DNA of 64,000 bases from positions 1-64,000 of the forward strand of contig PLRX01000128.1 in assembly GCA_003164095.1 (NCBI GenBank), read 5' to 3'. A model generated the notes under the pieces. The model ran no database searches, was not told the origin of the DNA, and was given only the letters and a program-made list of their open reading frames with translations. Positions 1-64,000 of this stretch are shown piece after piece. Source of the stretch: Acidimicrobiaceae bacterium. GTDB lineage: Bacteria; Actinomycetota; Acidimicrobiia; Acidimicrobiales; RAAP-2. Position 1 is the first letter of the stretch. Every line of letters starts with the position of its first letter. The position numbers and the translations under genes were made by a program.

Positions 1-870
1 CGGATAGCCGATGAAGAGGAGAAACCCGAGTAGGAGGAGGGCGCCGGGAAGGAACAGCCGCTCGGTCATGGCGTTGGCCGCCGACTCGGCCTCCGCCTGC
101 TCGTGCCGCCGGAGCGACGCAGCGCGGGCGGTCAGGGACAGCCGTATGCGCGCACCTTCGGTACCCGCGAGTTGGACGGTGGTCGCCAGTTCGACGAGTT
201 CCGGCACGCGGAGCTCCCGGCCGAGCGCTTCGAGTGCCGCCCAGGGAGTCGTCCCACCGTCCCGAGCCGTCGAGAGGGCGCGCCCCATGCGCTGTGCCGC
301 CCAGTCCGGGCTCACCCCGGCCGCCGCGTGCAGCGCGCCGTCGATGCCGACACCTCCGGCCAGGCTCAGGACGACGAGGTCGACGAACGACCCAGTGACC
401 ACCCGGAAGTGCCGGCGGCGCTCGGTGGCCTGTCGGACCAGCGACAGCACCGGGAGTGTGGCGCCCAGCGGGACGGCGATCACCAGGATGATGCCGGCGA
501 CAGCGGTGGGGAGGGACACCCCGGCCATGGTGGCGAGGAGCCACAGGACGAGCGGCGCGAGCGCACTCGCACCGATGACGGCGAGCGTGCGCGTGGCGAA
601 GGCCTCGGGATCCGTCCCGGTGAGATCGAGGTCCGCCACCAGCGTGCCGACCCACCGGTGGCCCGCCCACCGGCTGCGGAGCAGCTGAGCCACCGCTGTC
701 GATCCGACGGTCGCTCCACGGCCGCCCGCGGCCGGCGCCGTGCCGGGGACGACCTGGCGCTCCCACGTCAGGAGCACGTTGTCGAGGGAGAGGCGGGGTC
801 GGCGGACTCCGAAGGCCACGCCGAGCACACCGAGTCCGATGCAGGCGGCCAGCACCACCACGATCGTCAT
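1..870 (-). CDS. tadC: TadC-like pilus assembly membrane protein (partial, runs off left edge)
   Basis: Reading the minus strand from ATG at 870 gives an open frame of 290 codons with no stop before base 1, so the 3' end lies outside the window. The protein starts MTIVVVLAACIGLGVLGVAF (membrane segment), has a hydrophobic pair around residues 96-145, and then a helical region of type II secretion F (GspF/TadC) character ending in another hydrophobic stretch (LFLPGALLLLGFLLFIGY). TadC is an inner-membrane platform protein of Flp/Tad pili and usually pairs with TadB. The ATG overlaps the TadB stop by 4 bases (ATGA), so the two are translationally coupled. The family assignment rests on topology and operon position; the exact motif is weak. 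Confidence 0.82.
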   Translation of the reverse strand, partial: MTIVVVLAACIGLGVLGVAFGVRRPRLSLDNVLLTWERQVVPGTAPAAGGRGATVGSTAVAQLLRSRWAGHRWVGTLVADLDLTGTDPEAFATRTLAVIGASALAPLVLWLLATMAGVSLPTAVAGIILVIAVPLGATLPVLSLVRQATERRRHFRVVTGSFVDLVVLSLAGGVGIDGALHAAAGVSPDWAAQRMGRALSTARDGGTTPWAALEALGRELRVPELVELATTVQLAGTEGARIRLSLTARAASLRRHEQAEAESAANAMTERLFLPGALLLLGFLLFIGYP

Positions 871-1748
871 GTCAGCACCACCGAGTCGCCGAGGAGCCGG
901 ACAGGTGCCGGAGGACGGGCGAGCGCGACCATCAGCGTGAGGCCGCATGCGTACAGGCCGCCGACCACACCGAGGACCACCTCACCCTCGGCGGAGCCGA
1001 AGGGCGCCAGATAGGAACGGGCGAACACTGCGAGTCCGGCGGCGAAGGCCACCGAGAAGATCACCACGGTGCGCACCCCGCTGCGGACGGACGCCCTGCT
1101 CGTCTCGATGCGCAGACGGAGTGACACCTCCTCACGGGTGGACTCGGCCAATGCCTGGAGCAGGTCCCCCAGCCGTTGGGCCCGGGAGGTAAACGCCAGG
1201 AGGAGCGAGCAGACGACCCGGTCGGCGCACGGGTCGGCGACCGAGTCGGCGAACTGGAGGAGGGCGTCGCGGGGATGTGCCCCGACCCGCAGCTGTGCGG
1301 CGAGCTGCTCGGTGGCCGCCCGGATCGGCGCAGGACTCAGGTCGGCGGTGGCGATGATGGCCTGACCCAGACCTGCCGATGCGGCGAGTGTGCCCTGGAG
1401 CATCTCGGTCCAGGTGGCTACGGCTTCGATCTTGGCGATGGACACCGCTCCCGACGTCTGGCGCAACAATCGCGGCACGCCGTATGCGGCCCCGGCACCC
1501 ACCACCCCGGCGACCGGCCACCCCGTGACCACCACACACACGACGCCCACCACGGCAGCCAGGAGGAGCATCGGCCCGTCGAGGGCGTCCCGCCACCCGG
1601 GCCCCACCTGTGGAGCGGCACCCGGGGGCACCGACGTCGACCCGTCTGGTGCTCGACCGCGTCGGAGCCCGACGGCGACACCCACGATCCCGAGACCACA
1701 GGCAAGTCCGACCGCTCCGACCGACCAGGTCGACATCGACGCGCTCAC
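867..1748 (-). CDS. tadB: TadB-like pilus assembly membrane protein
   Basis: A 293-residue protein with an N-terminal membrane segment (about residues 8-28), a hydrophobic pair at about 60-100, a cytoplasmic helical T2SSF domain (about 115-220) and two C-terminal membrane segments (about 225-245 and 258-280). This is the usual TadB layout and length. TadB and TadC form the platform through which the TadA ATPase drives pilin assembly. The start overlaps the stop of the upstream TadA gene by 4 bases, and its own stop overlaps tadC in the same way. A type II secretion F protein of another system is possible but unlikely next to CpaF- and CpaE-like genes. Confidence 0.85.
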   Translation of the reverse strand: MSASMSTWSVGAVGLACGLGIVGVAVGLRRGRAPDGSTSVPPGAAPQVGPGWRDALDGPMLLLAAVVGVVCVVVTGWPVAGVVGAGAAYGVPRLLRQTSGAVSIAKIEAVATWTEMLQGTLAASAGLGQAIIATADLSPAPIRAATEQLAAQLRVGAHPRDALLQFADSVADPCADRVVCSLLLAFTSRAQRLGDLLQALAESTREEVSLRLRIETSRASVRSGVRTVVIFSVAFAAGLAVFARSYLAPFGSAEGEVVLGVVGGLYACGLTLMVALARPPAPVRLLGDSVVLT

Positions 1749-3130
1749 CGGTACGACCCGTGTGGGGCCACGAGTGCCGGGTCGTACCCGAACGCGACGA
1801 GCTCCTCCACGGTCTCCGGCCGCAGGGGGGCAGAGGGGACTGCACGCCGGTCGGGCCCCGGCCGGTAGACCTCGTTCGAGACCACCTGCACGCCCTCGGC
1901 GTCGACCACTTCCCGGACCGACGCCACGAATCGCTGGCGTGCACCTCGTGCCGGGAACTCCGCGGGACCGAGATCGGACCAGGAGGGGTCAGTGGCATCC
2001 GTGTCGGATGGAGTCGCGACCCGTGAGGAGACGGCCGTGTCGTGCATCTCGGAGTCGAGGTGGACGACGAAGTGCAGGGCCCCGGCGATCAGCAGGTTCG
2101 TGGCCTCGAGCGGCAGTCGTTCCGGCGCCTGCACGGCATAGGAGGCGATCCGTCGGAACACGCCGGCCGACGACTCCGCATGGATGGTGCACATCGACCC
2201 CGACCGGCCCTGGCTCATGGCGTTGAGCATGGGGAGCACCTCGTCGCCGAGCACCTCGCCCACGATCACCCGGTCGGCGTTCATGCGGAGGGAGCGGCGG
2301 ACGAGGTCGGCGACCGGGATCCGGCCCTCCCCTTCGATGTTGGCCGGCCGGGCCTCCAGGGCCACCATGTCCGGATGGCGTGTCGACCCCGTGTCCAGGC
2401 CGAGCTCGAACGCCTGCTCGATGGTCACGATCCGCTCACGTCGGTCGATCTCGGCGGCCAGTGCACGAAGCAGGGTGGTCTTGCCGGAGTTCATCGCTCC
2501 CGACACCACGATGTTCCTCCGGGCGCGCACGGCCGCGGCCAGGAGCGAGCGCAGGCCTTCGTCCATGGCCCCCATGTCGCACATCTCGTCCAGTGACAGG
2601 TCGGCGAACCGGTGCCGTCGGATGGAGACCGCCGGCCGTGCGGCGACGGCCATGACGGCGGACAGGCGGGCACCTCCGGGCAGCTGGAGGTCCAGCTCCG
2701 GACGCGCCGTGTCGAATCGGCGCTCGGTCAATCCGAGCCGACCTGCGGCGGACCGCAACAGGTCGACGAGTTCGTCGTCGGAGTCGGCGACCGGCCCCAT
2801 GGACCGCTTGGATCCGTCGGCGAACGTCGCCCAGACCTGGTCACACCCGTTGATGTCGATGTTCTCGATGCGCTCGTCGTCCACGAGCACCTGGAGCCTG
2901 CCGAGACCGAACAGGGCGTCGAGGACCGCCTGGGCGAGTTCCTGCTCCTCCACCGGCGAGTGCGGCAGGGCGCCGTCCAGTCCGTTGGCGCCGGACAGCG
3001 AGTCCAGGTGGAGGAAGGCCCGTTGACGGGCGAACTCCCGACGGTCGTCGGCATCCAGGGTCGATGCCCCGTCTGCTGCCAGGTCCTCGGCAACCCGGCG
3101 GCGGATGGCGGTGGTCAGTGTCTCGCTCAT
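1745..3130 (-). CDS. tadA: TadA/CpaF-type pilus assembly ATPase
   Basis: A 461-residue secretion ATPase of the VirB11/CpaF family, the cytoplasmic motor of Flp/Tad pili. The Walker A motif GAMNSGKT lies near residues 209-216, and the Asp/Glu-rich Walker B region (VIVGEVLGDE) is near 285. The His-containing stretch CTIHAES follows, as is usual in CpaF. The N-terminal part (IENIDINGCDQVW) matches the CpaF N-terminal domain. ATG at 3130 overlaps the stop of the upstream CpaE-like gene by 4 bases. The Ala in GAMNSGKT where many homologues have Gly (GGTGSGKT) is normal for actinobacterial forms. Confidence 0.92.
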   Translation of the reverse strand: MSETLTTAIRRRVAEDLAADGASTLDADDRREFARQRAFLHLDSLSGANGLDGALPHSPVEEQELAQAVLDALFGLGRLQVLVDDERIENIDINGCDQVWATFADGSKRSMGPVADSDDELVDLLRSAAGRLGLTERRFDTARPELDLQLPGGARLSAVMAVAARPAVSIRRHRFADLSLDEMCDMGAMDEGLRSLLAAAVRARRNIVVSGAMNSGKTTLLRALAAEIDRRERIVTIEQAFELGLDTGSTRHPDMVALEARPANIEGEGRIPVADLVRRSLRMNADRVIVGEVLGDEVLPMLNAMSQGRSGSMCTIHAESSAGVFRRIASYAVQAPERLPLEATNLLIAGALHFVVHLDSEMHDTAVSSRVATPSDTDATDPSWSDLGPAEFPARGARQRFVASVREVVDAEGVQVVSNEVYRPGPDRRAVPSAPLRPETVEELVAFGYDPALVAPHGSYR

Positions 3131-3951
3131 CGGACCACGACCTCCGCACGCGCCGTGTCCGTGCGGTCGTCGGGCAGGCTGCGTCCGGGTGGACGGGTAG
3201 CGTCCTCGCGTCCCACGGAACCGGATCGGGCCGGCGGGTCCGATGCGGCGACATCGACCGCGAGCTCGCTCGCGACCCGGCGCACCGCGGCGAGCAGGCC
3301 CGAACGCTCGAGTCGGCGCCCGGCGCTCGACGCACCACTCGCCACAGCGGCCGCTCCCGGGTCGAAGGGGATGTCGCCGAGGGCCCGGATCCCGGCGAAT
3401 GCACCGACTTCAGTGCTGTCGCGGGTGCCCGAGCCGACAACCACGATCCCGAGTCGCCCCCTCGTCGAGTCGAGGAGCCGGGCCGCGTGGGCACGGGCGT
3501 GCAGTGCCGCTGCCGGGTCACCGCTGACCACCAGGACCGAGGTGTGGCATCGCTCCAACCAGCCGTCCTCGTGCCGGGCGTCGGCTGCGACGCGGCCCAG
3601 GTCGACGACGGCCATACCGTCCGACCATGCGAGGTCGATGGCCCCGATCACGCCCTGGTCGGCGTCACCCGGATCACCGGATCCTCCGGCCACCAGCACG
3701 TCGAGGCCTCCCGGGAGGTGCTGCAGGTGGGGTGCCACCGGAGAGGATGCCCCACCTCGTCGGACGGCGGCGGCCAATGACGTCCGACCGAGGGCGGACG
3801 AGAGCCCGAATCGGGCGGCCAGGTCGCCGCCTGCAGGGTCGGCCTCGACCACCGCGACAGGACCGACACCGGGCCAGACCGCAGCCAGGAGGCATGACAG
3901 CGTCGTCACGCCAGGCGCCCCCTTGACCGACAGCACTCCCAGGAGGGTCAT
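3127..3951 (-). CDS. CpaE/TadZ-like MinD-family protein
   Basis: A 274-residue protein of ParA/MinD fold. The N-terminal loop VKGAPGVTTL (residues 9-18) is a deviant P-loop in which the usual Lys of KGGxGKT is replaced; VVEADPAGGDLAARFG follows as the switch region. TadZ/CpaE proteins localise the Tad secretion machine at the cell pole and often have degenerate nucleotide sites. The last 50 residues are polar and probably disordered. It sits between the SAF-domain gene and the ATPase gene, overlapping each by 4 bases, which is the typical place of cpaE in a tad operon. ATP hydrolysis is doubtful given the altered loop. Confidence 0.75.
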   Translation of the reverse strand: MTLLGVLSVKGAPGVTTLSCLLAAVWPGVGPVAVVEADPAGGDLAARFGLSSALGRTSLAAAVRRGGASSPVAPHLQHLPGGLDVLVAGGSGDPGDADQGVIGAIDLAWSDGMAVVDLGRVAADARHEDGWLERCHTSVLVVSGDPAAALHARAHAARLLDSTRGRLGIVVVGSGTRDSTEVGAFAGIRALGDIPFDPGAAAVASGASSAGRRLERSGLLAAVRRVASELAVDVAASDPPARSGSVGREDATRPPGRSLPDDRTDTARAEVVVR

Positions 3952-4769
3952 GCCGGCGCACCGGTGGTGCTGCCCGCCGGCAACAGGACCAGGCTCACCT
4001 GGTCGGCGCTCGAGGCGGTGGCCACGTCGGGCGCGAGCGCGGACGCCACCTCCACGGACACGAGGAGCGCGTAGCTCCCACCCGAGGCCGATCCGGGAGC
4101 GGACACCGAGACCACGGTCGCCACCGGGACCAGCACGCCCGTTCCCGTGCCGGTGAGGGCCGAGTCCGAGGACGACCCCGTGGTCGACGACGTTCCGGAG
4201 CCACCCGATGCCGCTGTCGCAGCCGCAAGGGGCGAGCCGGGGGTGCCGGTCTGCACCACCAGCACCTGCTCACCGGCCATGAGGCCCGCTGCCGGGAACT
4301 GGCCGTCCTTCAATGCCACGCCGACCACGGCATCACCGGCGGCGACCGGCGGTGCCGAGGCGAGATCGCCCGTGGTCAGCAGTGACCCGGCCGGAATGGC
4401 CGATGCGGCACGCTTCCCCTCGATCACCGAGGCTTCCGTCACCGGGATGTACCCCACGTTCCCAGACACCGAGACGTCCGCCTGGCCGAGGTCGGCCGAG
4501 GTGATCGTCTGCCCCTGGACCAGTGGGTGCTCGACGACGACGGCCGAGGTCCGGCGACCCGCTGACGCGTACAGCCCGGCGAACGTGGCGATGCTGGCGC
4601 CGACGACCACGATCGATGCGAGTGCGAGCAGGGCGCGACGATCGCGTGGGCCGGTCGGCGGTGCCGGCCGAACCGGTGCCGGCGTGACGGCATCACGGCC
4701 GCTCGGGTCAGGACGGGCAGCGCTCCTCCCCGGGATCCGGACGCCGATCCGATCGGTGACGGAATTCAC
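3948..4769 (-). CDS. SAF-domain protein, CpaB/RcpC-like
   Basis: Starting at GTG 4769 the protein has 273 residues. A proline-rich cytoplasmic N-terminus precedes one membrane segment (about residues 43-66, LLALASIVVVGASIATFAG). A SAF domain follows (about 70-140: VVVEHPLVQGQTITSADLGQ, then the AGSLLT type turn), and a Ser/Thr/Gly-rich stretch interrupts the C-terminal part. CpaB/RcpC proteins of Tad systems share this plan and are thought to act on the outer face of the membrane. The GTG start overlaps the preceding stop (GTGA), which decides the start; the frame stays open upstream but that part is the shadow of the preceding gene. Confidence 0.8.
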   Translation of the reverse strand: MNSVTDRIGVRIPGRSAARPDPSGRDAVTPAPVRPAPPTGPRDRRALLALASIVVVGASIATFAGLYASAGRRTSAVVVEHPLVQGQTITSADLGQADVSVSGNVGYIPVTEASVIEGKRAASAIPAGSLLTTGDLASAPPVAAGDAVVGVALKDGQFPAAGLMAGEQVLVVQTGTPGSPLAAATAASGGSGTSSTTGSSSDSALTGTGTGVLVPVATVVSVSAPGSASGGSYALLVSVEVASALAPDVATASSADQVSLVLLPAGSTTGAPA

Positions 4770-5716
4770 GACCCACCCCCGATCCACGCCTGGGCACCGT
4801 CGGTCGCAGCCGACGCCACTGCGTTCAGACTCTCCACCTGGACCACCCGGAGGCTGGTGGTTCCCGTCGTGTAGAGCGTGGGCAGTACCCCGCCGCCCGC
4901 GGCGCCGACCGCTGTCCAGGACACCGCCCACTCGACGGTGGCGGATACGGCAAACCTGCCGTCGTCCGGGTCGCCGTCGGGCGAGGGCTGTCCCAGCGAA
5001 CTGTCCACGTAGGTGTGGCTGCAGTACGTCGTCTGCCAAGCCGACGGCACCCCCGTCGCGTAGGGCACGCCCGGGCCACCGCAGGCGACCTGGGAGCCGT
5101 CCCCTGTCGTCCAGGTCACCCCGACCGGTCGGGCCACCGCGGTCGCCGACACGCCACCGGCCGTGGCCGTCACCGAATCGTCGTGCCAGAGCGAGGGGTC
5201 GATCCACAACCAGGTCGCGAGCCCGACCACCGACGAGCCTGCGGGGTCGTCGAGGAGCGTCGGGTCGGACAAGGTCATCGACTGCTCCGCCTGGATGGCG
5301 AGAGCATGGGGATCGACCTGAGGCACGGCGGCAGGCGGGGCGCCGGTCACCCACACGGTCTGCGTGACCTGCGCACCCGTCGTCGCATCGTCGCACGTCA
5401 CCGAGTACCAGGCGCCCGGGAGTGGCCCACCGGGCGGGAACCCGCCGTCGTTGTTCAGCGCGAGGTAGGTGTAAGTGCACTGCCACGGGGACGCGGACCC
5501 GGATCCGCTCGTGGGCCCACCCCCGGATGAACCTCCAGCACCACCACCAGATCCGGAGCCCGTTCCTGCGCCCACGGTCACCGTGCCGCCCCCACTTCCG
5601 GCACCCGCCGTGCCGGAATCCGCTCCGGCGGGCGGGGCGACGGGGTCGACGACCACGATGACGACGGCCAGCGCGGCCGCGGCCGCCGTGCCGACGATCC
5701 TCAGCGGCGAGCGCAT
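4766..5716 (-). CDS. Secreted protein at the head of the tad operon, function unknown
   Basis: The frame is open further upstream, but ATG 5716 is preceded by a GAGGGGG ribosome binding site 7 bases away and opens with a clear signal peptide (MRSPLRIVGTAAAAALAVVI). The mature part has a long Gly/Ser-rich stretch (about residues 35-75) followed by a beta-rich domain with four or more Cys (CTYTY, VTCDD, VACGG, TTYCSHTY), which suggests disulfides outside the cell. Similar proteins occur next to SAF and CpaE genes in actinobacterial tad loci, but no function is known to me. Its length is 316 residues. It is the first gene of the operon seen here; no Flp pilin was found in the window. Confidence 0.72.
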   Translation of the reverse strand: MRSPLRIVGTAAAAALAVVIVVVDPVAPPAGADSGTAGAGSGGGTVTVGAGTGSGSGGGAGGSSGGGPTSGSGSASPWQCTYTYLALNNDGGFPPGGPLPGAWYSVTCDDATTGAQVTQTVWVTGAPPAAVPQVDPHALAIQAEQSMTLSDPTLLDDPAGSSVVGLATWLWIDPSLWHDDSVTATAGGVSATAVARPVGVTWTTGDGSQVACGGPGVPYATGVPSAWQTTYCSHTYVDSSLGQPSPDGDPDDGRFAVSATVEWAVSWTAVGAAGGGVLPTLYTTGTTSLRVVQVESLNAVASAATDGAQAWIGGGS

Positions 5717-5730
5717 GGCGGTGCCCCCTC

Positions 5731-5775
5731 GTCGGTCCCGGTCGCGTCGGTGCCGGTCGTGTCGGTCCCGTCGTT
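5731..5775. repeat. Three 15-bp tandem repeats upstream of the tad operon
   Basis: Units GTCGGTCCCGGTCGC, GTCGGTGCCGGTCGT and GTCGGTCCCGTCGTT lie head to tail, 15 bp each, ending 15 bases before the ribosome binding site of the first tad gene. They lie in the transcribed leader if the TAGGGT box read on the minus strand just upstream (5819-5824) is the promoter. Confidence 0.6.
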
Positions 5776-6302
5776 GGCCGGCGGTCGATGGTGCTGGTCG
5801 TCGCGCATGGAGGAGAGACCCTAGGGAGAGCCGGCGCACGGACCTGCAAAAGGTTTCACCTGAGGTGCAACTACTTTTCGTCGAACGGCGGGCAGCGGAG
5901 CGGGTCCGAGCGACCGAAGAAACAGTCGATGCGGGGCGGTGGGACATGCGCCGACTCTGCTCGCGTCACCTTGCTGCAGCCCTTGCCCGTCACCTTGCCG
6001 ACCTCATGGTCGATCTCGTGCACCTTGCGCCGGAGACGCGGCATCCCTTGCCATTGCTGGCTTCCCGGTCGCGTCCGACCCCTGATCGGACCGTGCGGCC
6101 CGCGGTTCGACCGTGCACGGGGCGGGGGCCGGGCGACCGGACTCCGGGCGCCCCATGTCGCGCCGGTTCACGTGCCCACCCGTACTCGGAACGACCACAG
6201 ACGCCGACCCCGGACGGTGGCCATCACGTCACGGAGCGGCAATTAGATGGCCGCGTCGAATTCGGCTCCGGAGGCCGGGTGGACGATCCGGCCCCACTCC
6301 TC
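5776..6302. other. Non-coding stretch between the tad operon and the tnpB insertion
   Basis: No convincing gene. It should hold the minus-strand promoter of the tad operon: a TAGGGT box on the minus strand at 5819-5824 and, upstream of it, a relatively AT-rich patch with the perfect palindrome CACCTGAGGTG (5857-5867), a possible operator. At 5966-5977 TCACCTTGCTGC repeats 12 bases of the right inverted repeat of the adjacent insertion, and GTCACCTTGCCG follows at 5989-6000; these may be relics of another insertion end. Confidence 0.5.
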
Positions 6303-6313
6303 AGGTCGTGCCG
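6303..6313. repeat. Left copy of an 11-bp direct repeat (target duplication candidate)
   Basis: AGGTCGTGCCG here recurs exactly at 8032-8042, each directly outside one inverted repeat of the tnpB insertion. Joining this copy to the sequence after the right copy restores a gene end with an in-frame TGA stop. Confidence 0.65.
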
Positions 6314-6316
6314 GGC

Positions 6317-6336
6317 TCGGCAGCAAGGTGAGATGG
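6317..6336 (+). repeat. Left terminal inverted repeat of the tnpB insertion
   Basis: Twenty bases identical to the reverse complement of 8008-8027. Outward of it, GG(C/T) precedes the repeat on both ends, so the repeat may be about 23 to 30 bp with mismatches. Confidence 0.75.
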
Positions 6337-6386
6337 CATGTATCCAAAATCAGGCGCTGATACACCCATGACGGACAGTCATAGGT

Positions 6387-7911
6387 ATGTCCGGGGCCCC
6401 TGCCGAGCAGTACCTCACTCGCGCCGTCGTCTTCCCGCTCGACCCCACGCCGGCCCAGGAGCGCCTGCTCCGGTCCTACTGCGGGGCTGCTCGATTCGCC
6501 CACAACTGGGCGCTGGACCTGGTGAACAAGAACCTCACAATGCGTACCGAGCAGCGCGAAGCCGGTGTAACCGAAGCCGACCTCACCCCGTCGCAGTCCT
6601 GGTCGGCCTACTCCTTCGGCAAGGCGTGGAACGCGGCCAAGGAGGAGGCGGCCCCCATGGTGGCAGGAGGTCTCGATGCACGCCTTCCGGTCCGGGGTGG
6701 CAACTGCTGCCGCCGGGCTCGAGAACTTCAGCAACTCTCAGAAGGGCACCCGTAAAGGCCGCACCGTCGGGTTCCCGCGGTTCAAGTCGCGGGACCGAGC
6801 CAAGCCATCGGTCACCTTCACGGAGATCAACCACCAGGAGTCGTGGTTCGAGGACCCCGACGTGCTGGGTGGTCGGACCTCACCCAATGGCCACCGCATC
6901 CGACTGATGCTGCCCCAGAGCACCCCCGACCGGGAGGTGCAACGCCGTCGGGCCAACCTCACCTGGATCCACACCACCGAGTCCACCCGCAGGCTGGCCA
7001 AGAAGGTGGCCTCCGGCACGGGCTCCATCCAGAAGGTCACCGTTTCCTACACCGGTGGGCGCTGGCAGGCCTCGGTGCTGGTGCGGTACCTGGTGCGGCC
7101 TGCGTCCATCCGCTCTACCGGGAGCCGCGGCAGCTCGGGTGAGCTGCAGTCCATTGGCGTCGACGCCGGCATCGCCCACCTGGCCACGCTGTCCCAGCCA
7201 GTCCCTGGCCTCACCGACGAACACGGCCACATCGCCAACCCCCGCGTGCTGGAGAAGCAGCTGGAGAGGCTGGCCGAGCTCGACCGCAAGCTGGCCAGGA
7301 CCCAGGCGCGCTCGAAGAACCGGTCCAAGGTGAAGCGCCGGCGGGCCCGCCTCCATGGGGCCATCACCAAGACCCGGGAGTTGGAGATCCATCGCGTCAC
7401 CAACGCGCTGGCCGACCGGTTCGACGTGGTGGCCATCGAGAACCTCAACGTGGCCGGCATGGCTACGAAGAAGCGGCACCTGGGCCGGGCGTTGGCCGAT
7501 GTGTCGCTGTCCGAGCTGCGGCGCCAGCTCACCTACAAGATGTCCGACCGCGGGACCACCCTGGTGGTGGTCGATCGGTTCTACCCCTCCTCGAAGACCT
7601 GCTCCGCCTGTGGTGCAGTGAGAGCCAAGCTGGACCTGGCTGATCGGGTCTTCGAGTGCAGCACCTGCGGGATGTCCCTCGACCGGGACATCAACGCGGC
7701 CATCAGCATCGAGGCCGAGGGCAGGCGACTGCTCTCGGCGAAGCTGGACACTCTCCAGCCGACACCACCAACGCAACACGTCGCCGGGCTACGACCGGAG
7801 ACGAGAAACGCTGACCCGAGGACAGAGAAGACCGAGGTGCTCATGGGCACACCGGCACTGGCCGCTTGCAGGGCAGAACCACGCAGCCGCGCACTCGTAT
7901 CAGTGCAGTAG
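6387..7911 (+). pseudogene. tnpB: TnpB RNA-guided nuclease, broken by a +1 frameshift
   Basis: Two frames together give a full-length TnpB. The first (from ATG 6387) encodes the N-terminal part (FPLDPTPAQERLLRSYCGAA, FAHNWALDLV); the second (open through 7911) the rest. The switch occurs at a run of five C at 6652-6656; removing one C gives a continuous reading through a Pro-Trp-Trp-Gln-Glu-Val-Ser stretch, as expected for the family. All three RuvC acidic residues are present (GVDAGIAHLA, VVAIENLNVAG, LDRDINAA) and so is the zinc ribbon (CSACG ... CSTCG). TnpB cuts DNA guided by an omega RNA made from the element's right end. Repaired length is about 507 residues, with a C-terminal tail of about 60 residues after the RuvC III motif. 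The frameshift could be real decay or a sequencing error in a homopolymer. Confidence 0.85.
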
Positions 7912-7967
7912 GTACAAGACGTGGACGGGGTGCAGTCGCTCAGCCGCAAGGCGAGGCGGGTGTGCCC

Positions 7968-8030
7968 GGTTCGGAAGTCAGGTGAGGGTGTGTCTTTCTG
8001 GACACATCCATCTCACCTTGCTGCCGAACC
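7968..8030 (+). ncRNA. Right-end hairpin, probable 3' part of the omega RNA
   Basis: A 63-base imperfect palindrome: GGTTCGG (7968-7974) pairs with CCGAACC (8024-8030), AGGTGAG (7980-7986) with CTCACCT (8012-8018), and GGTGTGTC (7987-7994) with GACACATC (8001-8008, one G-U pair), with loop TTTCTG. It lies about 60 bases after the tnpB stop at the element end, where omega RNA scaffolds of TnpB systems end. If so, the guide would be the flanking DNA starting at about 8031, the end of the neighbouring membrane-protein gene. Confidence 0.55.
8008..8027 (-). repeat. Right terminal inverted repeat of the tnpB insertion
   Basis: Exact reverse complement of 6317-6336. It overlaps the 3' arm of the right-end hairpin. 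Confidence 0.75.
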
Positions 8031-9055
8031 TAGGTCGTGCCGAACACCTCGGCGTCGGCTTCCTCCGGCGTGCTGCCGGCGACGATCTTGGCGCTCATCT
8101 TCACGGCCTTGACCGCGCTGGTGGCGCCCGTCTGGAGGATGACGGCGATGATCAGGAGCAGGATCGCCAGGTACCGGAACTTGTGTGACCCGAGCAGGAT
8201 CAGTGCGACCCGACCCAGCGCATAGGGCGGCGAGCAGATGATCGCCCCGATGGCCCCGCCGACCGCGGCGGCGCTCAGCTTGTCCCGCCGGGACTGCTGG
8301 GTGCGCAGGCCGAGCAGCCGGGACGGGATGGCCACGTAGGCGAACATCAGCACGCCGGCCATGATCCCGAGGCTGAAGGCGAACCAGAACTGCCCCCAGC
8401 GGTCGACGACGATGGCGGAGAACCCGGTCAGGACCCCGACCCCTAGCCCCCAGGTCAGGATGGTGTGCTGGTGCGCTCTGGCCATGGCGAACGCGGGCCG
8501 GATCTCCGGGGTGCCCTTGCCCGCGATGGCGAAGGCGAACACCGCGTTCAGATAGAAGCTGGCAGCCGTGAACAGCGCGATTGCGGCGATGACCGCCGCC
8601 GCCACCAGTGGGTTCTTGAAGATGTGGAATCCCTTGCCGTGCAGGACATGGGCCTTGATGTCGACCATGACCACCCAGATCCACATGGCCGGCAGGATCT
8701 GGACGAGGGTGAGGCGCCAGTTGATGAAGAGGGTCTTGACCCCCTGGAACAGCATCGCCAGCCCGCCGACCAGCAGGGCGAGGGGTGCCAGCCACCGGCT
8801 GCGCGTGCTGAGGGCCAGGACTGCGGCCTCGACGGTGTCGTCATCGCCATGACGGACGGCTTCGACCAGGCGCCCGAACAGGACACCGACCCGCTCACGA
8901 CGGGAACCGGCCGTCTTCGCCACGGCGGCAGCGGCCGTGCCGGTGGGAGCGGCCGTGCCGGTGGCACCCGCAGCAGCCGTGCCGGTCGATACCGACAGGT
9001 CCTCCCGTTCGGGACCCGTCGCGGATGTCTGCGCCGGTCCGGGGTCAGCAGCCAT
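8030..9055 (-). CDS. Polytopic membrane protein, function unknown
   Basis: From ATG 9055 the protein has 341 residues: an Ala/Thr/Gly-rich soluble N-terminus (to about residue 70), then about seven membrane segments ([67 protein letters not shown], and others) and a short charged tail ending [12 protein letters not shown] do not recognise the family. The frame is open to 9253 but those codons overlap the ettA promoter and look non-coding. The stop codon TAG is supplied by the end of the adjacent tnpB insertion: the pre-insertion gene would have ended in TGA after the same last residue. It is divergent from ettA. Confidence 0.65.
8032..8042. repeat. Right copy of the 11-bp direct repeat
   Basis: AGGTCGTGCCG, identical to 6303-6313. 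It encodes the last residues (FGTT) of the membrane protein on the minus strand, and its outer base pairs help form the present TAG stop. Confidence 0.65.
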
Positions 9056-9227
9056 GTGGGCGCCGGTCCGGCGGGCGAGCCACGTCCCACCCTGTAGCGG
9101 CCCGGCGGCGGCGGTCGAGGTCCGCGGGGCTGCCCATGGGCACAGGCTACCCAACCTCCCTGACGGCGGGACCCGTCGGACGCCGCCGCGGAACGGCCCC
9201 GGCCGTCGGGCTGGCACACTGTCATGC

Positions 9228-10907
<1,680 letters not shown>

Positions 10908-10920
10908 GCTGCGGAACTTC

Positions 10921-11976
10921 ATGCCACCCGAACCCCTGCACCCCCACCGCACCTTCGCCTCCGACAATTGGGCCGGCGTACATCCCGAGGTCCTCGAGGC
11001 CATCGCCCGGGTCAACGTGGGGCACGCTCCCGCCTACGGCGCCGACGCCGTGACCGAGGAGGCCCTCGACCTCTTCCGATCGCACTTCGGTGACGACGCC
11101 GAGGTCTACTTCTGCTTCAACGGCACCGGCACGAACGTGGTCGGGCTGCAATCGCTCCTCCGCCCGTTCGAGGCCGTTGTCTGCGCCGACTCCGCCCACA
11201 TCAACGTCGACGAGTGCGGTGCACCTGAGCGCTTCCTCGGCTCCAAGCTGCTGACCGTCCCCACGCCGGACGGGAAGCTCACCCCGGAACTGGCTGCGGC
11301 CAGGGTCCAGGGCGTGGGCGACGAGCACCATGTGCAGGCACGGGTGGTGTCGGTCACGCAGAGCACCGAGTTCGGCACCGTGTACACCCTCGACGAGCTG
11401 ACGGCACTGAGCGAGTGGGCCCACAGCCAGGGAATGCTCGTCCACCTCGACGGTGCCAGGATCGCCAACGCCGCTGCGTCATTGGGCGTCGACTTCGGGG
11501 CGTTCGGGCAGGCGTCGGGCGTCGACGTGGTCTCCTTCGGCGGCACCAAGAACGGTGCCCTCGGGGCCGAGGCGGTCGTCACCTTCCGCTCCGAGTCGTC
11601 GACGTCGCTGCGCTTCCTCCGCAAGCAGTCGATGCAGCTGTCGTCGAAGATGCGGTTCGTGGCCGCCCAGTTCGTGGCGCTGCTGACCGACGACCTGTGG
11701 CTGCGCAGTGCGACTCACGCCAACACCATGGCCACCCGGCTCGGGAGCGGCCTCTCCTCCGTGGACGGCGTGTCGCTCGCGCACCCGGTGGAAGCCAACG
11801 GGGTGTTCGCCGTGATGCCTACGCCGGTCGTCGAGGGACTCCAGGCGGAGTGGCCCTTCTACGTCTGGGACGAGGACACCGGCGTGGTGCGGCTGATGTG
11901 CTCGTTCGACACCGCCGAGTCCGACGTGGACGCCTTCGTTGCGCGGCTCGGCGAGCTGATGGCCGGACGGCGGTAG
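10921..11976 (+). CDS. Low-specificity L-threonine aldolase family enzyme
   Basis: A 351-residue PLP enzyme of fold type I (beta-eliminating lyase family). FASDNWAGVHPEVLEAI opens the domain; HLDGARIANAAASLG and VSFGGTKNGALGAEAV (PLP Lys near residue 210) are diagnostic of threonine aldolases, which split L-threonine or allo-threonine into glycine and acetaldehyde. Many homologues have the N-terminal motif FRSD(T/N); here it is FASDN. It starts 13 bases after ettA with no obvious ribosome binding site and is likely cotranscribed with it. Other beta-hydroxy amino acids are possible substrates. Confidence 0.88.
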   Translation: MPPEPLHPHRTFASDNWAGVHPEVLEAIARVNVGHAPAYGADAVTEEALDLFRSHFGDDAEVYFCFNGTGTNVVGLQSLLRPFEAVVCADSAHINVDECGAPERFLGSKLLTVPTPDGKLTPELAAARVQGVGDEHHVQARVVSVTQSTEFGTVYTLDELTALSEWAHSQGMLVHLDGARIANAAASLGVDFGAFGQASGVDVVSFGGTKNGALGAEAVVTFRSESSTSLRFLRKQSMQLSSKMRFVAAQFVALLTDDLWLRSATHANTMATRLGSGLSSVDGVSLAHPVEANGVFAVMPTPVVEGLQAEWPFYVWDEDTGVVRLMCSFDTAESDVDAFVARLGELMAGRR

Positions 11977-12028
11977 CGGCGCTCGCAGACCCCTGGTTCA
12001 GGATCCGGGCCGGCTCAGGCGGGCGGGC

Positions 12029-12919
12029 TCAGGCGGGCGGGCGGCCGGGCCCGGGAGGTCCGGCGAACGCCTGCGCCACCGAGATCCAGTCCTCCGCCAG
12101 TTCACCTTCCACCTCCAGCCCTGAGTCGGCCACGTTCCGGCGCTGGGTCACCACCATGCAGAAGTCGAGCGCCGTGCCCCTGACCGTGCCGGCGGCTGCG
12201 GCTGCGGCTGCGGATGCGGCTGCGGCTGCGTCGGTGTCGGTGTCGGTACCTGCGGTTGCGCCGGTTCCGGTGGTGTCGGAGGTGTCGGAGGTGTCGGTAC
12301 CGCCGATCTCCCACCGCCATTCGTCACCCTCCGGACCAGTCAGCTCGACCTCGATGCGCCCCGCAGGCACCTCTCTCCCCCGCACCAGGTAGGAGAACGG
12401 TCGGGCCCGGACGCCGAGGTGGGCGATGTGGTGCAGGCGTGCCGTGGGTCCCCGCTCGACCCCGAGGGCGTCGCAGATGTCCTGGCCGTGGGCCCAGGTC
12501 TCCATCAGGCGAGCCGAGATGAACGACAGGACCCCCATCGGTGGCCCGTACCAGGGGACGCGCACCGAGGGGTCGGCGGCCGCGAACGCCTCGACCATCG
12601 CCCGGTGCGCGTCGTCCCACCAGGCCAGCAACTCGTCGCCGCCCATCGCCCGGCCCCGGATGAGGTGGACGTCCATGGGATCGCCCGTCGCCGCAAGGAC
12701 CTCGTCGACCGAACGGGCGAAGGCGTCCGGATCGACCATGGCCAGCCGTCCTGCATCGTCGAAGTACGCGAGATGGCTGACCTGGTCACGGATGGCCCAC
12801 CCTTCGGCGGGCGTGTCCAGGTCCCACCGCGCGTCGTCATCGGCCAGGCCAATCACCACCGAGCGCAGCGCGTCGTACTCGGCGTCGAGATCCGCCAGCA
12901 GGTCGGAAAGCGTGGTCAT
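12029..12919 (-). CDS. Mycothiol-dependent maleylpyruvate isomerase-like (TIGR03084-type) protein
   Basis: A 296-residue protein with an N-terminal DinB/MDMPI four-helix domain (VSHLAYFDDAGRLAMVDP; METWAHGQDICDALG) that carries the metal-binding His pattern, followed by the C-terminal domain of the TIGR03084 group. The family uses mycothiol, the actinobacterial thiol, as cofactor; the substrate here is unknown. An odd low-complexity insert rich in Thr-Asp and Ala (about residues 207-243) splits the C-terminal domain. Translation starts 6 bases after TAGCCT on the minus strand, so the mRNA is probably leaderless. Confidence 0.82.
   Translation of the reverse strand: MTTLSDLLADLDAEYDALRSVVIGLADDDARWDLDTPAEGWAIRDQVSHLAYFDDAGRLAMVDPDAFARSVDEVLAATGDPMDVHLIRGRAMGGDELLAWWDDAHRAMVEAFAAADPSVRVPWYGPPMGVLSFISARLMETWAHGQDICDALGVERGPTARLHHIAHLGVRARPFSYLVRGREVPAGRIEVELTGPEGDEWRWEIGGTDTSDTSDTTGTGATAGTDTDTDAAAAASAAAAAAAGTVRGTALDFCMVVTQRRNVADSGLEVEGELAEDWISVAQAFAGPPGPGRPPA
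12190..12300. repeat. Slippage-prone GCT/GTGTCG repeats inside the isomerase-like gene
   Basis: Runs of GGCTGC-type units and GTGTCGGTGTCG-type units encode the Ala run and the Thr-Asp/Ser-Asp runs of the insert in the gene above. All repeat units keep the frame, so length change would alter only the linker. Confidence 0.6.
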
Positions 12920-12992
12920 GGGACAAGGCTACGACACTGCACCCGGACCGGACCCGTACCCGCGGGGGCGCCAGACTCCCCGTGTGACCGCC

Positions 12993-13298
12993 TCATGCGT
13001 CCGTGTCGAGCCAGGACCACGTGGTCGACACCACCTCCACCTCGGGCGACGACCAGACGAAGCGTTCCACGGACTCGAGCACGGACTCCACGTGTCCCTG
13101 GTTGCCGCCGACCGCAGCAAACCCCAGCTCACACCGCTGCCACTGGTCCTGGAAGCCGATCTCGGCGGAGGCGACGCCGAATCGTGCGCGGGCGCCGTCC
13201 ACGAGGTGCCGCACCACCGCCCGCTTCTCCTTCAGGGAGTGACTGGACGGAACGCGGATGTCAACGGTGAGGGCGCAGGCGTGGAGCACGCCCTCCAC
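12993..13298 (-). CDS. DUF503 family protein
   Basis: A 101-residue protein. TVDIRVPSSHSLKEKRAVVR near the N-terminus and the QRCELGFAAVGGNQGHVESV stretch are hallmarks of DUF503 (YlxP-like), a small ferredoxin-fold family often found near rbfA and translation genes; its role is not established. The start is GTG at 13298. It is followed downstream by a 70-base gap to the isomerase-like gene, on the same strand, and preceded by a strong hairpin (13349-13384) that should end transcription from the gene upstream. Confidence 0.88.
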   Translation of the reverse strand: MEGVLHACALTVDIRVPSSHSLKEKRAVVRHLVDGARARFGVASAEIGFQDQWQRCELGFAAVGGNQGHVESVLESVERFVWSSPEVEVVSTTWSWLDTDA

Positions 13299-13348
13299 AC
13301 TGCCCGAGGGTTGTGCCTCCTGTCGGCAGGACGCTCCGGTCGAGTAGC

Positions 13349-13384
13349 CCTGTGCGTGACGCGACGGGGCCCGTCACGCACAGG
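13349..13384 (-). terminator. Strong hairpin terminator after the DUF5666 gene
   Basis: CCTGTGCGTGACG (13349-13361) is the perfect reverse complement of 13372-13384, with a 10-base loop. A second 12-bp palindrome, GACGGGCCCGTC, follows at 13393-13404. No T tract is present, as is common in GC-rich actinobacteria. Confidence 0.7.
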
Positions 13385-13498
13385 TCAAGCGCGACGGGCC
13401 CGTCGGAATCCGGGATGGCGGCCAGTCCGAAGGGGGCGGAGGGTATCGGGCGATCGGTGGCATCCCGGAGATCATGGTGCTGAGGATGGTCAGGATGG

Positions 13499-14380
13499 TC
13501 AGCCCAGCGAGCTGCTCCCCCATGCGCTGGTGGCGGAGCTACCCGACGACGAACTGCCCGACGAGGACGACGCCGGGGGGGACCAACCCGGACCGCCCGG
13601 GTGGAATGCGCCGGAAGGGCCGTTGCCCGGCCCCCCGATGCCGACCGAGGTCGCCGTCACGGTGTTCGACGTATCGGTGCCGAAGACGACGACCTGCGCG
13701 CCGACGGACACGTCGGCCAGGGAGGCCGACGCCTTGCCGAACTCCTTGTACGTGGTGGACGAGCTGACATCCACGGTCACGGTCGTCCCGTCGTGGGCGG
13801 TCAGCGTGAAGGTGTTCGAGCCCACCGACTTCACGGTGCCGAATGCGGCGGGTGGGGTGCCACCTTGGCCTCCGGGCCAACCGTGGTCACCGGGCCCGCC
13901 GGGGCCTCCGGGGCCTCCGGGGCCTCCGATCGCGACCTTGGTGGCGGTCACCGTGTTCGAGGTGTCGGTGCCGAACACGGCCACGTGGTCGCCCACCTTG
14001 ACCGTCGAGAAGCCGGGTGACGTCACCGACGGGTCGGCGAACGTGGTGGACGAACTGACGTCCACGGTGACGATCGTCCCGTCGTGGGCGGTCAGGGTGA
14101 AGGTGTCGGTGCCGACCGACTTCACGGTGCCGAAAGCAGCGGGCGGGGTGCCACCGAACCCGTCACGACCGGCGGGTTGGCCCGTGTGGCTCGAGGGGGC
14201 GGTTGTCGACGTCGAGGAGCCGGTCGCCGCACCGGCGACTGCGCCTCCCGTGACGGCCAGACCGAGAGCGATGGCGGCGGCGGTCGTCACCCGGACGCCG
14301 CGACGGCGCTTGTGGAGTACGGCGAAGGGGTCGACCGATGCCTGCCCGACCTCTGACTCCTGGTGGTGGGTCTCGTTCAT
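13499..14380 (-). CDS. Secreted/anchored protein with two DUF5666-like repeats
   Basis: A 293-residue protein. After a cytoplasmic N-terminus (about 28 residues) there is one membrane segment (VTTAAAIALGLAVTGGAVAGAA). Outside are two near-identical beta modules of about 75 residues, each starting GGTPPAAFGTVKSVG and containing FTLTAHDGT(I/T)VTVDVSSSTT and VAVFGTDTSNTVTATKV (DUF5666-type, OB-like). They are joined by a Gly-Pro collagen-like linker (GGPGGPGGPGGPGDHG) and end in a Ser-rich tail. No enzyme motif is visible. The two modules look like a recent internal duplication. The promoter carries a 9-bp direct repeat spaced 11 bp, the mark of an OmpR-type response regulator site. Confidence 0.78.
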   Translation of the reverse strand: MNETHHQESEVGQASVDPFAVLHKRRRGVRVTTAAAIALGLAVTGGAVAGAATGSSTSTTAPSSHTGQPAGRDGFGGTPPAAFGTVKSVGTDTFTLTAHDGTIVTVDVSSSTTFADPSVTSPGFSTVKVGDHVAVFGTDTSNTVTATKVAIGGPGGPGGPGGPGDHGWPGGQGGTPPAAFGTVKSVGSNTFTLTAHDGTTVTVDVSSSTTYKEFGKASASLADVSVGAQVVVFGTDTSNTVTATSVGIGGPGNGPSGAFHPGGPGWSPPASSSSGSSSSGSSATSAWGSSSLG

Positions 14381-14431
14381 GGATTCTGCTCGTCAACGTG
14401 GTCCATCTCGACGAGCCAATCGTGGGACCTG

Positions 14432-14451
14432 AACCTGTGACCAACCTGTGA
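14432..14451 (-). promoter_or_regulatory. Direct-repeat box of response-regulator type
   Basis: On the minus strand TCACAGGTT occurs twice with an 11-bp period (14443-14451 and 14432-14440), and AGGTCC follows in phase. OmpR/PhoB-family regulators bind such tandem sites; the half-site resembles the mycobacterial MtrA box GTCACAGCG. It lies about 50-70 bases before the DUF5666 start and about 85 bases before the divergent HNH gene. Confidence 0.5.
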
Positions 14452-14534
14452 ATCAGCAGGGTCGCACCTGAAGATTCCATCTGACGCTCTGCTACGTCCC
14501 AGGTCAGCGTCCTGTCACACCTCACTGGAAGGCT

Positions 14535-16082
14535 ATGACCATGACGGCGACCATGGCCAGCAACGCACCCCCTTCCGGGCCCTCGCCGGCGTGCATGGTC
14601 CTGTCCGATGCCCTGCCGAACACCGCCGTTCCGTCCCGCGTCGGCCCCGCGGGGACGCCGTACCGTGCGGATACAGCCGGCGATTTCCCGACCGACGGCC
14701 CCCTTGGTCCGCAGGTCAGGAAGGCCGCTGACCTGCTCGGGACCGTCCTCGCCCAGCTCGATCCCGGCCGCCTGACGGGTGCTGACGCGACCCTGCTCTA
14801 CGGACTCCTCGCCGGGGTCGAGCGCCTCGCCATGGCCGGCAAGACGCTGTTGGCGCCCCGCATCGACGAGTCGGGGGTCTGGAGGGACTCGGGTCACCGC
14901 AACACCGCCGTCATGCTTGCCGAACTGGAGGGCGTCCCCACCGGACAGGCGCGCAACACCCTCGAGGTCGGCCAGCGGCTTCATCGACTACCGGGAACGG
15001 AGGAGGCGCTCCGCAATGGCAGCCTCTCCGGTCCGAAGGTGACCGAGCTCTCCGGTGCGGCTGTGCTCGATCCGACCGGTGAAGCGGGCCTGCTGCATGG
15101 TGCCGCCGAGGAAGGTCTGCAACAGTTGAAGGAACGCTGCAGGCGATCCCGCGCCACATCAGCCCGGAACGACCCCGTCGATGCCGTCCGGCGGATCCAC
15201 GCCGCTCGACAGTTCTCCTCGTGGACCGATGCCGAAGGCGCGTTCTGCTTCCAGGGCCGCGACACCGCCGACCGCGGGGCCCGCATTCTGCAACAGTTGG
15301 AGTTCACCACTTCCCGCCTCCGCCTGGCCGAGGACCGGAGCACGCCGACCGACGACCCGCAGGCGCCCCGAACCACGGACGGCAACCGTCGCGCCGATGC
15401 CTTCTTCCTCCTCATGACCGGTAGTGGGACGACGGGCGACCTCGTCGAGCGATTGATGGTTCCGGTCGACGATGACGACCCTGGACCACCCGACGAACAG
15501 CTCACCCAGCTATTCGAGCCCGGACGGACCCGAGGAGCTGTGACCGACGTCACGATCGGCCAGGGCGGTGGATGCCAGGTCATCGAGCGACCTCCGAACT
15601 GTTCGGTCATGGTCCGGGTGGATCTGGACGCCCTCCTGCGTGGTCACACGCTCCCGGGTGAGGTGTGTGAGATCGACAACCAGGGGCCGATCCCTGTTGC
15701 CATGGCCCGGGACATGGCGGACGACTCCTTCCTGCGGTTCGTGTTCCACCAGGCGGGTGACATCCGTTCCGTCTCCCACTTCGGCCGGACCATCAACCGG
15801 CACCTTCGCACCGCGCTCGCTCATCGGGACCGGTGCTGCGTTGTTCCGGGCTGCGGCGTGGCGTACGGTCTGGAGATCGATCACATCCGCCCTTTCGCAG
15901 AGGGCGGCCCGACCGAACTGGCGAACCTGGCGCTCCTCTGCCACCACCACCACTACCTCAAGACCTACGAGGGCTGGACGCTCGAGGAGTCTGGGCGCTC
16001 GGTGGACGGATCACCGAGCTGGACATTCATGCCGATGCCGGCCTTCGGACAGGAGCCCGAGCCGGTCCCGCCGGACGGCTGA
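14535..16082 (+). CDS. DUF222/13E12-type protein with HNH nuclease domain
   Basis: A 515-residue protein. The central helical region (RHRNTAVMLAELEG-like, TPTGQARNTLEVG) is the DUF222 domain found in actinobacterial 13E12 repeat proteins. The C-terminal HNH domain (about residues 430-475) has both zinc-knuckle Cys (CCVVPGCG), the catalytic EIDHI and the LANLALLCHHHH segment, so it looks catalytically complete. Such genes are multi-copy in actinobacteria and are thought to be selfish or phage-linked nucleases. ATG 14535 has GGAAGG 4 bases upstream. It is divergent from the DUF5666 gene and not part of an operon. Confidence 0.87.
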   Translation: MTMTATMASNAPPSGPSPACMVLSDALPNTAVPSRVGPAGTPYRADTAGDFPTDGPLGPQVRKAADLLGTVLAQLDPGRLTGADATLLYGLLAGVERLAMAGKTLLAPRIDESGVWRDSGHRNTAVMLAELEGVPTGQARNTLEVGQRLHRLPGTEEALRNGSLSGPKVTELSGAAVLDPTGEAGLLHGAAEEGLQQLKERCRRSRATSARNDPVDAVRRIHAARQFSSWTDAEGAFCFQGRDTADRGARILQQLEFTTSRLRLAEDRSTPTDDPQAPRTTDGNRRADAFFLLMTGSGTTGDLVERLMVPVDDDDPGPPDEQLTQLFEPGRTRGAVTDVTIGQGGGCQVIERPPNCSVMVRVDLDALLRGHTLPGEVCEIDNQGPIPVAMARDMADDSFLRFVFHQAGDIRSVSHFGRTINRHLRTALAHRDRCCVVPGCGVAYGLEIDHIRPFAEGGPTELANLALLCHHHHYLKTYEGWTLEESGRSVDGSPSWTFMPMPAFGQEPEPVPPDG

Positions 16083-16257
16083 TCCACCGGCCCACCCGGC
16101 GGGACGCCCACCATCAGGCGCTCGGGGCAGCCGCCCCCCTCTGGCAGACCCGCGACCATGACTGCCCACTGTCGCGAGCGATTCGAAGCGTGAACACCAA
16201 CCGCCCCACTCGCAACACCCTCGTAAAGACCCTTCCGCACCAGGCCGGTGACGGGTC

Positions 16258-16575
16258 ATGATGATCGCAGCATCCACCCCGATCGCCGATGTCGTCGCTC
16301 TCGCCCTGGGTGTCGCCGTGATCGTCGGGCTCTATCTGCTCCCCACGCTGATCGCCTTCCAGCGCGAACGGCCGCACAAGGCAGGTGTGCTGGTCATCAA
16401 CGTCTTCTTCGGGTGGACGTTCCTCGGCTGGGTGATCTCCCTGGCGATGGCCTGTTGGTCACGCCCCTCTCCGTCGGTCGTCCCACAGGGCGCTGCGCCA
16501 TCCGGGTGGTACCCGGATCCGACAAGCGGATCGCATCGCTGGTGGAACGGGTGCGAGTGGGGCCCACCCACCTGA
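16258..16575 (+). CDS. Superinfection-immunity-like membrane protein with DUF2510 tail
   Basis: A 105-residue protein. Two membrane segments (VVALALGVAVIVGLYLLPTL and AGVLVINVFFGWTFLGWVIS) make up a domain like T4 Imm (superinfection immunity, Pfam Imm_superinfect), with the conserved NVFFGWTFLGWV turn. A DUF2510 motif (SGWYPDPTSGSHRWWNG) follows at residues 81-97. In chromosomes such Imm-like proteins are common and need not act against phage. It stands alone between the HNH gene (175 bases away) and a convergent thioredoxin-like gene. Confidence 0.75.
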   Translation: MMIAASTPIADVVALALGVAVIVGLYLLPTLIAFQRERPHKAGVLVINVFFGWTFLGWVISLAMACWSRPSPSVVPQGAAPSGWYPDPTSGSHRWWNGCEWGPPT

Positions 16576-16647
16576 TAGTTGTGAACCGTCGACGTCGGGA
16601 CGGGGCGCCGTGCGCCTCGAGCTCGTGTCCCGGCCATCAGCTACTGG

Positions 16648-17220
16648 TCAGCGGCCCACACCGGCGTCGATGAGTGCGGCCGCGTCCGACCAGCCGAATC
16701 CGACGGACTCGCCGAGGATCCGTCTCGTGTGCGGCTCGACGAGGACCAGGAACGGGTAGCTCGTCACGCGGAAGTCGACCCATGCCGTGTCGGTCATCAC
16801 GATCGGGACGGTGATCCCGGCAGCACGTCCGGCCACCTCGTCGGGCGACACGATGGCGGGGCCCTTGGTCACGACGGCCACGTCGGCTCCGGCCAGCGGA
16901 TCGTCCCGCAGTCCCTGCCAGAACAGCTCGCACCCGTCGCAGTTGGTCGACAGGAACACGAGCAGGACGGGCCGCACGGCGGTCCCGAGATCGACACGGA
17001 CGGGCATGCCACCCGGCCCCACTCCGGACACATCGGTCGCTGGCCAGGCCACGGGTGCATCGCCGATCCCTGACGGCACCGGACGCAGGCCGGACACGAA
17101 TTCCGGGTCGTCGAGCGGATTCGACGCGGTAAACGGGGACGCAGGCACCGCCGACGCCCCGCTCGGGTCCCCGGCGGGATCAGGTGCGGTGCCCGCCGGA
17201 TCCCGGCGCCGCCTCCGCAC
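16648..17220 (-). CDS. Thioredoxin-fold protein
   Basis: A 190-residue protein. STNCDGCELFWQGL (about residues 91-104) is a CxxC motif at the start of a helix, with the preceding strand RPVLLVFL, and the cis-Pro turn SYPFLVLVEP near residue 155, all as in TlpA/thioredoxin folds. There is no signal peptide, though the N-terminal 60 residues are disordered-looking. A thiol-disulfide or electron-transfer role is likely; the partner is unknown. It ends near the convergent Imm-like gene and lies 15 bases after the zinc-ribbon gene on the same strand, so they may be cotranscribed. Confidence 0.65.
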   Translation of the reverse strand: MRRRRRDPAGTAPDPAGDPSGASAVPASPFTASNPLDDPEFVSGLRPVPSGIGDAPVAWPATDVSGVGPGGMPVRVDLGTAVRPVLLVFLSTNCDGCELFWQGLRDDPLAGADVAVVTKGPAIVSPDEVAGRAAGITVPIVMTDTAWVDFRVTSYPFLVLVEPHTRRILGESVGFGWSDAAALIDAGVGR

Positions 17221-17235
17221 CGGCCGGTCGTCCCG

Positions 17236-17514
17236 TCAGCCCTGGTCCGGGGCGGGCGTGTCGGACTCGAGCACCTCGATGCCCTTGCCGTTGCCGCACC
17301 ACCGACAGGTCACGTCGTCGACGGTTTCCTCGAGGACCTCCACGTCTTCGACCGTCAGGTCGCCACCGACCGAGTAGTGGTGGAACGCCGTGGTCTTCCG
17401 GGTCGTCACGACGTCGAACCGGGTCAGGTTGCCGCACGACGTACAGCGGTAGCGGACGGCGTCCCCGGTGGTGGGGCCGGTGGCGGTGGCAGCGGGTGCG
17501 GAGTCGGAGGTCAC
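17236..17514 (-). CDS. Small zinc-ribbon protein
   Basis: A 92-residue protein with two CxxC knuckles, CTSCG (about residue 24) and CRWCG (about 70), separated by a Val/Glu-rich strand region; together they should bind one zinc. I do not recognise a named family. GTG 17514 lies 7 bases after the minus-strand box TACCGT, so the transcript is probably leaderless. It is divergent from the DEDDh/GIY-YIG repair gene and the LexA box lies between them, so it may share SOS control. Confidence 0.65.
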   Translation of the reverse strand: MTSDSAPAATATGPTTGDAVRYRCTSCGNLTRFDVVTTRKTTAFHHYSVGGDLTVEDVEVLEETVDDVTCRWCGNGKGIEVLESDTPAPDQG

Positions 17515-17558
17515 GCCACCAACGGTAGTCGCGCCGCCACGACCCTCTGTCTCCGGTC

Positions 17559-17576
17559 AGCGAACACCTGTTCGCT
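17559..17576 (+). promoter_or_regulatory. LexA (SOS) box overlapping the promoter of the repair nuclease
   Basis: AGCGAACACCTGTTCGCT is a perfect dyad with 8-bp arms. It fits the Gram-positive/actinobacterial LexA consensus CGAAC-N4-GTTCG. Its last base is the first base of the -10 box TACAGT (17576-17581), which lies 6 bases before the ATG, so bound LexA would block the promoter. Confidence 0.8.
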
Positions 17577-17587
17577 ACAGTGTCCGC

Positions 17588-19117
17588 ATGACCCCCGCCG
17601 TCCAGCGGTCCTTCGACGATCTCGGCACGCCCCTGAGCCAGGTCACGTTCGTGGTGCTCGACGTCGAGACCACCGGCGGGTCGCCGACATCGGCGTCGCT
17701 CACGGAGGTCGCCGCCGCCCGGTACCGGGGTGGCGAGCTGCTCGCCACGTACCAGACCTTCGTCCGTCCCGACGAGCGCATCCCGCCCTACATCACCGCC
17801 CTGACGGGCATCAGCGACGCCATGGTGGCCGACGCCCCCCGCATCGGCGAGATGCTCCCGTCCTTCCTCGAGTTCCTGGGCGGCGGCGTCGTGGTCGGCC
17901 ACAACGTGCGCTTCGACCTCTCGTTCCTCAATCACGCCCTCGAGTCGACCGGCAGGGACCGCCTCGCCAACGCCACGGTCGACACCCTCGCACTGGCCCG
18001 TCGCCTGGTCCGGGACATGGTGCCGAACTGCAAACTCGGCACACTGGCCGCCACGCTGCGGCTGCCCCATCAGCCCTCCCACCGGGCGCTGACCGACGTC
18101 CTGGCCACCGGCGACCTCCTGCACGCACTACTGGAGCGGGCCGGCACCTTCGGCATCGTCGGGCTCGAGGAGCTCCTCGACCTCCCCCGGATGGTGGGCC
18201 ACCCCCAGGGGGCCAAGCTCAAGCTCACCACCCGGCTCCCCCACCGTCCGGGCGTGTACTGGTTCGCCGATGCCACGGGCGACGTCCTCTACGTCGGCAA
18301 AGCCACCGACCTCCACAGCCGGGTTCGCTCCTACTTCTCGGGCGACACCCGCAACAAGGTCGGCCGACTGCTGCGCCAGATGCACGAAATCCACCACCGG
18401 GTCTGCCCCGGCCCGCTGACCGCCGAGGTGCTCGAGGGGCGGCTGATCCGTGCCTGGGCACCGCCCTTCAACCGCCAGGGCAAGGTGAGGCGCCGGGAAC
18501 CCGGGGCAGCAGCGCGCAACGACGTGCCGTCCGTCCCGCCGCCGAACGGCGCCACCCCTCGCTCGGGCCCGAGACGTCCGGGCCGGCGCCGGCGCACGTG
18601 GACCCCCGAGGACCTGTCCGGCGCCCCGGCCGAACTGCTCGCCCCGTTCGCCGAGCGGGTGGCCGAGCTCTCCCGGATGCAGCGCTACGAGGATGCCGCC
18701 CGCGTGAGGGACGACGCCGAGCGGCTCCGTCACCTCGTGGTCCGCCACCGCTCGGTCGAGTCGCTGCGGCGGTCGGGGTGCCTGGTGCTGCTGATCGAGG
18801 ACGAGGGCACGGTCGAGCTCCACGACGGCCTCCTGGTCGAGCGCGGCACCCTCTTCGACGGTGCACCCGACCGGACGTCGCCGGTCGACGGTGGTGGCCT
18901 CGACGCGGCCTTCGCCGTCACCGCCGACGGTCACGACAACGAGCGACTCATCGTGGCGCAGTGGCTGCGGGCCAACGCCGACAAGGTCCGGGTGGTGGCG
19001 AGCGACGGGCCGGACGGGATGTCCGAACCGGCGGACCGGATCCCGACGTTGGGCGAACTGTGCGCAGCCCTGGCCGCCGGGGTCGGGCCGGTCGCCACCG
19101 ACCAGCAGGCGATCTGA
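17588..19117 (+). CDS. DEDDh exonuclease fused to a UvrC-type GIY-YIG endonuclease
   Basis: A 509-residue fusion. Residues about 20-185 form a DnaQ/epsilon-like 3'-5' exonuclease with VVLDVETTG, VGHNVRFDLSFLN and PSHRALTDVLAT supplying the DEDDh residues. Residues about 215-300 form a GIY-YIG domain (PGVYWFADATGDVLYVGKA, then the Glu of AEVLEGRLIRAWAPPFN). LSRMQRYEDAARVRDDAERL (about 356-376) is a UVR motif as in UvrC/UvrB. The arrangement is known in actinobacteria (Rv2191-type). It likely incises damaged DNA beside or instead of UvrC and trims it. A LexA box overlaps its promoter and the start is leaderless (TACAGT 6 bases upstream). Confidence 0.92.
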   Translation: MTPAVQRSFDDLGTPLSQVTFVVLDVETTGGSPTSASLTEVAAARYRGGELLATYQTFVRPDERIPPYITALTGISDAMVADAPRIGEMLPSFLEFLGGGVVVGHNVRFDLSFLNHALESTGRDRLANATVDTLALARRLVRDMVPNCKLGTLAATLRLPHQPSHRALTDVLATGDLLHALLERAGTFGIVGLEELLDLPRMVGHPQGAKLKLTTRLPHRPGVYWFADATGDVLYVGKATDLHSRVRSYFSGDTRNKVGRLLRQMHEIHHRVCPGPLTAEVLEGRLIRAWAPPFNRQGKVRRREPGAAARNDVPSVPPPNGATPRSGPRRPGRRRRTWTPEDLSGAPAELLAPFAERVAELSRMQRYEDAARVRDDAERLRHLVVRHRSVESLRRSGCLVLLIEDEGTVELHDGLLVERGTLFDGAPDRTSPVDGGGLDAAFAVTADGHDNERLIVAQWLRANADKVRVVASDGPDGMSEPADRIPTLGELCAALAAGVGPVATDQQAI

Positions 19118-19144
19118 TCGGTTCCGACCGGCTCGCCGCCGCCG

Positions 19145-19174
19145 CCGGCCGATGACGAGGACGTCGTCGGCCGG
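19145..19174. terminator. Bidirectional hairpin between convergent genes
   Basis: CCGGCCGATGACG (19145-19157) pairs with CGTCGTCGGCCGG (19162-19174) over 13 bp with one G-T pair and loop AGGA. It lies between the ends of the repair nuclease gene and trpD. Confidence 0.75.
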
Positions 19175-19180
19175 ACCGGC

Positions 19181-20332
19181 TCAGGCGTGCTCGAGAGCCG
19201 AGGCCTCGTTGGTGACGCGGATGAAGTCGTCGAGCACGGCCGCCGCACGGCCCGAGTCGATGAGCTGCGCGGCCAGGTCCAGACCGCCGGCCAGGTCGGG
19301 AGCCTGCCCGATGACCAGCAGGGCGGCTCCGGCGTTGAGGAGCGCGATGTCCCGGTGGGGTGACGCGTCGCCCGCCACGACGCGGCGGATGGCGTCGGCA
19401 TTGACGGTGGCATCGCCGCCGCGGAGGTCGTCGAGCGACGCCCGGGCCAGTCCGAGATCGGACGGGTCGATGCGGTAGACGTCGACGGACACGCTTCCGT
19501 CGCCGGCCGGATCCGACCCGTCGGGGGTCCGGATGAGCTCGTGGATGGTCGACGGCCCGGTGGTGGACAGCTCGTCGAGCCCGTCGTCACCGTGGACGAC
19601 CATGGCCCGACGGGTCCCGTTGGCGGCCAGCACCCCGAGCATCTTGTCGGCCATCGCCGGGTCGGACACCCCGATCACCTGGAACTTCGCCCGCGCCGGG
19701 TTGGCGAGAGGCCCGAGGAAGTTGAACACCGTGGGGATGCCCAGTTCCCGGCGGACCGGGCCGGCGAAGCGCATGGCCGGGTGGTAACGGGGGGCGAAGC
19801 AGAACCCCAGCCCCACCTCGTCGATGGAACGGGTCACGCCCTCGGGACCGAGGTCCGCCACCGCACCGAGTGCCTCGAGCACGTCCGCCGCACCCACCGC
19901 CGACGATGACGCACGGCCGCCGTGCTTGCACACCTTCGCACCCGACGCGGCCACCACCAGCGAGGCGATGGTCGACACGTTGATCGAGCGCAGCCGGTCA
20001 CCGCCGGTGCCGCAGGTGTCGACGACGTCGGTGCCGGGGGGCAGCGGCAGCGGGACGGCGTGGGCGGTCATGGCGCGGACGAAGCCCGTCATTTCCGCGA
20101 CGGACTCGCCCTTGGACCGCAGGGCCACGGCCAGTCCGGCGATCTGGGCCGGCGTGGCTTCGCCCGACAGGACCTGACCGAAGACGGCCTCCGCCTCGCC
20201 GTCCGACAGCGACGCTCCGTCCAGCAACCGGGTCAGCACCCCGGGCCAGGCGCCGAGGGCGTCGAAGGAGCCCGGAACCGGCGAGGGAGTCCCCGCCTCA
20301 GACGTGCCCGCCGCCACCGGGCTCAGTCCCAC
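19181..20332 (-). CDS. trpD: Anthranilate phosphoribosyltransferase
   Basis: From GTG 20332 the protein has 383 residues, about 40 more than usual because of a Pro/Ser-rich N-terminus. The PRPP loop DTCGTGGDRLRSINVST, the KHGGRASSS segment and the anthranilate-site region (RYHPAMRFAGPVRRELGIPT) are complete. The enzyme transfers phosphoribose from PRPP to anthranilate in tryptophan synthesis. No other trp gene is near, a common arrangement in actinobacteria. The GTG lies 10 bases inside the end of the acyl-CoA dehydrogenase gene, so the two are coupled. The frame stays open upstream but there it shadows that gene. Confidence 0.92.
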   Translation of the reverse strand: MGLSPVAAGTSEAGTPSPVPGSFDALGAWPGVLTRLLDGASLSDGEAEAVFGQVLSGEATPAQIAGLAVALRSKGESVAEMTGFVRAMTAHAVPLPLPPGTDVVDTCGTGGDRLRSINVSTIASLVVAASGAKVCKHGGRASSSAVGAADVLEALGAVADLGPEGVTRSIDEVGLGFCFAPRYHPAMRFAGPVRRELGIPTVFNFLGPLANPARAKFQVIGVSDPAMADKMLGVLAANGTRRAMVVHGDDGLDELSTTGPSTIHELIRTPDGSDPAGDGSVSVDVYRIDPSDLGLARASLDDLRGGDATVNADAIRRVVAGDASPHRDIALLNAGAALLVIGQAPDLAGGLDLAAQLIDSGRAAAVLDDFIRVTNEASALEHA

Positions 20333-21504
20333 CACAGGTCGTGGTTGAGCACGCCCCGACCGATGAGTCCGAGCTGCACCTGGGACGTGCCCTCCACGAT
20401 CGTCAGCTGGCGGGCGTCGCGGTACCAGAGCTCGGTCGGATGGTCCTCCATGTAGCCCGCCGCGCCGAGCAGCTGGACGGCCAGGCCCGAGGCCCGCACC
20501 GCCAGCTCGGTGGCGTGGTACTTGGCCATCGACAGGTAGGGGACGTACTCCTTGGTGAACTTGCCCTGGTCGGCCAGCCATGCCGAGCGGTAGGTGAGCA
20601 GCCGGGCGGCCTCGATGTCGACGGCCACCTTGGCGATCTCCCACTGGATGCCCTGGAAGTCGGCGATGGTGTGGCCGAAGGCCTGGCGCTGCTGGACGTA
20701 CTCGGTGGCGTACATGAGAGCCCCCTCGGCCAGGCCGATGCCGCGTGCGGCCACGATCGGTCGCATGGCGTTGAGGCCGAGCATGGCCAGGCGGAACCCG
20801 CCCACCTCGCCGATCACGTTCTCCTTGGGAACGTGGACCTGGTCGAGCAGGAGCTCACCCGTGTCGACGCCCCGCACGCCCATCTTGCGGTCGGTGGTGC
20901 CGACCGACACCCCGTCCCACGACCGTTCCACGATGAAGCCGGTGATCGAGTCGTGGGCCCGGGACGACGGGTCGCCGGTCTTGGCGAACACCGTGTACCA
21001 GTCGGCCTGGACCACGCCGGACATCCAGCACTTGGTGCCGCTGAGGACCCAGTCGCCGTCGTGGCCCGGCCGCTCATCGGGGACGGCACGGGTGCGCATG
21101 CCGGCCACGTCGCTGCCGGCCTGGGACTCGGACAACCCGAAGCCGCAGCGCAGTTCACCCGTGGCGATCCCGGGCAGGTAGCGCTGCTTCTGCTCGTCGT
21201 TGCCGGCGATGAGGATCGGTCCGGTCGGCAACCGGGTCAGCAGCAGCATCAGCGCCGCCGTGTTCGAGTACTTGGCCACCTCCTCGATGGCGATCGTGAG
21301 GCCGAGGATGCCGGCCCCCGAACCGCCGAGCTCGGTCGGCAGGCACAGGCCGAGCAGGTCGGCGTCCCGGAAGGCGTCGAAGATGTCCTGGGGGTAGTCG
21401 CCGGTCGAGTCGATCTCCCGCGCGCGGGGCTTGATCTTGTCCTGGGCGAGTCGTCGGACGGTCTCCTGGAGGGCGGCGAGTTCGGGCGAGAGGTCGAAGT
21501 CCAC
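20323..21504 (-). CDS. Acyl-CoA dehydrogenase
   Basis: A 393-residue flavoenzyme with the three domains of the family: N-terminal helices (DLSPELAALQETVRRLA), the middle beta domain (GFGLSESQAGSDVAGM), and C-terminal helices ending VEGTSQVQLGLIGRG, where the Glu of VEGT is the expected catalytic base. It oxidises an acyl-CoA to the 2-enoyl-CoA with FAD and passes electrons to ETF. The chain length cannot be read from the sequence. The start is GTG, 8 bases after the minus-strand box TAGCCT. It overlaps trpD by 10 bases. Confidence 0.92.
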   Translation of the reverse strand: MDFDLSPELAALQETVRRLAQDKIKPRAREIDSTGDYPQDIFDAFRDADLLGLCLPTELGGSGAGILGLTIAIEEVAKYSNTAALMLLLTRLPTGPILIAGNDEQKQRYLPGIATGELRCGFGLSESQAGSDVAGMRTRAVPDERPGHDGDWVLSGTKCWMSGVVQADWYTVFAKTGDPSSRAHDSITGFIVERSWDGVSVGTTDRKMGVRGVDTGELLLDQVHVPKENVIGEVGGFRLAMLGLNAMRPIVAARGIGLAEGALMYATEYVQQRQAFGHTIADFQGIQWEIAKVAVDIEAARLLTYRSAWLADQGKFTKEYVPYLSMAKYHATELAVRASGLAVQLLGAAGYMEDHPTELWYRDARQLTIVEGTSQVQLGLIGRGVLNHDLWWD

Positions 21505-21558
21505 GGAGGTCGAGGCTACCCGAGGGGAGGTGCGGGCCCTGTCTCGGAGTGCAGTGAG

Positions 21559-23109
21559 TCAGGCCTCGAGCACCGGAGGCCCGTCGCAGCTGGCGTACCG
21601 GCTCCCGTCCGGGCCGGGCCAGCCCCGCCCGGCGAACCGCTCGGCCCAGTCGCCCCGGCCGGTGGCCCGCAGGCGGTCCAGGTACCAGGCCACGTCGATC
21701 CGGCTGTGCCACGGCCCGCCGCCGGTCAGCACCGACCACAGCGGGTCGGTCCCGTGGTGGGAGCGGGCCAGCGCGTCACTCGACCAGTCGGCCAGCACGG
21801 CGAGCGCGTGCTCGACCGCCTCGGGGCGCTCGGCTGCCCGGTCGTGCTGCTCGTAGGGATCGGCCTCCACGTCGAACAGCAGGACGTCGGGGAAGCCGTG
21901 GAAGGCGTCGTGGTAGGTGCGGATGCACAACCAGCGGTCGAACCGGACCGAGCGCTGGGCCGTCCACGCCCCGTGGGACAGGACCAGGTGGTCCCGTCCG
22001 GTCGTTTCGTCCCTTCCGACCGTGTCATTGCGTGCGGCAGGCCCGCCACCGCGCAGGTGGTCGGCGAAGGAACGGCCGTCCCACCGACCGGGCACGTCGC
22101 CGCCGGCCAGGTCGACCAGGGTCGCCCACACGTCGAACTGGTAGTGAAGGCCGGTGTCGACGGTGCCCGGCACCAGGTCGGCGCCTGGCCAGGCGAGGAC
22201 CGCCGGGACCCGGGTGGTGACCTCGTCGGCGGTCTGGTGGTCGCAGTAGATGCCGAGCTCACCGAGGTTCTCGCCGTGGTCGGACGAGACCAGCACGGCG
22301 GTCTCCTCCGTCAGGCCGAGGTCGTCGAGGGTCCCGAGGAGCCGGCCGACCTGGTCGTCGGCGTAGCGCACCCCGGTGTCGTAGCCGTCGTAGATCCGCC
22401 GCACGTCGTCCATCGACGCCGCCTGCAGCGGCTGGCGCGGCCAACGGTCCCACACGTCGCGTGGCCCGAAGCCGGCCAGCTCCTGGGCGGAGTGGGGCCC
22501 GGGGAGCAGCCAGTGGGCCGCACGGACGTCCTCAGTCAACCAGTCCGGCAGTGGCTGCCCGTCGAACGGGTCGCCGAAGGAGGCCGGCGTCCGGTAGGGG
22601 GTGTGGGGGTCCCACAGGTGGACGTGCAGGAACCAGTCGTCGTGCGCGCCTCTGCGGGTCAACCAGTCCTGGGCCATCGTCACCACCTGGTCGGCGGTCT
22701 CGAGCCCCCGGGTGCCGAGGTTCATGCACTCGTTGAACCCGGCGTCGAAGTGGTAGGCGCTGTGCCGCTCGGCGAAGGTACTGATCGACGCCGTCCACAT
22801 CCCGAGGTCGCGCAGGGGGGCCATCCAGCCGTGGGTGGCGGCCTGGGTCCGGAAGCCGCGCCGCGCGCCCTCCGGCTCGGGGTCGGTGGCAGGCCCGCCG
22901 TGGTTGACCGCCCCACTGCGGATGCCGAACTGCCCGGTCGACAGTGCCGTGCGCGACGGCAGGCACGGGGTGTCCGACGCGTGCACCCCGGTGAACCGGA
23001 CGCCCCGGGCGGCGAGCGAGTCGATGACCGGGCTGGTCGGCCGCCGGTAGCCGTAGCAACCGAGATGGTCGGGGCGCAGCGTGTCGATGTCGACGTAGAT
23101 CAGGCGCAC
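21559..23109 (-). CDS. Sulfatase with canonical formylglycine motif
   Basis: A 516-residue alkaline-phosphatase-superfamily enzyme. DIDTLRPDH gives the first metal Asp, and TPCLPSRTAL has Cys49 in the C-x-P-S-R motif that is turned into formylglycine; SSDHGENLGE gives the other metal ligands. No signal peptide is seen, so it is cytoplasmic or exported in an unusual way. It should hydrolyse a sulfate ester, or a phosphonate or phosphodiester. GTG 23109 starts it, 52 bases after the polysaccharide synthase gene on the same strand, which suggests that the substrate is linked to that polymer. It is a paralogue of the sulfatase-HlyD fusion at 25533-28577, whose residue 49 is Thr. Confidence 0.88.
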   Translation of the reverse strand: MRLIYVDIDTLRPDHLGCYGYRRPTSPVIDSLAARGVRFTGVHASDTPCLPSRTALSTGQFGIRSGAVNHGGPATDPEPEGARRGFRTQAATHGWMAPLRDLGMWTASISTFAERHSAYHFDAGFNECMNLGTRGLETADQVVTMAQDWLTRRGAHDDWFLHVHLWDPHTPYRTPASFGDPFDGQPLPDWLTEDVRAAHWLLPGPHSAQELAGFGPRDVWDRWPRQPLQAASMDDVRRIYDGYDTGVRYADDQVGRLLGTLDDLGLTEETAVLVSSDHGENLGELGIYCDHQTADEVTTRVPAVLAWPGADLVPGTVDTGLHYQFDVWATLVDLAGGDVPGRWDGRSFADHLRGGGPAARNDTVGRDETTGRDHLVLSHGAWTAQRSVRFDRWLCIRTYHDAFHGFPDVLLFDVEADPYEQHDRAAERPEAVEHALAVLADWSSDALARSHHGTDPLWSVLTGGGPWHSRIDVAWYLDRLRATGRGDWAERFAGRGWPGPDGSRYASCDGPPVLEA

Positions 23110-23161
23110 CGGATGACCCCCGTTGCCCGGTGCCCGTCGCCGACGTCGCTCGGGTCCGCGC

Positions 23162-25111
23162 TCAGTGGATGACCGCCTGGGTGATGACGACCGGTCGCGT
23201 GCCGTGGACCCCGAGGGGCCGGCCGGGCATGCTCAGCCACGCCTCGGTGGCGAACACCATCAGGAACTCGTGCCAGATCGGCCACAACACGACCCACCCT
23301 AGGTGGCGGCCCTGGCGGAAGCCGAGGGTCAGCACGGCCTGGAGCGCCACGAAGACGATCTCGGCCAGGACGTAGCCGCCGAGGAAGATGAGGATGACGT
23401 TGCGGTCGGTGCCCTGGAAGGCGGCGGTGAGCAGCAGGTAGAGGGGCAGCAGGAGGCGGGCCGGGGCGAAGGCCGACTTGACGAACTGCTGGGTCTGGTT
23501 GAACCACACCTTCGGGGTGGCGACGCCGGCCCGGTAGGGGCCGTGGCGGGCCTGGTTGTGGTGGACGGCCCGGCCCCAGCGCACCCGCTGTTCGCGGATC
23601 TCGGCATACGTGGGCGGGACGTCCTCGTAGACGATGATCTCGGTGTCCATCCAACTGCGGTAGCCGAGGCGGCTGGCCCGGAGTGTGAAGTCGCCGTCCT
23701 CGCCGTTCATCCCGACGGTGAACCCGCCCAGCTCCATGGCGATGCTCCGCCGGAACGCGGTGAACACGCCCGGAACGACGTTGACACCGTCCACGGTCTG
23801 GATGGTGAGGTGGTTCAGCCCGAACTGCTTCAGCTCCTCGAACAGCCGCAGGTACGGGAAGACCGTGCGCTGCCGGGCGGCCCGGGGGAAGCACATCGGC
23901 TCGACCAGTCCGATCACGGGGTCCTCGAACCACCGGGGCGTGTAGTGCAGCGACCACTCGCCGACGATGGTGTCGGCATCGATGCGCACGATGAGATCGG
24001 CCCGGGTGAGGGCGAGTGCGGCGTTGAGGGACTCGGACTTGCCGCCGTGGCGGCCGTCGTGGACCTCGCCGGTGGCATGGGTGAACGCGGCCATCGTGGC
24101 CAGCGCCACCTCGCGCGTGCCGTCGGTCGACCCGTCGTTCATGAGGATCACCCGGACCGGGCCCGCGTACCTCGACGCCGCGGTGTCGATGGCGAGGAGG
24201 GTGTCCACGATCACCTCCTCCTCGTTGTACGCGGGGATGATGACGTCGATCGGCGGCTGCACCGCGGCGACGGGCGGGTCGGGCCGGACGGTGACGCCGT
24301 TGACGAGGGCCAGCAGCATGCTGCGGATCACGAACGACCCTTCGGCGAACGGCACCGGCAGTACCAGGGACAGTGCCGGTCGCAGCGCCGGATTCGCCAG
24401 GTGGAAGATCAGCAGGAGCCCGGCCATGCAGATGGCCATGGCGGCCACGGTCACCCCGATGAGTGTTGCGGCGTCCGAGGCCCGGGGCCGCTTGGCGAAG
24501 GGCACCGCGCTCGGCCCCGGCAGCGCGTAGTTGAGGTACTGGGTGCGGGTCATGGCCAGGATGGCCAGGCCGACGGCGACGAAGTTGCCGAGCAGGGTCG
24601 TCGGCGCGATCGGCACGCCGAGCAGCACCTCCACCACCACCAGGGTGGCATCCAGGAACGCCATCACGAAGAGGTAGACCGCCGCCTGGAACGCCACCAG
24701 CAGCCGGCGCACCAGGTTTCCCCGGCCGACGACGGCCAGACACACGATGGTGCCGGCGGTCAGGAACCGCAGGCCGAGCGTGAACCCGGCCAGGTAGCCG
24801 GACACCTCGGCGGGCGAGCGCACGACCGCGCCGCAGATCCGGGCGACGAGGTCGGCGTAGACCGTGTCGGGGTCCCAGCTCCCCCGCAGCCCGTGGTAGC
24901 CGACCATCAGCACCAGGAACAGCGCGCCGAAGGCCGGGACCCGCCAGTACGACGGGAGCTTGGGCTTCGGGAGGAGGACCAGGGCCAGGCCGTCCCCCTG
25001 GTCGTCCGGGTACCGCGTGACGAGCGGGTAGGCGAGGAACGTCAGCAGCACGGCATCAGCGGTGAGTAGGAGCAGGAACGGTCGGAGGCCGGCGAGGAGA
25101 TCGAGGTGCAT
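23162..25111 (-). CDS. Membrane-bound family 2 glycosyltransferase (polysaccharide synthase-like)
   Basis: A 649-residue protein. About seven N-terminal membrane segments precede a cytoplasmic GT2 domain (about residues 285-510) with VIIPAYNEEE, the DxD motif VRIDADT, GEDGDFT, and QRVRWGR (the QxxRW acceptor motif of processive synthases); three or more membrane segments follow. This matches processive beta-glycan synthases such as poly-GlcNAc or cellulose-like synthases. The sulfatase is downstream on the same strand, and the sulfatase-HlyD fusion is divergent, so a sulfated or phospho-modified exopolysaccharide is a reasonable inference. No ribosome binding site is visible; 15-bp repeats lie just upstream. 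Confidence 0.88.
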   Translation of the reverse strand: MHLDLLAGLRPFLLLLTADAVLLTFLAYPLVTRYPDDQGDGLALVLLPKPKLPSYWRVPAFGALFLVLMVGYHGLRGSWDPDTVYADLVARICGAVVRSPAEVSGYLAGFTLGLRFLTAGTIVCLAVVGRGNLVRRLLVAFQAAVYLFVMAFLDATLVVVEVLLGVPIAPTTLLGNFVAVGLAILAMTRTQYLNYALPGPSAVPFAKRPRASDAATLIGVTVAAMAICMAGLLLIFHLANPALRPALSLVLPVPFAEGSFVIRSMLLALVNGVTVRPDPPVAAVQPPIDVIIPAYNEEEVIVDTLLAIDTAASRYAGPVRVILMNDGSTDGTREVALATMAAFTHATGEVHDGRHGGKSESLNAALALTRADLIVRIDADTIVGEWSLHYTPRWFEDPVIGLVEPMCFPRAARQRTVFPYLRLFEELKQFGLNHLTIQTVDGVNVVPGVFTAFRRSIAMELGGFTVGMNGEDGDFTLRASRLGYRSWMDTEIIVYEDVPPTYAEIREQRVRWGRAVHHNQARHGPYRAGVATPKVWFNQTQQFVKSAFAPARLLLPLYLLLTAAFQGTDRNVILIFLGGYVLAEIVFVALQAVLTLGFRQGRHLGWVVLWPIWHEFLMVFATEAWLSMPGRPLGVHGTRPVVITQAVIH

Positions 25112-25138
25112 CGGTGGTGTGGTCGCCCCTGTCGTTCG

Positions 25139-25198
25139 CGTGGTGCTGCGTCGTGAGGCGCTGCGTCGCGTGGTGCTGCGTTATGAGGTGCTGCGTCG
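25139..25198. repeat. Four 15-bp tandem repeats upstream of the synthase
   Basis: Units CGTGGTGCTGCGTCG, TGAGGCGCTGCGTCG, CGTGGTGCTGCGTTA and TGAGGTGCTGCGTCG; units 1 and 3, and 2 and 4, are more alike, so it is also a 30-bp repeat. It starts 28 bases before the synthase ATG. Confidence 0.75.
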
Positions 25199-25269
25199 TG
25201 AGGCCTCGGGGTCGACCGGCTCCGGTCCGGCCTCTATCCCCCACCCGGTCCCAGACTACTCCATAATGT

Positions 25270-25301
25270 CACTCTGAGTGAAGCCTCGTGCACAATGAGT
25301 G
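25270..25301. promoter_or_regulatory. Pair of CACT-N3-AGTG operators, 21 bp apart
   Basis: CACTCTGAGTG (25270-25280; within the 13-bp palindrome TCACTCTGAGTGA) and CACAATGAGTG (25291-25301). The start-to-start spacing of 21 bp is two helical turns. The same kind of pair with the same spacing lies upstream of the RCC1-repeat gene (32873-32904), and both first sites are preceded by ATGT (ATGTCACT). A shared dimeric regulator is inferred. Confidence 0.6.
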
Positions 25302-25488
25302 GCCTTTGAGTACGCTAACCGGTGGGGCAGGGTGCGTTGCCGGCGGTCTCCGTCCGTGGGCGCTCCTGCAGAGCGAAGGGCAGGAGCACATGGAGCACGT
25401 GCTGGAATCAGGCCGACCCGGTCGCGGGGTCGGGCCGGTGCCGGGCGGCGCGTCCCGGGAGCCGGAAGCGGTCCGGGTGGCCGCAATG

Positions 25489-25524
25489 TACGGGACGACC
25501 GGAACGTACGGGACGACCGGAACG
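25489..25524. repeat. Two perfect 18-bp tandem repeats
   Basis: TACGGGACGACCGGAACG occurs twice head to tail and ends 8 bases before the chosen ATG of the sulfatase-HlyD gene. It supplies the GGAACGG that could serve as a weak ribosome binding site. Confidence 0.75.
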
Positions 25525-25532
25525 GAATGGTC

Positions 25533-28500
25533 ATGAACCTGATCATCTGCTCCCTCGACACCCTTCGGGCAGACCATCTGAGCTGTCTGGGCAACGGGAG
25601 GGGGCTCACCCCCAATCTCGACCGGATCGCCTCGGAGGGTGCGCTGTTCTCCCAGACGTACGCCACCGACATCCCGACACAGCCGTCACACACGGCGCTG
25701 TTCACCGGCAAGTTCGGCATCAACTCGGGCATCGTGTCCCACTTCCACCCCGCCGCCTACCTGCCGGAGGAGACGCTGTGGCTGCCGTCGATGCTCCGGC
25801 GCAACGGCTACGTGACGGGGGCCGTGGATCACCTCTTCGCCATGAAGGACTGGTTCATCCGCGGCTATGACGACTACATGCCCCCGCCGGGGCGGTCCCG
25901 CTCCCCCGGTTCGGTCATCAACAGCATCGGCCTGCCGTGGGTGAGCGAGCACAAGGAGCAGGACTTCTTCCTGTTCCTCCACTTCTGGGACGCTCACATC
26001 CCCTACGTGCCGCCGACGCCCTACAAGGAGCGCTACTCCCACGGCACCGCCGGGCGCATCGACCCGGACATCACCGCCAAGCTGGAGGGCCGGCCGAGCT
26101 ACCCGCTGTTCAAGCAGAACCTGTACGACTTCCTCGACGCCATGCCCAACCTCGACTACATCGCCGACCTCTACGACGCCGAGGTGGCCTACCTCGACTT
26201 CGAGATCGGCCGGATCTTCCAGCACCTCGAGGCCGAGGGCCTGCTGGAAGACACCATGGTCGTACTGTTCGGTGATCACGGCGAAAACATGACCGAGCAC
26301 GACGCCTGGTTCGACCACGCCGGCCTCTACGACTCGGTGACCCACGTGCCGCTCATCATGTGGGCGCCCGGGCGCATCCCGGCCGTCGAGTCCTCGGCCA
26401 TGGTCACCCTCACCGACGTCATGCCCACGATCCTCGAGGCGATGGACCTGCCCGGGGCGGACGGGATCGATGGCCGGTCGCTGTTCCCCCTGATGCGGGG
26501 CGAGACCGCTGGCCACCGGGACGCGGTGATGCTCAGCGAGGCGACCTGGCAGGCCGCCCGGGGCGTGCGCACACCCGACTGGAAGTACATCAGGTTCCTG
26601 CAGACCACCATCTACGGCCGCGACGGCGTCGAGCTCTACGACCTGGCCGACGATCCCCACGAGCAGGTCAATGTCGCCGACCGCCATCCCGAGGTCGTCG
26701 CCCAGCTCGGCGACCGGCTCAACCACTGGGTCTCGGCGCAGCTGGGCGGCCGACCCGACCCGATGCACTCGGTGCTGGACGCCGGGCTGCCGGCTGTGGC
26801 GAGGCTGAACGACGTCATCGCCGGGCTGACGAGACCCCGCAACGACGTGCCCACACCCACCGAGCCCGGACCGTCGCCGCTGGCGGACCCGGCGGGTGCC
26901 GGTCACGGCCCGGCCGGCGTCGGCGTCATGGCTGCAGGTGCCGTCGTGGGCGCCGGCGTCGGATCCGCCGTGGGCGCGGCCACAAGGGCCACGACCGGTA
27001 CCGCAGCGGACGGGGCGGCAGTCGCCAGCGGTGCGGCCGCAGCAGCCGGGGCTACGGCCGCATCCGACCATCTCGATCCCGGCACAGCAGCGACCCGCCC
27101 GCCGTCCGGGCCCGGCGCAGTCATGACGTCCACGCCGCACGGCGCAGCCCCCACCGCCGCTCCAGGCGCCACTCCAACTGCCGCCCCGGGCACCGTCACC
27201 ACCACAACGGACCCGCCGCCCACCGCGCCCCCGGGCGACGGTGGCAGGTTCGCCCCCCGCAATCCCCACCGCAGCCGCCTGCGGGGCGCCCGGGGCGTGG
27301 TGGTGGGCGCTCTCGTGGTGGGCGCGATGGTCGTGCTCGGCACCGCGGTCAATGATCTGCTGCTGTCGAGTCCCCTGTCGGCGGCCGGCGTCGTCGAACC
27401 CACCGAGGACGCGCAGCTCAACATGCCGACCACGGGCACCGTCAGCGCCATCTCGGTGCACGTGGGTGAGGTGGTGCACGCCGGCCAGGTGCTCGCCACC
27501 CAGGACACATCGGCTGTCGACGCCCGTCTGGCCGCCGACCAGGCCAAACTGACCGCCGACCAGGCCACGCTGGCCCAGGAGCACACAGGCGGGCAGCCCA
27601 CCCAGGTCCAACAGTTGCAGGACCAGGTGGCGGCGGCCCAGACCGCGCTGTCATCGGCCCAGCAGAAGTTCGACGGGTTGACGGCCACCACGGACGCCCA
27701 GGTGTCCGCCGCCCAGGCCAAGATCCGCACCGACCAGACCCTGCTGGTATCCGATCAGCAGGCGTACCAGGACGACATCCCCGAGTGCACGTCGGCCACG
27801 CCGCCGGCCACCTGCGGATCCGACCAGCGCCAGGTCCAGGTGGACCAGGGCAACCTGACCTCCGACCAGGACGCACTGGCGCAGGCCCAGGCCGACCAGC
27901 AGGCGCAGTTGACGACCAGCCAGGCCGGGGTCGCCCAGGCGGCGGCCGCGGTGACCACCGCGCAGGCCACCCTCACCGCCGGCAACGCGCCGGCGACGGC
28001 CGAGCAGGTGGCCGCCACCCAGGCCGCCATCCAGCAGGACGATGCGGCCATCGCCGCCGACCAGGGCAAGATGGCCCAGTCGGTCGTCACCGCACCGTTC
28101 GCCGGCGTGGTGACCGCCATCAACGGGACGGTCGGCGAGGTCGTCTCGAGTCAGGGCGTGCGCCAGGCCACGTCGCCGGCGGCGCTCACCCCGAGCCAGA
28201 CCACCGGCATCCAGATCTTCCCGCAGGGTCCCCAGTCGGGGTCGACGAGTGCGCCAACCTACGCCGCCCTCATCACCCTCGACTCGGCCCGGAACCAGAT
28301 GGTGGTCCAGGTACCCGAGACGTCGATCGGCCAGGTGCACGTCGGCCAGCGGGCCAGCGCCACACTTCCCGCCGTACCCGGCACGACGCTGACCGTCGAG
28401 GTGAGCCAGATCGAGCGCACCCCCGTCACCCAGTCGGGTGAGACGTACTTCCGGGTCGACCTCGTGACCCTGGCCCGGGGCGACCACACCCTCTCCTACA

Positions 28501-28577
28501 CGCCGGACCACACCGATCTGACGTCGGTGCCGACGCCGGGTCAGCTGGCCGGTTTCACCGTCGACGTCTCGTTCTGA
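25533..28577 (+). CDS. Sulfatase-fold enzyme fused to an HlyD-type membrane fusion protein
   Basis: From ATG 25533, 1014 residues in one frame. Residues about 1-430 are a sulfatase/phosphatase domain (ICSLDTLRADH; FGDHGENMTEHD) aligned residue for residue with the sulfatase at 21559-23109, but residue 49 is Thr (IPTQPSHTAL) where that one has Cys, so it cannot form formylglycine; Thr is the nucleophile in related phospho-transferases such as LtaS. Residues about 430-580 are an Ala/Pro/Thr-rich linker, and one membrane segment follows (about 583-606, VVVGALVVGAMVVLG). Residues about 615-1014 are an HlyD/MFP module: lipoyl-like half (TGTVSAISVHVGEVVHAGQVL), long Gln/Ala-rich coiled coil, second half and barrel. 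Both halves would be on opposite sides of the membrane unless the sulfatase is cytoplasmic, as its lack of a signal suggests. I know of no such described fusion. Confidence 0.85.
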   Translation: MNLIICSLDTLRADHLSCLGNGRGLTPNLDRIASEGALFSQTYATDIPTQPSHTALFTGKFGINSGIVSHFHPAAYLPEETLWLPSMLRRNGYVTGAVDHLFAMKDWFIRGYDDYMPPPGRSRSPGSVINSIGLPWVSEHKEQDFFLFLHFWDAHIPYVPPTPYKERYSHGTAGRIDPDITAKLEGRPSYPLFKQNLYDFLDAMPNLDYIADLYDAEVAYLDFEIGRIFQHLEAEGLLEDTMVVLFGDHGENMTEHDAWFDHAGLYDSVTHVPLIMWAPGRIPAVESSAMVTLTDVMPTILEAMDLPGADGIDGRSLFPLMRGETAGHRDAVMLSEATWQAARGVRTPDWKYIRFLQTTIYGRDGVELYDLADDPHEQVNVADRHPEVVAQLGDRLNHWVSAQLGGRPDPMHSVLDAGLPAVARLNDVIAGLTRPRNDVPTPTEPGPSPLADPAGAGHGPAGVGVMAAGAVVGAGVGSAVGAATRATTGTAADGAAVASGAAAAAGATAASDHLDPGTAATRPPSGPGAVMTSTPHGAAPTAAPGATPTAAPGTVTTTTDPPPTAPPGDGGRFAPRNPHRSRLRGARGVVVGALVVGAMVVLGTAVNDLLLSSPLSAAGVVEPTEDAQLNMPTTGTVSAISVHVGEVVHAGQVLATQDTSAVDARLAADQAKLTADQATLAQEHTGGQPTQVQQLQDQVAAAQTALSSAQQKFDGLTATTDAQVSAAQAKIRTDQTLLVSDQQAYQDDIPECTSATPPATCGSDQRQVQVDQGNLTSDQDALAQAQADQQAQLTTSQAGVAQAAAAVTTAQATLTAGNAPATAEQVAATQAAIQQDDAAIAADQGKMAQSVVTAPFAGVVTAINGTVGEVVSSQGVRQATSPAALTPSQTTGIQIFPQGPQSGSTSAPTYAALITLDSARNQMVVQVPETSIGQVHVGQRASATLPAVPGTTLTVEVSQIERTPVTQSGETYFRVDLVTLARGDHTLSYTPDHTDLTSVPTPGQLAGFTVDVSF

Positions 28578-28651
28578 GCAATTACTCCACCCCGGGGCCA
28601 TCCGTGCGGGTGGCGACCGGTCGAGCGACCGGTTCGCCGATCGGGGCGCAC

Positions 28652-28686
28652 TAGGGTGCTGCGGCGCAACCCCGACGTGGAAGGAG
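28652..28686 (+). promoter_or_regulatory. Probable arr promoter and ribosome binding site
   Basis: TAGGGT (28652-28657) is a plausible -10 box with a leader of about 30 bases; AAGGAG (28681-28686) lies 7 bases before the arr ATG. Confidence 0.45.
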
Positions 28687-28693
28687 ACGGCCG

Positions 28694-29092
28694 ATGCCGG
28701 CCACCGACGATCCGGACCCGCAGCAGCTCTACCACGGCACACGGGCCGACCTGGCGCCGGGAGACCTCATCGAGCCCGGCTATCGCTCGAACTTCGGAAC
28801 CAGGAAGGCGTCGGGCCACGTCTACCTGACCAGCAGCCTGGACACGGCTGCGTGGGGCGCGGAACTGGCGCTCAGCGCCGGGTCCGGCCGGATCTACACA
28901 GTGGAGCCGACCGGCCCGATCATGGCGGACCCCAATCTGACGAAGGACGGGGTGAACCCGACGGAGTCGTACCGCTCGCAGGAGCCCCTGCGGGTCACCG
29001 GCGAGTGCACGGAGTGGCAGGGGCACTCCCCTGAACTGATCACCGCCATGCAGGAGCGGATCGTCGGCCTCGATCCCCTTCCCGGCTCGTAG
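28694..29092 (+). CDS. arr: Rifampin ADP-ribosyltransferase (Arr family)
   Basis: A 132-residue protein with the complete Arr pattern: LYHGTRADLAPGDLIEPGY, VYLTSSLDTAAWGAELA, IYTVEPTGPI and SYRSQEPLRV, in order and spacing like the mycobacterial and integron Arr enzymes (about 140 residues). Arr transfers ADP-ribose from NAD to the C23 hydroxyl of rifampin and inactivates it. The gene has its own ribosome binding site (AAGGAG) and a likely promoter, and it is convergent with the GH26 gene. GC content and codon use match the neighbours, so this looks like a long-resident chromosomal copy and not a recent mobile gene. The natural substrate may differ from rifampin. Confidence 0.95.
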   Translation: MPATDDPDPQQLYHGTRADLAPGDLIEPGYRSNFGTRKASGHVYLTSSLDTAAWGAELALSAGSGRIYTVEPTGPIMADPNLTKDGVNPTESYRSQEPLRVTGECTEWQGHSPELITAMQERIVGLDPLPGS

Positions 29093-29128
29093 GTCCACGG
29101 CACTCCCGACCGCCGTGCATCCCCTCGG

Positions 29129-30208
29129 TCAGCTACCGACGAACGGGAACCCGAAGTAGGGGATCTGGGCGAACGTGGCGAACTGGTCGGCGCCGAGGTC
29201 GCCTGGGACGTCGACCAGGGTCCAGTCCGACGTCGACTTCGAGTCGTAGTAGAGCACCGCCCGCACCTGCGGGAACGAGGCCGGCAGGGCGGTCGCCAGT
29301 GCGGCGAGGTACGGGGCCTGGTCGGTGGTCGCGCCCGTCTCGCCCAGGACCATGGGCTTCCCGTGGGTCACCCAGTAGGCGTAGAACGGCTGGAACTGGG
29401 CGATGGTCTCCGACGGGCTGTGCGTACGGTCGTAGCCGTCCCACCCGATCCAGTCCACGTAGGCGTCACCCGGGTAGTAGGCCGAACCGTAGATCCCTCC
29501 GTTGATGGACGGGCACCAGACGAAGGCCACGTTGGCGGCACCCTCGTTCTGGAAGATCGTCCAGATGTGCTGCCACGCCTCGATGTAGCCGGCAGCCCCG
29601 AGTGAGCCGAGGCACCCGCTGGTGCGGGGCAGGTTCACCAGGTTCATCTCCCAGAACCAGCGCAGGAACACCGGGCGCCCGTAGGCCTTCAGCGAGTCGG
29701 CGTACGAGGTGATCAGGGCATCCTGGCTGCCGTTGATGATCGAGGCGTCCGACGTGCACGTCCAATCGACGAACGGGGTGGCTCCGGTCGCCGCCAGTGC
29801 TGCCAGCGTCGAGGCACGCACGGGCATGGCCCAGGGCTGGTACACGTGGACGAGCCCGAGCGACCGGCCCATGGCCCCGTCGAAGTTCCCCAGCTGCGCC
29901 AGTTCCAGGCGTACGTCGGACTGCGCCTGGTCCTCGTTGACGTGGGGCGCCACGAAGGCGCCGAGGTAGGCGCTGTGCTGGGGCACGGCGGGCTGCGCCA
30001 GCGTGCCCGACGCAGCGGCGTGCGGCACGGGGCCGCCGGGGGCCGCCGTGGCCGCGTCCGTCACCGCACCGGTGGCCGCGGCCAGGGCCACCACCGCCGC
30101 GGCGCCCACCACCAACCGTCGGGCGCGGGCCCGGGCGTTCGACCGGCGGCGGGCGCACCGGGTCGCCCGGTCCGGTCCGTCGTGTGCCTCGAGGTGTGGG
30201 GTGGGCAT
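29129..30208 (-). CDS. Secreted GH26-like glycoside hydrolase
   Basis: A 359-residue protein. An Arg-rich N-terminus and a hydrophobic stretch (LVVGAAAVVALAAATGAV) form a signal peptide, possibly of Tat type. The TIM-barrel catalytic domain has LRWFWEMN (acid/base Glu near residue 186) and VLGETGAT (nucleophile Glu near 291), with WIGWDGYD between, as in GH26 mannanases and lichenases. It should cut a beta-glycan outside the cell. It lies 15 bases downstream of the RCC1-repeat gene, and a second GH26-like gene lies upstream of that, all on the minus strand, so they form one transcription unit or two. Confidence 0.83.
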   Translation of the reverse strand: MPTPHLEAHDGPDRATRCARRRSNARARARRLVVGAAAVVALAAATGAVTDAATAAPGGPVPHAAASGTLAQPAVPQHSAYLGAFVAPHVNEDQAQSDVRLELAQLGNFDGAMGRSLGLVHVYQPWAMPVRASTLAALAATGATPFVDWTCTSDASIINGSQDALITSYADSLKAYGRPVFLRWFWEMNLVNLPRTSGCLGSLGAAGYIEAWQHIWTIFQNEGAANVAFVWCPSINGGIYGSAYYPGDAYVDWIGWDGYDRTHSPSETIAQFQPFYAYWVTHGKPMVLGETGATTDQAPYLAALATALPASFPQVRAVLYYDSKSTSDWTLVDVPGDLGADQFATFAQIPYFGFPFVGS

Positions 30209-30223
30209 GCGCTGGCTCCCGAC

Positions 30224-32791
30224 TCAGATGATCCCGGCGATGGGGGCGGGCGGTCCGGTGGCGCCCCCGAGATAGGTCGCGTCGCCGAAGGCGAACACCC
30301 CGCCATCGGCGCCGACCAGCCAGTAGCCCCGGGCGTCGCCCGTGGGGGCGATGCCGACCACCGGCGCGCTGAGGATGACGTAGCGGAGACTGCCCTCGAA
30401 GACGGCGTCGCCGTAGGGGAAGACGGCACCGGACCGTGTGACTAGCCAGTAGCCGTGGCCGTCGCCGGTGGGTGCCATGCCGACCACCGGGTCGAGGCCC
30501 ATCTGGCCGCCGGCCGAGCCGTAGAACGGGGCGTCGCCGTAGGCGAAGATCCCCCCGTCGGCGGCCACCAGCCAGTAGCCCCGGCCGTCGGCGGTCGCGG
30601 CCATGCCCACGATGGGCGCCACCAGCGGCATGGCCCCGGCCGACCCGTAGAACCCGGCGTCGCCGAAGGCGAAGATCCCGCCGTCGGACGCCACCTCCCA
30701 GTAGCCGCCGCCGTCCGGGGTGGACGCCATGCCGACGATCGGCCGGTTCAGCGGGTGGCCGCCCATCGACCCGGCGAAGCGGGCCGAACCGAACGAGAAG
30801 ATGCCGCCGTCGGACGCCGCCATCCAGTACCCGTCGTGGAGTGGCGTGTAGGCCGCCCCGACGACCGGGGCCGCCAACGGGGTACCCGCCATCGATCCGT
30901 GGAAGCCGGGCGACGGCGTCCCCTCCGTCCAGATCGACCCGTCCCTCCCCACGACGGCGTACCCCCCGGAGGCTCCGGCCATCGTCAGCGTGGCGGCCGG
31001 ACCGGCCTGGAACACATAGTCGGCGGCTGACAGCGTGCCCGGCGTACAGGTGACCGGATAGGTACCGCGGTACGAGCCGGACTGGGCCGTGGTGGTGCAC
31101 GTGGCGTGGCCCGACACCACGGCCACGGTGTCACCGTCCTTGAAGCCGGTGAGGTGGTAGGTGAGTGTCGGCAGCGGCTGGCCGGCGGTCCCGGTTGCCG
31201 GGTCCGGCACCACCTCGAGTACCGCGGGCGCCACGTCGAAGGCGGTGGTCGCCGTCGCCGGGTAGAAGGCGAACGAGCCGGCCTGAGTGGCCGTCACCGT
31301 GCACGGCCCCGTCCCCACGAGCAGCAGGCGGGCCAGCGCGCCCGTGCACGAACCCGACTCCGTGCCCGTCACGCCGAGTCCGGAGCTGGCCGTGGCCAGG
31401 GCGTCGACGGCCGGGTCGCCGTACGTCGGGGACACGATGGGTGGGAACGTGAGCGTCTGCTCGGCCCGGGTGACGAGGAACGCCGCCGACGAATCGGGCC
31501 CGGCGAAGAGCCCGGTGGCCAACGTGCCCGGCGGGAGCGTGGCCAGTGTCTCGGGCACGACACCGTTCAGGCTGGGCGCGCCGTCGCCGAGTTGGCCGTA
31601 GTAGTCGCCGCCCCACACCCACGGGGCGCCTTCGGACGTGAGGGCATAGGAGCTGTCCTGGCCGGCGGCGATCGCCACGAAGGCGGACGTGCGCGGCAGG
31701 CCGCTCGGCTCGACGGGCACGTCGCTGTCGACCGGCTGCGTCAGGACGAGCGGAGTGGCGAGCTGGCCGAACACGTCGGACCCCCAGCCGAAGACCAGGC
31801 CACCGGCCGTCAGCGCGAGGCTGTGGGCGCCGCCGGCCGCCACCTGGGTGACCGGGGTGCCGGCCGGCATCGACACGGCGCTCGGGGTCGTGGCGTCCGC
31901 CGTCGAGCCGTCGCCCAGCTGACCTGAGGCACCCATGCCCCAGGCCCAGACCGAGCCGTCGGACGCCACGGCCACGCTGTGGGTCGTCCCGGCCGCGATG
32001 TCCGTGAACGTCAGTCCGGCGGGCGGCGTCACCGGCACCGGCACGTCCTCCGGCGTGGTGGCCCCGTCGCCGAGGTCGCCGTGGAGGTCGTCGCCCCAGG
32101 CGTAGATCTGGCCGGTCGACGTGAGGGCCAGGCTGTGGTCGCCGCCCGCCGACACCTGCGTCACGACCGATCCCGCCGGCAGCGACACCGGAGTCGGCAT
32201 GTCCTTGGCCTGGGTCGCGCCGTCGCCCAGCTGGCCGTCGGTTCCGGACCCCCACGCAAAGACCTCGCCCGTCGACGTCAGCGCGAGGGCGTGGCTACTG
32301 CCCGCCACGACCTGGGTCACCACGGTGCCGGCCGGCAGTCGGACGGGCGTCGGCGTCGGCGTGGACGTCGTGGCCCCGTCACCCAGTTCACCCAGCAGGT
32401 CGCTTCCCCAGGCCTCGACCGAACCCGTGGTGGTCAGGCCCACGCTGAAGGAGCCACCGGCGGCCACCGATGCCATGGTCGTAACCCCGCTGAGTGCCAC
32501 CGGGGCGGGAACGGTCACGCCGGTGGCCGAACCCCCGCCGACGGTGCCGGTGCCGACCTGGCCCGAGTCGTTGCCACCCCACCCGTACAGCGCACGTGAC
32601 GGCAATCGCGTGCCGGCCAGGAGATGGACCCGCAGCCGCGGCGGCGACCCCGAGCCGCCCATGGCCGGGACGCCGGTGGACGCAGCCAGTCCGGCGACCA
32701 GGGCGAGTGCGACCAGCGGGCGGGTGGTGCGGGCGGTGCGGGTGGTGGCGTGCCGGTGCGTGCCCGTGCGCTGACCCTCTCCTCGACCCAC
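30224..32791 (-). CDS. Secreted protein with RCC1 repeats, MBG-like domain and C-terminal 42-residue repeats
   Basis: GTG 32791 is preceded by GGGGG at 5 bases and opens a signal peptide (RPLVALALVAGLAASTG); ATG 32836 in the same frame is an alternative (870 residues). Residues about 45-430 carry seven or so RCC1 repeats (SVAAGGSFSVGLTTTGSVEA, WGSGTDGQLGDGAT), a seven-bladed propeller. A beta domain of MBG type follows (YHLTGFKDGDTVAVVSG). The C-terminus has six units of about 42 residues of the form GYWxVASDGGIFxFGDAxFxGS. The same units end the protein at 38482-40404. No catalytic motif is seen; a surface scaffold or glycan-binding role is likely. The promoter region has two tandem palindromic sites. 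Confidence 0.78.
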   Translation of the reverse strand: MGRGEGQRTGTHRHATTRTARTTRPLVALALVAGLAASTGVPAMGGSGSPPRLRVHLLAGTRLPSRALYGWGGNDSGQVGTGTVGGGSATGVTVPAPVALSGVTTMASVAAGGSFSVGLTTTGSVEAWGSDLLGELGDGATTSTPTPTPVRLPAGTVVTQVVAGSSHALALTSTGEVFAWGSGTDGQLGDGATQAKDMPTPVSLPAGSVVTQVSAGGDHSLALTSTGQIYAWGDDLHGDLGDGATTPEDVPVPVTPPAGLTFTDIAAGTTHSVAVASDGSVWAWGMGASGQLGDGSTADATTPSAVSMPAGTPVTQVAAGGAHSLALTAGGLVFGWGSDVFGQLATPLVLTQPVDSDVPVEPSGLPRTSAFVAIAAGQDSSYALTSEGAPWVWGGDYYGQLGDGAPSLNGVVPETLATLPPGTLATGLFAGPDSSAAFLVTRAEQTLTFPPIVSPTYGDPAVDALATASSGLGVTGTESGSCTGALARLLLVGTGPCTVTATQAGSFAFYPATATTAFDVAPAVLEVVPDPATGTAGQPLPTLTYHLTGFKDGDTVAVVSGHATCTTTAQSGSYRGTYPVTCTPGTLSAADYVFQAGPAATLTMAGASGGYAVVGRDGSIWTEGTPSPGFHGSMAGTPLAAPVVGAAYTPLHDGYWMAASDGGIFSFGSARFAGSMGGHPLNRPIVGMASTPDGGGYWEVASDGGIFAFGDAGFYGSAGAMPLVAPIVGMAATADGRGYWLVAADGGIFAYGDAPFYGSAGGQMGLDPVVGMAPTGDGHGYWLVTRSGAVFPYGDAVFEGSLRYVILSAPVVGIAPTGDARGYWLVGADGGVFAFGDATYLGGATGPPAPIAGII

Positions 32792-32872
32792 GTGATCCCC
32801 CTGCCCGGGAAGTTCGGTGCGCATCGACCGCGCCACCGGTGACCGGTCCGAACTGTGGTCCGGTCTTTATGT

Positions 32873-32904
32873 CACTTATCGTGACTATAACACCACTTAT
32901 AGTG
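32873..32904. promoter_or_regulatory. Second pair of CACT-N3-AGTG-type operators, 21 bp apart
   Basis: CACTTATCGTG (32873-32883; within GTCACTTATCGTGAC) and CACTTATAGTG (32894-32904; within AACACCACTTATAGTGTT). They lie in the AT-rich gap upstream of the RCC1-repeat gene, and minus-strand boxes TATAGT (32884-32889) and CATAAA (32866-32871) are interleaved with them, as expected for a repressor site at the promoter. Confidence 0.65.
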
Positions 32905-32922
32905 TTTCCTCAGGGGGAATCG

Positions 32923-34047
32923 TCACTCCGGGCGGAAATAGGGGGTGGCCGCCAGGTGGCCGAAGGCCACGAGCCCGGCCGGCGTGAACTGCCAGGAGTT
33001 CGCCGGTCCCGGCGCGTCGAAGTAGGCGACGGCCTTGACGGCCGGCAGGGCCGGGGCGTCGGCGCCGATGCTGTCGATGAAGGCGGGTTGGTCGCTGCCG
33101 TAAGCGCCCGTCTCCGCCACCATGAGGGGCTTCCCCTGGGCCTGCCACGTGCGCACGAAGGCGCCGAATACCGAGGCGAACGTCTGGCTGCCGGTGCGGT
33201 CGTAGCCGTCGACACCGATCCAGTCGACCTCGGACGCGCCCGGGAAGTACGGCGTCGGGTCGACGCCGGCCACCGCCGGGCACCAGACGAACGACACGTT
33301 GGACGCCCCGGCCGACCGGAACAGCGCCCGGATGTGGTCCCATGCGCTGGTGAACCCCGACGGGCCGCCGACCTGGGGGTGGGAAGCGACGAGGTTCATC
33401 TCCCAGCACCACCGGAGGAACACCGGGCCCTGGAACCCCTTCAGTGCCTCGGCGTACGCAGTAATGAGGCTGTCGTCCGCTCCCCCGGCCACCTGGGCCA
33501 CGTCCGTCCCGCACCCCCAGTCGAGGATCGGCACCGAGCCGTCGCCCACGATGGCGCGCAGCTGGCTCACCGGCGCCGGACGGGCCCACGGCGAATAGAG
33601 GTGGAGCAGCCCGAGCGGCCGGCCGGTGGCGGCCAGCACCGAGGGGACGCTGGCCTGCTCCTCGCTGAACGACGACTGTCCGGCGGTGGCGGTCGTCGGG
33701 TGGACCCACGCCCCGAGGTAGGCGCCGTGGGTCGGCACGGCGGGAGGTGCGTCCGGTGCACCGGCGGCGGCGGCAGGTGCATGGGTGCCGCCGCCCGTCG
33801 AGCCCGGCCCGGTCGTCGAGCCCGGCCCGGTCGTCGAGGTGCCGGACCCGAGGGGCGTGGCGGTGTAGGAGCCCCCGCAGCCGGCCAGCAGGACCGCCGC
33901 CGCCAGTGCCATGGCGAGTGCGGTGCCAACACCGGCGGCACCCACACGACGTCGCACCGGGGACGGACCTGATGCCGATGGGGGTGCCGGCGCCGCCTGC
34001 GACGAGCGCGCACGGGGGCGTGCCGGGGTGCGGCGGGTGGTGACCAT
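32923..34047 (-). CDS. GH26-like lipoprotein
   Basis: From ATG 34047 the protein has 374 residues. A hydrophobic signal ending in the lipobox LLAGC (Cys near residue 45) marks a lipoprotein, followed by a Gly/Ser/Thr linker (GSGTSTTGPGSTTGPGSTG). The catalytic domain is clearly paralogous to the GH26-like protein at 29129-30208: FLRWCWEMN (acid/base Glu near 216), WIGVDGYDRT, and MVAETGAY (nucleophile Glu near 311). A membrane-anchored beta-glycanase facing outward is inferred. It is the first of three minus-strand genes, but the operator-bearing gap downstream suggests that the RCC1-repeat gene has its own promoter. Confidence 0.82.
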   Translation of the reverse strand: MVTTRRTPARPRARSSQAAPAPPSASGPSPVRRRVGAAGVGTALAMALAAAVLLAGCGGSYTATPLGSGTSTTGPGSTTGPGSTGGGTHAPAAAAGAPDAPPAVPTHGAYLGAWVHPTTATAGQSSFSEEQASVPSVLAATGRPLGLLHLYSPWARPAPVSQLRAIVGDGSVPILDWGCGTDVAQVAGGADDSLITAYAEALKGFQGPVFLRWCWEMNLVASHPQVGGPSGFTSAWDHIRALFRSAGASNVSFVWCPAVAGVDPTPYFPGASEVDWIGVDGYDRTGSQTFASVFGAFVRTWQAQGKPLMVAETGAYGSDQPAFIDSIGADAPALPAVKAVAYFDAPGPANSWQFTPAGLVAFGHLAATPYFRPE

Positions 34048-34157
34048 CGCCCGTCGATGCTCCCACACGTCGTGACACCGCCGGACGCGCCGACCTGTTC
34101 GACGGGCACGCCGGCGACCCGGGGCCGAGTCGTCTCGCCTGGATAGGATCGTCGCCC

Positions 34158-35051
34158 ATGACCCCGCCCGGCCTTCCCCAGCCCCCGCCCACCGGTGCCT
34201 CGGCACTTCCGGCCGGTACCTACGACGGCTCGGTCGTCCTGGTGACCGGCGGCGGCACGGGCCTCGGCAAGGCCATCGCCACCGAGTTCGGCCGGCTCGG
34301 CGCCTCCGTGGCCGTGGTGAGCCGTGACGAGGCGCACCGGGCGGCCGGCGTGGTCTCGGTGGAGGCCGCCGGGGGCCGTGCCCTCGGGGTGGCCTGCGAC
34401 ATCCGCGACGCCGATGCCGTGGCCGCGGCGTTCGATGCCGTCGAGCGCGGGCTCGGCCCCGTCGACCACCTGGTCAACAACGCAGCCGGCAACTTCCCGG
34501 TGCCGGCCGAGGACATGAGCCCGAACGCCTGGCGCACCGTGGTCGACATCGTGTTGAACGGCACCTTCCTGTGCTCGCGCGAGTTCGCCCGGCGGGCGAT
34601 CACGGCAGGCAGGGACGGCTCGATCGTGGACGTCGGCGCCTCCTACGCCTGGACCGGCGGGCCCGGCTTCGCCCACTCGGCCGCCGCCAAGGCCGGGGTC
34701 AAGAACATGGTCGAGACCCTGTCGGTCGAATGGGCGCCCTACGGCATCCGCGTCAACGGTCTGGTGCCCGGACTCATGCCCCACGAGGACGAGGTGGCCG
34801 CCATCGCCGCCGTACCCGGAAAGTACGAGGGCCAGGACGACCGGGTACCGGCCGGTCGGGTCGGGTACCCACGCGAGCTGGCCTGGGCCGCCACCTATCT
34901 GTGCTCGCCGTACGCCTCCTACATCTCCGGGCACTCGCTGGTCGTCGACGGGGCCAACTGGCAACGCCGCCACACCGTCCAGCCGGCCTTCACCCCCATC
35001 CGCGAGCAGCTGGGCCGGGGCCCGTTCGGCGAGCCGTCGCCCCCTCGCTGA
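34158..35051 (+). CDS. SDR oxidoreductase, 2,4-dienoyl-CoA reductase-like
   Basis: A 297-residue Rossmann enzyme. VTGGGTGLGKAIA is the NADP(H) loop and VNNAAGNFPVPAEDMS the structural motif, whose NNAAGNF form is characteristic of 2,4-dienoyl-CoA reductases. The usual catalytic Tyr of YxxxK is His here (FAHSAAAKAGV), which is also seen in that subfamily, where another residue does the acid step. The enzyme would reduce 2,4-dienoyl-CoA made while degrading unsaturated fatty acids. The enoyl-CoA hydratase downstream on the same strand supports this. The start lies 8 bases after TAGGAT, so the transcript is nearly leaderless. Confidence 0.83.
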   Translation: MTPPGLPQPPPTGASALPAGTYDGSVVLVTGGGTGLGKAIATEFGRLGASVAVVSRDEAHRAAGVVSVEAAGGRALGVACDIRDADAVAAAFDAVERGLGPVDHLVNNAAGNFPVPAEDMSPNAWRTVVDIVLNGTFLCSREFARRAITAGRDGSIVDVGASYAWTGGPGFAHSAAAKAGVKNMVETLSVEWAPYGIRVNGLVPGLMPHEDEVAAIAAVPGKYEGQDDRVPAGRVGYPRELAWAATYLCSPYASYISGHSLVVDGANWQRRHTVQPAFTPIREQLGRGPFGEPSPPR

Positions 35052-35100
35052 GACCCGAATCCACGTCCCGAATCCACGTCCCTTATCCGCGTCCCGGACC

Positions 35101-35138
35101 GCCCGACCGCCCGACCGCCCGACCGCCCGACCGCCCGA
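35101..35138. repeat. 8-bp tandem repeat, 4 to 5 copies
   Basis: GCCCGACC repeated four times exactly, then GCCCGAGG, directly before the AAGGAG ribosome binding site of the enoyl-CoA hydratase gene. Two copies of CGAATCCACGTCC lie just upstream (35056-35082). Copy-number change would shift the leader by 8 bases without touching the coding frame. Confidence 0.75.
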
Positions 35139-35156
35139 GGAGCCAAGGAGCCACCC

Positions 35157-35996
35157 ATGACCGACCCCCGAGTCACCAGCGCCACGGACACCCGTCCGCC
35201 GCTCACCGACGCCGAGCGCGACCTGGTCCGCCTCGACGTGGACGGCCCGATCGCCGTCATCACCAACAACCGCCCCGACAAGCACAACGCGATGAGCGAC
35301 GAGATGGACCGCCGACTCTGGGAGGTCCTCGCCGAGGTCCACGAGCTGCCCGATCTGCGGGCCATCGTCTGGAGGGGCGAGGGGAAGAGCTTCTCGTCGG
35401 GCCGTGACACCGGGCAGATCGGCGTCCGAGTCGATGACATCTCCGACCTCGAGTTCATCGAGCGGGGACACCGCCCCACACGGATGTTCCTGACCATGCC
35501 GTGCCCGATCATCTGCGCGCTCAAGGGATGGGTCATCGGCGGTGCCTTCGAGCGGGCCCTCCTGTGCGACATCCGCATCGCCGCAGTCGGGACGCGGATG
35601 ATGCTGCCCGAAGTGGTCCACGGGGTGATCCCGGACTCCGGTGGCGTCTCCCGGCTGTTCCAGATGGCGGGCCACGGGGTGGCGGCCGACCTGGCGTTGA
35701 CCGGTCGGGTGATGACCGCCGAGGAGGCCTACGGCCACGGCATCGTGAGCCGGCTGGTGGCCGACGAGGCCGAACTCGACGCCGTGGCGCTGTCCATGGC
35801 CGAGACGATCGCCTCGGCGCCGGCCTTTACCGTGAAGATGGCCCGACGCACGATCTCGAGCCTCGGACGGGACGAGGTCCAGCGGTCGATCGACGAGGAG
35901 GCGGTGGCCCAGTCGATGGTCTTCGCGTCCTCCGACTACGCCGAGATGAAGGCCGCCCGGGCCGCCGACCGGGTCCCCCGCTACCGCCGCCGCTGA
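35157..35996 (+). CDS. Enoyl-CoA hydratase/isomerase family protein
   Basis: A 279-residue crotonase-fold enzyme. [14 protein letters not shown] opens the domain, SFSSGRDTG forms part of the oxyanion hole, and [18 protein letters not shown] carries the first catalytic Glu. The second Glu of true hydratases (in AMEM of the rat enzyme) aligns with Asp in [10 protein letters not shown], so hydratase activity may be changed or the reaction may be an isomerisation. GG in the CoA site region ([12 protein letters not shown]) is intact. It follows the dienoyl-CoA reductase-like gene by 105 bases with its own AAGGAG site and is likely in the same lipid-oxidation unit. Confidence 0.85.
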
Positions 35997-36114
35997 GTCG
36001 CGCCGGGTCCTCGTGACGCCGGTCGACCGTGTGGCGCGAGCCGGTAGAACGGACCAGGCGACCGTGACGACAGCGGCGACCCACACCACCCGACCACACC
36101 ACCCGGGAGATCCC

Positions 36115-37011
36115 ATGACCGACACCGCACGCACCCCCAAGCCGGTCCGCTCGAGCGGCACCTTCACCCTCGGCGCAGGCTCGACCGGGGCGACCACCGT
36201 CCACCGCCTCGGCTACGGCGCCATGCAGATCACCGGGCCGGGGATCTGGGACGAGCCGGCCGACCGGGCGGCCTGCATCGCCGTGCTCCGGCGTGCCGTG
36301 GAGCTGGGCGTCGACTTCATCGACACCGCCGACTCCTACGGTCCGGAGGTCAGCGAGCGGCTCATCTTCGAGGCGCTCCACCCCTACCCGGAGGGTCTCG
36401 TGATCGCCACCAAGGCCGGCTTGACCCGCCAGGGCCCGGGCCAGTGGCTGCCCGTCGGTCGGCCCGAGTACCTCCGCCAGCAGTGCGAGCTCAGCCTCCG
36501 CCGGCTCGGCGTCGAGCGCATCGACCTGTTCCAGCTCCACCGCATCGACCCCAAGGTGCCGGCCGACGAGCAGTTCGGCCTCCTCGCCGACCTCGTGTCC
36601 GAGGGCAAGGTGGCCCACGTGGGCCTCTCCCAGGTCAGCGTGGACGAGATCGAGGCGGGACGCAGGGTCGTTCCCGTGGTGTCGGTGCAGAACCTCTTCA
36701 ACCTGACCAACCGCTCGTCCGCCGACGTACTGGCGCACTGCGAGGCGGAGGGGATCGGATTCATCCCGTGGTTCCCGGTGGCGTCGGGCGCGCTGACCGG
36801 ACCGGACACCGCCATGGGCTCCGTCGTGTCCGAGACGGGGGCCACACCGACCCAGGTGGCGCTGGCCTGGCTACTCCACCGTTCGCCCGTGATGCTGCCC
36901 ATCCCGGGCACGAAGTCGGTCGACCACGTCGAGGAGAACTGCGAGGCGGCCACGCTGCAGCTCACGGATGCCCAGATGGCCGTGCTGAACGAGATCCACG
37001 ACGCCAGCTGA
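36115..37011 (+). CDS. Aldo/keto reductase
   Basis: A 298-residue TIM-barrel reductase. The catalytic tetrad is visible: Asp and Tyr in [10 protein letters not shown], Lys in VIATKAGL, His in FQLHRID. The C-terminal NADPH region ([17 protein letters not shown]) is also present. ATG 36115 was chosen because GGGAGA lies 4 bases upstream and the family's N-terminal strand follows; codons further upstream in this frame look non-coding. It lies 118 bases after the enoyl-CoA hydratase on the same strand. The substrate cannot be read from the sequence; the AKR11/AKR13-like form suggests a small aldehyde or quinone. Confidence 0.9.
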
Positions 37012-37063
37012 GCCTGGACGGCAGGCGGCCCGTCCCCTTCCGCCGACACCCCCGCCGACCTCC

Positions 37064-38287
37064 CTACCGGGCCCCGAACACCACCGGTGCCGACTTCACG
37101 CCGGCGATGACCGGCGAGGCGGTGCGGACGACGTCACCTACGGGGGCGATCGAGCCGAACCGCTCGAGTAGCTCCTCGAGGAGGATGCGGCCCTCCACCC
37201 TGGCCAGCACGGCCCCGATGCAGAAGTGGGCGCCGAACCCGAATGCGACGTGCGGGTTCGGGTCGCGTCCGCAGTCGAACGTGTCGGCGGTGGGCCCGAA
37301 CGCGGCCTCGTCGCGGTTGGCCGAGGCGTAGAGCATGAGCACCGGGTCGTTTGCGCCGAGGGTCCGGCCGCCGAGCTCCACCTCCCGGGTCGTCGTGCGC
37401 ATGAAGGCCACCACCGGGGTGGTCCACCGCAGCATCTCCTCCACGGCCAGCGGCAGGGCCCGGTTGACCCCGTCCGCCGCACGGCCGGCCAGCGACTGCC
37501 ACTGGCCCGGGTGCCCGGCGAAGCCCACGAGCCCGCCCGACATCATGTTGCGGGTCGTCTCGTTGCCGGCCACCAGCAGCTGCACCAGGAACATGCCGAG
37601 CTCGGCGTCGGTCAGCCGGTCGCCGTCCACCTCGGCGGCGCCCAGCTCGCTGATGATGTCGTCGCGCGGCGACACCCGCCGGTCGGCGGCCGCCTCCAGC
37701 AGGTACGTCACCATCTCCATGCTCAGCTGGTTGCGCTCCTCCTCCGGCCAGTCCGTGGCCCCGGGGATGACCGCCTCCGACCACCGGAAGAACCGCGGCC
37801 ACTCCTCCTCGGGGACACCGAGCAGGTCGCTGATGACCTGGAGCGGAAGCGGGACGGCGAGGTCGGACACGATGTCGACCGGCACCCCGGGCTCGATGCG
37901 CTCCACCAGGGCCCGGGCGCGGGCGCGGATCCCCGGCTCGAGGGCACGCATGTAGCTCGGGCGGAACCCGGGCTGGACCAGCGTCCGGTACCGGGTGTGG
38001 TCCGGTGGGTCGGTGTGCATCATGGTCGGCGGCGTGGCGTACTCGGCACCTATCTCGAAGGTCATGATCCCCTTCGACGAGCAGAACGTGCCCGGGTCGC
38101 GCGACACCTCGACCACTTCGTCGTGTCGGCTGACCATCCACAGCCCGAGTGTGTCGTTCCGGGCGACGGGCGCCTCGGCCCGCAGCCGGGCGTACAGGGG
38201 GAACGGGTCCCCGGCGTAGACGGCGGGGTCCAGGAGCGGGTCGGTCAGGGCGGTCTCGTCGACGCTGCCCACGGGGTGCGCGGTCAT
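37064..38287 (-). CDS. Cytochrome P450
   Basis: A 407-residue bacterial P450 from ATG 38287. The heme loop FGFGAHFCIG places the ligand Cys near residue 355; the I-helix motif is VAGNETTRN, the K-helix ExxR is EEMLR. The sequence HTDPPDHTRYRTLVQPGF is typical of the CYP family that includes CYP125/142 and related steroid or fatty-acid hydroxylases of actinobacteria. Ferredoxin and reductase partners are not nearby. A short leader ORF with a strong ribosome binding site ends exactly at its start (ATGA), so translation is probably coupled to it. It is convergent with the aldo/keto reductase gene. Confidence 0.92.
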   Translation of the reverse strand: MTAHPVGSVDETALTDPLLDPAVYAGDPFPLYARLRAEAPVARNDTLGLWMVSRHDEVVEVSRDPGTFCSSKGIMTFEIGAEYATPPTMMHTDPPDHTRYRTLVQPGFRPSYMRALEPGIRARARALVERIEPGVPVDIVSDLAVPLPLQVISDLLGVPEEEWPRFFRWSEAVIPGATDWPEEERNQLSMEMVTYLLEAAADRRVSPRDDIISELGAAEVDGDRLTDAELGMFLVQLLVAGNETTRNMMSGGLVGFAGHPGQWQSLAGRAADGVNRALPLAVEEMLRWTTPVVAFMRTTTREVELGGRTLGANDPVLMLYASANRDEAAFGPTADTFDCGRDPNPHVAFGFGAHFCIGAVLARVEGRILLEELLERFGSIAPVGDVVRTASPVIAGVKSAPVVFGAR

Positions 38288-38340
38288 CCGGAGACGGCCC
38301 CGCCGCGGCGGACGTCCTCGTCGAGCTCGAATCGGGTCAT
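38284..38340 (-). CDS. 18-residue leader peptide coupled to the P450
   Basis: ATG 38340 has GGGAGGGAG 6 bases upstream, much better than the site before the P450 itself, and the ORF MTRFELDEDVRRGGAVSG ends in TGA that overlaps the P450 ATG (ATGA). It may only serve to load ribosomes onto the P450. Conservation in relatives would decide whether the peptide matters. Confidence 0.45.
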   Translation of the reverse strand: MTRFELDEDVRRGGAVSG

Positions 38341-38481
38341 GCGGCTCCCTCCCGTGGTGGTGCACCTGGTGGTGCGCAGTGCCTCCTTCGGCCCCGCGCC
38401 CGGCATCGGTCAGTCTGCCGGAACCTCACGACGTGTGCCATTGCCCGCCGGAGCCCCACCCTGTGCCAGCGGAGCTGTCCG

Positions 38482-40404
38482 TCAGCCGGTGGACATGCCC
38501 ACGATGCCTGCACCCGACACGACACCGATTCCCGGCAGCGAGCCGCTGTAGCGTGCATCGCCTTCGCTGAAGACCCCGCCGTCCGAGGCCACGAACCAGT
38601 AACCCCCGCTGTCCGGGGTGGCCGAGATGCCGACGATCGGCCGGGCAAGGTGGAGATTGCCGGTGGAGCCGAAGTACGGGGCGTCGAAGGCGAAGACACC
38701 GCCGTCCGCCGCCACCTCCCAGTAGCCGCCGGTGACCGGGTCCACCGCCAGCCCGACGACCGGCCGGTTGAGCGGCACGCCACCCATCGAGCCGTGGAAC
38801 GTGGCGTCCCCGTAGGCATAGACACCGCCGTCGGAGGCCACCAGATAGAACCCGCGGCCGCCGGCCGATGCGGCGATGCCCACCATGTTGTCCACGTGCA
38901 CGCCGTAGGAGCCGAGCGACGGGAACGACGGCGCCCCGCCGAACGACCACACCGTCCCGTCCGCTCCCGCCACCCAGTAGCCACCGGACGGGCATGCGGC
39001 GATGCCCACCACGTCGCTTACCGCCGCCACCGAGGGCACGGCTCCAGCGAACCGGGCGTCACCGAACGCGAACACTCCCCCGTCGCGTGCGACGAACCAG
39101 TAGCCGCCGCCGTCAGGGGTCGAGGCCATGGAGACGATCGGCTGATCGAGTCGGATCGCGCCCGTGGACCCGTGGAAGCCCGCTCCCCCGAAGGCGAACA
39201 CCCCACCGTCCGCCCCGGTGAGCCAGTACCCGACCGTGCCGCCGCGCGGCCCGCTGGTCGTTCCCCCGCCCGGCTCGGTGGTCGTGGTCGTGGTCGTGGT
39301 CGATGACGAGTTCGGCGACGTGGCGCTGGTGGAGGTCGGTGTCGACGTCGTCGAGGTGGTCGGCGAGGGCGCCGCAGTCGTCGTGGTGGTCGACGGGGTC
39401 GACCACGGTGGAAGGCCGATGTCGGCACCGCTGCCGTACGCCGTGATGTCGGACACCGCGGTGGTGTAGGACGATCCCGGCGAGTTGACGTACCCGTCGT
39501 CCATCAGCCCCCAGGCGAACAGGCCCTCGGACGTCAGCGTGCTGAGCTCGGACTTCGTCCACATGTGCGACTCGAAGGTCGCCATGGCCGAGGTCTCGCA
39601 CGCGGTGGTGCCGCCCCACAGTTTGAAGTGGGAGATCATCACGGGCTTGCCGAGGGCGCCGAGCTGGGCGACCGACTCCTTGACCTGGCTCTCGAGCGCC
39701 GGCTCGTCGGAGCACGACTGCATCTCCTGGACCGCCAGGAAATCCGAGGCGGCGATGGCCGCGGTGTACGCCGACAGGTCACGCACCGGGTCGGCAGTGG
39801 TCCAGTCGTACCCACCGAAGCCGAGGGCCACCTTGGCCTGGGAGTAGGCGGCGTGGATCACCTTGACCGCCGACACGTACGCATCGAGCAGCTGTGCCTG
39901 GTACGAGGGATCGGACGAGTAGGTCTCGAACTCGGAAAACAGCACGACGTAGAGCGGACCGTGCTGCGGCCCGTTGCCCGCGAAGGTGGTGACCAGGCTG
40001 GCGATGTCCGACTGGAACTGCGCGCTGATGGCGTAGGACGGATCGTTGGCCAGCCACACGACGAGCTCCTGGGCCCGTCCCGAAGCGTAGATCTGGGACA
40101 TCTGGGAGGTGTTCCGATACCCCGTCATCCAGCCGAGGTCTCCGGGCCCGTTGTACCAGGACGTGACCATGTTGATCGGTGCGGCGCCGTACAATGGCGT
40201 GGCCTCGGCCCCCGACACCTCGTCGCCCATCCCGAAGATCAGGCGGGGCGTCGATGCGGCGGATGCGGCGCTGCCGCCCAGTCCGGCAGCGAGTGGGACG
40301 CCGGTCACCAGCAACCCGACCACCATCGTCAGTGCGCCTGCGACTACCGCCGCGCGGAGATGTCGACCGTGCCCCACAGCCAGGTATCGGCCACTTGGAC
40401 GCAC
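38482..40404 (-). CDS. Secreted glycoside-hydrolase-like protein with C-terminal 42-residue repeats
   Basis: A 640-residue protein from GTG 40404. A signal peptide (VVAGALTMVVGLLVTGVPLAAG) precedes a barrel-like domain (about residues 50-325) with acidic motifs LFSEFETY, FGGYDW and MISHFKLWGG, suggestive of a glycoside hydrolase but not of a family I can name. A Thr/Ser/Pro linker (about 330-380) leads to six units of about 42 residues (GGYWFVARDGGVFAFGDA, ending GSMGGVPLNRP) as in the RCC1-repeat protein. It lies 160 bases downstream of the PQQ/lectin gene on the same strand. The linker-plus-repeat plan suggests a catalytic module displayed on a binding module. Confidence 0.72.
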   Translation of the reverse strand: MRPSGRYLAVGHGRHLRAAVVAGALTMVVGLLVTGVPLAAGLGGSAASAASTPRLIFGMGDEVSGAEATPLYGAAPINMVTSWYNGPGDLGWMTGYRNTSQMSQIYASGRAQELVVWLANDPSYAISAQFQSDIASLVTTFAGNGPQHGPLYVVLFSEFETYSSDPSYQAQLLDAYVSAVKVIHAAYSQAKVALGFGGYDWTTADPVRDLSAYTAAIAASDFLAVQEMQSCSDEPALESQVKESVAQLGALGKPVMISHFKLWGGTTACETSAMATFESHMWTKSELSTLTSEGLFAWGLMDDGYVNSPGSSYTTAVSDITAYGSGADIGLPPWSTPSTTTTTAAPSPTTSTTSTPTSTSATSPNSSSTTTTTTTTEPGGGTTSGPRGGTVGYWLTGADGGVFAFGGAGFHGSTGAIRLDQPIVSMASTPDGGGYWFVARDGGVFAFGDARFAGAVPSVAAVSDVVGIAACPSGGYWVAGADGTVWSFGGAPSFPSLGSYGVHVDNMVGIAASAGGRGFYLVASDGGVYAYGDATFHGSMGGVPLNRPVVGLAVDPVTGGYWEVAADGGVFAFDAPYFGSTGNLHLARPIVGISATPDSGGYWFVASDGGVFSEGDARYSGSLPGIGVVSGAGIVGMSTG

Positions 40405-40563
40405 TCCTTGAGTCGGACCGGATCCGCCGGGGCCTCCGATGCACGTCGGGATGGACCACGCCGACCGGGCGGGACCGCATCACCCAGCTTCCCCGGTCGC
40501 CCAGGTCCAGGTCAGGCGGTGGCCTTCCCGTCGGACCCGACCAGCCCTACCGAACCAGCCGGA

Positions 40564-43500
40564 TCAGGTCGCAATGATCGACGTGCCCGACACGGCGTGC
40601 GTATCGGTGATCGCCCCGGTGCCACCGCTGAACCCGATGAGCACATTCGGGCCGACCGTGACCGCCTGGGTGAGTAGTACGTTCCCGTCCATCATCACGG
40701 TGAGGATGCCATCGTCGAGTGTCACCGTGAACGTGTGGGTCGCCCGCAGACTGGCCACGACATTCGCCGTCGACAGCCAATTGAGCGTGTCGGGCACGGA
40801 CGATGAGACCGGACCGTTGGAGATCCCCACGAAATTGCCCGATGGATACCCCGCGACGAGGTACGTGTCGACACAGACGGCGATGGCCTTGATACCCGAG
40901 AACCCGAGCCCGCCCCCGTAGTAGCCGGTTGCGGTGGGTGCGGTGGACGGGTCCGCTAGCACGAGTGCCATACCGTCTGCGCCCTGGGCGCCACCGCCGC
41001 CGATGGTGGTGGTGAATGTCGCTTTCAGGTCGTCCGAGCTGACCGGCGTCGGCCAGAATGCCGTGCCGCCCTGATAGCCGGGGCTCGTCGTGGTGAGCTG
41101 CGTCGCGCCACCGGACTGCACCGTCGAGCCGTTGAGGTCCCATCCCCCGGCAATCGGATCACCGATGGCCACAGGCACCTCGGGGGCTGCAGTGACCGTG
41201 ACCCCGCTGACTGCATGGGTGTCCGTCAGGGCCCCGGTTCCGCCCGAGAACCCGAGCAGAACGTCGCCGCCGACCGTCACGGCCTTCGAGAAGAGCAGGG
41301 TGCCGTCCATCGTCACGTTGAGCGTTCCGCTGGCGAGCGTCACCGTGAAGGTGTGGGTGGCCCGCAACGACGCAACGGCGGTGTCACTCGCCAGCCAATT
41401 CAGGTCGTCCGGGGCCGACGGTGTGATCGGTCCGTTCGTGACGCCCACGAAGTTGGCCGAGGGATTGACCCCGTTCTGAAACGTGTCGAGCGCCACGGCC
41501 ACGCCCTGGATGCCCGAGAACCCGAGGCCCCCGCCGCTCGCCCCGACCGCGGTCGCCGAGGTCGAGTCGTCGGCCAGCACCAGGGACATCCCGTCGGCAC
41601 CTGATGCACCGCCGGCGCCGATCGCCGTGGTGAAGGTGACCGACAGGTTCGAAGCGCTCAGCGCTGTGGGCCAGAACGCGGTGCCCGCCTGAAACTTCGA
41701 CCCCGCCTGCGTCAGCTGCAGCGTCCCGCCGGAGAGCACCGAGGAACCGTTGAGCGTCCACCCACCGGCCGTCGGGTCGCCGACGATGGCGTCCGTACCG
41801 CCGGCCGAGATCGTGACCCCGCTGACGACCTGCGCGGCCCCGGTCGCCCCGGTGGATCCGGTGAACCCCAGGAGCACGTTGGGCGAGGCCGTGACGGCCC
41901 TGGCGAGCACCTGGGTGCCGTTCACGTAGACAGTCATCACACTCGACGAGAGCGTGACCCGCACGGTAACCGCTGCGTGGAGGTCGGGCACGGCGGTCGA
42001 GGTGGCCAGGAAGTGCAATCGGCTCGGGGCCTTCGGCTGCGTGCCGTTGGAGATCCCGACGAAGTTCTTGGGCGACCCACCGGGCACCCGCACGGTGGAG
42101 AGGACCACGGCGAGGCCTGGTAGACCTCCGAAGCCGAAGTCCAGCGCCTTGCCGCCGACGGCTGTGGGGGACACGGTCGAGCTGGCCAGCACGAGCGCAT
42201 TGCCGTCGCCACTGGATTCCTTCCCGGAAATTGTGGACGTGTAGGTCACGTCGAGACCTGACGAGGCGACAGGCGCAGGGGCGAACGACGACCCCGTCGC
42301 TGACTTGGACGCGGAGGTGAGCTGGAGCGAGCCCCCGGAAAGGGCAGCCGATCCGTTACGTTGCCAGCCTGTGGCGCCCGGGTCGCCGAGCATCCCCGTC
42401 CCCGTGAACTGCACGGTCCGGACTCCCTGGCCGTCGCTCGCCGTGATCACCCAACCGTCAGTGGTGGCCCCGACCTTGGACGGGTCGAACGTGACCGACT
42501 CGGTGAATGACTGACCGGGTTGCATGGTCGTTCCCTCGGGCAGGGTGGTCGTCGCGGTGAAGGGCCCGAGCACCGGTGGCTTGGACTTGGAAATCGTCAA
42601 ATTGCTCCCGCCGGTATTCGTCAACGTGAACGTCTTGATGACCGGCGTCCCGACCAGGGTCGAACCGAAGTTCGTCGACATCGGGGTGATCTGCAGGTTG
42701 GCGGGCGAATCGGAGCTCCCGGTGACGGCCACGTCCACAGTGCCGCCGTTGCTTGCCATGATGACGTTGTCGGTGAAGGTCCCGTTGACGGTGGGCGCGA
42801 AGTCGACGTTCACCACGACCTGTTGCCCGGGTTGCAGGACGGTGCCCGCCGCGGGTGCGCCGGTCACTGAGAACGGGGCGCTCGGCAACGTCACGCTGCT
42901 GATCGTCAACGGTTGGGAGCCGTTGTTGGCGAAGGACACGGATTGCGACGATTCCTGACCCGGTGGTATCCCGCCGAAACTGACACCGAGCGTGGACGAA
43001 GTCAGGTTCGGTCCGGCCACCTGGCCTTCGCCGGTGAGGCTGATGACAGTTGTCCCCTGTCCGCTCGTGTTGATCGTCAGGGAGCCGCCGTCCGCCCCCG
43101 CCTGCGTCGGGGTGAACGTGACGGGCACGGTCATCGTGGAACCGGCCGTGAGGCTGGCCGGCAGGGTCTTGCTCGGGGTGCCGGCGCTGAACGGTCCGGT
43201 CGTCGTGATGGCGGTGATCGTCGCCGTCGACGATGCCGTCAGGGTCACGGTCTGGGTCGATGACTGTCCGACGACGGTCGCAGGAAAGACCGGAACCGGA
43301 GCCGTGACCGGGCTGGACACCGGGGCGCCGAAGCCTTCCACGGCTCCGGTACGGGTGCCCACGTAGATCCGGTTTCCGGCAACTCCCGGCGGGTTGAACT
43401 TGGACGCCGTACCCACCGGAGCACTCCAGACGAGCTGCATCGTGCCGTTGACCGGCACCGGATCGTACGCCCGCAGCTGTGCTCCCACGCCCGTCCCGTC

Positions 43501-45018
43501 GGGTGACCAGACGGTCCACAGGAGTGCCGAGCCGGAGGTGGTGCCATTCGAGGTCACTACCGGAGCTGATGTCCCGAAGCCGAATGCGTCAGCAGACGTA
43601 CCGACGAGGTTGAGCGACGGCTTGCCCGAACCGTCGAGGCCGTACTGGTACGCGTCGAGCAGCCCTTCCGAGCCACCGGCCGACACGGAACCCGAGGCGG
43701 TCGGGATGTAGACATAGCCCCCGTCTCCCGGCCACACAGCGGGGCTCGACCACACGCCGCCATTGGGCCCGTAGCGTGCAAGTACTCCGTCCGTCCCGTT
43801 GGCACCCTGCGCATATCCGCCGAGGTTGTCGCGATTGAGGAGGTAGACGTACCCCTCCTTACCCACCTCGACGGCCAGATGGGGATACGCGGCCGTGCCG
43901 AAATAGGTGCTCGGGAGCGCGATGGGGCTCCCCGAGCCGAAGTCGAGGTCGTTGTCATCGAGGGTGAGTGCGTCATACGGTTCGAAGAAGTCCGTGGCCT
44001 TGAGGGTCCCGTTCGGCTGCACGGCCACTCGGGCCACCGACTCGGCGAGATTGGCCGGAGGTGTCTTGCCGGGAGTGGGGGTCGTGTTGGTCCCACCGTT
44101 GCCGGTGGCGAACATGATCTGGCCCGAGCCGTCGGACACCAGCCCGCCGCCGGACATCCAGATGCCGGCTCCGTTGGCGCCGGTCGTGGCGTCAGTCGTG
44201 AACATCGTCGTCAGCGCGCCCGCCTCGGAGACACCGGCGATCCAGCCCGTCCACGGCGGCTCGTCGCAGTGGGCGCCGAAGGCCGCGTAGACCACGCCGT
44301 TCATGAGCAGCAGGCCCGGGCGCTGGAGCTCGTAGGTCGGATTGAAGGTGAACGAGGAATTGTTCTGTGCGGTTCCCGCGATCTGGACGGGGAACCCGGG
44401 CTCCTCGGCCCCGTTGGCCGCCAGGTTCAGCGCATGCATGTAGTCGGCCTGGGGACCGGAATCGCCCGAGATGTACTCGTCGTCCACCAGGTACTCAGTG
44501 TTCGTGGCCTGGTCGACCACCGGCGTCCCGGTGATGCCCATGGTCGGGGCGAGGTCGGCACAGCCGATCGCGCTGGCCAGCGGAGGCGACCCGAACTGTC
44601 GCGTCCACAGGATCGCACCCGACACCGGGTCGAGTCCGTAGGCGTAGTTGTTCTCCGTGTCGACCAGTAGCTGGCCGTCGTCCACGAGTGGTTGGCCATA
44701 GACCGCACCGTTGACGCTGGTATCGAACAGCTGTCCGAACGTGCCCCCGGACACCAGGGCGGGACTGAGGTTCGTCTCGTCGGGATACCAACCGGTCCGC
44801 TCGTTGTCACCGTCGCGGGTGGCCGCGGTCGGCTCACTCGTCGCGGCGGTCAGCGTGGCGTTGTGCCGCAGGTCGTGCAGCGCCACATGGTTGCCGGCGG
44901 CTCCCGTCGTCGCCACGGCCACGACCGACGTCGCAGCGATGACGCAGGCGCCGATCCGAAGGAACCGTCCCACCGGGCCGGGCGTGGCCCGCCCTCCACC
45001 CATCATCCGTCGGCCCAT
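40564..45018 (-). CDS. Giant secreted protein: PQQ-like propeller, three ASH-type Ig domains, three lectin repeats
   Basis: A 1484-residue protein with a signal peptide (IGACVIAATSVVAVATTGAAG). Residues about 70-560 form a PQQ-like beta-propeller (YGQPLVDDGQLLVDTENNYA, YGLDPVSGAILWTRQF). Residues about 565-870 are three ASPM-SPD-2-Hydin/choice-of-anchor-D domains (VSFANNGSQPLTISSVTL). Residues about 874-1484 are three repeats of about 206 residues, each starting GDP-x-A-x-GW-x-x-NGS and containing GADGM-x-LVLAD, as in legume-type lectin folds. It probably binds sugars at the cell surface. Repeats 2 and 3 are closest, pointing to recent duplication. It lies 157 bases downstream of the polysaccharide operon and may be read with it. 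Confidence 0.82.
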   Translation of the reverse strand: MGRRMMGGGRATPGPVGRFLRIGACVIAATSVVAVATTGAAGNHVALHDLRHNATLTAATSEPTAATRDGDNERTGWYPDETNLSPALVSGGTFGQLFDTSVNGAVYGQPLVDDGQLLVDTENNYAYGLDPVSGAILWTRQFGSPPLASAIGCADLAPTMGITGTPVVDQATNTEYLVDDEYISGDSGPQADYMHALNLAANGAEEPGFPVQIAGTAQNNSSFTFNPTYELQRPGLLLMNGVVYAAFGAHCDEPPWTGWIAGVSEAGALTTMFTTDATTGANGAGIWMSGGGLVSDGSGQIMFATGNGGTNTTPTPGKTPPANLAESVARVAVQPNGTLKATDFFEPYDALTLDDNDLDFGSGSPIALPSTYFGTAAYPHLAVEVGKEGYVYLLNRDNLGGYAQGANGTDGVLARYGPNGGVWSSPAVWPGDGGYVYIPTASGSVSAGGSEGLLDAYQYGLDGSGKPSLNLVGTSADAFGFGTSAPVVTSNGTTSGSALLWTVWSPDGTGVGAQLRAYDPVPVNGTMQLVWSAPVGTASKFNPPGVAGNRIYVGTRTGAVEGFGAPVSSPVTAPVPVFPATVVGQSSTQTVTLTASSTATITAITTTGPFSAGTPSKTLPASLTAGSTMTVPVTFTPTQAGADGGSLTINTSGQGTTVISLTGEGQVAGPNLTSSTLGVSFGGIPPGQESSQSVSFANNGSQPLTISSVTLPSAPFSVTGAPAAGTVLQPGQQVVVNVDFAPTVNGTFTDNVIMASNGGTVDVAVTGSSDSPANLQITPMSTNFGSTLVGTPVIKTFTLTNTGGSNLTISKSKPPVLGPFTATTTLPEGTTMQPGQSFTESVTFDPSKVGATTDGWVITASDGQGVRTVQFTGTGMLGDPGATGWQRNGSAALSGGSLQLTSASKSATGSSFAPAPVASSGLDVTYTSTISGKESSGDGNALVLASSTVSPTAVGGKALDFGFGGLPGLAVVLSTVRVPGGSPKNFVGISNGTQPKAPSRLHFLATSTAVPDLHAAVTVRVTLSSSVMTVYVNGTQVLARAVTASPNVLLGFTGSTGATGAAQVVSGVTISAGGTDAIVGDPTAGGWTLNGSSVLSGGTLQLTQAGSKFQAGTAFWPTALSASNLSVTFTTAIGAGGASGADGMSLVLADDSTSATAVGASGGGLGFSGIQGVAVALDTFQNGVNPSANFVGVTNGPITPSAPDDLNWLASDTAVASLRATHTFTVTLASGTLNVTMDGTLLFSKAVTVGGDVLLGFSGGTGALTDTHAVSGVTVTAAPEVPVAIGDPIAGGWDLNGSTVQSGGATQLTTTSPGYQGGTAFWPTPVSSDDLKATFTTTIGGGGAQGADGMALVLADPSTAPTATGYYGGGLGFSGIKAIAVCVDTYLVAGYPSGNFVGISNGPVSSSVPDTLNWLSTANVVASLRATHTFTVTLDDGILTVMMDGNVLLTQAVTVGPNVLIGFSGGTGAITDTHAVSGTSIIAT

Positions 45019-45175
45019 TGTGCCTTTGCTCCTCTCGACCGCCTGCCTCGGGACGACACATCCACAGCTCTAGCCGGCACCGACCCGGGGCGGCCGCGGC
45101 GATCCGCCACTGCGATAGTCAAGCGCCCCGAAACACGGGGTGCCAGTCGGCAACCACGTGGCGTGACATCCCAGC

Positions 45176-46471
45176 TCAACCCGTGCCCACCGTCGCGGAA
45201 GTCGTCGCTCGGCCCACCGCTGTCGGTAGCGTGCCACTGGGGCACGTCCCGAGGAGCCGGCTGTCCAGCAGGATGTTCCCGAGGGCCGCCCAGGCATCGC
45301 CGTAGTAGTTGTCGCCCCTGGCTCCGGCGACGGCGTCGGCCAACAGCACGGATCCTGTCGCGGTGTCCCCTGCACTGTCCGCACCCGCCGCCGCAGCCAC
45401 GAGACCGAGCCCGTTGGTCGCTGCCAGCTGGACCTGTCCGGTCAAGGAGTAGGCGATGTCCGCACCCTGGTCGGCCAGGCCGTGCTGTACGAGCCATGCC
45501 CAAGCGGCCAGGCGGGAACCGGCGGCCGTGCAGTCGGCTGCCATCCACACCGGGGTCCGCTGCGCGTCCAACCCGTACGACGCCACGTCGGGCACGCGGT
45601 TCGCTGGTGAGCCCCCGGGAGCCGGGGCCGGCGACACGACTCCCCCTGCCGTCAACGATGCCCAGTCGGGTGGCAGGGGCGACGACGGACCGCTCTGGAT
45701 CTGCGCCACCAGGTCCCGGCTGTTCCCGGCCAGCACTGTCCACCGGGAGTCCCCGGTCGCTCGGGCCAATGCCTCCATCGCCTCGGTGCACAGATAGCTG
45801 GGGTTCACCACGTAGGGGGCGGTGCGGGCCCATGGACCGGCCACCAGCTCGAGCCTGCCCCCGGCCGTGACCGTCTCCTCCGACAGGATCGAATCGGCAA
45901 CCCTGATCCCCGCCTGGCCGTAGGCGGGCGTGTCGAACCGGGAAGAGGCGCGCACCAGTGCCCACGCCGTCTCGAGGTCGGCGTCGGTCGCCGGTGCCAG
46001 ATTCGTCACCCTACCGTCGTCCCACCGGTAGGAGAACAGTCCGTCGGGACGCTGCAGATTTGCCTCTTCCCAGTGCCAGACCGACGCGAACCGGTCGGAC
46101 TCGCCCGTGGCCAGGGCGAGCAGGAGCGCGTAGGCCTGGCCTTCACTGACCGTGTCGCCGCCCTGGTCGTATCGGACCACCCGTCCGTCGGGGGCCACGT
46201 AGCGCGTGAGGAACGCGGCTGCGGGTGCGGTGACGGCCGTCACCGGCGGTGGGCCGGGGATCGTGCTCGTGGGCGTCGACACGACCGGGCGCCGGGCGCC
46301 CGCCACGGTCAGCGCAACGATCCCGCCGATCACCAGCACGAGCACGAGGAGCGCCACCAGCATCCGCCTCGTCGCACCACGGCGTCGGTTGCGACGCGTG
46401 GCGAGCACCTCGGCACCCGACTGCTCCGACACATCGGCGGCACGTTCGTCCACGGGTACCCCGGTGGTCAT
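45176..46471 (-). CDS. GH8 family glucanase, membrane-anchored
   Basis: A 431-residue protein. After a cytoplasmic tail there is one membrane segment (MLVALLVLVLVIGGIVALTV, about residues 37-56). The catalytic domain has DTVSEGQAYALLLAL (the family's acid Glu) and PATDADLETAWALV (catalytic Asp), followed by the (alpha/alpha)6 repeats. This is the pattern of BcsZ/CelC-type endo-beta-1,4-glucanases, which are encoded beside cellulose synthases and needed for normal polymer export. The ATG overlaps the stop of the BcsA-like synthase by 4 bases, which supports the pairing. It is the last gene of the five-gene operon. Confidence 0.85.
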   Translation of the reverse strand: MTTGVPVDERAADVSEQSGAEVLATRRNRRRGATRRMLVALLVLVLVIGGIVALTVAGARRPVVSTPTSTIPGPPPVTAVTAPAAAFLTRYVAPDGRVVRYDQGGDTVSEGQAYALLLALATGESDRFASVWHWEEANLQRPDGLFSYRWDDGRVTNLAPATDADLETAWALVRASSRFDTPAYGQAGIRVADSILSEETVTAGGRLELVAGPWARTAPYVVNPSYLCTEAMEALARATGDSRWTVLAGNSRDLVAQIQSGPSSPLPPDWASLTAGGVVSPAPAPGGSPANRVPDVASYGLDAQRTPVWMAADCTAAGSRLAAWAWLVQHGLADQGADIAYSLTGQVQLAATNGLGLVAAAAGADSAGDTATGSVLLADAVAGARGDNYYGDAWAALGNILLDSRLLGTCPSGTLPTAVGRATTSATVGTG

Positions 46472-48156
46472 CGGACCCCGCCCCCGGCTCCCGCCGGCTG
46501 TCCGTCCTCGTCCCGTCCCCGCACGGGATCCGTGTCGACGACGCCGGTCTCGACGGCCGCCTCCACCTCGATCGACGGCACCTCCTGCGGCACAGGGAGC
46601 TGATGGCGGGCCACCGGGCGATAGCCCACGAGGGCCGACCAGATGCCGATGGTCAGCACCGTCACGTGCAGGAGGGCGAAGGCGACATTGTTGGCGATGG
46701 CGGCTGTCAGCCCTTGGGAGAGCCCGTAGAAGGAGGCGGTCACCAGTAGGAGGATCATGGCCAGCGCCGGGATGACGGCTCCCGGCTGTGGGCCCGTCGC
46801 GCCCCGTTTGGCGGTCACGACGAAGGTGCCGGTCCGCCTGAAGACGACGAACACCGTGGCCACGATCTGGATCCAGAAGTTGGCGATCAGGAGTGCGAAG
46901 GCGTCGAAGGTGTACGCCCCGGCACCAGCCACGGCCACTGCGACCAGGCTCACGCCGAAGTACGGGGCGAAGTGCAGCAGGAACTGGGCCGCCGTGGCAC
47001 TGGCCAGGGGTTGGGCACCGGTGAAGATCCGGACGGCCGGGATCGTCATGTAGAGGGCGAACGTCCAGCCGGACAGGAAGAACAGGGACGAGAAGAGGTA
47101 CTGCATGCGCAGGCGTGCGGGCAGGTCGGAGGTGATGATCGCGGGGATGGCCGACAGGCAACCGCGGGCCCACCGCTGCTGCTGACTGACATAGGAGCGC
47201 ATGTCCTCCGGTCCCAGGCCCTGGGCCAGCACCTTGTTGACGTAGACGGAGCGCCAACCCCGCTCGTGCAGGCGCAGCGAGAGCTCGAAGTCCTCGGTCA
47301 GCGAGTGCTCGGGGAAGCCTCCGGCCTCGTCGAGTGCCGCCCTGCGGAACACGAAGTTGGTGCCGCAGCAGAACATGGCCCCCAAGCCGTCCTTGCCGCG
47401 GGCGATCCCCCCGAAGAAGAGCGCCTGCTGCGACGACGCCGCGGCGGTCAGACGGTCCACGTGGTCGTTGGCGTAGTGCTGCGGCGTCTGGACGAACGCC
47501 ACCTCCGCGTCGTCCATCCACCCCATGGTTCCCTCCAGGAAACCCGGCGCGGGCACGTGGTCGCAGTCGAAGACGGCCACGAACGGCGCCGTCGTCCTGT
47601 CGAGGGCGTAGTTGAGGTTGCCGGCCTTGGCACCGGTGTGCTCAGGACGGTGGATGTACCGGGCGCCGTAGCGGGCGGCCAACTCCTCGAGCTCGGGCCG
47701 CCCGGCGTCGTCGAGCAGATGGACCGCCACTTGTCCGCCACGGATGCGCGTCGCCGCGGCGACCGTGGGTCCCACCACGTCGAGGGGCTCGTTGTAGACC
47801 GGAATGAGCACGTCGACGTCCGGCATGCCGGCTGCGGGCAGCGGGACGTCGGGGCGGTCCCTGCCGTGCCAACACGTCCACCAGAAGCCGATGGCCTGGA
47901 AGAGGTTGAACACCTCGGCGGCCACCAGGAGCCCGTACAGCACGGGATTGCCCACCCGCTCGGGGCGGAGCAGCCAGACGAAGTACCAGAGCGAGAGGAG
48001 CACGCTCAGCGGAACGAGGACCCGCAGCCGCCGGTCGACGGTGCGCCAGTCCTCGGCCGTCCGGGCCACCACAGGCAGGGTACGCAGGTCCGGCACGTCC
48101 GACATGGCCGGGTCCGCGGGCAGCGACCGGTCCGAACCGGAATCGTCGACGGTCAC
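46468..48156 (-). CDS. BcsA-like processive glycosyltransferase (GT2)
   Basis: A 562-residue membrane protein. Two or three N-terminal membrane segments precede a GT2 domain with VDVLIPVYNEP, HLLDDAGR, FDCDHVPAPG (near residue 195), SLTEDFELSL (near 284) and SQQQRWARG (near 322): the D, DxD, TED and QxxRW set of cellulose and related synthases. At least four membrane segments follow. There is no PilZ domain, so no direct c-di-GMP control as in Gram-negative BcsA. With the GH8 gene downstream (4-base overlap), a cellulose-like or mixed beta-glucan product is inferred. The start overlaps the stop of the GT39-like gene. Confidence 0.9.
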   Translation of the reverse strand: MTVDDSGSDRSLPADPAMSDVPDLRTLPVVARTAEDWRTVDRRLRVLVPLSVLLSLWYFVWLLRPERVGNPVLYGLLVAAEVFNLFQAIGFWWTCWHGRDRPDVPLPAAGMPDVDVLIPVYNEPLDVVGPTVAAATRIRGGQVAVHLLDDAGRPELEELAARYGARYIHRPEHTGAKAGNLNYALDRTTAPFVAVFDCDHVPAPGFLEGTMGWMDDAEVAFVQTPQHYANDHVDRLTAAASSQQALFFGGIARGKDGLGAMFCCGTNFVFRRAALDEAGGFPEHSLTEDFELSLRLHERGWRSVYVNKVLAQGLGPEDMRSYVSQQQRWARGCLSAIPAIITSDLPARLRMQYLFSSLFFLSGWTFALYMTIPAVRIFTGAQPLASATAAQFLLHFAPYFGVSLVAVAVAGAGAYTFDAFALLIANFWIQIVATVFVVFRRTGTFVVTAKRGATGPQPGAVIPALAMILLLVTASFYGLSQGLTAAIANNVAFALLHVTVLTIGIWSALVGYRPVARHQLPVPQEVPSIEVEAAVETGVVDTDPVRGRDEDGQPAGAGGGVR

Positions 48157-49790
48157 TTGTACACCCGGACCCGGACGTTCGGGAAGGAGCGGTCCTCGAT
48201 CAGCACCCCGTAGGCCCCGAGTTCGTCGATGGCGCTCGTGACCGCCGCCTGATCGGTCGTCCCGTCCATCAGGCTGGGACTCGTGATCAGGAAGACCCTG
48301 TGGCCGTCGGACGGCAGCGGCGGGTCGGCACTGAGCGACCGGGCGTGGAGACCCGGGCCGTAGTAACCGACGACCGACCAGAGGTCACTGGGCCGGAAGT
48401 ACACGATGTCACCCGGGCGGGCCTGTGCGTCGACCAGGTGGACCGCCTCGCGGAAGTCATAGCGGCGCGGGTTGGTGGACGACGTCTGTTGGTCGACGAG
48501 GCCCACGCACAGGACGACCACGAGGGCGAGCGTGACGATCACCGTGACCCGCTGACTCACCACGACGGCGGTCACGGCTCGGGCTGTCAGAAGGAACAGG
48601 ACGGGGACGATCGTGGACATGTAGCGGATCTCGAAGAGGTTCGACTTGAGCATGCCGAGCGCGAACATCAGTGCGATCGGGGTGACCACGGCACCCACGA
48701 GGTAGAACGACACCGGCCGCGGCCGCCGGCCGAGCAGCCCCAGCGCGATCAGCATCCCGACGGGCCAAAGCGCGACCATCGTGGCCATCGCCGCATCGGA
48801 GTGGTAGCCGATGAAGCCCCAGGCGACGTTGGTCAGGACCGAGTAGATGCCGATGCTGCCCGAGTCGGCACCCTTGACGGTCACGCCGAACGCCTGGCCG
48901 GTGGACTGGTGCACACTGAATTGCTGGTGCGCCAGCGCCGCCAGTGGGACGAGGGTGGCCAGGATGATCACGGCGCTCACCACCCAGGCCAGGGCGAGCG
49001 GGCCGGCTGACCGGTGCCTCCGCCAGCGGACGACGAGCACGACCACGAAGACCGCCTGCTGGAACGCGACCTGCCAGAGTCCGAAGTACTGGGTCCAGGC
49101 CAGTCCGGCGGTGCATACCGTATAGACGATCCACGGCCACCAGCCGCCCCAACCGCCCCAGCCCGACTGCGCGATGGCGGGACCGTCGAGGCCGACCCCG
49201 CTCCTACGGAGGATGCGGAGCTGCGCCCACAGCGCGCACACGCCGAGCACCATGAGCAGCATGTACATCCTGGTCTCCTGCGAGTACCAGACCAGCAGCG
49301 GGGCGAAGGCGACCAGGACGGCCGTCACGGCCCCGGTGCGCCGGTCGTAGGCCTCCTTGCCGAGAAGGTAGGCGAGCGGGATGATCGTCACTCCGAGGAT
49401 GATCGACGGGAGCCGGATGGCGAACTCGCCGAAGCCGATGGCCCTCCCCGACAGCCACAGGATGGTGAAGTAGAGGGGCGGATGCACGTCGGTGGTGGCC
49501 TGTGTGTGCAGCATCGCCCCGTACGGGAGCCGGGCGTCATGGACGCTGATGGCCTCGTCGAGCCAGATCCCCCTCGGTACGAGTAGGCGGAGGACGGTGC
49601 CGACGACCACGGCCCCGAGCACCACGAGGGAGGTCGGCTGGAGGAGTAAGGTGGCCAGCGGACCGCGGCGGCGTGTGGGCGCGGGCTCTAGTACGGACCG
49701 ATCGCCCTCCGTTTCGCGTGGCCCTCCGCTGTCGGAGCGGTCTGTCGGAGCGGCACCGGTCGCGGGGTCCTGGAGGAGGTCGTAGGTCAC
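48153..49790 (-). CDS. GT39/ArnT-like membrane glycosyltransferase
   Basis: A 545-residue polytopic protein. The first external loop carries WLDEAISVHDARLPYGAML and TDVHPPLYFTILW, the Asp-Glu and His-Pro-Pro features of the dolichyl/polyprenyl-phosphate-sugar-dependent GT-C enzymes (PMT_2 family), near residues 75-105. About eleven membrane segments follow, then a soluble C-terminal part of about 110 residues. It should transfer a sugar from a polyprenyl phosphate carrier on the outer face. The DPM1-like GT2 two genes upstream (51409-52254) could make that donor, which links the genes functionally. Overlaps both neighbours by 4 bases. Confidence 0.85.
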   Translation of the reverse strand: MTYDLLQDPATGAAPTDRSDSGGPRETEGDRSVLEPAPTRRRGPLATLLLQPTSLVVLGAVVVGTVLRLLVPRGIWLDEAISVHDARLPYGAMLHTQATTDVHPPLYFTILWLSGRAIGFGEFAIRLPSIILGVTIIPLAYLLGKEAYDRRTGAVTAVLVAFAPLLVWYSQETRMYMLLMVLGVCALWAQLRILRRSGVGLDGPAIAQSGWGGWGGWWPWIVYTVCTAGLAWTQYFGLWQVAFQQAVFVVVLVVRWRRHRSAGPLALAWVVSAVIILATLVPLAALAHQQFSVHQSTGQAFGVTVKGADSGSIGIYSVLTNVAWGFIGYHSDAAMATMVALWPVGMLIALGLLGRRPRPVSFYLVGAVVTPIALMFALGMLKSNLFEIRYMSTIVPVLFLLTARAVTAVVVSQRVTVIVTLALVVVLCVGLVDQQTSSTNPRRYDFREAVHLVDAQARPGDIVYFRPSDLWSVVGYYGPGLHARSLSADPPLPSDGHRVFLITSPSLMDGTTDQAAVTSAIDELGAYGVLIEDRSFPNVRVRVYK

Positions 49791-51412
49791 AGGGCCTCGT
49801 CCAACGCGTCAGTACCGACCTCTGCGCCGGGCGATACGCCCGCCACCTCCGGGCCTGGTCGATCGGGACCTCCGCACTGCGACATGGCCGCCCCCGAACC
49901 CCCCGGCCCATCGTCGCGGATCGAGTCGCCAGGAGCCTCCGCGCTGCGGACCACGTCGTGTCCGTCCGTGGCATCCATCGAAGCGTCAGGTGACACCAGG
50001 TCGGCGGGGCGCGCCACCGTGATGCGCACCGCCGGATCCCGGACCACCCGGTCCGGCAGACCGGCCCGGCGGAGTGCGTCAGGGGCGTGCTCGGTGTCCG
50101 TGCCGCGCAGGAGCACGACCTGGCCGTCGCTTCCGACGAACATGCGGTCAGTCGGTCGGAACCGGAGCACCACGTCCTCCGGGATGAGGTCGAACGGGAT
50201 CATGGCCACCGACGAGAGGTCCGACCGCGACCGCCGTTCGTCCCGCGGGTGGGCGAGCCGACCCTCCTCGGCCAGGAGGATCCGGCTGACCTGCTGCGCC
50301 ATCTCCTCCCACGTGAACCGGGCGACCCAGCGCTGTGCGCGGACCCCGATCTGGTCGGCGAAGGCGCGGTCCTCCAGGCTCCGGAGTAGCGCGGCGACTT
50401 CCGGTGCGAGCGGCGTGCCCTCGTCGATGAGCCATCCCGTGTCGCCGTGGCGGATGGCGTCCTGGAGGCCGGGCCGCCGATAGGCGAGGACGGGCACGCC
50501 CTGGGCGTTGGCCTCCACGACCCCCGGTCCCCACCCTTCGCTCTCGGATGCGGTGACACTGAGCCAGGCGGAGCGGATCACCTCGTCCCGGGCCTCGGGC
50601 TCCAGGGCACCGTGGACCATCACTGCCGAACCGAGCGCCAGACGTTCGACGGTGGCCTCCAGGTCGGACCGCATGGGACCGTCCCCCAGCAGGTGCAGAT
50701 CGAGGTCGGGGAACTCCCGGAGCAGCGCCGGCATCGCTTCGAGGAGCATGTCGATCCGCTTCTGGGGCACGAGCCGACCGATACAGACCAGGCGCGGGCG
50801 GGCGGTGCGGGCCCGGGTGCCCGGTGCCTCCGCACTCACCGCGTGGCATCCGGGGGGCACGACGAAGATCTCGCCCTTCAGCCGGATGAGTCGACGGGCT
50901 CCCGTGCGGGTGGACGGCGACACCGCCACGACCGCCCGGTCGCCGTACAGCGAGCGGGTGGCCGTGCTCTCGAGCCACTGCCCCACACGCGCCTGCGCCG
51001 GACCGAAGTAATGGTGGAAGAGTCCGCGGTGGATCTGGTGGAGGAGGAGGAGGACCGGCGTGCGGGGACCGACGGCCAGGGGGGCGAAGAACGGGATGCC
51101 GTTCTGGGAGTCGATCACCGCCCGCACCGACCGACGGTGGACCACCAGCCAGACGAAGGTCCAGAGGTACACGGTGTAGCGGCCGCCCCGGCGGCGGACG
51201 GTGAACCCGTTGCGCTCCTCCGTGGACGCAAGTTCCGGTGACGCCGAGGTCAGCAGGACCACGTTCCACTCGCGGCCGGCGAACCATCTGGCCAGTTCCT
51301 CGCACACGGTCTCGGCCCCGCCGGACTTCGGATGGGACTCGTCCCGCCAGTTGGTGATCACCAGGCGTGAGCGGGAACCGCGCCGCCACTTACCGGGTCG
51401 GACCACGGTCAC
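49787..51412 (-). CDS. Family 4 glycosyltransferase with a C-terminal extension
   Basis: A 541-residue protein. Residues about 15-390 are a GT-B enzyme of family 4: KSGGAETVCEELARWF in the acceptor half, LVCIGRLVPQKRIDMLLEAM and TASESEGWGPGVVEANAQG (the E-x7-E donor motif) in the nucleotide-sugar half. Residues about 400-541 are an unusual polar, acidic tail (VVLRFRPTDRMFVGSDGQVV, then disordered) without similarity I can name. It probably extends a lipid-linked or nascent glycan on the cytoplasmic side. Overlaps both neighbours by 4 bases. Confidence 0.87.
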   Translation of the reverse strand: MTVVRPGKWRRGSRSRLVITNWRDESHPKSGGAETVCEELARWFAGREWNVVLLTSASPELASTEERNGFTVRRRGGRYTVYLWTFVWLVVHRRSVRAVIDSQNGIPFFAPLAVGPRTPVLLLLHQIHRGLFHHYFGPAQARVGQWLESTATRSLYGDRAVVAVSPSTRTGARRLIRLKGEIFVVPPGCHAVSAEAPGTRARTARPRLVCIGRLVPQKRIDMLLEAMPALLREFPDLDLHLLGDGPMRSDLEATVERLALGSAVMVHGALEPEARDEVIRSAWLSVTASESEGWGPGVVEANAQGVPVLAYRRPGLQDAIRHGDTGWLIDEGTPLAPEVAALLRSLEDRAFADQIGVRAQRWVARFTWEEMAQQVSRILLAEEGRLAHPRDERRSRSDLSSVAMIPFDLIPEDVVLRFRPTDRMFVGSDGQVVLLRGTDTEHAPDALRRAGLPDRVVRDPAVRITVARPADLVSPDASMDATDGHDVVRSAEAPGDSIRDDGPGGSGAAMSQCGGPDRPGPEVAGVSPGAEVGTDALDEAL

Positions 51413-52254
51413 GCTCCGGCGGCGGGTATGGCCCGGAGGGACCGGTGGACGGCCAGGAGCTCCTGGAAGGAGCGGAGCCCGTCAGCGAAGGGTCGGAAGG
51501 TGGATCCGTCGCTGTGGGTCCACTTGACCGGGAGTTCGATGGCCTGCAGGCCGGCCCGACGCACCCGCGCCAGCAGCTCGACGTCGAAGGCGAAGCCGTC
51601 CAACGACGTTGCCTCGAACAGGCTGCGGGCGGCCTCGGCGTGGAAGAGTTTGAATCCGCACTGGGTGTCGGACACCGGGCCCGTCAGCCGGGTCGCCATG
51701 GCGTGGAAGGCGAAGCTCCCCGCCCGGCGGAGCGGCGGCTGGCGGACGACGTAGTCGGCGCCTGCGCACTTGCGGGAGCCGATGACGACCTCCCACCCGG
51801 CAGCCAGGAGGTCGAGGCCCTCGAGCAGCGCACCGGGCGGCGTGGATTGGTCGGCGTCGCAGTACCCGACGAATGCAGCGGTCGAGCTCCGGACACCGGC
51901 CCTGATGGCTGCGCCCTTGCCACGGGTCTGGCAGCTGATGAGCTCTACAGGGATGTCGGCCGCCGCGCTCCGGTCGACGACATCGGCGGTCGAGTCGACG
52001 CACCCGTTGTCGACGACGATGAACCGGACAGCGAGCGATGCGTCAGTCGCCACCCGGTGGAGCTCATCCACCGTGGCCCCGATGCGGGCCTCCTCGTTGA
52101 GCGCAGGGATGACGAGGTCGAGGTCGGCGACCGGGAGGGCGCCGACTGAGTGCTTCCTGCTCGCAGTGACTACGCCCATCAGGTGCTCAGCCTCCTCGTC
52201 GTGATCTGTGCGTCGCGTGCTCCGCTCACCGACCGTATGGGCGCCCAATGTCAC
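51409..52254 (-). CDS. Family 2 glycosyltransferase, DPM1/ALG5-like
   Basis: A 281-residue soluble or peripheral GT2. DLVIPALNEEARIGATVDEL and GYCDADQSTPPGAL (DxD) are the donor-site motifs, and TQCGFKLFHAEAARSLFEA is typical of dolichyl-phosphate mannose/glucose synthase-like enzymes. It probably makes a polyprenyl-phosphate sugar used by the GT39-like enzyme in the same operon. ATG 52179 (residue 26) is an alternative start, since the first 25 residues lack family similarity. It is the first of five genes that each overlap the next by 4 bases, and a short Cys-rich ORF ends 14 bases upstream. Confidence 0.87.
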   Translation of the reverse strand: MTLGAHTVGERSTRRTDHDEEAEHLMGVVTASRKHSVGALPVADLDLVIPALNEEARIGATVDELHRVATDASLAVRFIVVDNGCVDSTADVVDRSAAADIPVELISCQTRGKGAAIRAGVRSSTAAFVGYCDADQSTPPGALLEGLDLLAAGWEVVIGSRKCAGADYVVRQPPLRRAGSFAFHAMATRLTGPVSDTQCGFKLFHAEAARSLFEATSLDGFAFDVELLARVRRAGLQAIELPVKWTHSDGSTFRPFADGLRSFQELLAVHRSLRAIPAAGA

Positions 52255-52267
52255 GCACGTTTCGGAG

Positions 52268-52372
52268 TCATGTACACCTTGTGAACCGATTGCCGGGCGC
52301 CTGACCGGCGAGCACTAAGAGCATCACGCAGACGCAACGCCGTACGCAAGGAGACTCACGCAGAAAGTTCAT
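52268..52372 (-). CDS. Possible 34-residue Cys-rich leader peptide of the polysaccharide operon
   Basis: ATG 52372 opens MNFLRESPCVRRCVCVMLLV followed by 14 more residues, with four Cys in total, three of them within eight residues, and a stop 14 bases before the first glycosyltransferase gene. Such a peptide could sense cysteine or charged tRNA, as short Cys leaders do upstream of sulfur genes in actinobacteria. The ribosome binding site is weak (GGA). It could also be chance. Confidence 0.3.
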   Translation of the reverse strand: MNFLRESPCVRRCVCVMLLVLAGQAPGNRFTRCT

Positions 52373-52539
52373 ATCGTTCCGCTCCGCGGTCGACTCGGCG
52401 CGGCGCCGGGCCTCACCAATGCCCATCGCGGGGACGGAAGTCGCACCGACCACTGGGCGGGTGAAGGGGTCTCTGCCTCGTGGCAACCGGCTGGTGTACC
52501 GCCTCACCCCTGGTCACCGCCGATGCGCGGCGGTCCCGG

Positions 52540-53121
52540 CTATGCGTAGGGACCGATGCGCTGATCCGGGTTGGTGTCGACCTCGACCTGACCGTGCACC
52601 GACACGTACGACGTCCACTCGGAACCCGTCCACCAGCGGTAGTGGAACCGCCCGCTCGGGTCGGGATGCCACGCCGGGGGCGAGTCCTCGTGTCCGGCTG
52701 CGGCACCGTGGCCCGGGGCCGCCCCGGCACCGACGACGCTGGAAGCACCAGGAGCTCCACCGCCGGCAGGCCCGCCCGCTGTCGGCACGTCGCGCGACCC
52801 CCCGTCCGCCCGGCGCGGGTAGGCCGGGAAGTCACTACCCGAGGCACGGGCGGGCTCTGCGGCGGCAGGTGTCGCTCCCTCCATGGGGACGTACGGCGCC
52901 TGCGCGGCCCGACGGACCTCGGCACGGTGGGCGATGAACCACAGGATCAGTGCGAGCAGGAGACTCAGGAACCAGATGGCCGCCCACCCCACCGAGGGCA
53001 GGCCCCAGGGGGTTCGACCGAGGTTCCGGCGGTCCGATTCGGCCAGGAAATAGCCGAGGAACGCCTGGGCGACGGCGAAGATGAGGAGGAGGACCAACTG
53101 TGATCCGCTGACATTCAGCAC
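52540..53121 (-). CDS. Membrane protein with DUF2510 domain
   Basis: A 193-residue protein. Two membrane segments (LVLLLIFAVAQAFLGYFLA and VGWAAIWFLSLLLALILWFI) are followed by an Ala/Gly/Pro linker and a C-terminal DUF2510 motif (AWHPDPSGRFHYRWWTG, about residues 148-164). DUF2510 is a short actinobacterial domain of unknown function that follows membrane or signalling modules. GTG 53121 lies 6 bases after the minus-strand box TAACCT, a leaderless arrangement that decides the start. It is separated from the polysaccharide operon by about 285 bases. Confidence 0.75.
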   Translation of the reverse strand: MLNVSGSQLVLLLIFAVAQAFLGYFLAESDRRNLGRTPWGLPSVGWAAIWFLSLLLALILWFIAHRAEVRRAAQAPYVPMEGATPAAAEPARASGSDFPAYPRRADGGSRDVPTAGGPAGGGAPGASSVVGAGAAPGHGAAAGHEDSPPAWHPDPSGRFHYRWWTGSEWTSYVSVHGQVEVDTNPDQRIGPYA

Positions 53122-53217
53122 ACCTCCAGGTTACGCCGTCAACGGAGGTGCCTCCGGATCGCCGCCCGGGACCCCGAGATCCAGGGATTTCCCCACCCCC
53201 ACCGCTGCTGCCGAGGA

Positions 53218-53806
53218 ATGGCCACCGACGTCCCCGGCCCAGACGCCGCGCCGGTGCCGGGCGCCATGCCGCTGCCGCCGACGGACGCCATGCCGACGGT
53301 CGCCGCACGCGCCGTTGGCACCGCAACAGCCCCGGACGGCGCCCCCGCTCCGAGCGACCCGCCCGGACGGCGCCCGATGACCCGGACCCTGGTGGCCGTC
53401 GGGAGCGTCGTCATGCTGGCCGGCGTCCTGTTCGGCTACGACCAGGGGGTCATCTCCGGTGCCCTCGACGGCATCAAGAAGGACTTCAACGTCAGCACCT
53501 TCCTCCTGGAGGTCATCACCAGCTGGGTGACCCTCAGGGCCATGGGCGGCGACCGAGGCGGTCGGCCAGGGCGCCCGCCACCAGCGCGCCGTGGCCTGGG
53601 TCGACCGCTCCGGGCGCAAGCCCCTGCTGTTCATCGGCACGAAGGGGATGGGCCTCATCACCCTGGTGGCGCTGGTGGTCTTCATCGCCTGCTTCGCCTT
53701 CTCGCTCGGACCGATCGCGTGGACGATCATCAACGAGATCTTCCCCTCCCGCGTCAGGGGCGAGGCGGTGGCCGTCGCCACGGCGGCCAACTGGTTCGCC
53801 GCCTAG
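53218..53806 (+). pseudogene. Sugar-porter MFS transporter relic with deletion and inverted segment
   Basis: Only the two ends of a 12-segment sugar porter remain. The first part has TM1 (GSVVMLAGVLFGYDQGVISG) to SWVTL; the last part (from 53591, another frame) has AWVDRSGRKPLLFIGTKGM, TM10-like and the PSRVRGEAVAV motif, and stops after NWFAA, before the last two segments. Between them 53543-53590 encodes, on the opposite strand, GALVAGALADRLGRRP, the motif that normally follows SWVTL. So this piece has been flipped, and about 250 residues after it are gone. It cannot make a transporter. Confidence 0.85.
53538..53596. repeat. 48-bp inverted segment bounded by GGCCA/TGGCC
   Basis: GGCCA (53538-53542) and TGGCC (53592-53596) are inverted repeats around the flipped MFS motif. 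Short inverted repeats are the usual substrates for template-switch inversions. Confidence 0.65.
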
Positions 53807-53815
53807 GCCGGATCC

Positions 53816-54199
53816 TCAGGAGCCGTCGAGATCCCTGATCTCCTGGAGTGCACGGCTCGCCAGTTGGCGGGTGATCGCCCAGTGGCGCTGGATGTCACCC
53901 GCGGACATGCCTTCGGACACGCCGAGGGCGATGAGCCGCAGCCGCGCCCTGTGGCGCAACCGCTCGTAGGCACTCAGCGAGTCCGTCAGCTGGGGCCGGA
54001 GCGTCTGCGAGCGCACCTCCTCCAGGACCGGCGCCATCCGCTGGCCGACCCGGATCCGGTCGATGATCAGCCGACAGGCCGCCTCGTGCTCCTCGAGATC
54101 CGAGCGGAGGGTGACCGCCGCCGCCAGCAACCGCTCCATCTCGTCGAGTGCCCGGTCCCGCACAGCACCGTCGTCCGCCACGACCGACTCAGGTTCCAT
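53816..54199 (-). CDS. Small helical protein with possible helix-turn-helix, function unknown
   Basis: From ATG 54199 the protein has 127 residues, nearly all helical. The N-terminal two thirds (RALDEMERLLAAAVTLRSDL) look like a helical hairpin; the C-terminus (LGVSEGMSAGDIQRHWAITR, then QLASRALQEI) reads like a helix-turn-helix in which a family of short DNA-binding proteins recognises DNA. I do not recognise a named family. The frame stays open to 54274. It ends 10 bases from the MFS relic on the opposite strand. Confidence 0.55.
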   Translation of the reverse strand: MEPESVVADDGAVRDRALDEMERLLAAAVTLRSDLEEHEAACRLIIDRIRVGQRMAPVLEEVRSQTLRPQLTDSLSAYERLRHRARLRLIALGVSEGMSAGDIQRHWAITRQLASRALQEIRDLDGS

Positions 54200-54292
54200 G
54201 CACCATGTTCGCACCGGGGTGCCCTGCCGGTCCACGGGACGTCGAGATCGGCTCCCTGTCGACACCGCTGACACGCCTCAGCCGGACCCGGG

Positions 54293-54328
54293 ACACCCCG
54301 ACACCCCGACGCCCCGACACCCCGACAC
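54293..54328. repeat. 8-bp tandem repeat, 4 copies
   Basis: ACACCCCG twice, ACGCCCCG once, ACACCCCG once, then ACAC. It lies between the divergently placed helical-protein gene and the end of the dioxygenase gene. Confidence 0.7.
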
Positions 54329-54353
54329 AGGGGCACCGCCCACCAGGCGGAGG

Positions 54354-55337
54354 TCAGACGGGTCGCTCCCCCGCGATGCTGGCCCGTTCCATGACCCGCC
54401 GCTGCGGCCAGTAGTCGCTCGATGCGTAGTGCTGCACGGACCGGTTGACCCAGAAGGCGACCGAGTGCTCCTCCCACCGGAAGCGGCACTGGTACTCCAC
54501 CGTCTCGGCCTCGCGGGCCAGACGGTCGACGAGGGCGTCGGACTCGTCCCGGTCGACGCCCACGATGTGGTCGACGAAGAACCGGTTCACGTAGATGAGC
54601 TTGCGGCCGGTGGCCGGGTGGGTGCGGACCACCGGGTGCTCGACCGGCGGGTACTGCTCCCGCATGGCGGCCCGGTCCTGCTCCTTCACCGTATGGCCGA
54701 AGACCTTGGAGAAGTCGTGCACGGCCACGAGGTCGTCGATGCGGTCGCGCAGCTCCGGCTCGAGACCGTCGTAGGCGGCGCACATGTCGGCGAACAGGGT
54801 GTCGCCACCGACCGGCGGGATCGCGACGGCATGCAGCACCGCACCGAGGGACGGGCACGCCCGCCACGACACGTCGGAGTGCCAGCCGTTCTCGTAGCCG
54901 CCGACGGTCGCCTCCTTCTCGAATCGGACCAGCTCCGGTTGGTCGGGATTCGCCGGGATGAACGGGTGCACCTCGAGGTCGCCGAAACGTTGGGCGAACT
55001 CCACGTGCTGGGCAGGCGTGAGCGGTTGGTCGCGGAAGAACAGGACCTTGAACGCGTGGAGCGCCGTGCACAGTTCGGCCACTGCCGCGTCCTGCAGCGG
55101 ACGGCACAGGTCGAGGCCCTCGACCTCGGCTCCGAGGGTGGCCTCCTGCTGGCGGACGTCGAAGTGCTCGAAGGTCAGCTCGCCCAGTCGGTCACGCTCG
55201 GCGGCCAGATGCGACAGCGGCCCGACCTGCACGCCCCAGGGCTCGATGGTGACCCGTCGGGCCGACAGGCCGGAATACGCGTCACGGCCCTGGCCATCCA
55301 CGCCCGCCTCGTCCGAACGTTCCTCCACGTCGGCCAT
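54354..55337 (-). CDS. TauD/TfdA-family Fe(II)/2-oxoglutarate dioxygenase
   Basis: From ATG 55337 the protein has 327 residues. The iron ligands are visible: His and Asp in NGWHSDVSW (near residue 151) and the distal His in WVNRSVQHYASSDYWPQRR, whose Arg should hold 2-oxoglutarate. The N-terminal GAEVEGLDLCRPL and the FRDQPLTPAQHVEFAQRFG segment are typical of TauD. Members hydroxylate and so break down sulfonates such as taurine, alkyl sulfates or phenoxyacetates; the substrate here is open. A short extra N-terminus (about 55 residues) is unusual. GGGGAAGG lies 9 bases upstream. It is divergent from the alcohol dehydrogenase gene. Confidence 0.9.
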   Translation of the reverse strand: MADVEERSDEAGVDGQGRDAYSGLSARRVTIEPWGVQVGPLSHLAAERDRLGELTFEHFDVRQQEATLGAEVEGLDLCRPLQDAAVAELCTALHAFKVLFFRDQPLTPAQHVEFAQRFGDLEVHPFIPANPDQPELVRFEKEATVGGYENGWHSDVSWRACPSLGAVLHAVAIPPVGGDTLFADMCAAYDGLEPELRDRIDDLVAVHDFSKVFGHTVKEQDRAAMREQYPPVEHPVVRTHPATGRKLIYVNRFFVDHIVGVDRDESDALVDRLAREAETVEYQCRFRWEEHSVAFWVNRSVQHYASSDYWPQRRVMERASIAGERPV

Positions 55338-55571
55338 CACGAACCTTCCCCAGGGCTCCGGCAGCACCGATCGGGTGCCGACCTCACCCACGCTACCGAG
55401 TCCCCGTCCCCGCCTACGTGCGGACCAAGGGCCGGCCCGGTACCACGGGCCCGTCGTCGTCGCTCCGGGTTGCGGGCGACTCCGACACCGGCCATCCTGC
55501 GGGGGAACCCGGCGCGGTCCGCCGCCCCGTCGACCACGGTTGCAGCAGCGCCCGATCCCCACGGAGTCCCC

Positions 55572-56750
55572 ATGCACGTCATCCCAGCATTCGGCAACCA
55601 TCTCCCGGTGAAGGTCCGCTTCGGCCAAGGCATCGCCTCGACCCTCCCCGACGTCCTGGCCGAGTTGGGTGCCGAGCGGGTCCTCCTGATGGTCGACGAG
55701 GGCATCGAGCAGTTCAACCCGGTGGCTGCGGTCCTGCTGGGTGAGCTCCTCGGCGCACCCGGGCTGACCGTCACCCGCTTCGACAAGCCTCCGACGGAGC
55801 CCACCATCGACATGGTCGACGACGCCACGCGGGCACTGGTCGGCTCCGGGGCGACCGCCGTCGTCGCCCTGGGCGGCGGATCGGTCATCGACACGGCCAA
55901 GGCCGCACGGTTGTGCGCCCAGCTCGACTGCAACTTCCGCGACTTCCTGGCCGCCGCTCCCACCTACCCCGTGCCGGAGGTGGCGTTGGTGGCCATCCCG
56001 ACCAGTGCCGGCACCGGTTCCGAGGTGTCAGGCGGGTCCGTGGTGTCCGACCCCGAGGCCGGCCGCAAGAACGGGATCGCCAACGCCAATCTGCGGGCCC
56101 AGGTGGCCCTGGTGGACCCGCTGCTCACCCACTCCATGCCCCCCACCATGACGGCCAACACGGGGATCGACGCCCTGGCACAGGCGATCGCCGCGGTGGT
56201 GGCCAAGGTGCGCACCCCCATCGGCGACGCCATCGCCCTCGAGGCGGTGCGGATGATGACCCCCGCCCTGGTCGCCGCCCATCGGGACGGCACCGATACG
56301 GCCGCCCGCTCGGCCATGTCGTGCGGGTCGATGATGGCCGGTCTGGCCATGAACATCTCCGACTGCACGGCGGAGCACTCGCTCGGCCAGGCCATCGGCG
56401 GGGTCAAGCACGTCCCGCACGGCCTCACCATCGGCCTGGTGCTGGCCGAGACCCTGGAGCGCGAGCGGACCCACGTACCCGAGCTCCTGGAGCGGGTGGC
56501 CGATGCCATGGGCGAGCCGGACGATGGGTCAGGGGACGGCAGTCGTGCCGTGCGCGCGGTCCGGCGGATCCTGGCCGAGCTCGAGTTCCCGGTGCTCGGG
56601 AGCCTCGGCTTCGTCGACGCCGACCTCGACGAGCTGGCCGACCTCGCCCTGGCCGACTACTTCATCACCATGTCGCCCGTGCCGTGGACCAAGGACGAGG
56701 TGGTGGGCGCGTTCAGTTCGGCCCTCGCCGTCGGGTCACGCACGGCCTGA
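55572..56750 (+). CDS. Iron-type (group III) alcohol dehydrogenase
   Basis: A 392-residue enzyme with VVALGGGSVIDTAKA (NAD-binding) and IPTSAGTGSEVSGGSV, both typical of the group. Of the four metal ligands, Asp (in GIDALAQAI, near residue 198) and two His (AEHSLGQ near 267, VPHG near 282) are present, but the second ligand, normally His in DALxHA, is Gln (near 202). Metal binding or activity may be changed. ATG 55572 has ACGGAG 5 bases upstream. It probably oxidises an alcohol or hydroxy acid, or reduces an aldehyde; the substrate is unknown. Confidence 0.87.
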   Translation: MHVIPAFGNHLPVKVRFGQGIASTLPDVLAELGAERVLLMVDEGIEQFNPVAAVLLGELLGAPGLTVTRFDKPPTEPTIDMVDDATRALVGSGATAVVALGGGSVIDTAKAARLCAQLDCNFRDFLAAAPTYPVPEVALVAIPTSAGTGSEVSGGSVVSDPEAGRKNGIANANLRAQVALVDPLLTHSMPPTMTANTGIDALAQAIAAVVAKVRTPIGDAIALEAVRMMTPALVAAHRDGTDTAARSAMSCGSMMAGLAMNISDCTAEHSLGQAIGGVKHVPHGLTIGLVLAETLERERTHVPELLERVADAMGEPDDGSGDGSRAVRAVRRILAELEFPVLGSLGFVDADLDELADLALADYFITMSPVPWTKDEVVGAFSSALAVGSRTA

Positions 56751-56934
56751 GCGGGGGATCCGGGTGCGATCCCCCGCACGGACAGCACGGGTACCCGACT
56801 GATCAGGAACAGCTGGGCCGCCGCCCCTGCTTCGCCCCTCGCCGTGCCCGCCCGCTACCGTGTCGGCGACACCCGACCCGGATGCAGATGAGCAACGCCG
56901 CATCCGGGCCCTGGACGCCACGGGAAGGAGCGAC

Positions 56935-57642
56935 GTGCCCGAAGGACTCTCGCCGAGTGAGGTCGGCAAGGAGATCGCCGAGCACCACGCCCACACCGTC
57001 GCGAACGGCGACAACGAGGACAGCCCGTTCTCGAGGAGATTGACGGTCGTCGAGGCCGCGCTCCTGGCGGTCGTGGCGGTGCTGGCGGCCTACTCGGGGT
57101 TCGCGTCCGCGAAGTGGGGCACGGAGTCCTCGTTGCGGCTCGCCAAGGCCAACACCGAGCGGAACCTGGCGAGCCGCGCCGAACTGCAGGGGCTGTCCAC
57201 GAAGAACTTCGACGGCCTCGCGTTCAACGCCTGGTTCAGCGCGTACCTGTCCGGCAACCAGGTCGGGATGCAGGTGGCCGAGCACCGCTTCCGTCCCCAG
57301 TTCGACGTCGCCTTCAAGGCCTGGATGGCCACCGATCCCTTCACCGACCCGGATGCCCCCAAGGGACCCACGTACATGCCGCAGTACGTTCAGCCGGGCC
57401 AGGCGGCGTCGAACGAGCTCGACGCGGAGGCGACGGCCGCCTACGCCGAGGGGGTGGCGGCCGGCGGGCACTCGGACGACTATGTGCGTACCACCGTCTT
57501 CCTGGCCACCGTCCTCTTCCTGGTGGGGATCTCGGGCCACTTCCGCGTCCGGGCGGCCCGGATCGGCCTCATCGCGGTCGGTGGTGTGATCCTGCTGACG
57601 TCGATCATCTTCCTGATCGACCTGCCCAAGCCGTTCTTCTGA
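56935..57642 (+). CDS. Membrane protein, DUF4337-like
   Basis: GTG 56935 has GGAAGGAG 4 bases upstream, which favours it over the in-frame GTG at 56860. The 235-residue protein has one membrane segment after a short cytoplasmic part (VEAALLAVVAVLAAYSGFAS), a region of about 110 residues outside or in the cytoplasm (SSLRLAKANTERNLASRAEL), and two membrane segments at the C-terminus (TVFLATVLFLVGISGHF and IGLIAVGGVILLTSIIFLI). The plan resembles DUF4337 proteins, whose role is unknown. It has no evident functional link to its neighbours. Confidence 0.68.
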   Translation: MPEGLSPSEVGKEIAEHHAHTVANGDNEDSPFSRRLTVVEAALLAVVAVLAAYSGFASAKWGTESSLRLAKANTERNLASRAELQGLSTKNFDGLAFNAWFSAYLSGNQVGMQVAEHRFRPQFDVAFKAWMATDPFTDPDAPKGPTYMPQYVQPGQAASNELDAEATAAYAEGVAAGGHSDDYVRTTVFLATVLFLVGISGHFRVRAARIGLIAVGGVILLTSIIFLIDLPKPFF

Positions 57643-57698
57643 TCGCCCCGCACAAGCCGCACTGCTGATCCGGCGGGGCTGATCCGGCCTGGCCACCG

Positions 57699-58436
57699 TC
57701 AGTCCAGCAACGTCGGGTCGGCGCGCAGCTCGGCCCGCACGGCGGCCTCGAAGAAGCCGTGGAACCCTTCGGCATCGCTTGCCGCCATCCGCTCGAGGAA
57801 CGCGGCCGGCAGGACCGTGTCGCCCGATGCGCCGGCCGCCCGGACGTGCCACGCGCCGCGGCACCGCTGCTCCAGTGCCACGGCACGCTGGTGGACGGCC
57901 CGCGCCGAGTTGCCGACCACGAACACACCGTGGCCGGCCAGCAGGGCGGCGGTGGCGTCGCCCATCGCCTCTACCGCACGGCCCGCCGAGCCGGCGTCGT
58001 TGACCGGGCCCGAGTACTCGTCGACCAGCACGAGCCGGCCGCCGCCGAGCGCCGACGACTGGTCGAGGATCGCCGGTACCTCGGCCATGTCGGCCCACAC
58101 GGTGCCGAAACGGGGGTGGCTGTGGGCGGCCCAGCCGATGTCGGGCCGGCGCCGGTGGAGTTCCAGGTGGAGCGGGATCCCGAGAGGGACCGGCCACTCA
58201 CCCTCGACGACCTCGCCCTCGAGGGTGATGCGCAGCACGTGCTCGGGCCGGACCTCCTGCCAGGTGAGCAGCCACGGGTTGCACAACAGCGTGCCGTCGC
58301 CGAGGTTGGCGGTGATGTGCCCGGCCAGGTGGTCGTCGTAGCCTTCGCGCCACAGCACCCGGGCCAGAAGGGCCAGCTCCTGGCGGGCGGTCAGCTCCGG
58401 CATCAGCCGGTCGGGTTTCGGCGTGAACGTGGTCAT
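57699..58436 (-). CDS. Class II aldolase/adducin family protein
   Basis: A 245-residue protein. GHITANLGDGTLLCNP is the N-terminal substrate loop; the zinc ligands are His in AAHSHPRFG (near residue 105) and GHGVFVVG (near 168). Members are L-fuculose- or ribulose-phosphate aldolases, decarboxylases or, often in actinobacteria, enzymes of unknown substrate. ATG 58436 overlaps the stop of the amidohydrolase gene upstream by 4 bases, so the two probably work in one pathway, for example the breakdown of an aromatic or ring-cleavage product. Confidence 0.85.
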   Translation of the reverse strand: MTTFTPKPDRLMPELTARQELALLARVLWREGYDDHLAGHITANLGDGTLLCNPWLLTWQEVRPEHVLRITLEGEVVEGEWPVPLGIPLHLELHRRRPDIGWAAHSHPRFGTVWADMAEVPAILDQSSALGGGRLVLVDEYSGPVNDAGSAGRAVEAMGDATAALLAGHGVFVVGNSARAVHQRAVALEQRCRGAWHVRAAGASGDTVLPAAFLERMAASDAEGFHGFFEAAVRAELRADPTLLD

Positions 58437-59623
58437 GGCAGTACCTCGTCGGGTAGCGGGTGACGGAACAGGGCTGCGGCATTGCCACTGCAGATGGCCC
58501 GTACCTCGTCGTCAGGAAGGTGTCCCCAGCACGACCGCAGGACGTCCTGGGTGTCGGGCCAGGTGCCGTCGCCGTGGGGGTAGTCGGTCTCCACCATGAT
58601 GTTCCCCACCCCGATGCGGTGCCTGGTGTCGATCGTCGACGGGTCGTCGAGCGTGCAGAACCAGAAGTTGCGACTCAGTACGTCCGCCGGTCGGGTGTCC
58701 CACCCGAGGCCGTAGCCGGACCTGTCGACCACGTTGTCGAGGCGGTCGAGCAGCATCGCCACCCAGCCGATGCCGCCCTCGCTCATTGCGATGGCGAGGT
58801 CCGGATGACGGAGGGGGTGGCCCGACCACAGCCACTCGGCGCAGGCCGTCAGCGACAGTTGACCGAACAGGGTGGCGCCGATCTGGAGTGCCGGTGCACC
58901 GGGCGGGATCGGTGGCATGCCCGAGCTGCCCACGTGGAGGCAGACCACCGTCGAGGTCTCGACGCACGCTTCGAGGATCGGGTCCCAGTGGTCCGTGTCC
59001 CACAAGCTCGGCAGGTCGACGGCGTGGGGTCGTTCGGGCAGGGCGACGGCCTTGAAGCCCCTGGCCGCGTTGCGCCGGATCTCGGCGGCCGCCTCGGCCG
59101 AGTCGGACAGCTGGGCGATGCCCAGCGGGATGATCCGGTCCGGATGGACCGACGCCCACTCCTCGTACAGCCAGTCGTTCCAGGCCCGCACGCATGCTGC
59201 ACCGAGTGCCCGGTCCTCGGCGGCGAAGAACACCCGACCGCAGAACCCGGAGATCTGCGAGGGGAAATTGAGCGAGGCCCAGACTCCGTTGACGTCCATG
59301 TCGGCGACCCGGGCATCGACGTCGTAGCAGCCGGGCCGCATCTGCTCGAAGCGGAAGGGCTCGAGTCGCACGCCGTCCGGGCGCCGGCCGGCGACGGCGT
59401 TCATCCCGACCTGCGAGTACCGGCCTCCCTCGAACTCCCACACCTGGTGGCCGTCGGCAGTCTCGACGATGCGCGGGGCACGGTCGGCGAAGGTGGCCGG
59501 CAGCCGGCCCTCGAAGGTGTGGGCCGGCTCGACCACGTGGTCGTCCACGGAGATGACCGTCGCCCACTGCTCGCGCGCCGTCGGCTCGGGCAGGAACAGG
59601 TCCGGGTCGAGCACGTGCGTCAC
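58433..59623 (-). CDS. Amidohydrolase family 2 protein
   Basis: A 396-residue TIM-barrel metal enzyme from GTG 59623. VISVDDHVVEPAHTFEGR gives the first-strand motif (SxDxHxxE variant), VCLHVGSSG the central His, and MVETDYPHGDGTWPD the last metal Asp and its typical His. This is the amidohydrolase_2 group with ACMSD-like decarboxylases and hydrolases common in actinobacterial catabolism of aromatics and steroids. The substrate is not known. It overlaps the class II aldolase gene by 4 bases (ATGA), forming a two-gene operon. Confidence 0.87.
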   Translation of the reverse strand: MTHVLDPDLFLPEPTAREQWATVISVDDHVVEPAHTFEGRLPATFADRAPRIVETADGHQVWEFEGGRYSQVGMNAVAGRRPDGVRLEPFRFEQMRPGCYDVDARVADMDVNGVWASLNFPSQISGFCGRVFFAAEDRALGAACVRAWNDWLYEEWASVHPDRIIPLGIAQLSDSAEAAAEIRRNAARGFKAVALPERPHAVDLPSLWDTDHWDPILEACVETSTVVCLHVGSSGMPPIPPGAPALQIGATLFGQLSLTACAEWLWSGHPLRHPDLAIAMSEGGIGWVAMLLDRLDNVVDRSGYGLGWDTRPADVLSRNFWFCTLDDPSTIDTRHRIGVGNIMVETDYPHGDGTWPDTQDVLRSCWGHLPDDEVRAICSGNAAALFRHPLPDEVLP

Positions 59624-59857
59624 CCGTGCCCCGCCGACGGCCCCGGGACAGGCTGCACCGCGGTCACGCGGCGTGTGGACGCGGTGCCAGTGGGTCGGGC
59701 GGGGGCTGCCTGCATCTGCGTCATGGTCCTTCCCGCTGGAGTGGCTCCGGTGGACCGTTCCCGGTAGCCGGCACGGTGTCGTGCTCTGTCTAGCGCACGC
59801 GTTCCGCAGCTGCGCAGCACCTGCGGCCGGGGGCGCAACGCATGCCGGTCCCGCCCC

Positions 59858-59885
59858 TTGACGAGGTGTCCACGGTGTCTACCAT
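59858..59885 (+). promoter_or_regulatory. Promoter for a leaderless transcript
   Basis: TTGACG (59858-59863), 16 bases, then TACCAT (59880-59885), with an ATG 6 bases downstream at 59892, where transcription would start. This is the best -35/-10 pair in the window. Confidence 0.6.
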
Positions 59886-59891
59886 GGGCCC

Positions 59892-60053
59892 ATGGCGACG
59901 ACTACCGCTACCCGCGCACAGACCTACCGGGCATCGTGGACCGAGGCGCCGGCGACCGGACTCGGGCGGTATGCCGCCCGCAAGTCCCGCACCTCGGCGT
60001 TCCGGACGTCCGACGGCATGACCAGGGAACTCCTTCGACCGATCCTCGACTAA
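59892..60053 (+). CDS. 53-residue small protein, function unknown
   Basis: Opens MATTTATRAQTYRASWTEAP and ends ELLRPILD. It is basic, with no membrane segment. About 80 percent of codons end in G or C, like real genes here, and the ATG lies exactly where a transcript from the promoter just upstream would begin. It ends next to the SulP relic. I do not recognise it; a chance ORF cannot be excluded. Confidence 0.45.
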   Translation: MATTTATRAQTYRASWTEAPATGLGRYAARKSRTSAFRTSDGMTRELLRPILD

Positions 60054-60389
60054 CGGGGACGGCGGGATGCCCGCCACGGGGGCGATCGCCCGGACGGCGG
60101 TTGACGTCCGCGCCGGGGCCCGGACCCGCATGGCGGCCATCACCCACTCGGTGGTGATCGTCGTGATGATCCTGGCCGCCTCCCCCGTCTCAGTCGCGTG
60201 CCCCTTGCCGCGCTTGGCGCCGTGCTGCTCATGACCGCGGTCCGCATGGTCGACCACGTTCGGGTGTTCGTCGTCGTCCGGTCCCACGTCTCCGAGGCCG
60301 TCGTCCTCATCGCCACCGCGGTCGTCACGGTGGCCATCGACCTCGTCACCGCCATCGAGGTCGTCCTGGGCGATGTGGGAGCGGCGTAG
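60052..60389 (+). pseudogene. SulP sulfate-transporter fragment with frameshift
   Basis: In one frame the DNA encodes GGMPATGAIARTAVDVRAGA and then RTRMAAITHSVVIVVMILAA, the highly conserved middle of SulP transporters; between about 60180 and 60198 the frame changes, and PLAALGAVLLMTAVRMVDHV and another 40 residues follow, the next SulP segments. Everything before and after (most membrane segments and the STAS domain) is missing. About 110 of 500-600 residues remain. Confidence 0.8.
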
Positions 60390-60446
60390 GCGGAGCGGTC
60401 CAGTGCCACCAGGCTCGGCCGGCTGCCTTCTGCTAGGAAACCCACA

Positions 60447-62318
60447 ATGGCGCTGACCGGGTCGACGACTCCCCAGCTCGAACACGTGGCCCCGCCTCAG
60501 GCGGCCGCCACCCCGGAGGAACGCGCCGACCACGGTCGCGTCATCGGCCCATCGCTCCTCGTCGTTGCCGGCTACGCAGTCATCGGCGTCCTCGCCTTCC
60601 GGCCGGTTGCCGCTGCATTCTCCAGCCGGCTCAACGGCCCGCCCCAGGGTGACACCATCCTGTTCGCCTGGTTCATCGGGTGGGTTCCCCACGCGCTGTT
60701 CCACGGTCTCGACCCGCTGTTCAGCCATGCCATCCTCGTGCCGCACGGCGTGAACCTGCTCGTGAACACGTCGAGCCCGTTGCTCGGACTCCTGACCGCC
60801 CCGGTGACGGTCCTGTTCGGGCCGGTGGTCTCCACGAACGTGCTCACGTTGGCGGCAATGCCGGTCTCGGCCACCGCAGCGTTCGTCGTCCTGCGGGTGT
60901 GGAAGGTGTGGCTTCCGGCAGCGGCGCTCGGCGGCCTGCTCTACGGGTTCTCGCCCTACATGGTCGGCGAGAGCATCGCCCACCCCGAGTTCACATTCGT
61001 GCCGCTCCCGCCGTTCATCGTGCTGGTGACCGTCCTCGTCTTCCAGCGGAAGGGGTCGCCTCGTACGCTCGGCATCGCCCTCGGACTCCTGGTGACGGGA
61101 CAGTTCCTCATCTCCCAGGAGGTCCTGGCCACGGTGGCCTTGCTCGTGATGGCCGGGGTCGTGCTCGTCGCGGTGCGGCATCCTGACGGGGTGGCCGACA
61201 TGGCGCGGGCCGCCTGGCGTCCGACGGCCGTGGCGGCGCTCGTCGGTGCGGTGCTGCTGGCGTATCCGTTGTGGCTGATGCTCGCCGGGCCGCAGCACTA
61301 TGCCGGGACGCCGTGGCCGGTGGGCAACAGGTACCACAACGATCTCCTCAGTCTCATCGCACCCGGGCCGATGCAGGCCGTACCGCTGTGGCTGCGGTCG
61401 CTCGGCACGAGGCTGATCATCGTGGCGCCCGCCGAGACCGGCGGTTACGTCGGCATCCCCCTACTGGTGGCCACGGCCGTCCTCGCCTGGCGGTCGCGAC
61501 GGCGCCCGCGCATGCAGCTGGCCATCGCCCTGCTCGTGTTCGCCGTGCTCCTGTCGCTCGGGACCCACCTGTCCGTCGATGGTCACGCCACGGCCGTCCC
61601 CCTGCCCTTCCTCCTGCTCGGTCACTTCCCGGTGTTTTCCGACATCCTCCCGAGTCGCTTCTCCCTCGAGATCGGCGCACTGCTGGCCGCAACCCTGGCG
61701 TTCGGCGTCGACGACCTGCGCCGCCCCGCGACGCGGAGTGACCGTCAGCCGCGCCGCGCCGACCGAACCGACTGTCCGGGTCGCGTGGCGGTGCTCGGCG
61801 TAATCGTCGTGGCCCTGGTGGCGGTGGTCACGCTGCTTCCCGAGTGGCCCTACCCGACCCAGTCAGCCGTCGGACTGCCGGTCGGAGTGCGGACGGGCAT
61901 CCCCTCGGGCGACCCGGTCGCCATCACGTACCCGTTCGTCACCAAGTACCGCACCCTGCCGGAGATCTGGCAGGCCGAGGACGGCTACCGGTTCCGCCTC
62001 CTCGGCGGCTACGTGCTGCACCCGGATGCATCGGGAACCGCCACGATCTTCCCGGGGCCGATGGTCCCGGCCGACCTGCAGCGGTACCTCCTCCACGAGC
62101 AGAGCTCCGTCGTCATCGGCTCCGGCCCACCGGTCACCACGCCCACGGCTGCAGCTACGAAGGACGCCCTAGCGCGCAACGACGTGCGCCTGGTACTGGT
62201 CGACGACACGGAGCCCAACAGCGACTGGGTCATCGCGGTCTTCATGGAGGCGCTCGGTCCGCCCACCATCGCCACCGGGTCGGTCACCGCCTGGATGAGC
62301 CGCGCCGGACCGCTCTGA
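60447..62318 (+). CDS. Large polytopic membrane protein, GT-C-like
   Basis: A 623-residue protein with about eleven membrane segments. The first external loop has PPQGDTILFAWFIGWVPHAL, with the Asp in the place where GT-C glycosyltransferases have a catalytic acid, and a Ser-Pro-Tyr turn (LYGFSPYMVGES) later. The C-terminal 130 residues are soluble and external (FVTKYRTLPEIWQAEDGYRF). I cannot name the family; YfhO-like or other lipid-sugar transferases are possible. ATG 60447 lies 7 bases after TAGGAA, so the transcript is likely leaderless. No operon partner is seen. Confidence 0.72.
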   Translation: MALTGSTTPQLEHVAPPQAAATPEERADHGRVIGPSLLVVAGYAVIGVLAFRPVAAAFSSRLNGPPQGDTILFAWFIGWVPHALFHGLDPLFSHAILVPHGVNLLVNTSSPLLGLLTAPVTVLFGPVVSTNVLTLAAMPVSATAAFVVLRVWKVWLPAAALGGLLYGFSPYMVGESIAHPEFTFVPLPPFIVLVTVLVFQRKGSPRTLGIALGLLVTGQFLISQEVLATVALLVMAGVVLVAVRHPDGVADMARAAWRPTAVAALVGAVLLAYPLWLMLAGPQHYAGTPWPVGNRYHNDLLSLIAPGPMQAVPLWLRSLGTRLIIVAPAETGGYVGIPLLVATAVLAWRSRRRPRMQLAIALLVFAVLLSLGTHLSVDGHATAVPLPFLLLGHFPVFSDILPSRFSLEIGALLAATLAFGVDDLRRPATRSDRQPRRADRTDCPGRVAVLGVIVVALVAVVTLLPEWPYPTQSAVGLPVGVRTGIPSGDPVAITYPFVTKYRTLPEIWQAEDGYRFRLLGGYVLHPDASGTATIFPGPMVPADLQRYLLHEQSSVVIGSGPPVTTPTAAATKDALARNDVRLVLVDDTEPNSDWVIAVFMEALGPPTIATGSVTAWMSRAGPL

Positions 62319-62353
62319 CGCACCTCGAGCGGTCCAGCTCCACGGCAAGGTAC

Positions 62354-63523
62354 TCAGTCGGCGACGACGGTGACCGGCAACGAGGCGAACGACCGGATCA
62401 GATTGTTGTGCTTGCGCACCGTCGGAGCGCACAGCTCGAACCGTTCGACGCGCGCCGCCAGGGCGCTGAGGACCGCCGTCGCCTCCAGTCGGGCAAGGCC
62501 CATGCCGACGCAGGCGTGCTCCCCGTGGCCGAAGCCGACGTGGCCGGCGCTGGTCCGGGTGATGTCGAACTCCTCCGGACCATCCCACCGGCGCTCGTCC
62601 CGGTTGGCCGACGCGAAGCTCACGAGGACCCGGGCCCCGGCGGGGACCGTCACCCCGGCGATGTCGACGGTGCGGGTGGCGACCCGGGTGAAACAGCTGA
62701 TCGGACTCTCCAGCCGGAGGACCTCGTTGAACGCCTGCTTCACCCGGTCCCGTTGACGTCGGAGCACGTCCCACTGTTCCGGGTGCGTGGCGAACAGCCA
62801 GATGGCATTGGCGAGCGCGGCGGTGGTCGTGTCGAGTGACGGGCCGAGGTAGCCGATGAACATCATCGGGCACTGCCCGGCGTCGATCTCCCCCCGCTCG
62901 GCAGCCGCGAGGATGCCCGCTCCCGTCGACCCGTCGGGGAGGTCGGAGGCTGCGACCTTCTGGGCGAAGTCGGCCATCTCGTGGATACCGGCGCCTGCTG
63001 CCAGCGCCCGGTCGTTCAGCGGGCCGAGCCCGTCGAACGTCGCACCGGCCCAGTCGAGCAGGTGCTCGCGTCCGGCCTGAGGCCAGCCGAGCAGGTCCGG
63101 CACCCACGTGGTGGGGAGTACCTCGGCGACGTCGGTCACGGCGTCGACCTCCCGGCGCGCCACCACCCGGTCGGCGAGCGCTGCCGCACGGGCATGCGCT
63201 TCCTGGCGGAGCTCGGCGAGCGCTTTGGGGGTGAGCGGGCGCCCGATGACGGTGCGGAGCCGGTCGTGCTCGACGCCGTCGCTCATCAGCGTCGTGCCCC
63301 GACCGCCCTCATTGATGAACTCGTTGAGGCCCACGCCCTCGCCGGAGCAGAACGCGCGCCCGTCGGCCAGCACGGCCCGGACGACCTCGTACCGGGTCAC
63401 GGCGTAGACCTGGCGCGCTTCCAGCCAGACGACAGGTCCGAGGTCACGGAGTGTCCGGAGGTGACCATAGGGATCGTCCAGCGCGTCGTCCGTGAACAGA
63501 TCGGCCTCGTACGTGGGGATCAT
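62354..63523 (-). CDS. Cytochrome P450
   Basis: A 389-residue P450. ATG 63523 has GGGGAG 7 bases upstream; the open frame continues to 63631 but has no similarity there. The heme loop is FGHGEHACVGMG (Cys near residue 338), the K-helix is NEVLRLESP, and the I-helix is GYLGPSLDTTT, where the acid-alcohol pair is Asp-Thr and the usual Ala-Gly is Leu-Gly. It belongs to bacterial soluble P450s but is only distantly like the P450 at 37064-38287. No ferredoxin gene is near. It is convergent with the GT-C-like gene. Confidence 0.9.
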   Translation of the reverse strand: MIPTYEADLFTDDALDDPYGHLRTLRDLGPVVWLEARQVYAVTRYEVVRAVLADGRAFCSGEGVGLNEFINEGGRGTTLMSDGVEHDRLRTVIGRPLTPKALAELRQEAHARAAALADRVVARREVDAVTDVAEVLPTTWVPDLLGWPQAGREHLLDWAGATFDGLGPLNDRALAAGAGIHEMADFAQKVAASDLPDGSTGAGILAAAERGEIDAGQCPMMFIGYLGPSLDTTTAALANAIWLFATHPEQWDVLRRQRDRVKQAFNEVLRLESPISCFTRVATRTVDIAGVTVPAGARVLVSFASANRDERRWDGPEEFDITRTSAGHVGFGHGEHACVGMGLARLEATAVLSALAARVERFELCAPTVRKHNNLIRSFASLPVTVVAD

Positions 63524-63842
63524 GTGGTCGCTCCCCACGGCGATCCGGCACGGAGGGGCACGCCGGCGTCCTGTCCGTCCGGGAACACAGGTGACACGAC
63601 CATCGGCCCGGCGGTCTGCACGGAAGGTCACTCTACGTCGGAACGACTTCCGTGAGCCGATGCCATGATCTGCTCCGTCCCGGTACGCCGCGGACCAGCG
63701 AGCGGCAACGGCGAGCGGCGGATCAGCCCGCCCCGAGAGGAGTGCCGACTACTCGTTCGGTCCCTCCGGCACCAGGCGGAAGCCGCACGGCGTGGACAGC
63801 TGCCGTCCTCGGGCGACCCCTCGGCATGGGTAGCGTTGCCAC
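63524..63842. other. Divergent promoter region of the P450 and the right-edge membrane protein
   Basis: No gene seen. TAGAGT on the minus strand (63630-63635) is a possible -10 box for the P450, giving a leader of about 100 bases. TAGCGT (63831-63836) is the -10 box for the plus-strand gene at 63843. Confidence 0.4.
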
Positions 63843-64000
63843 GTGACCCGATGGATCGACGCCCACAGGTTCCGGTACTGGCTGCTGACCGCCGTGGTCG
63901 TCCTCGCAGTGATCCTCCCGGTGTGGGCGTCGGGACACCGACCGATGTGGCCGGTCGCGGCCTCGACGGTCGTCGTGGTCGGTGTCGGCGCCGTGCTCGT
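63843..64000 (+). CDS. Membrane protein, partial (runs off right edge)
   Basis: GTG 63843, 6 bases after TAGCGT (leaderless), opens TRWIDAHRFRYWLLTAVVVL, then a second hydrophobic stretch (AASTVVVVGVGAVL). Fifty-two codons are visible. The family cannot be told from this part. Confidence 0.6.
   Translation, partial: MTRWIDAHRFRYWLLTAVVVLAVILPVWASGHRPMWPVAASTVVVVGVGAVL

Follow-up and report, generated by a model that had tools for sequence, protein, structure and literature searches.

The window analysed here, a stretch of 64,000 nucleotides, encodes a single protein in which a sulfatase-fold enzyme is fused to an HlyD-type membrane fusion module, and this fusion is real. We give a slightly better than even chance to the reading in which it is an adaptor of the neighbouring GT2 synthase, with its HlyD part likely outside, its enzyme likely inside, and a phosphate rather than a sulfate ester being transferred or cleaved.

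Results

Domain organisation of the fusion protein

The gene and its parts are the following.

25533 to 28577, plus strand: fusion gene, 1014 aa, an open frame that is likewise fused in 5 further genomes of the genus
25533 to 26822, plus strand: sulfatase-fold (alkaline phosphatase superfamily) domain, residues 1-430, predicted cytosolic
25677 to 25679, plus strand: Thr49, at the position of the catalytic formylglycine cysteine of sulfatases (motif T-Q-P-S-H), aligned with C84 of the iota-carrageenan sulfatase 6pt4
26823 to 27290, plus strand: low-complexity linker, residues 431-586, rich in A, P and G, disordered in the model, 41-172 residues across 68 aligned rows
27294 to 27350, plus strand: single transmembrane helix, about residues 588-606 by hydropathy (model helix 587-601)
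27378 to 28571, plus strand: HlyD-type membrane fusion module, residues 616-1013, predicted extracytoplasmic (Pfam HlyD_3, NCBIfam, model)
27510 to 28076, plus strand: HlyD-module helical hairpin, residues 660-848, whose two long helices flank Cys752 and Cys761 (model)

The preliminary description of this DNA had proposed one protein made of a sulfatase-fold domain, a linker, one membrane helix and an HlyD module, and both the Pfam search and the AlphaFold model bear this out. Pfam Sulfatase covers residues 2-305 with 150 bits (cut-off 25), SGSH_C residues 258-398 with 63.1 bits (cut-off 29.3) and HlyD_3 residues 918-977 with 25.3 bits (cut-off 22.2); the N-terminal domain thus has the sulfatase fold that is expected of S1 sulfatases. 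Matches under their cut-offs are Biotin_lipoyl_2 at residues 628-656 (24.1 bits, cut-off 29.8), HlyD_D23 at residues 923-963 (22.2 bits, cut-off 30) and, for the HlyD module, the NCBIfam entries RND_mfp (56.2 bits) and type_I_hlyD (41.6 bits). Compared by sequence with PDB chains, the HlyD part gave no match at E 0.1. Pfam and the model reveal the lipoyl part, the helical hairpin and the beta-barrel, placed after one helix, that define HlyD or membrane fusion proteins.

The full-length AlphaFold model, computed from the 68-row alignment (mean pLDDT 71.4, pTM 0.50), displays the sulfatase fold, disorder at 431-584, a helix at 587-601 and a module of strand, long helical hairpin and strand at 616-1013. 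Residues 47-49 and 254-268 have pLDDT below 50 in this model, with ten-residue means of at least 90 in the domain model of residues 1-433. The latter reaches a pLDDT of 95.1, and its listed fold matches are sulfatases and phosphonate monoester hydrolases. An ATG at 25527, two codons upstream, is a possible alternative start of the gene. Directly 5' of the start codon, at 25488-25523, an 18-base unit (gtacgggacgaccggaac) was seen by eye to occur twice in tandem.

Recurrence of the fusion

In a survey of the genus, the sulfatase-fold domain was found at E 1e-60 or better in 6 of 14 genomes, the window's included, and it was fused in all six; at one of the 5 other loci (L012) the contig stops within the HlyD part. 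A protein search, of whose 1349 matches the best 120 were listed, separated a top group of 78 scoring at least 570 bits from the next match at 297 bits. The nucleophile motif is present in 69 of these 78, the other 9 starting downstream of it. The alignment used throughout consists of the window protein and 67 of the 78, leaving out the 9 late starters, P0001 (the window's own protein) and P0049 (which has no helix).

The fused plan is present in 5 other genomes of the genus and in 67 aligned relatives, and because these share it, the fusion is not an assembly error. The rival view, that an error of assembly or frame joins two genes within the low-complexity linker, draws on a fading codon signal: third-position GC is high along the gene, and its contrast with the other positions is gone in residues 451-550, within the linker. 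The existence of separate forms of the domain would also suit it. Against it, the join across the linker recurs in the other assemblies, and the 68 aligned rows carry it with differing linkers; we reject the artefact, whose chance we regard as negligible, on the same fusion being seen in six genomes. The preliminary description had also held that homologues encoded always as separate genes would speak against a fused protein, and in fact both fused and separate forms occur.

The fused locus and its GT2 synthase

The conserved neighbours of the fusion gene are listed below.

21559 to 23109, minus strand: second sulfatase-fold protein, 516 aa, no evident signal peptide, classical C-L-P-S-R formylglycine motif (Pfam Sulfatase, 118 bits)
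23162 to 25111, minus strand: processive-type GT2 synthase, 649 aa, divergent neighbour (Pfam Glyco_tranf_2_3)
29129 to 30208, minus strand: GH26-like protein (glycosyl hydrolase family 26; Pfam GH26 24.3 bits, cut-off 20.2), at L009, L010, L011 and L013
30224 to 32836, minus strand: RCC1-repeat protein (Pfam RCC1), at L010, L011 and L013
32923 to 34206, minus strand: second GH26-like protein (Pfam GH26 17.4 bits, under the cut-off of 20.2), at L010, L011 and L013

The order is thus the second sulfatase-fold gene, the GT2 gene, the divergent fusion, and then the two GH26-like genes and the RCC1-repeat gene; the L012 contig stops short of the position of the GH26-like gene. The GT2 neighbour contains DGST, DADT, GEDGD and QRVRW motifs and, to either side of them, hydrophobic helices, which correspond to the D, D, ED and Q-x-x-R-W signature and the membrane helices of processive GT2 enzymes. 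It adjoins the fusion in 6 of 6 loci, all of them in the genus, fused members outside the genus being known as proteins alone. Moreover, of 21 genomes (the window's and 20 relatives), the same 6 contain both a close GT2 (E reported as 0) and the HlyD part (E below 1e-78), with just distant matches or none for either in the remaining 15. The partnership with a GT2 synthase gene that had been proposed for the HlyD module and the sulfatase-fold domain is supported by this adjacency and co-occurrence.

The second sulfatase-fold gene has a 72-75% relative in 4 of the 5 other fused loci and is absent there in L013, and a 56% identical relative flanks the unfused gene in L105. Elsewhere in the window's genome (C24) a protein matches the formylglycine-generating-enzyme family with 108.7 bits. 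Three further genes of the window were observed: a short one at 28694-29092 (plus strand) that separates the fusion from the GH26-like gene and has a 125-bit match to rifampin ADP-ribosyltransferase (Arr-ms); one at 40564-45018 (minus strand) for a 1484-residue protein with HYDIN/Cep192-type Ig-like and legume-lectin-like domains; and two overlapping frames at 6387-7911 (plus strand), the N-terminus of which resembles, by eye, a TnpB-type transposon protein.

Catalytic position and likely chemistry

The motif of sulfatases is C/S-x-P-x-R, and since the fusion reads T-Q-P-S-H at this position, sulfate chemistry is unlikely. Phosphonate monoester hydrolases are recognised by a formylglycine cysteine together with Asp, Asp and His metal ligands; the fusion keeps Asp9, Asp248 and His249 and has a threonine at the cysteine position. 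Formylglycine sulfatases and phosphonate monoester hydrolases are the nearest solved structures by sequence and fold among the matches listed, which weighs against the adaptor reading favoured here. The fusion enzyme shares the fold of these S1 sulfatases and hydrolases (6hr5, 4upl, 2vqr), and we take its Asp and Asp/His metal-ligand positions to be equivalent to theirs, whereas it differs in having threonine for the formylglycine cysteine and histidine for the arginine of C-x-P-x-R.

In sulfatases the cysteine or serine of the C/S-x-P-x-R motif is converted into formylglycine. According to the available text of PMC11677397, sulfatases depend on a formylglycine, and the ENPP phosphodiesterases use a threonine nucleophile. 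A threonine is likewise described as the nucleophile of LtaS/EptA-type enzymes (PMC7576196, in part), and Thr49 corresponds to it by sequence position. Phosphoester chemistry therefore suggests itself for the fusion enzyme, whose likely substrate class is phosphate and not sulfate esters. Of the modifications envisaged earlier (sulfate, phosphate or phospho-glycerol), sulfate is unlikely in view of T-Q-P-S-H, with Thr49 in 68 of 68 rows, and a phosphate ester is retained as likely. The LtaS/EptA fold does not appear among the 50 structure matches listed, an absence that is compatible with likeness, and the NCBIfam matches of the fusion to YejM (27.9 bits, cut-off 825) and LtaS (23.8 bits, cut-off 970) are weak.

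The domain could instead be a catalytically dead sulfatase fold that, on the cytosolic side, binds or senses something on behalf of the synthase, much as PilZ does in Alg44. It does occupy the place of PilZ in the Alg44 plan, and the formylglycine residue is missing. We nonetheless consider this unlikely, given how strictly the site is kept: Thr49, His53, Asp248 and His249 are found in all 68 fused rows and Asp9 in 67, with one gap, and Thr49 is invariant in the wider alignment as well (91 of 91 rows). The invariance of Thr49, Asp248 and His249 suggests catalysis. Among 118 shorter relatives, T-Q-P-S-H is present in 112, and one of the 6 that depart from it is cut short. The automatic annotation of JGI calls a group of these threonine-type proteins arylsulfatase, though the sulfatase residue is missing, and its names for some homologues already give both domains; our analysis supplies a gene context for them.

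Membrane topology

No signal peptide or N-terminal helix is evident before the enzyme, by eye and hydropathy, either among the 69 rows of the fused search that extend to the motif or among the 118 shorter relatives, some rows starting late; the enzyme domain begins at its own first beta strand. Furthermore, the 15 residues before the membrane helix are more positive than the 15 after it in 68 of 68 rows, with a mean net charge of +5.0 versus -1.1. The enzyme is therefore predicted to be cytosolic and the HlyD module to lie outside the membrane. The cysteine pair of the hairpin (Cys752, Cys761), present in 59 of the 62 rows that cover these positions, is consistent with this module lying outside, in an oxidising environment. 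As a marker of synthase-linked HlyD proteins the pair was rejected, as it also occurs in HlyD genes with no GT2 in the locus; in the scan, the GT2-linked L058 and L079 have no such pair, and the L087 copy of the L058 gene has two cysteines further along.

This topology bears on the first interpretation of the fusion, in which a sulfatase or phospho-transferase modifies the exported polymer outside the cell, coupled to export. In its favour, BcsG modifies polymers or lipids outside the cytosol, and the locus also encodes GH26-like proteins. LtaS and EptA too are described as acting on polymers or lipids outside the cytosol (PMC7576196, in part). YejM, LtaS and EptA share with the fusion enzyme the superfamily and the threonine nucleophile position. 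The same source, as far as available, gives YejM helices followed by a periplasmic domain and LtaS an extracellular domain. In the fusion, by contrast, the enzyme comes first, with no helices before it as there would be in an LtaS/EptA-type protein. Together with the positive enzyme side of the helix and the absent formylglycine residue, this makes external modification highly improbable. The coupling of polymer modification to export is accordingly not sustained: the enzyme is predicted to be cytosolic, and the polymer would exit via the synthase.

Comparison with known synthase systems and proposed role

Acidimicrobiaceae and Acidimicrobiales, to which the named relatives belong, are presumably single-membrane bacteria, so that an outer-membrane partner, unlike in the setting of Alg44, would be absent. 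The available text of PMC3815931 describes Alg44 as a cytosolic PilZ domain, a membrane region and an external membrane-fusion module, with the GT2 polymerase Alg8 as its partner. The fusion has the same succession of cytosolic domain, one membrane region and external fusion module, in its case as a predicted topology, and a GT2 partner. It differs in that Alg44 has its own c-di-GMP-binding PilZ domain, whereas the fusion carries a sulfatase-fold enzyme on a linker of 41-172 residues; neither the fusion nor the GT2 protein has a PilZ match at E 0.01 (Pfam). The cyanobacterial cellulose synthase XcsA/XcsB/XcsC also unites a GT2, an HlyD-like protein and a glycoside hydrolase, in one operon in some species (PMC12430437, in part). 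In the part of that article available, XcsA has a PilZ domain and XcsB is described as HlyD-like only, without an enzyme domain; the hydrolases of the fused locus are GH26-like. Searches of the open-licence PMC library turned up no paper on a sulfatase-HlyD protein of this plan.

As its parts and their order match Alg44 with an enzyme for PilZ, we read the fusion as a synthase adaptor with a built-in cytosolic enzyme; by this analogy, a predicted phosphoester-handling enzyme would sit in the PilZ position of an Alg44-like protein. The HlyD module may contact the synthase, much as a bridge from the polymerase has been proposed for Alg44, and the flexible linker would give the enzyme access to the synthase's cytosolic face or to the inner leaflet. 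With Asp9, Asp248 and His249 binding a metal, the enzyme could go through a phospho-threonine intermediate and pass the phospho group on to an acceptor or to water. With the enzyme predicted inside and a phosphate ester likely, it would act on polymer supply or control, not on the finished chain; the most likely purpose would be to act on a precursor, a primer or a small-molecule regulator at the site of synthesis. A more specific proposal, which we offer tentatively and with some doubt, is that a cytosolic threonine-type phospho-transferase, repeatedly fused to HlyD, stands in place of a c-di-GMP receptor and, at the mouth of the synthase, either primes or phospho-decorates the precursor of the chain or clears a regulatory phosphodiester. 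A natural Alg44-like adaptor with an enzyme as its cytosolic domain, in fused and separate forms, would give a direct handle on the relay of signals by Alg44. How Alg44 relays its signal to the GT2 polymerase is described as unclear in the available text of PMC3815931.

Separate forms and evolution

At E 1e-60 or better the sulfatase-fold domain is rare in the order, with at least 2 of 248 and at least 6 of 397 sampled genomes (overlapping samples); the wide genome searches scored the best few candidates per genome, and the counts are lower bounds. One other family of the order has the domain in 5 of 32 genomes. In 4 of these 5 it is unfused and 60-62% identical, and all 4 loci have an HlyD gene in the same cluster; two of them also contain a GT2 gene. 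These two, L086 and L107, have the one-strand order HlyD, GT2, GH26-like, sulfatase-fold, so that two genes separate the HlyD gene from the sulfatase-fold gene. At L105 the sulfatase-fold gene lies 18 bases upstream of the HlyD gene, in the same order as in the fusion, and the relative of the window's second sulfatase-fold gene is on its opposite flank; no GT2 is visible in this locus, which ends with its contig inside that HlyD gene. At L106 there is no GT2 at E 1e-3, though the contig continues, and an HlyD gene of a second type adjoins the sulfatase-fold gene. This type, which lacks cysteine and has an extended proline-rich tail at its N-terminus, was found at L086 (9694-10923), L106 (10107-11228) and L107 (14623-15858). 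G270, the fifth genome, contains two genes of 36-37% identity, with no HlyD, GT2 or GH26 match in the locus. Other unfused relatives, P0122-P0130, are 83-86% identical.

Unfused relatives of the HlyD module were examined in 13 loci, a subset of those listed by two genome searches (9 and 4 loci), and a GT2 gene stands beside the HlyD gene in 7. The other 6 show no GT2; in 5 of them the HlyD gene is followed by a gene pair that resembles, by eye from length and helices, an ABC exporter, and in the sixth the contig breaks off. Of 35 short loci surrounding HlyD matches from the relatives and from the order, 8 contain a GT2 match (E 1e-10), a lower bound as these loci span 2-4 kb; HlyD relatives thus often have other partners. 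Such loci would suit a view in which an ABC-type exporter is the partner of the HlyD module and the enzyme is a general scavenger, with only the locus in common with the synthase. We judge this decidedly unlikely, however, for a GT2 gene adjoins the fusion in every fused locus and the HlyD gene in those 7 of 13, and no ABC family match was found at E 0.01 in the 6 neighbouring proteins scanned alongside the fusion.

A tree of the sulfatase-fold domain was built from 192 rows, reduced to 183 leaves by removing 5 outgroups and 4 ambiguous chains; 68 leaves are fused. It requires at least 11 changes between fused and separate forms, compared with a mean of 55 for 200 label shuffles. The figure of 11 may be too high, because contig ends may have truncated some of the proteins scored as separate. 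The firmest separate case is a clade of 10 separate proteins (support 0.995) nested among the fused ones.
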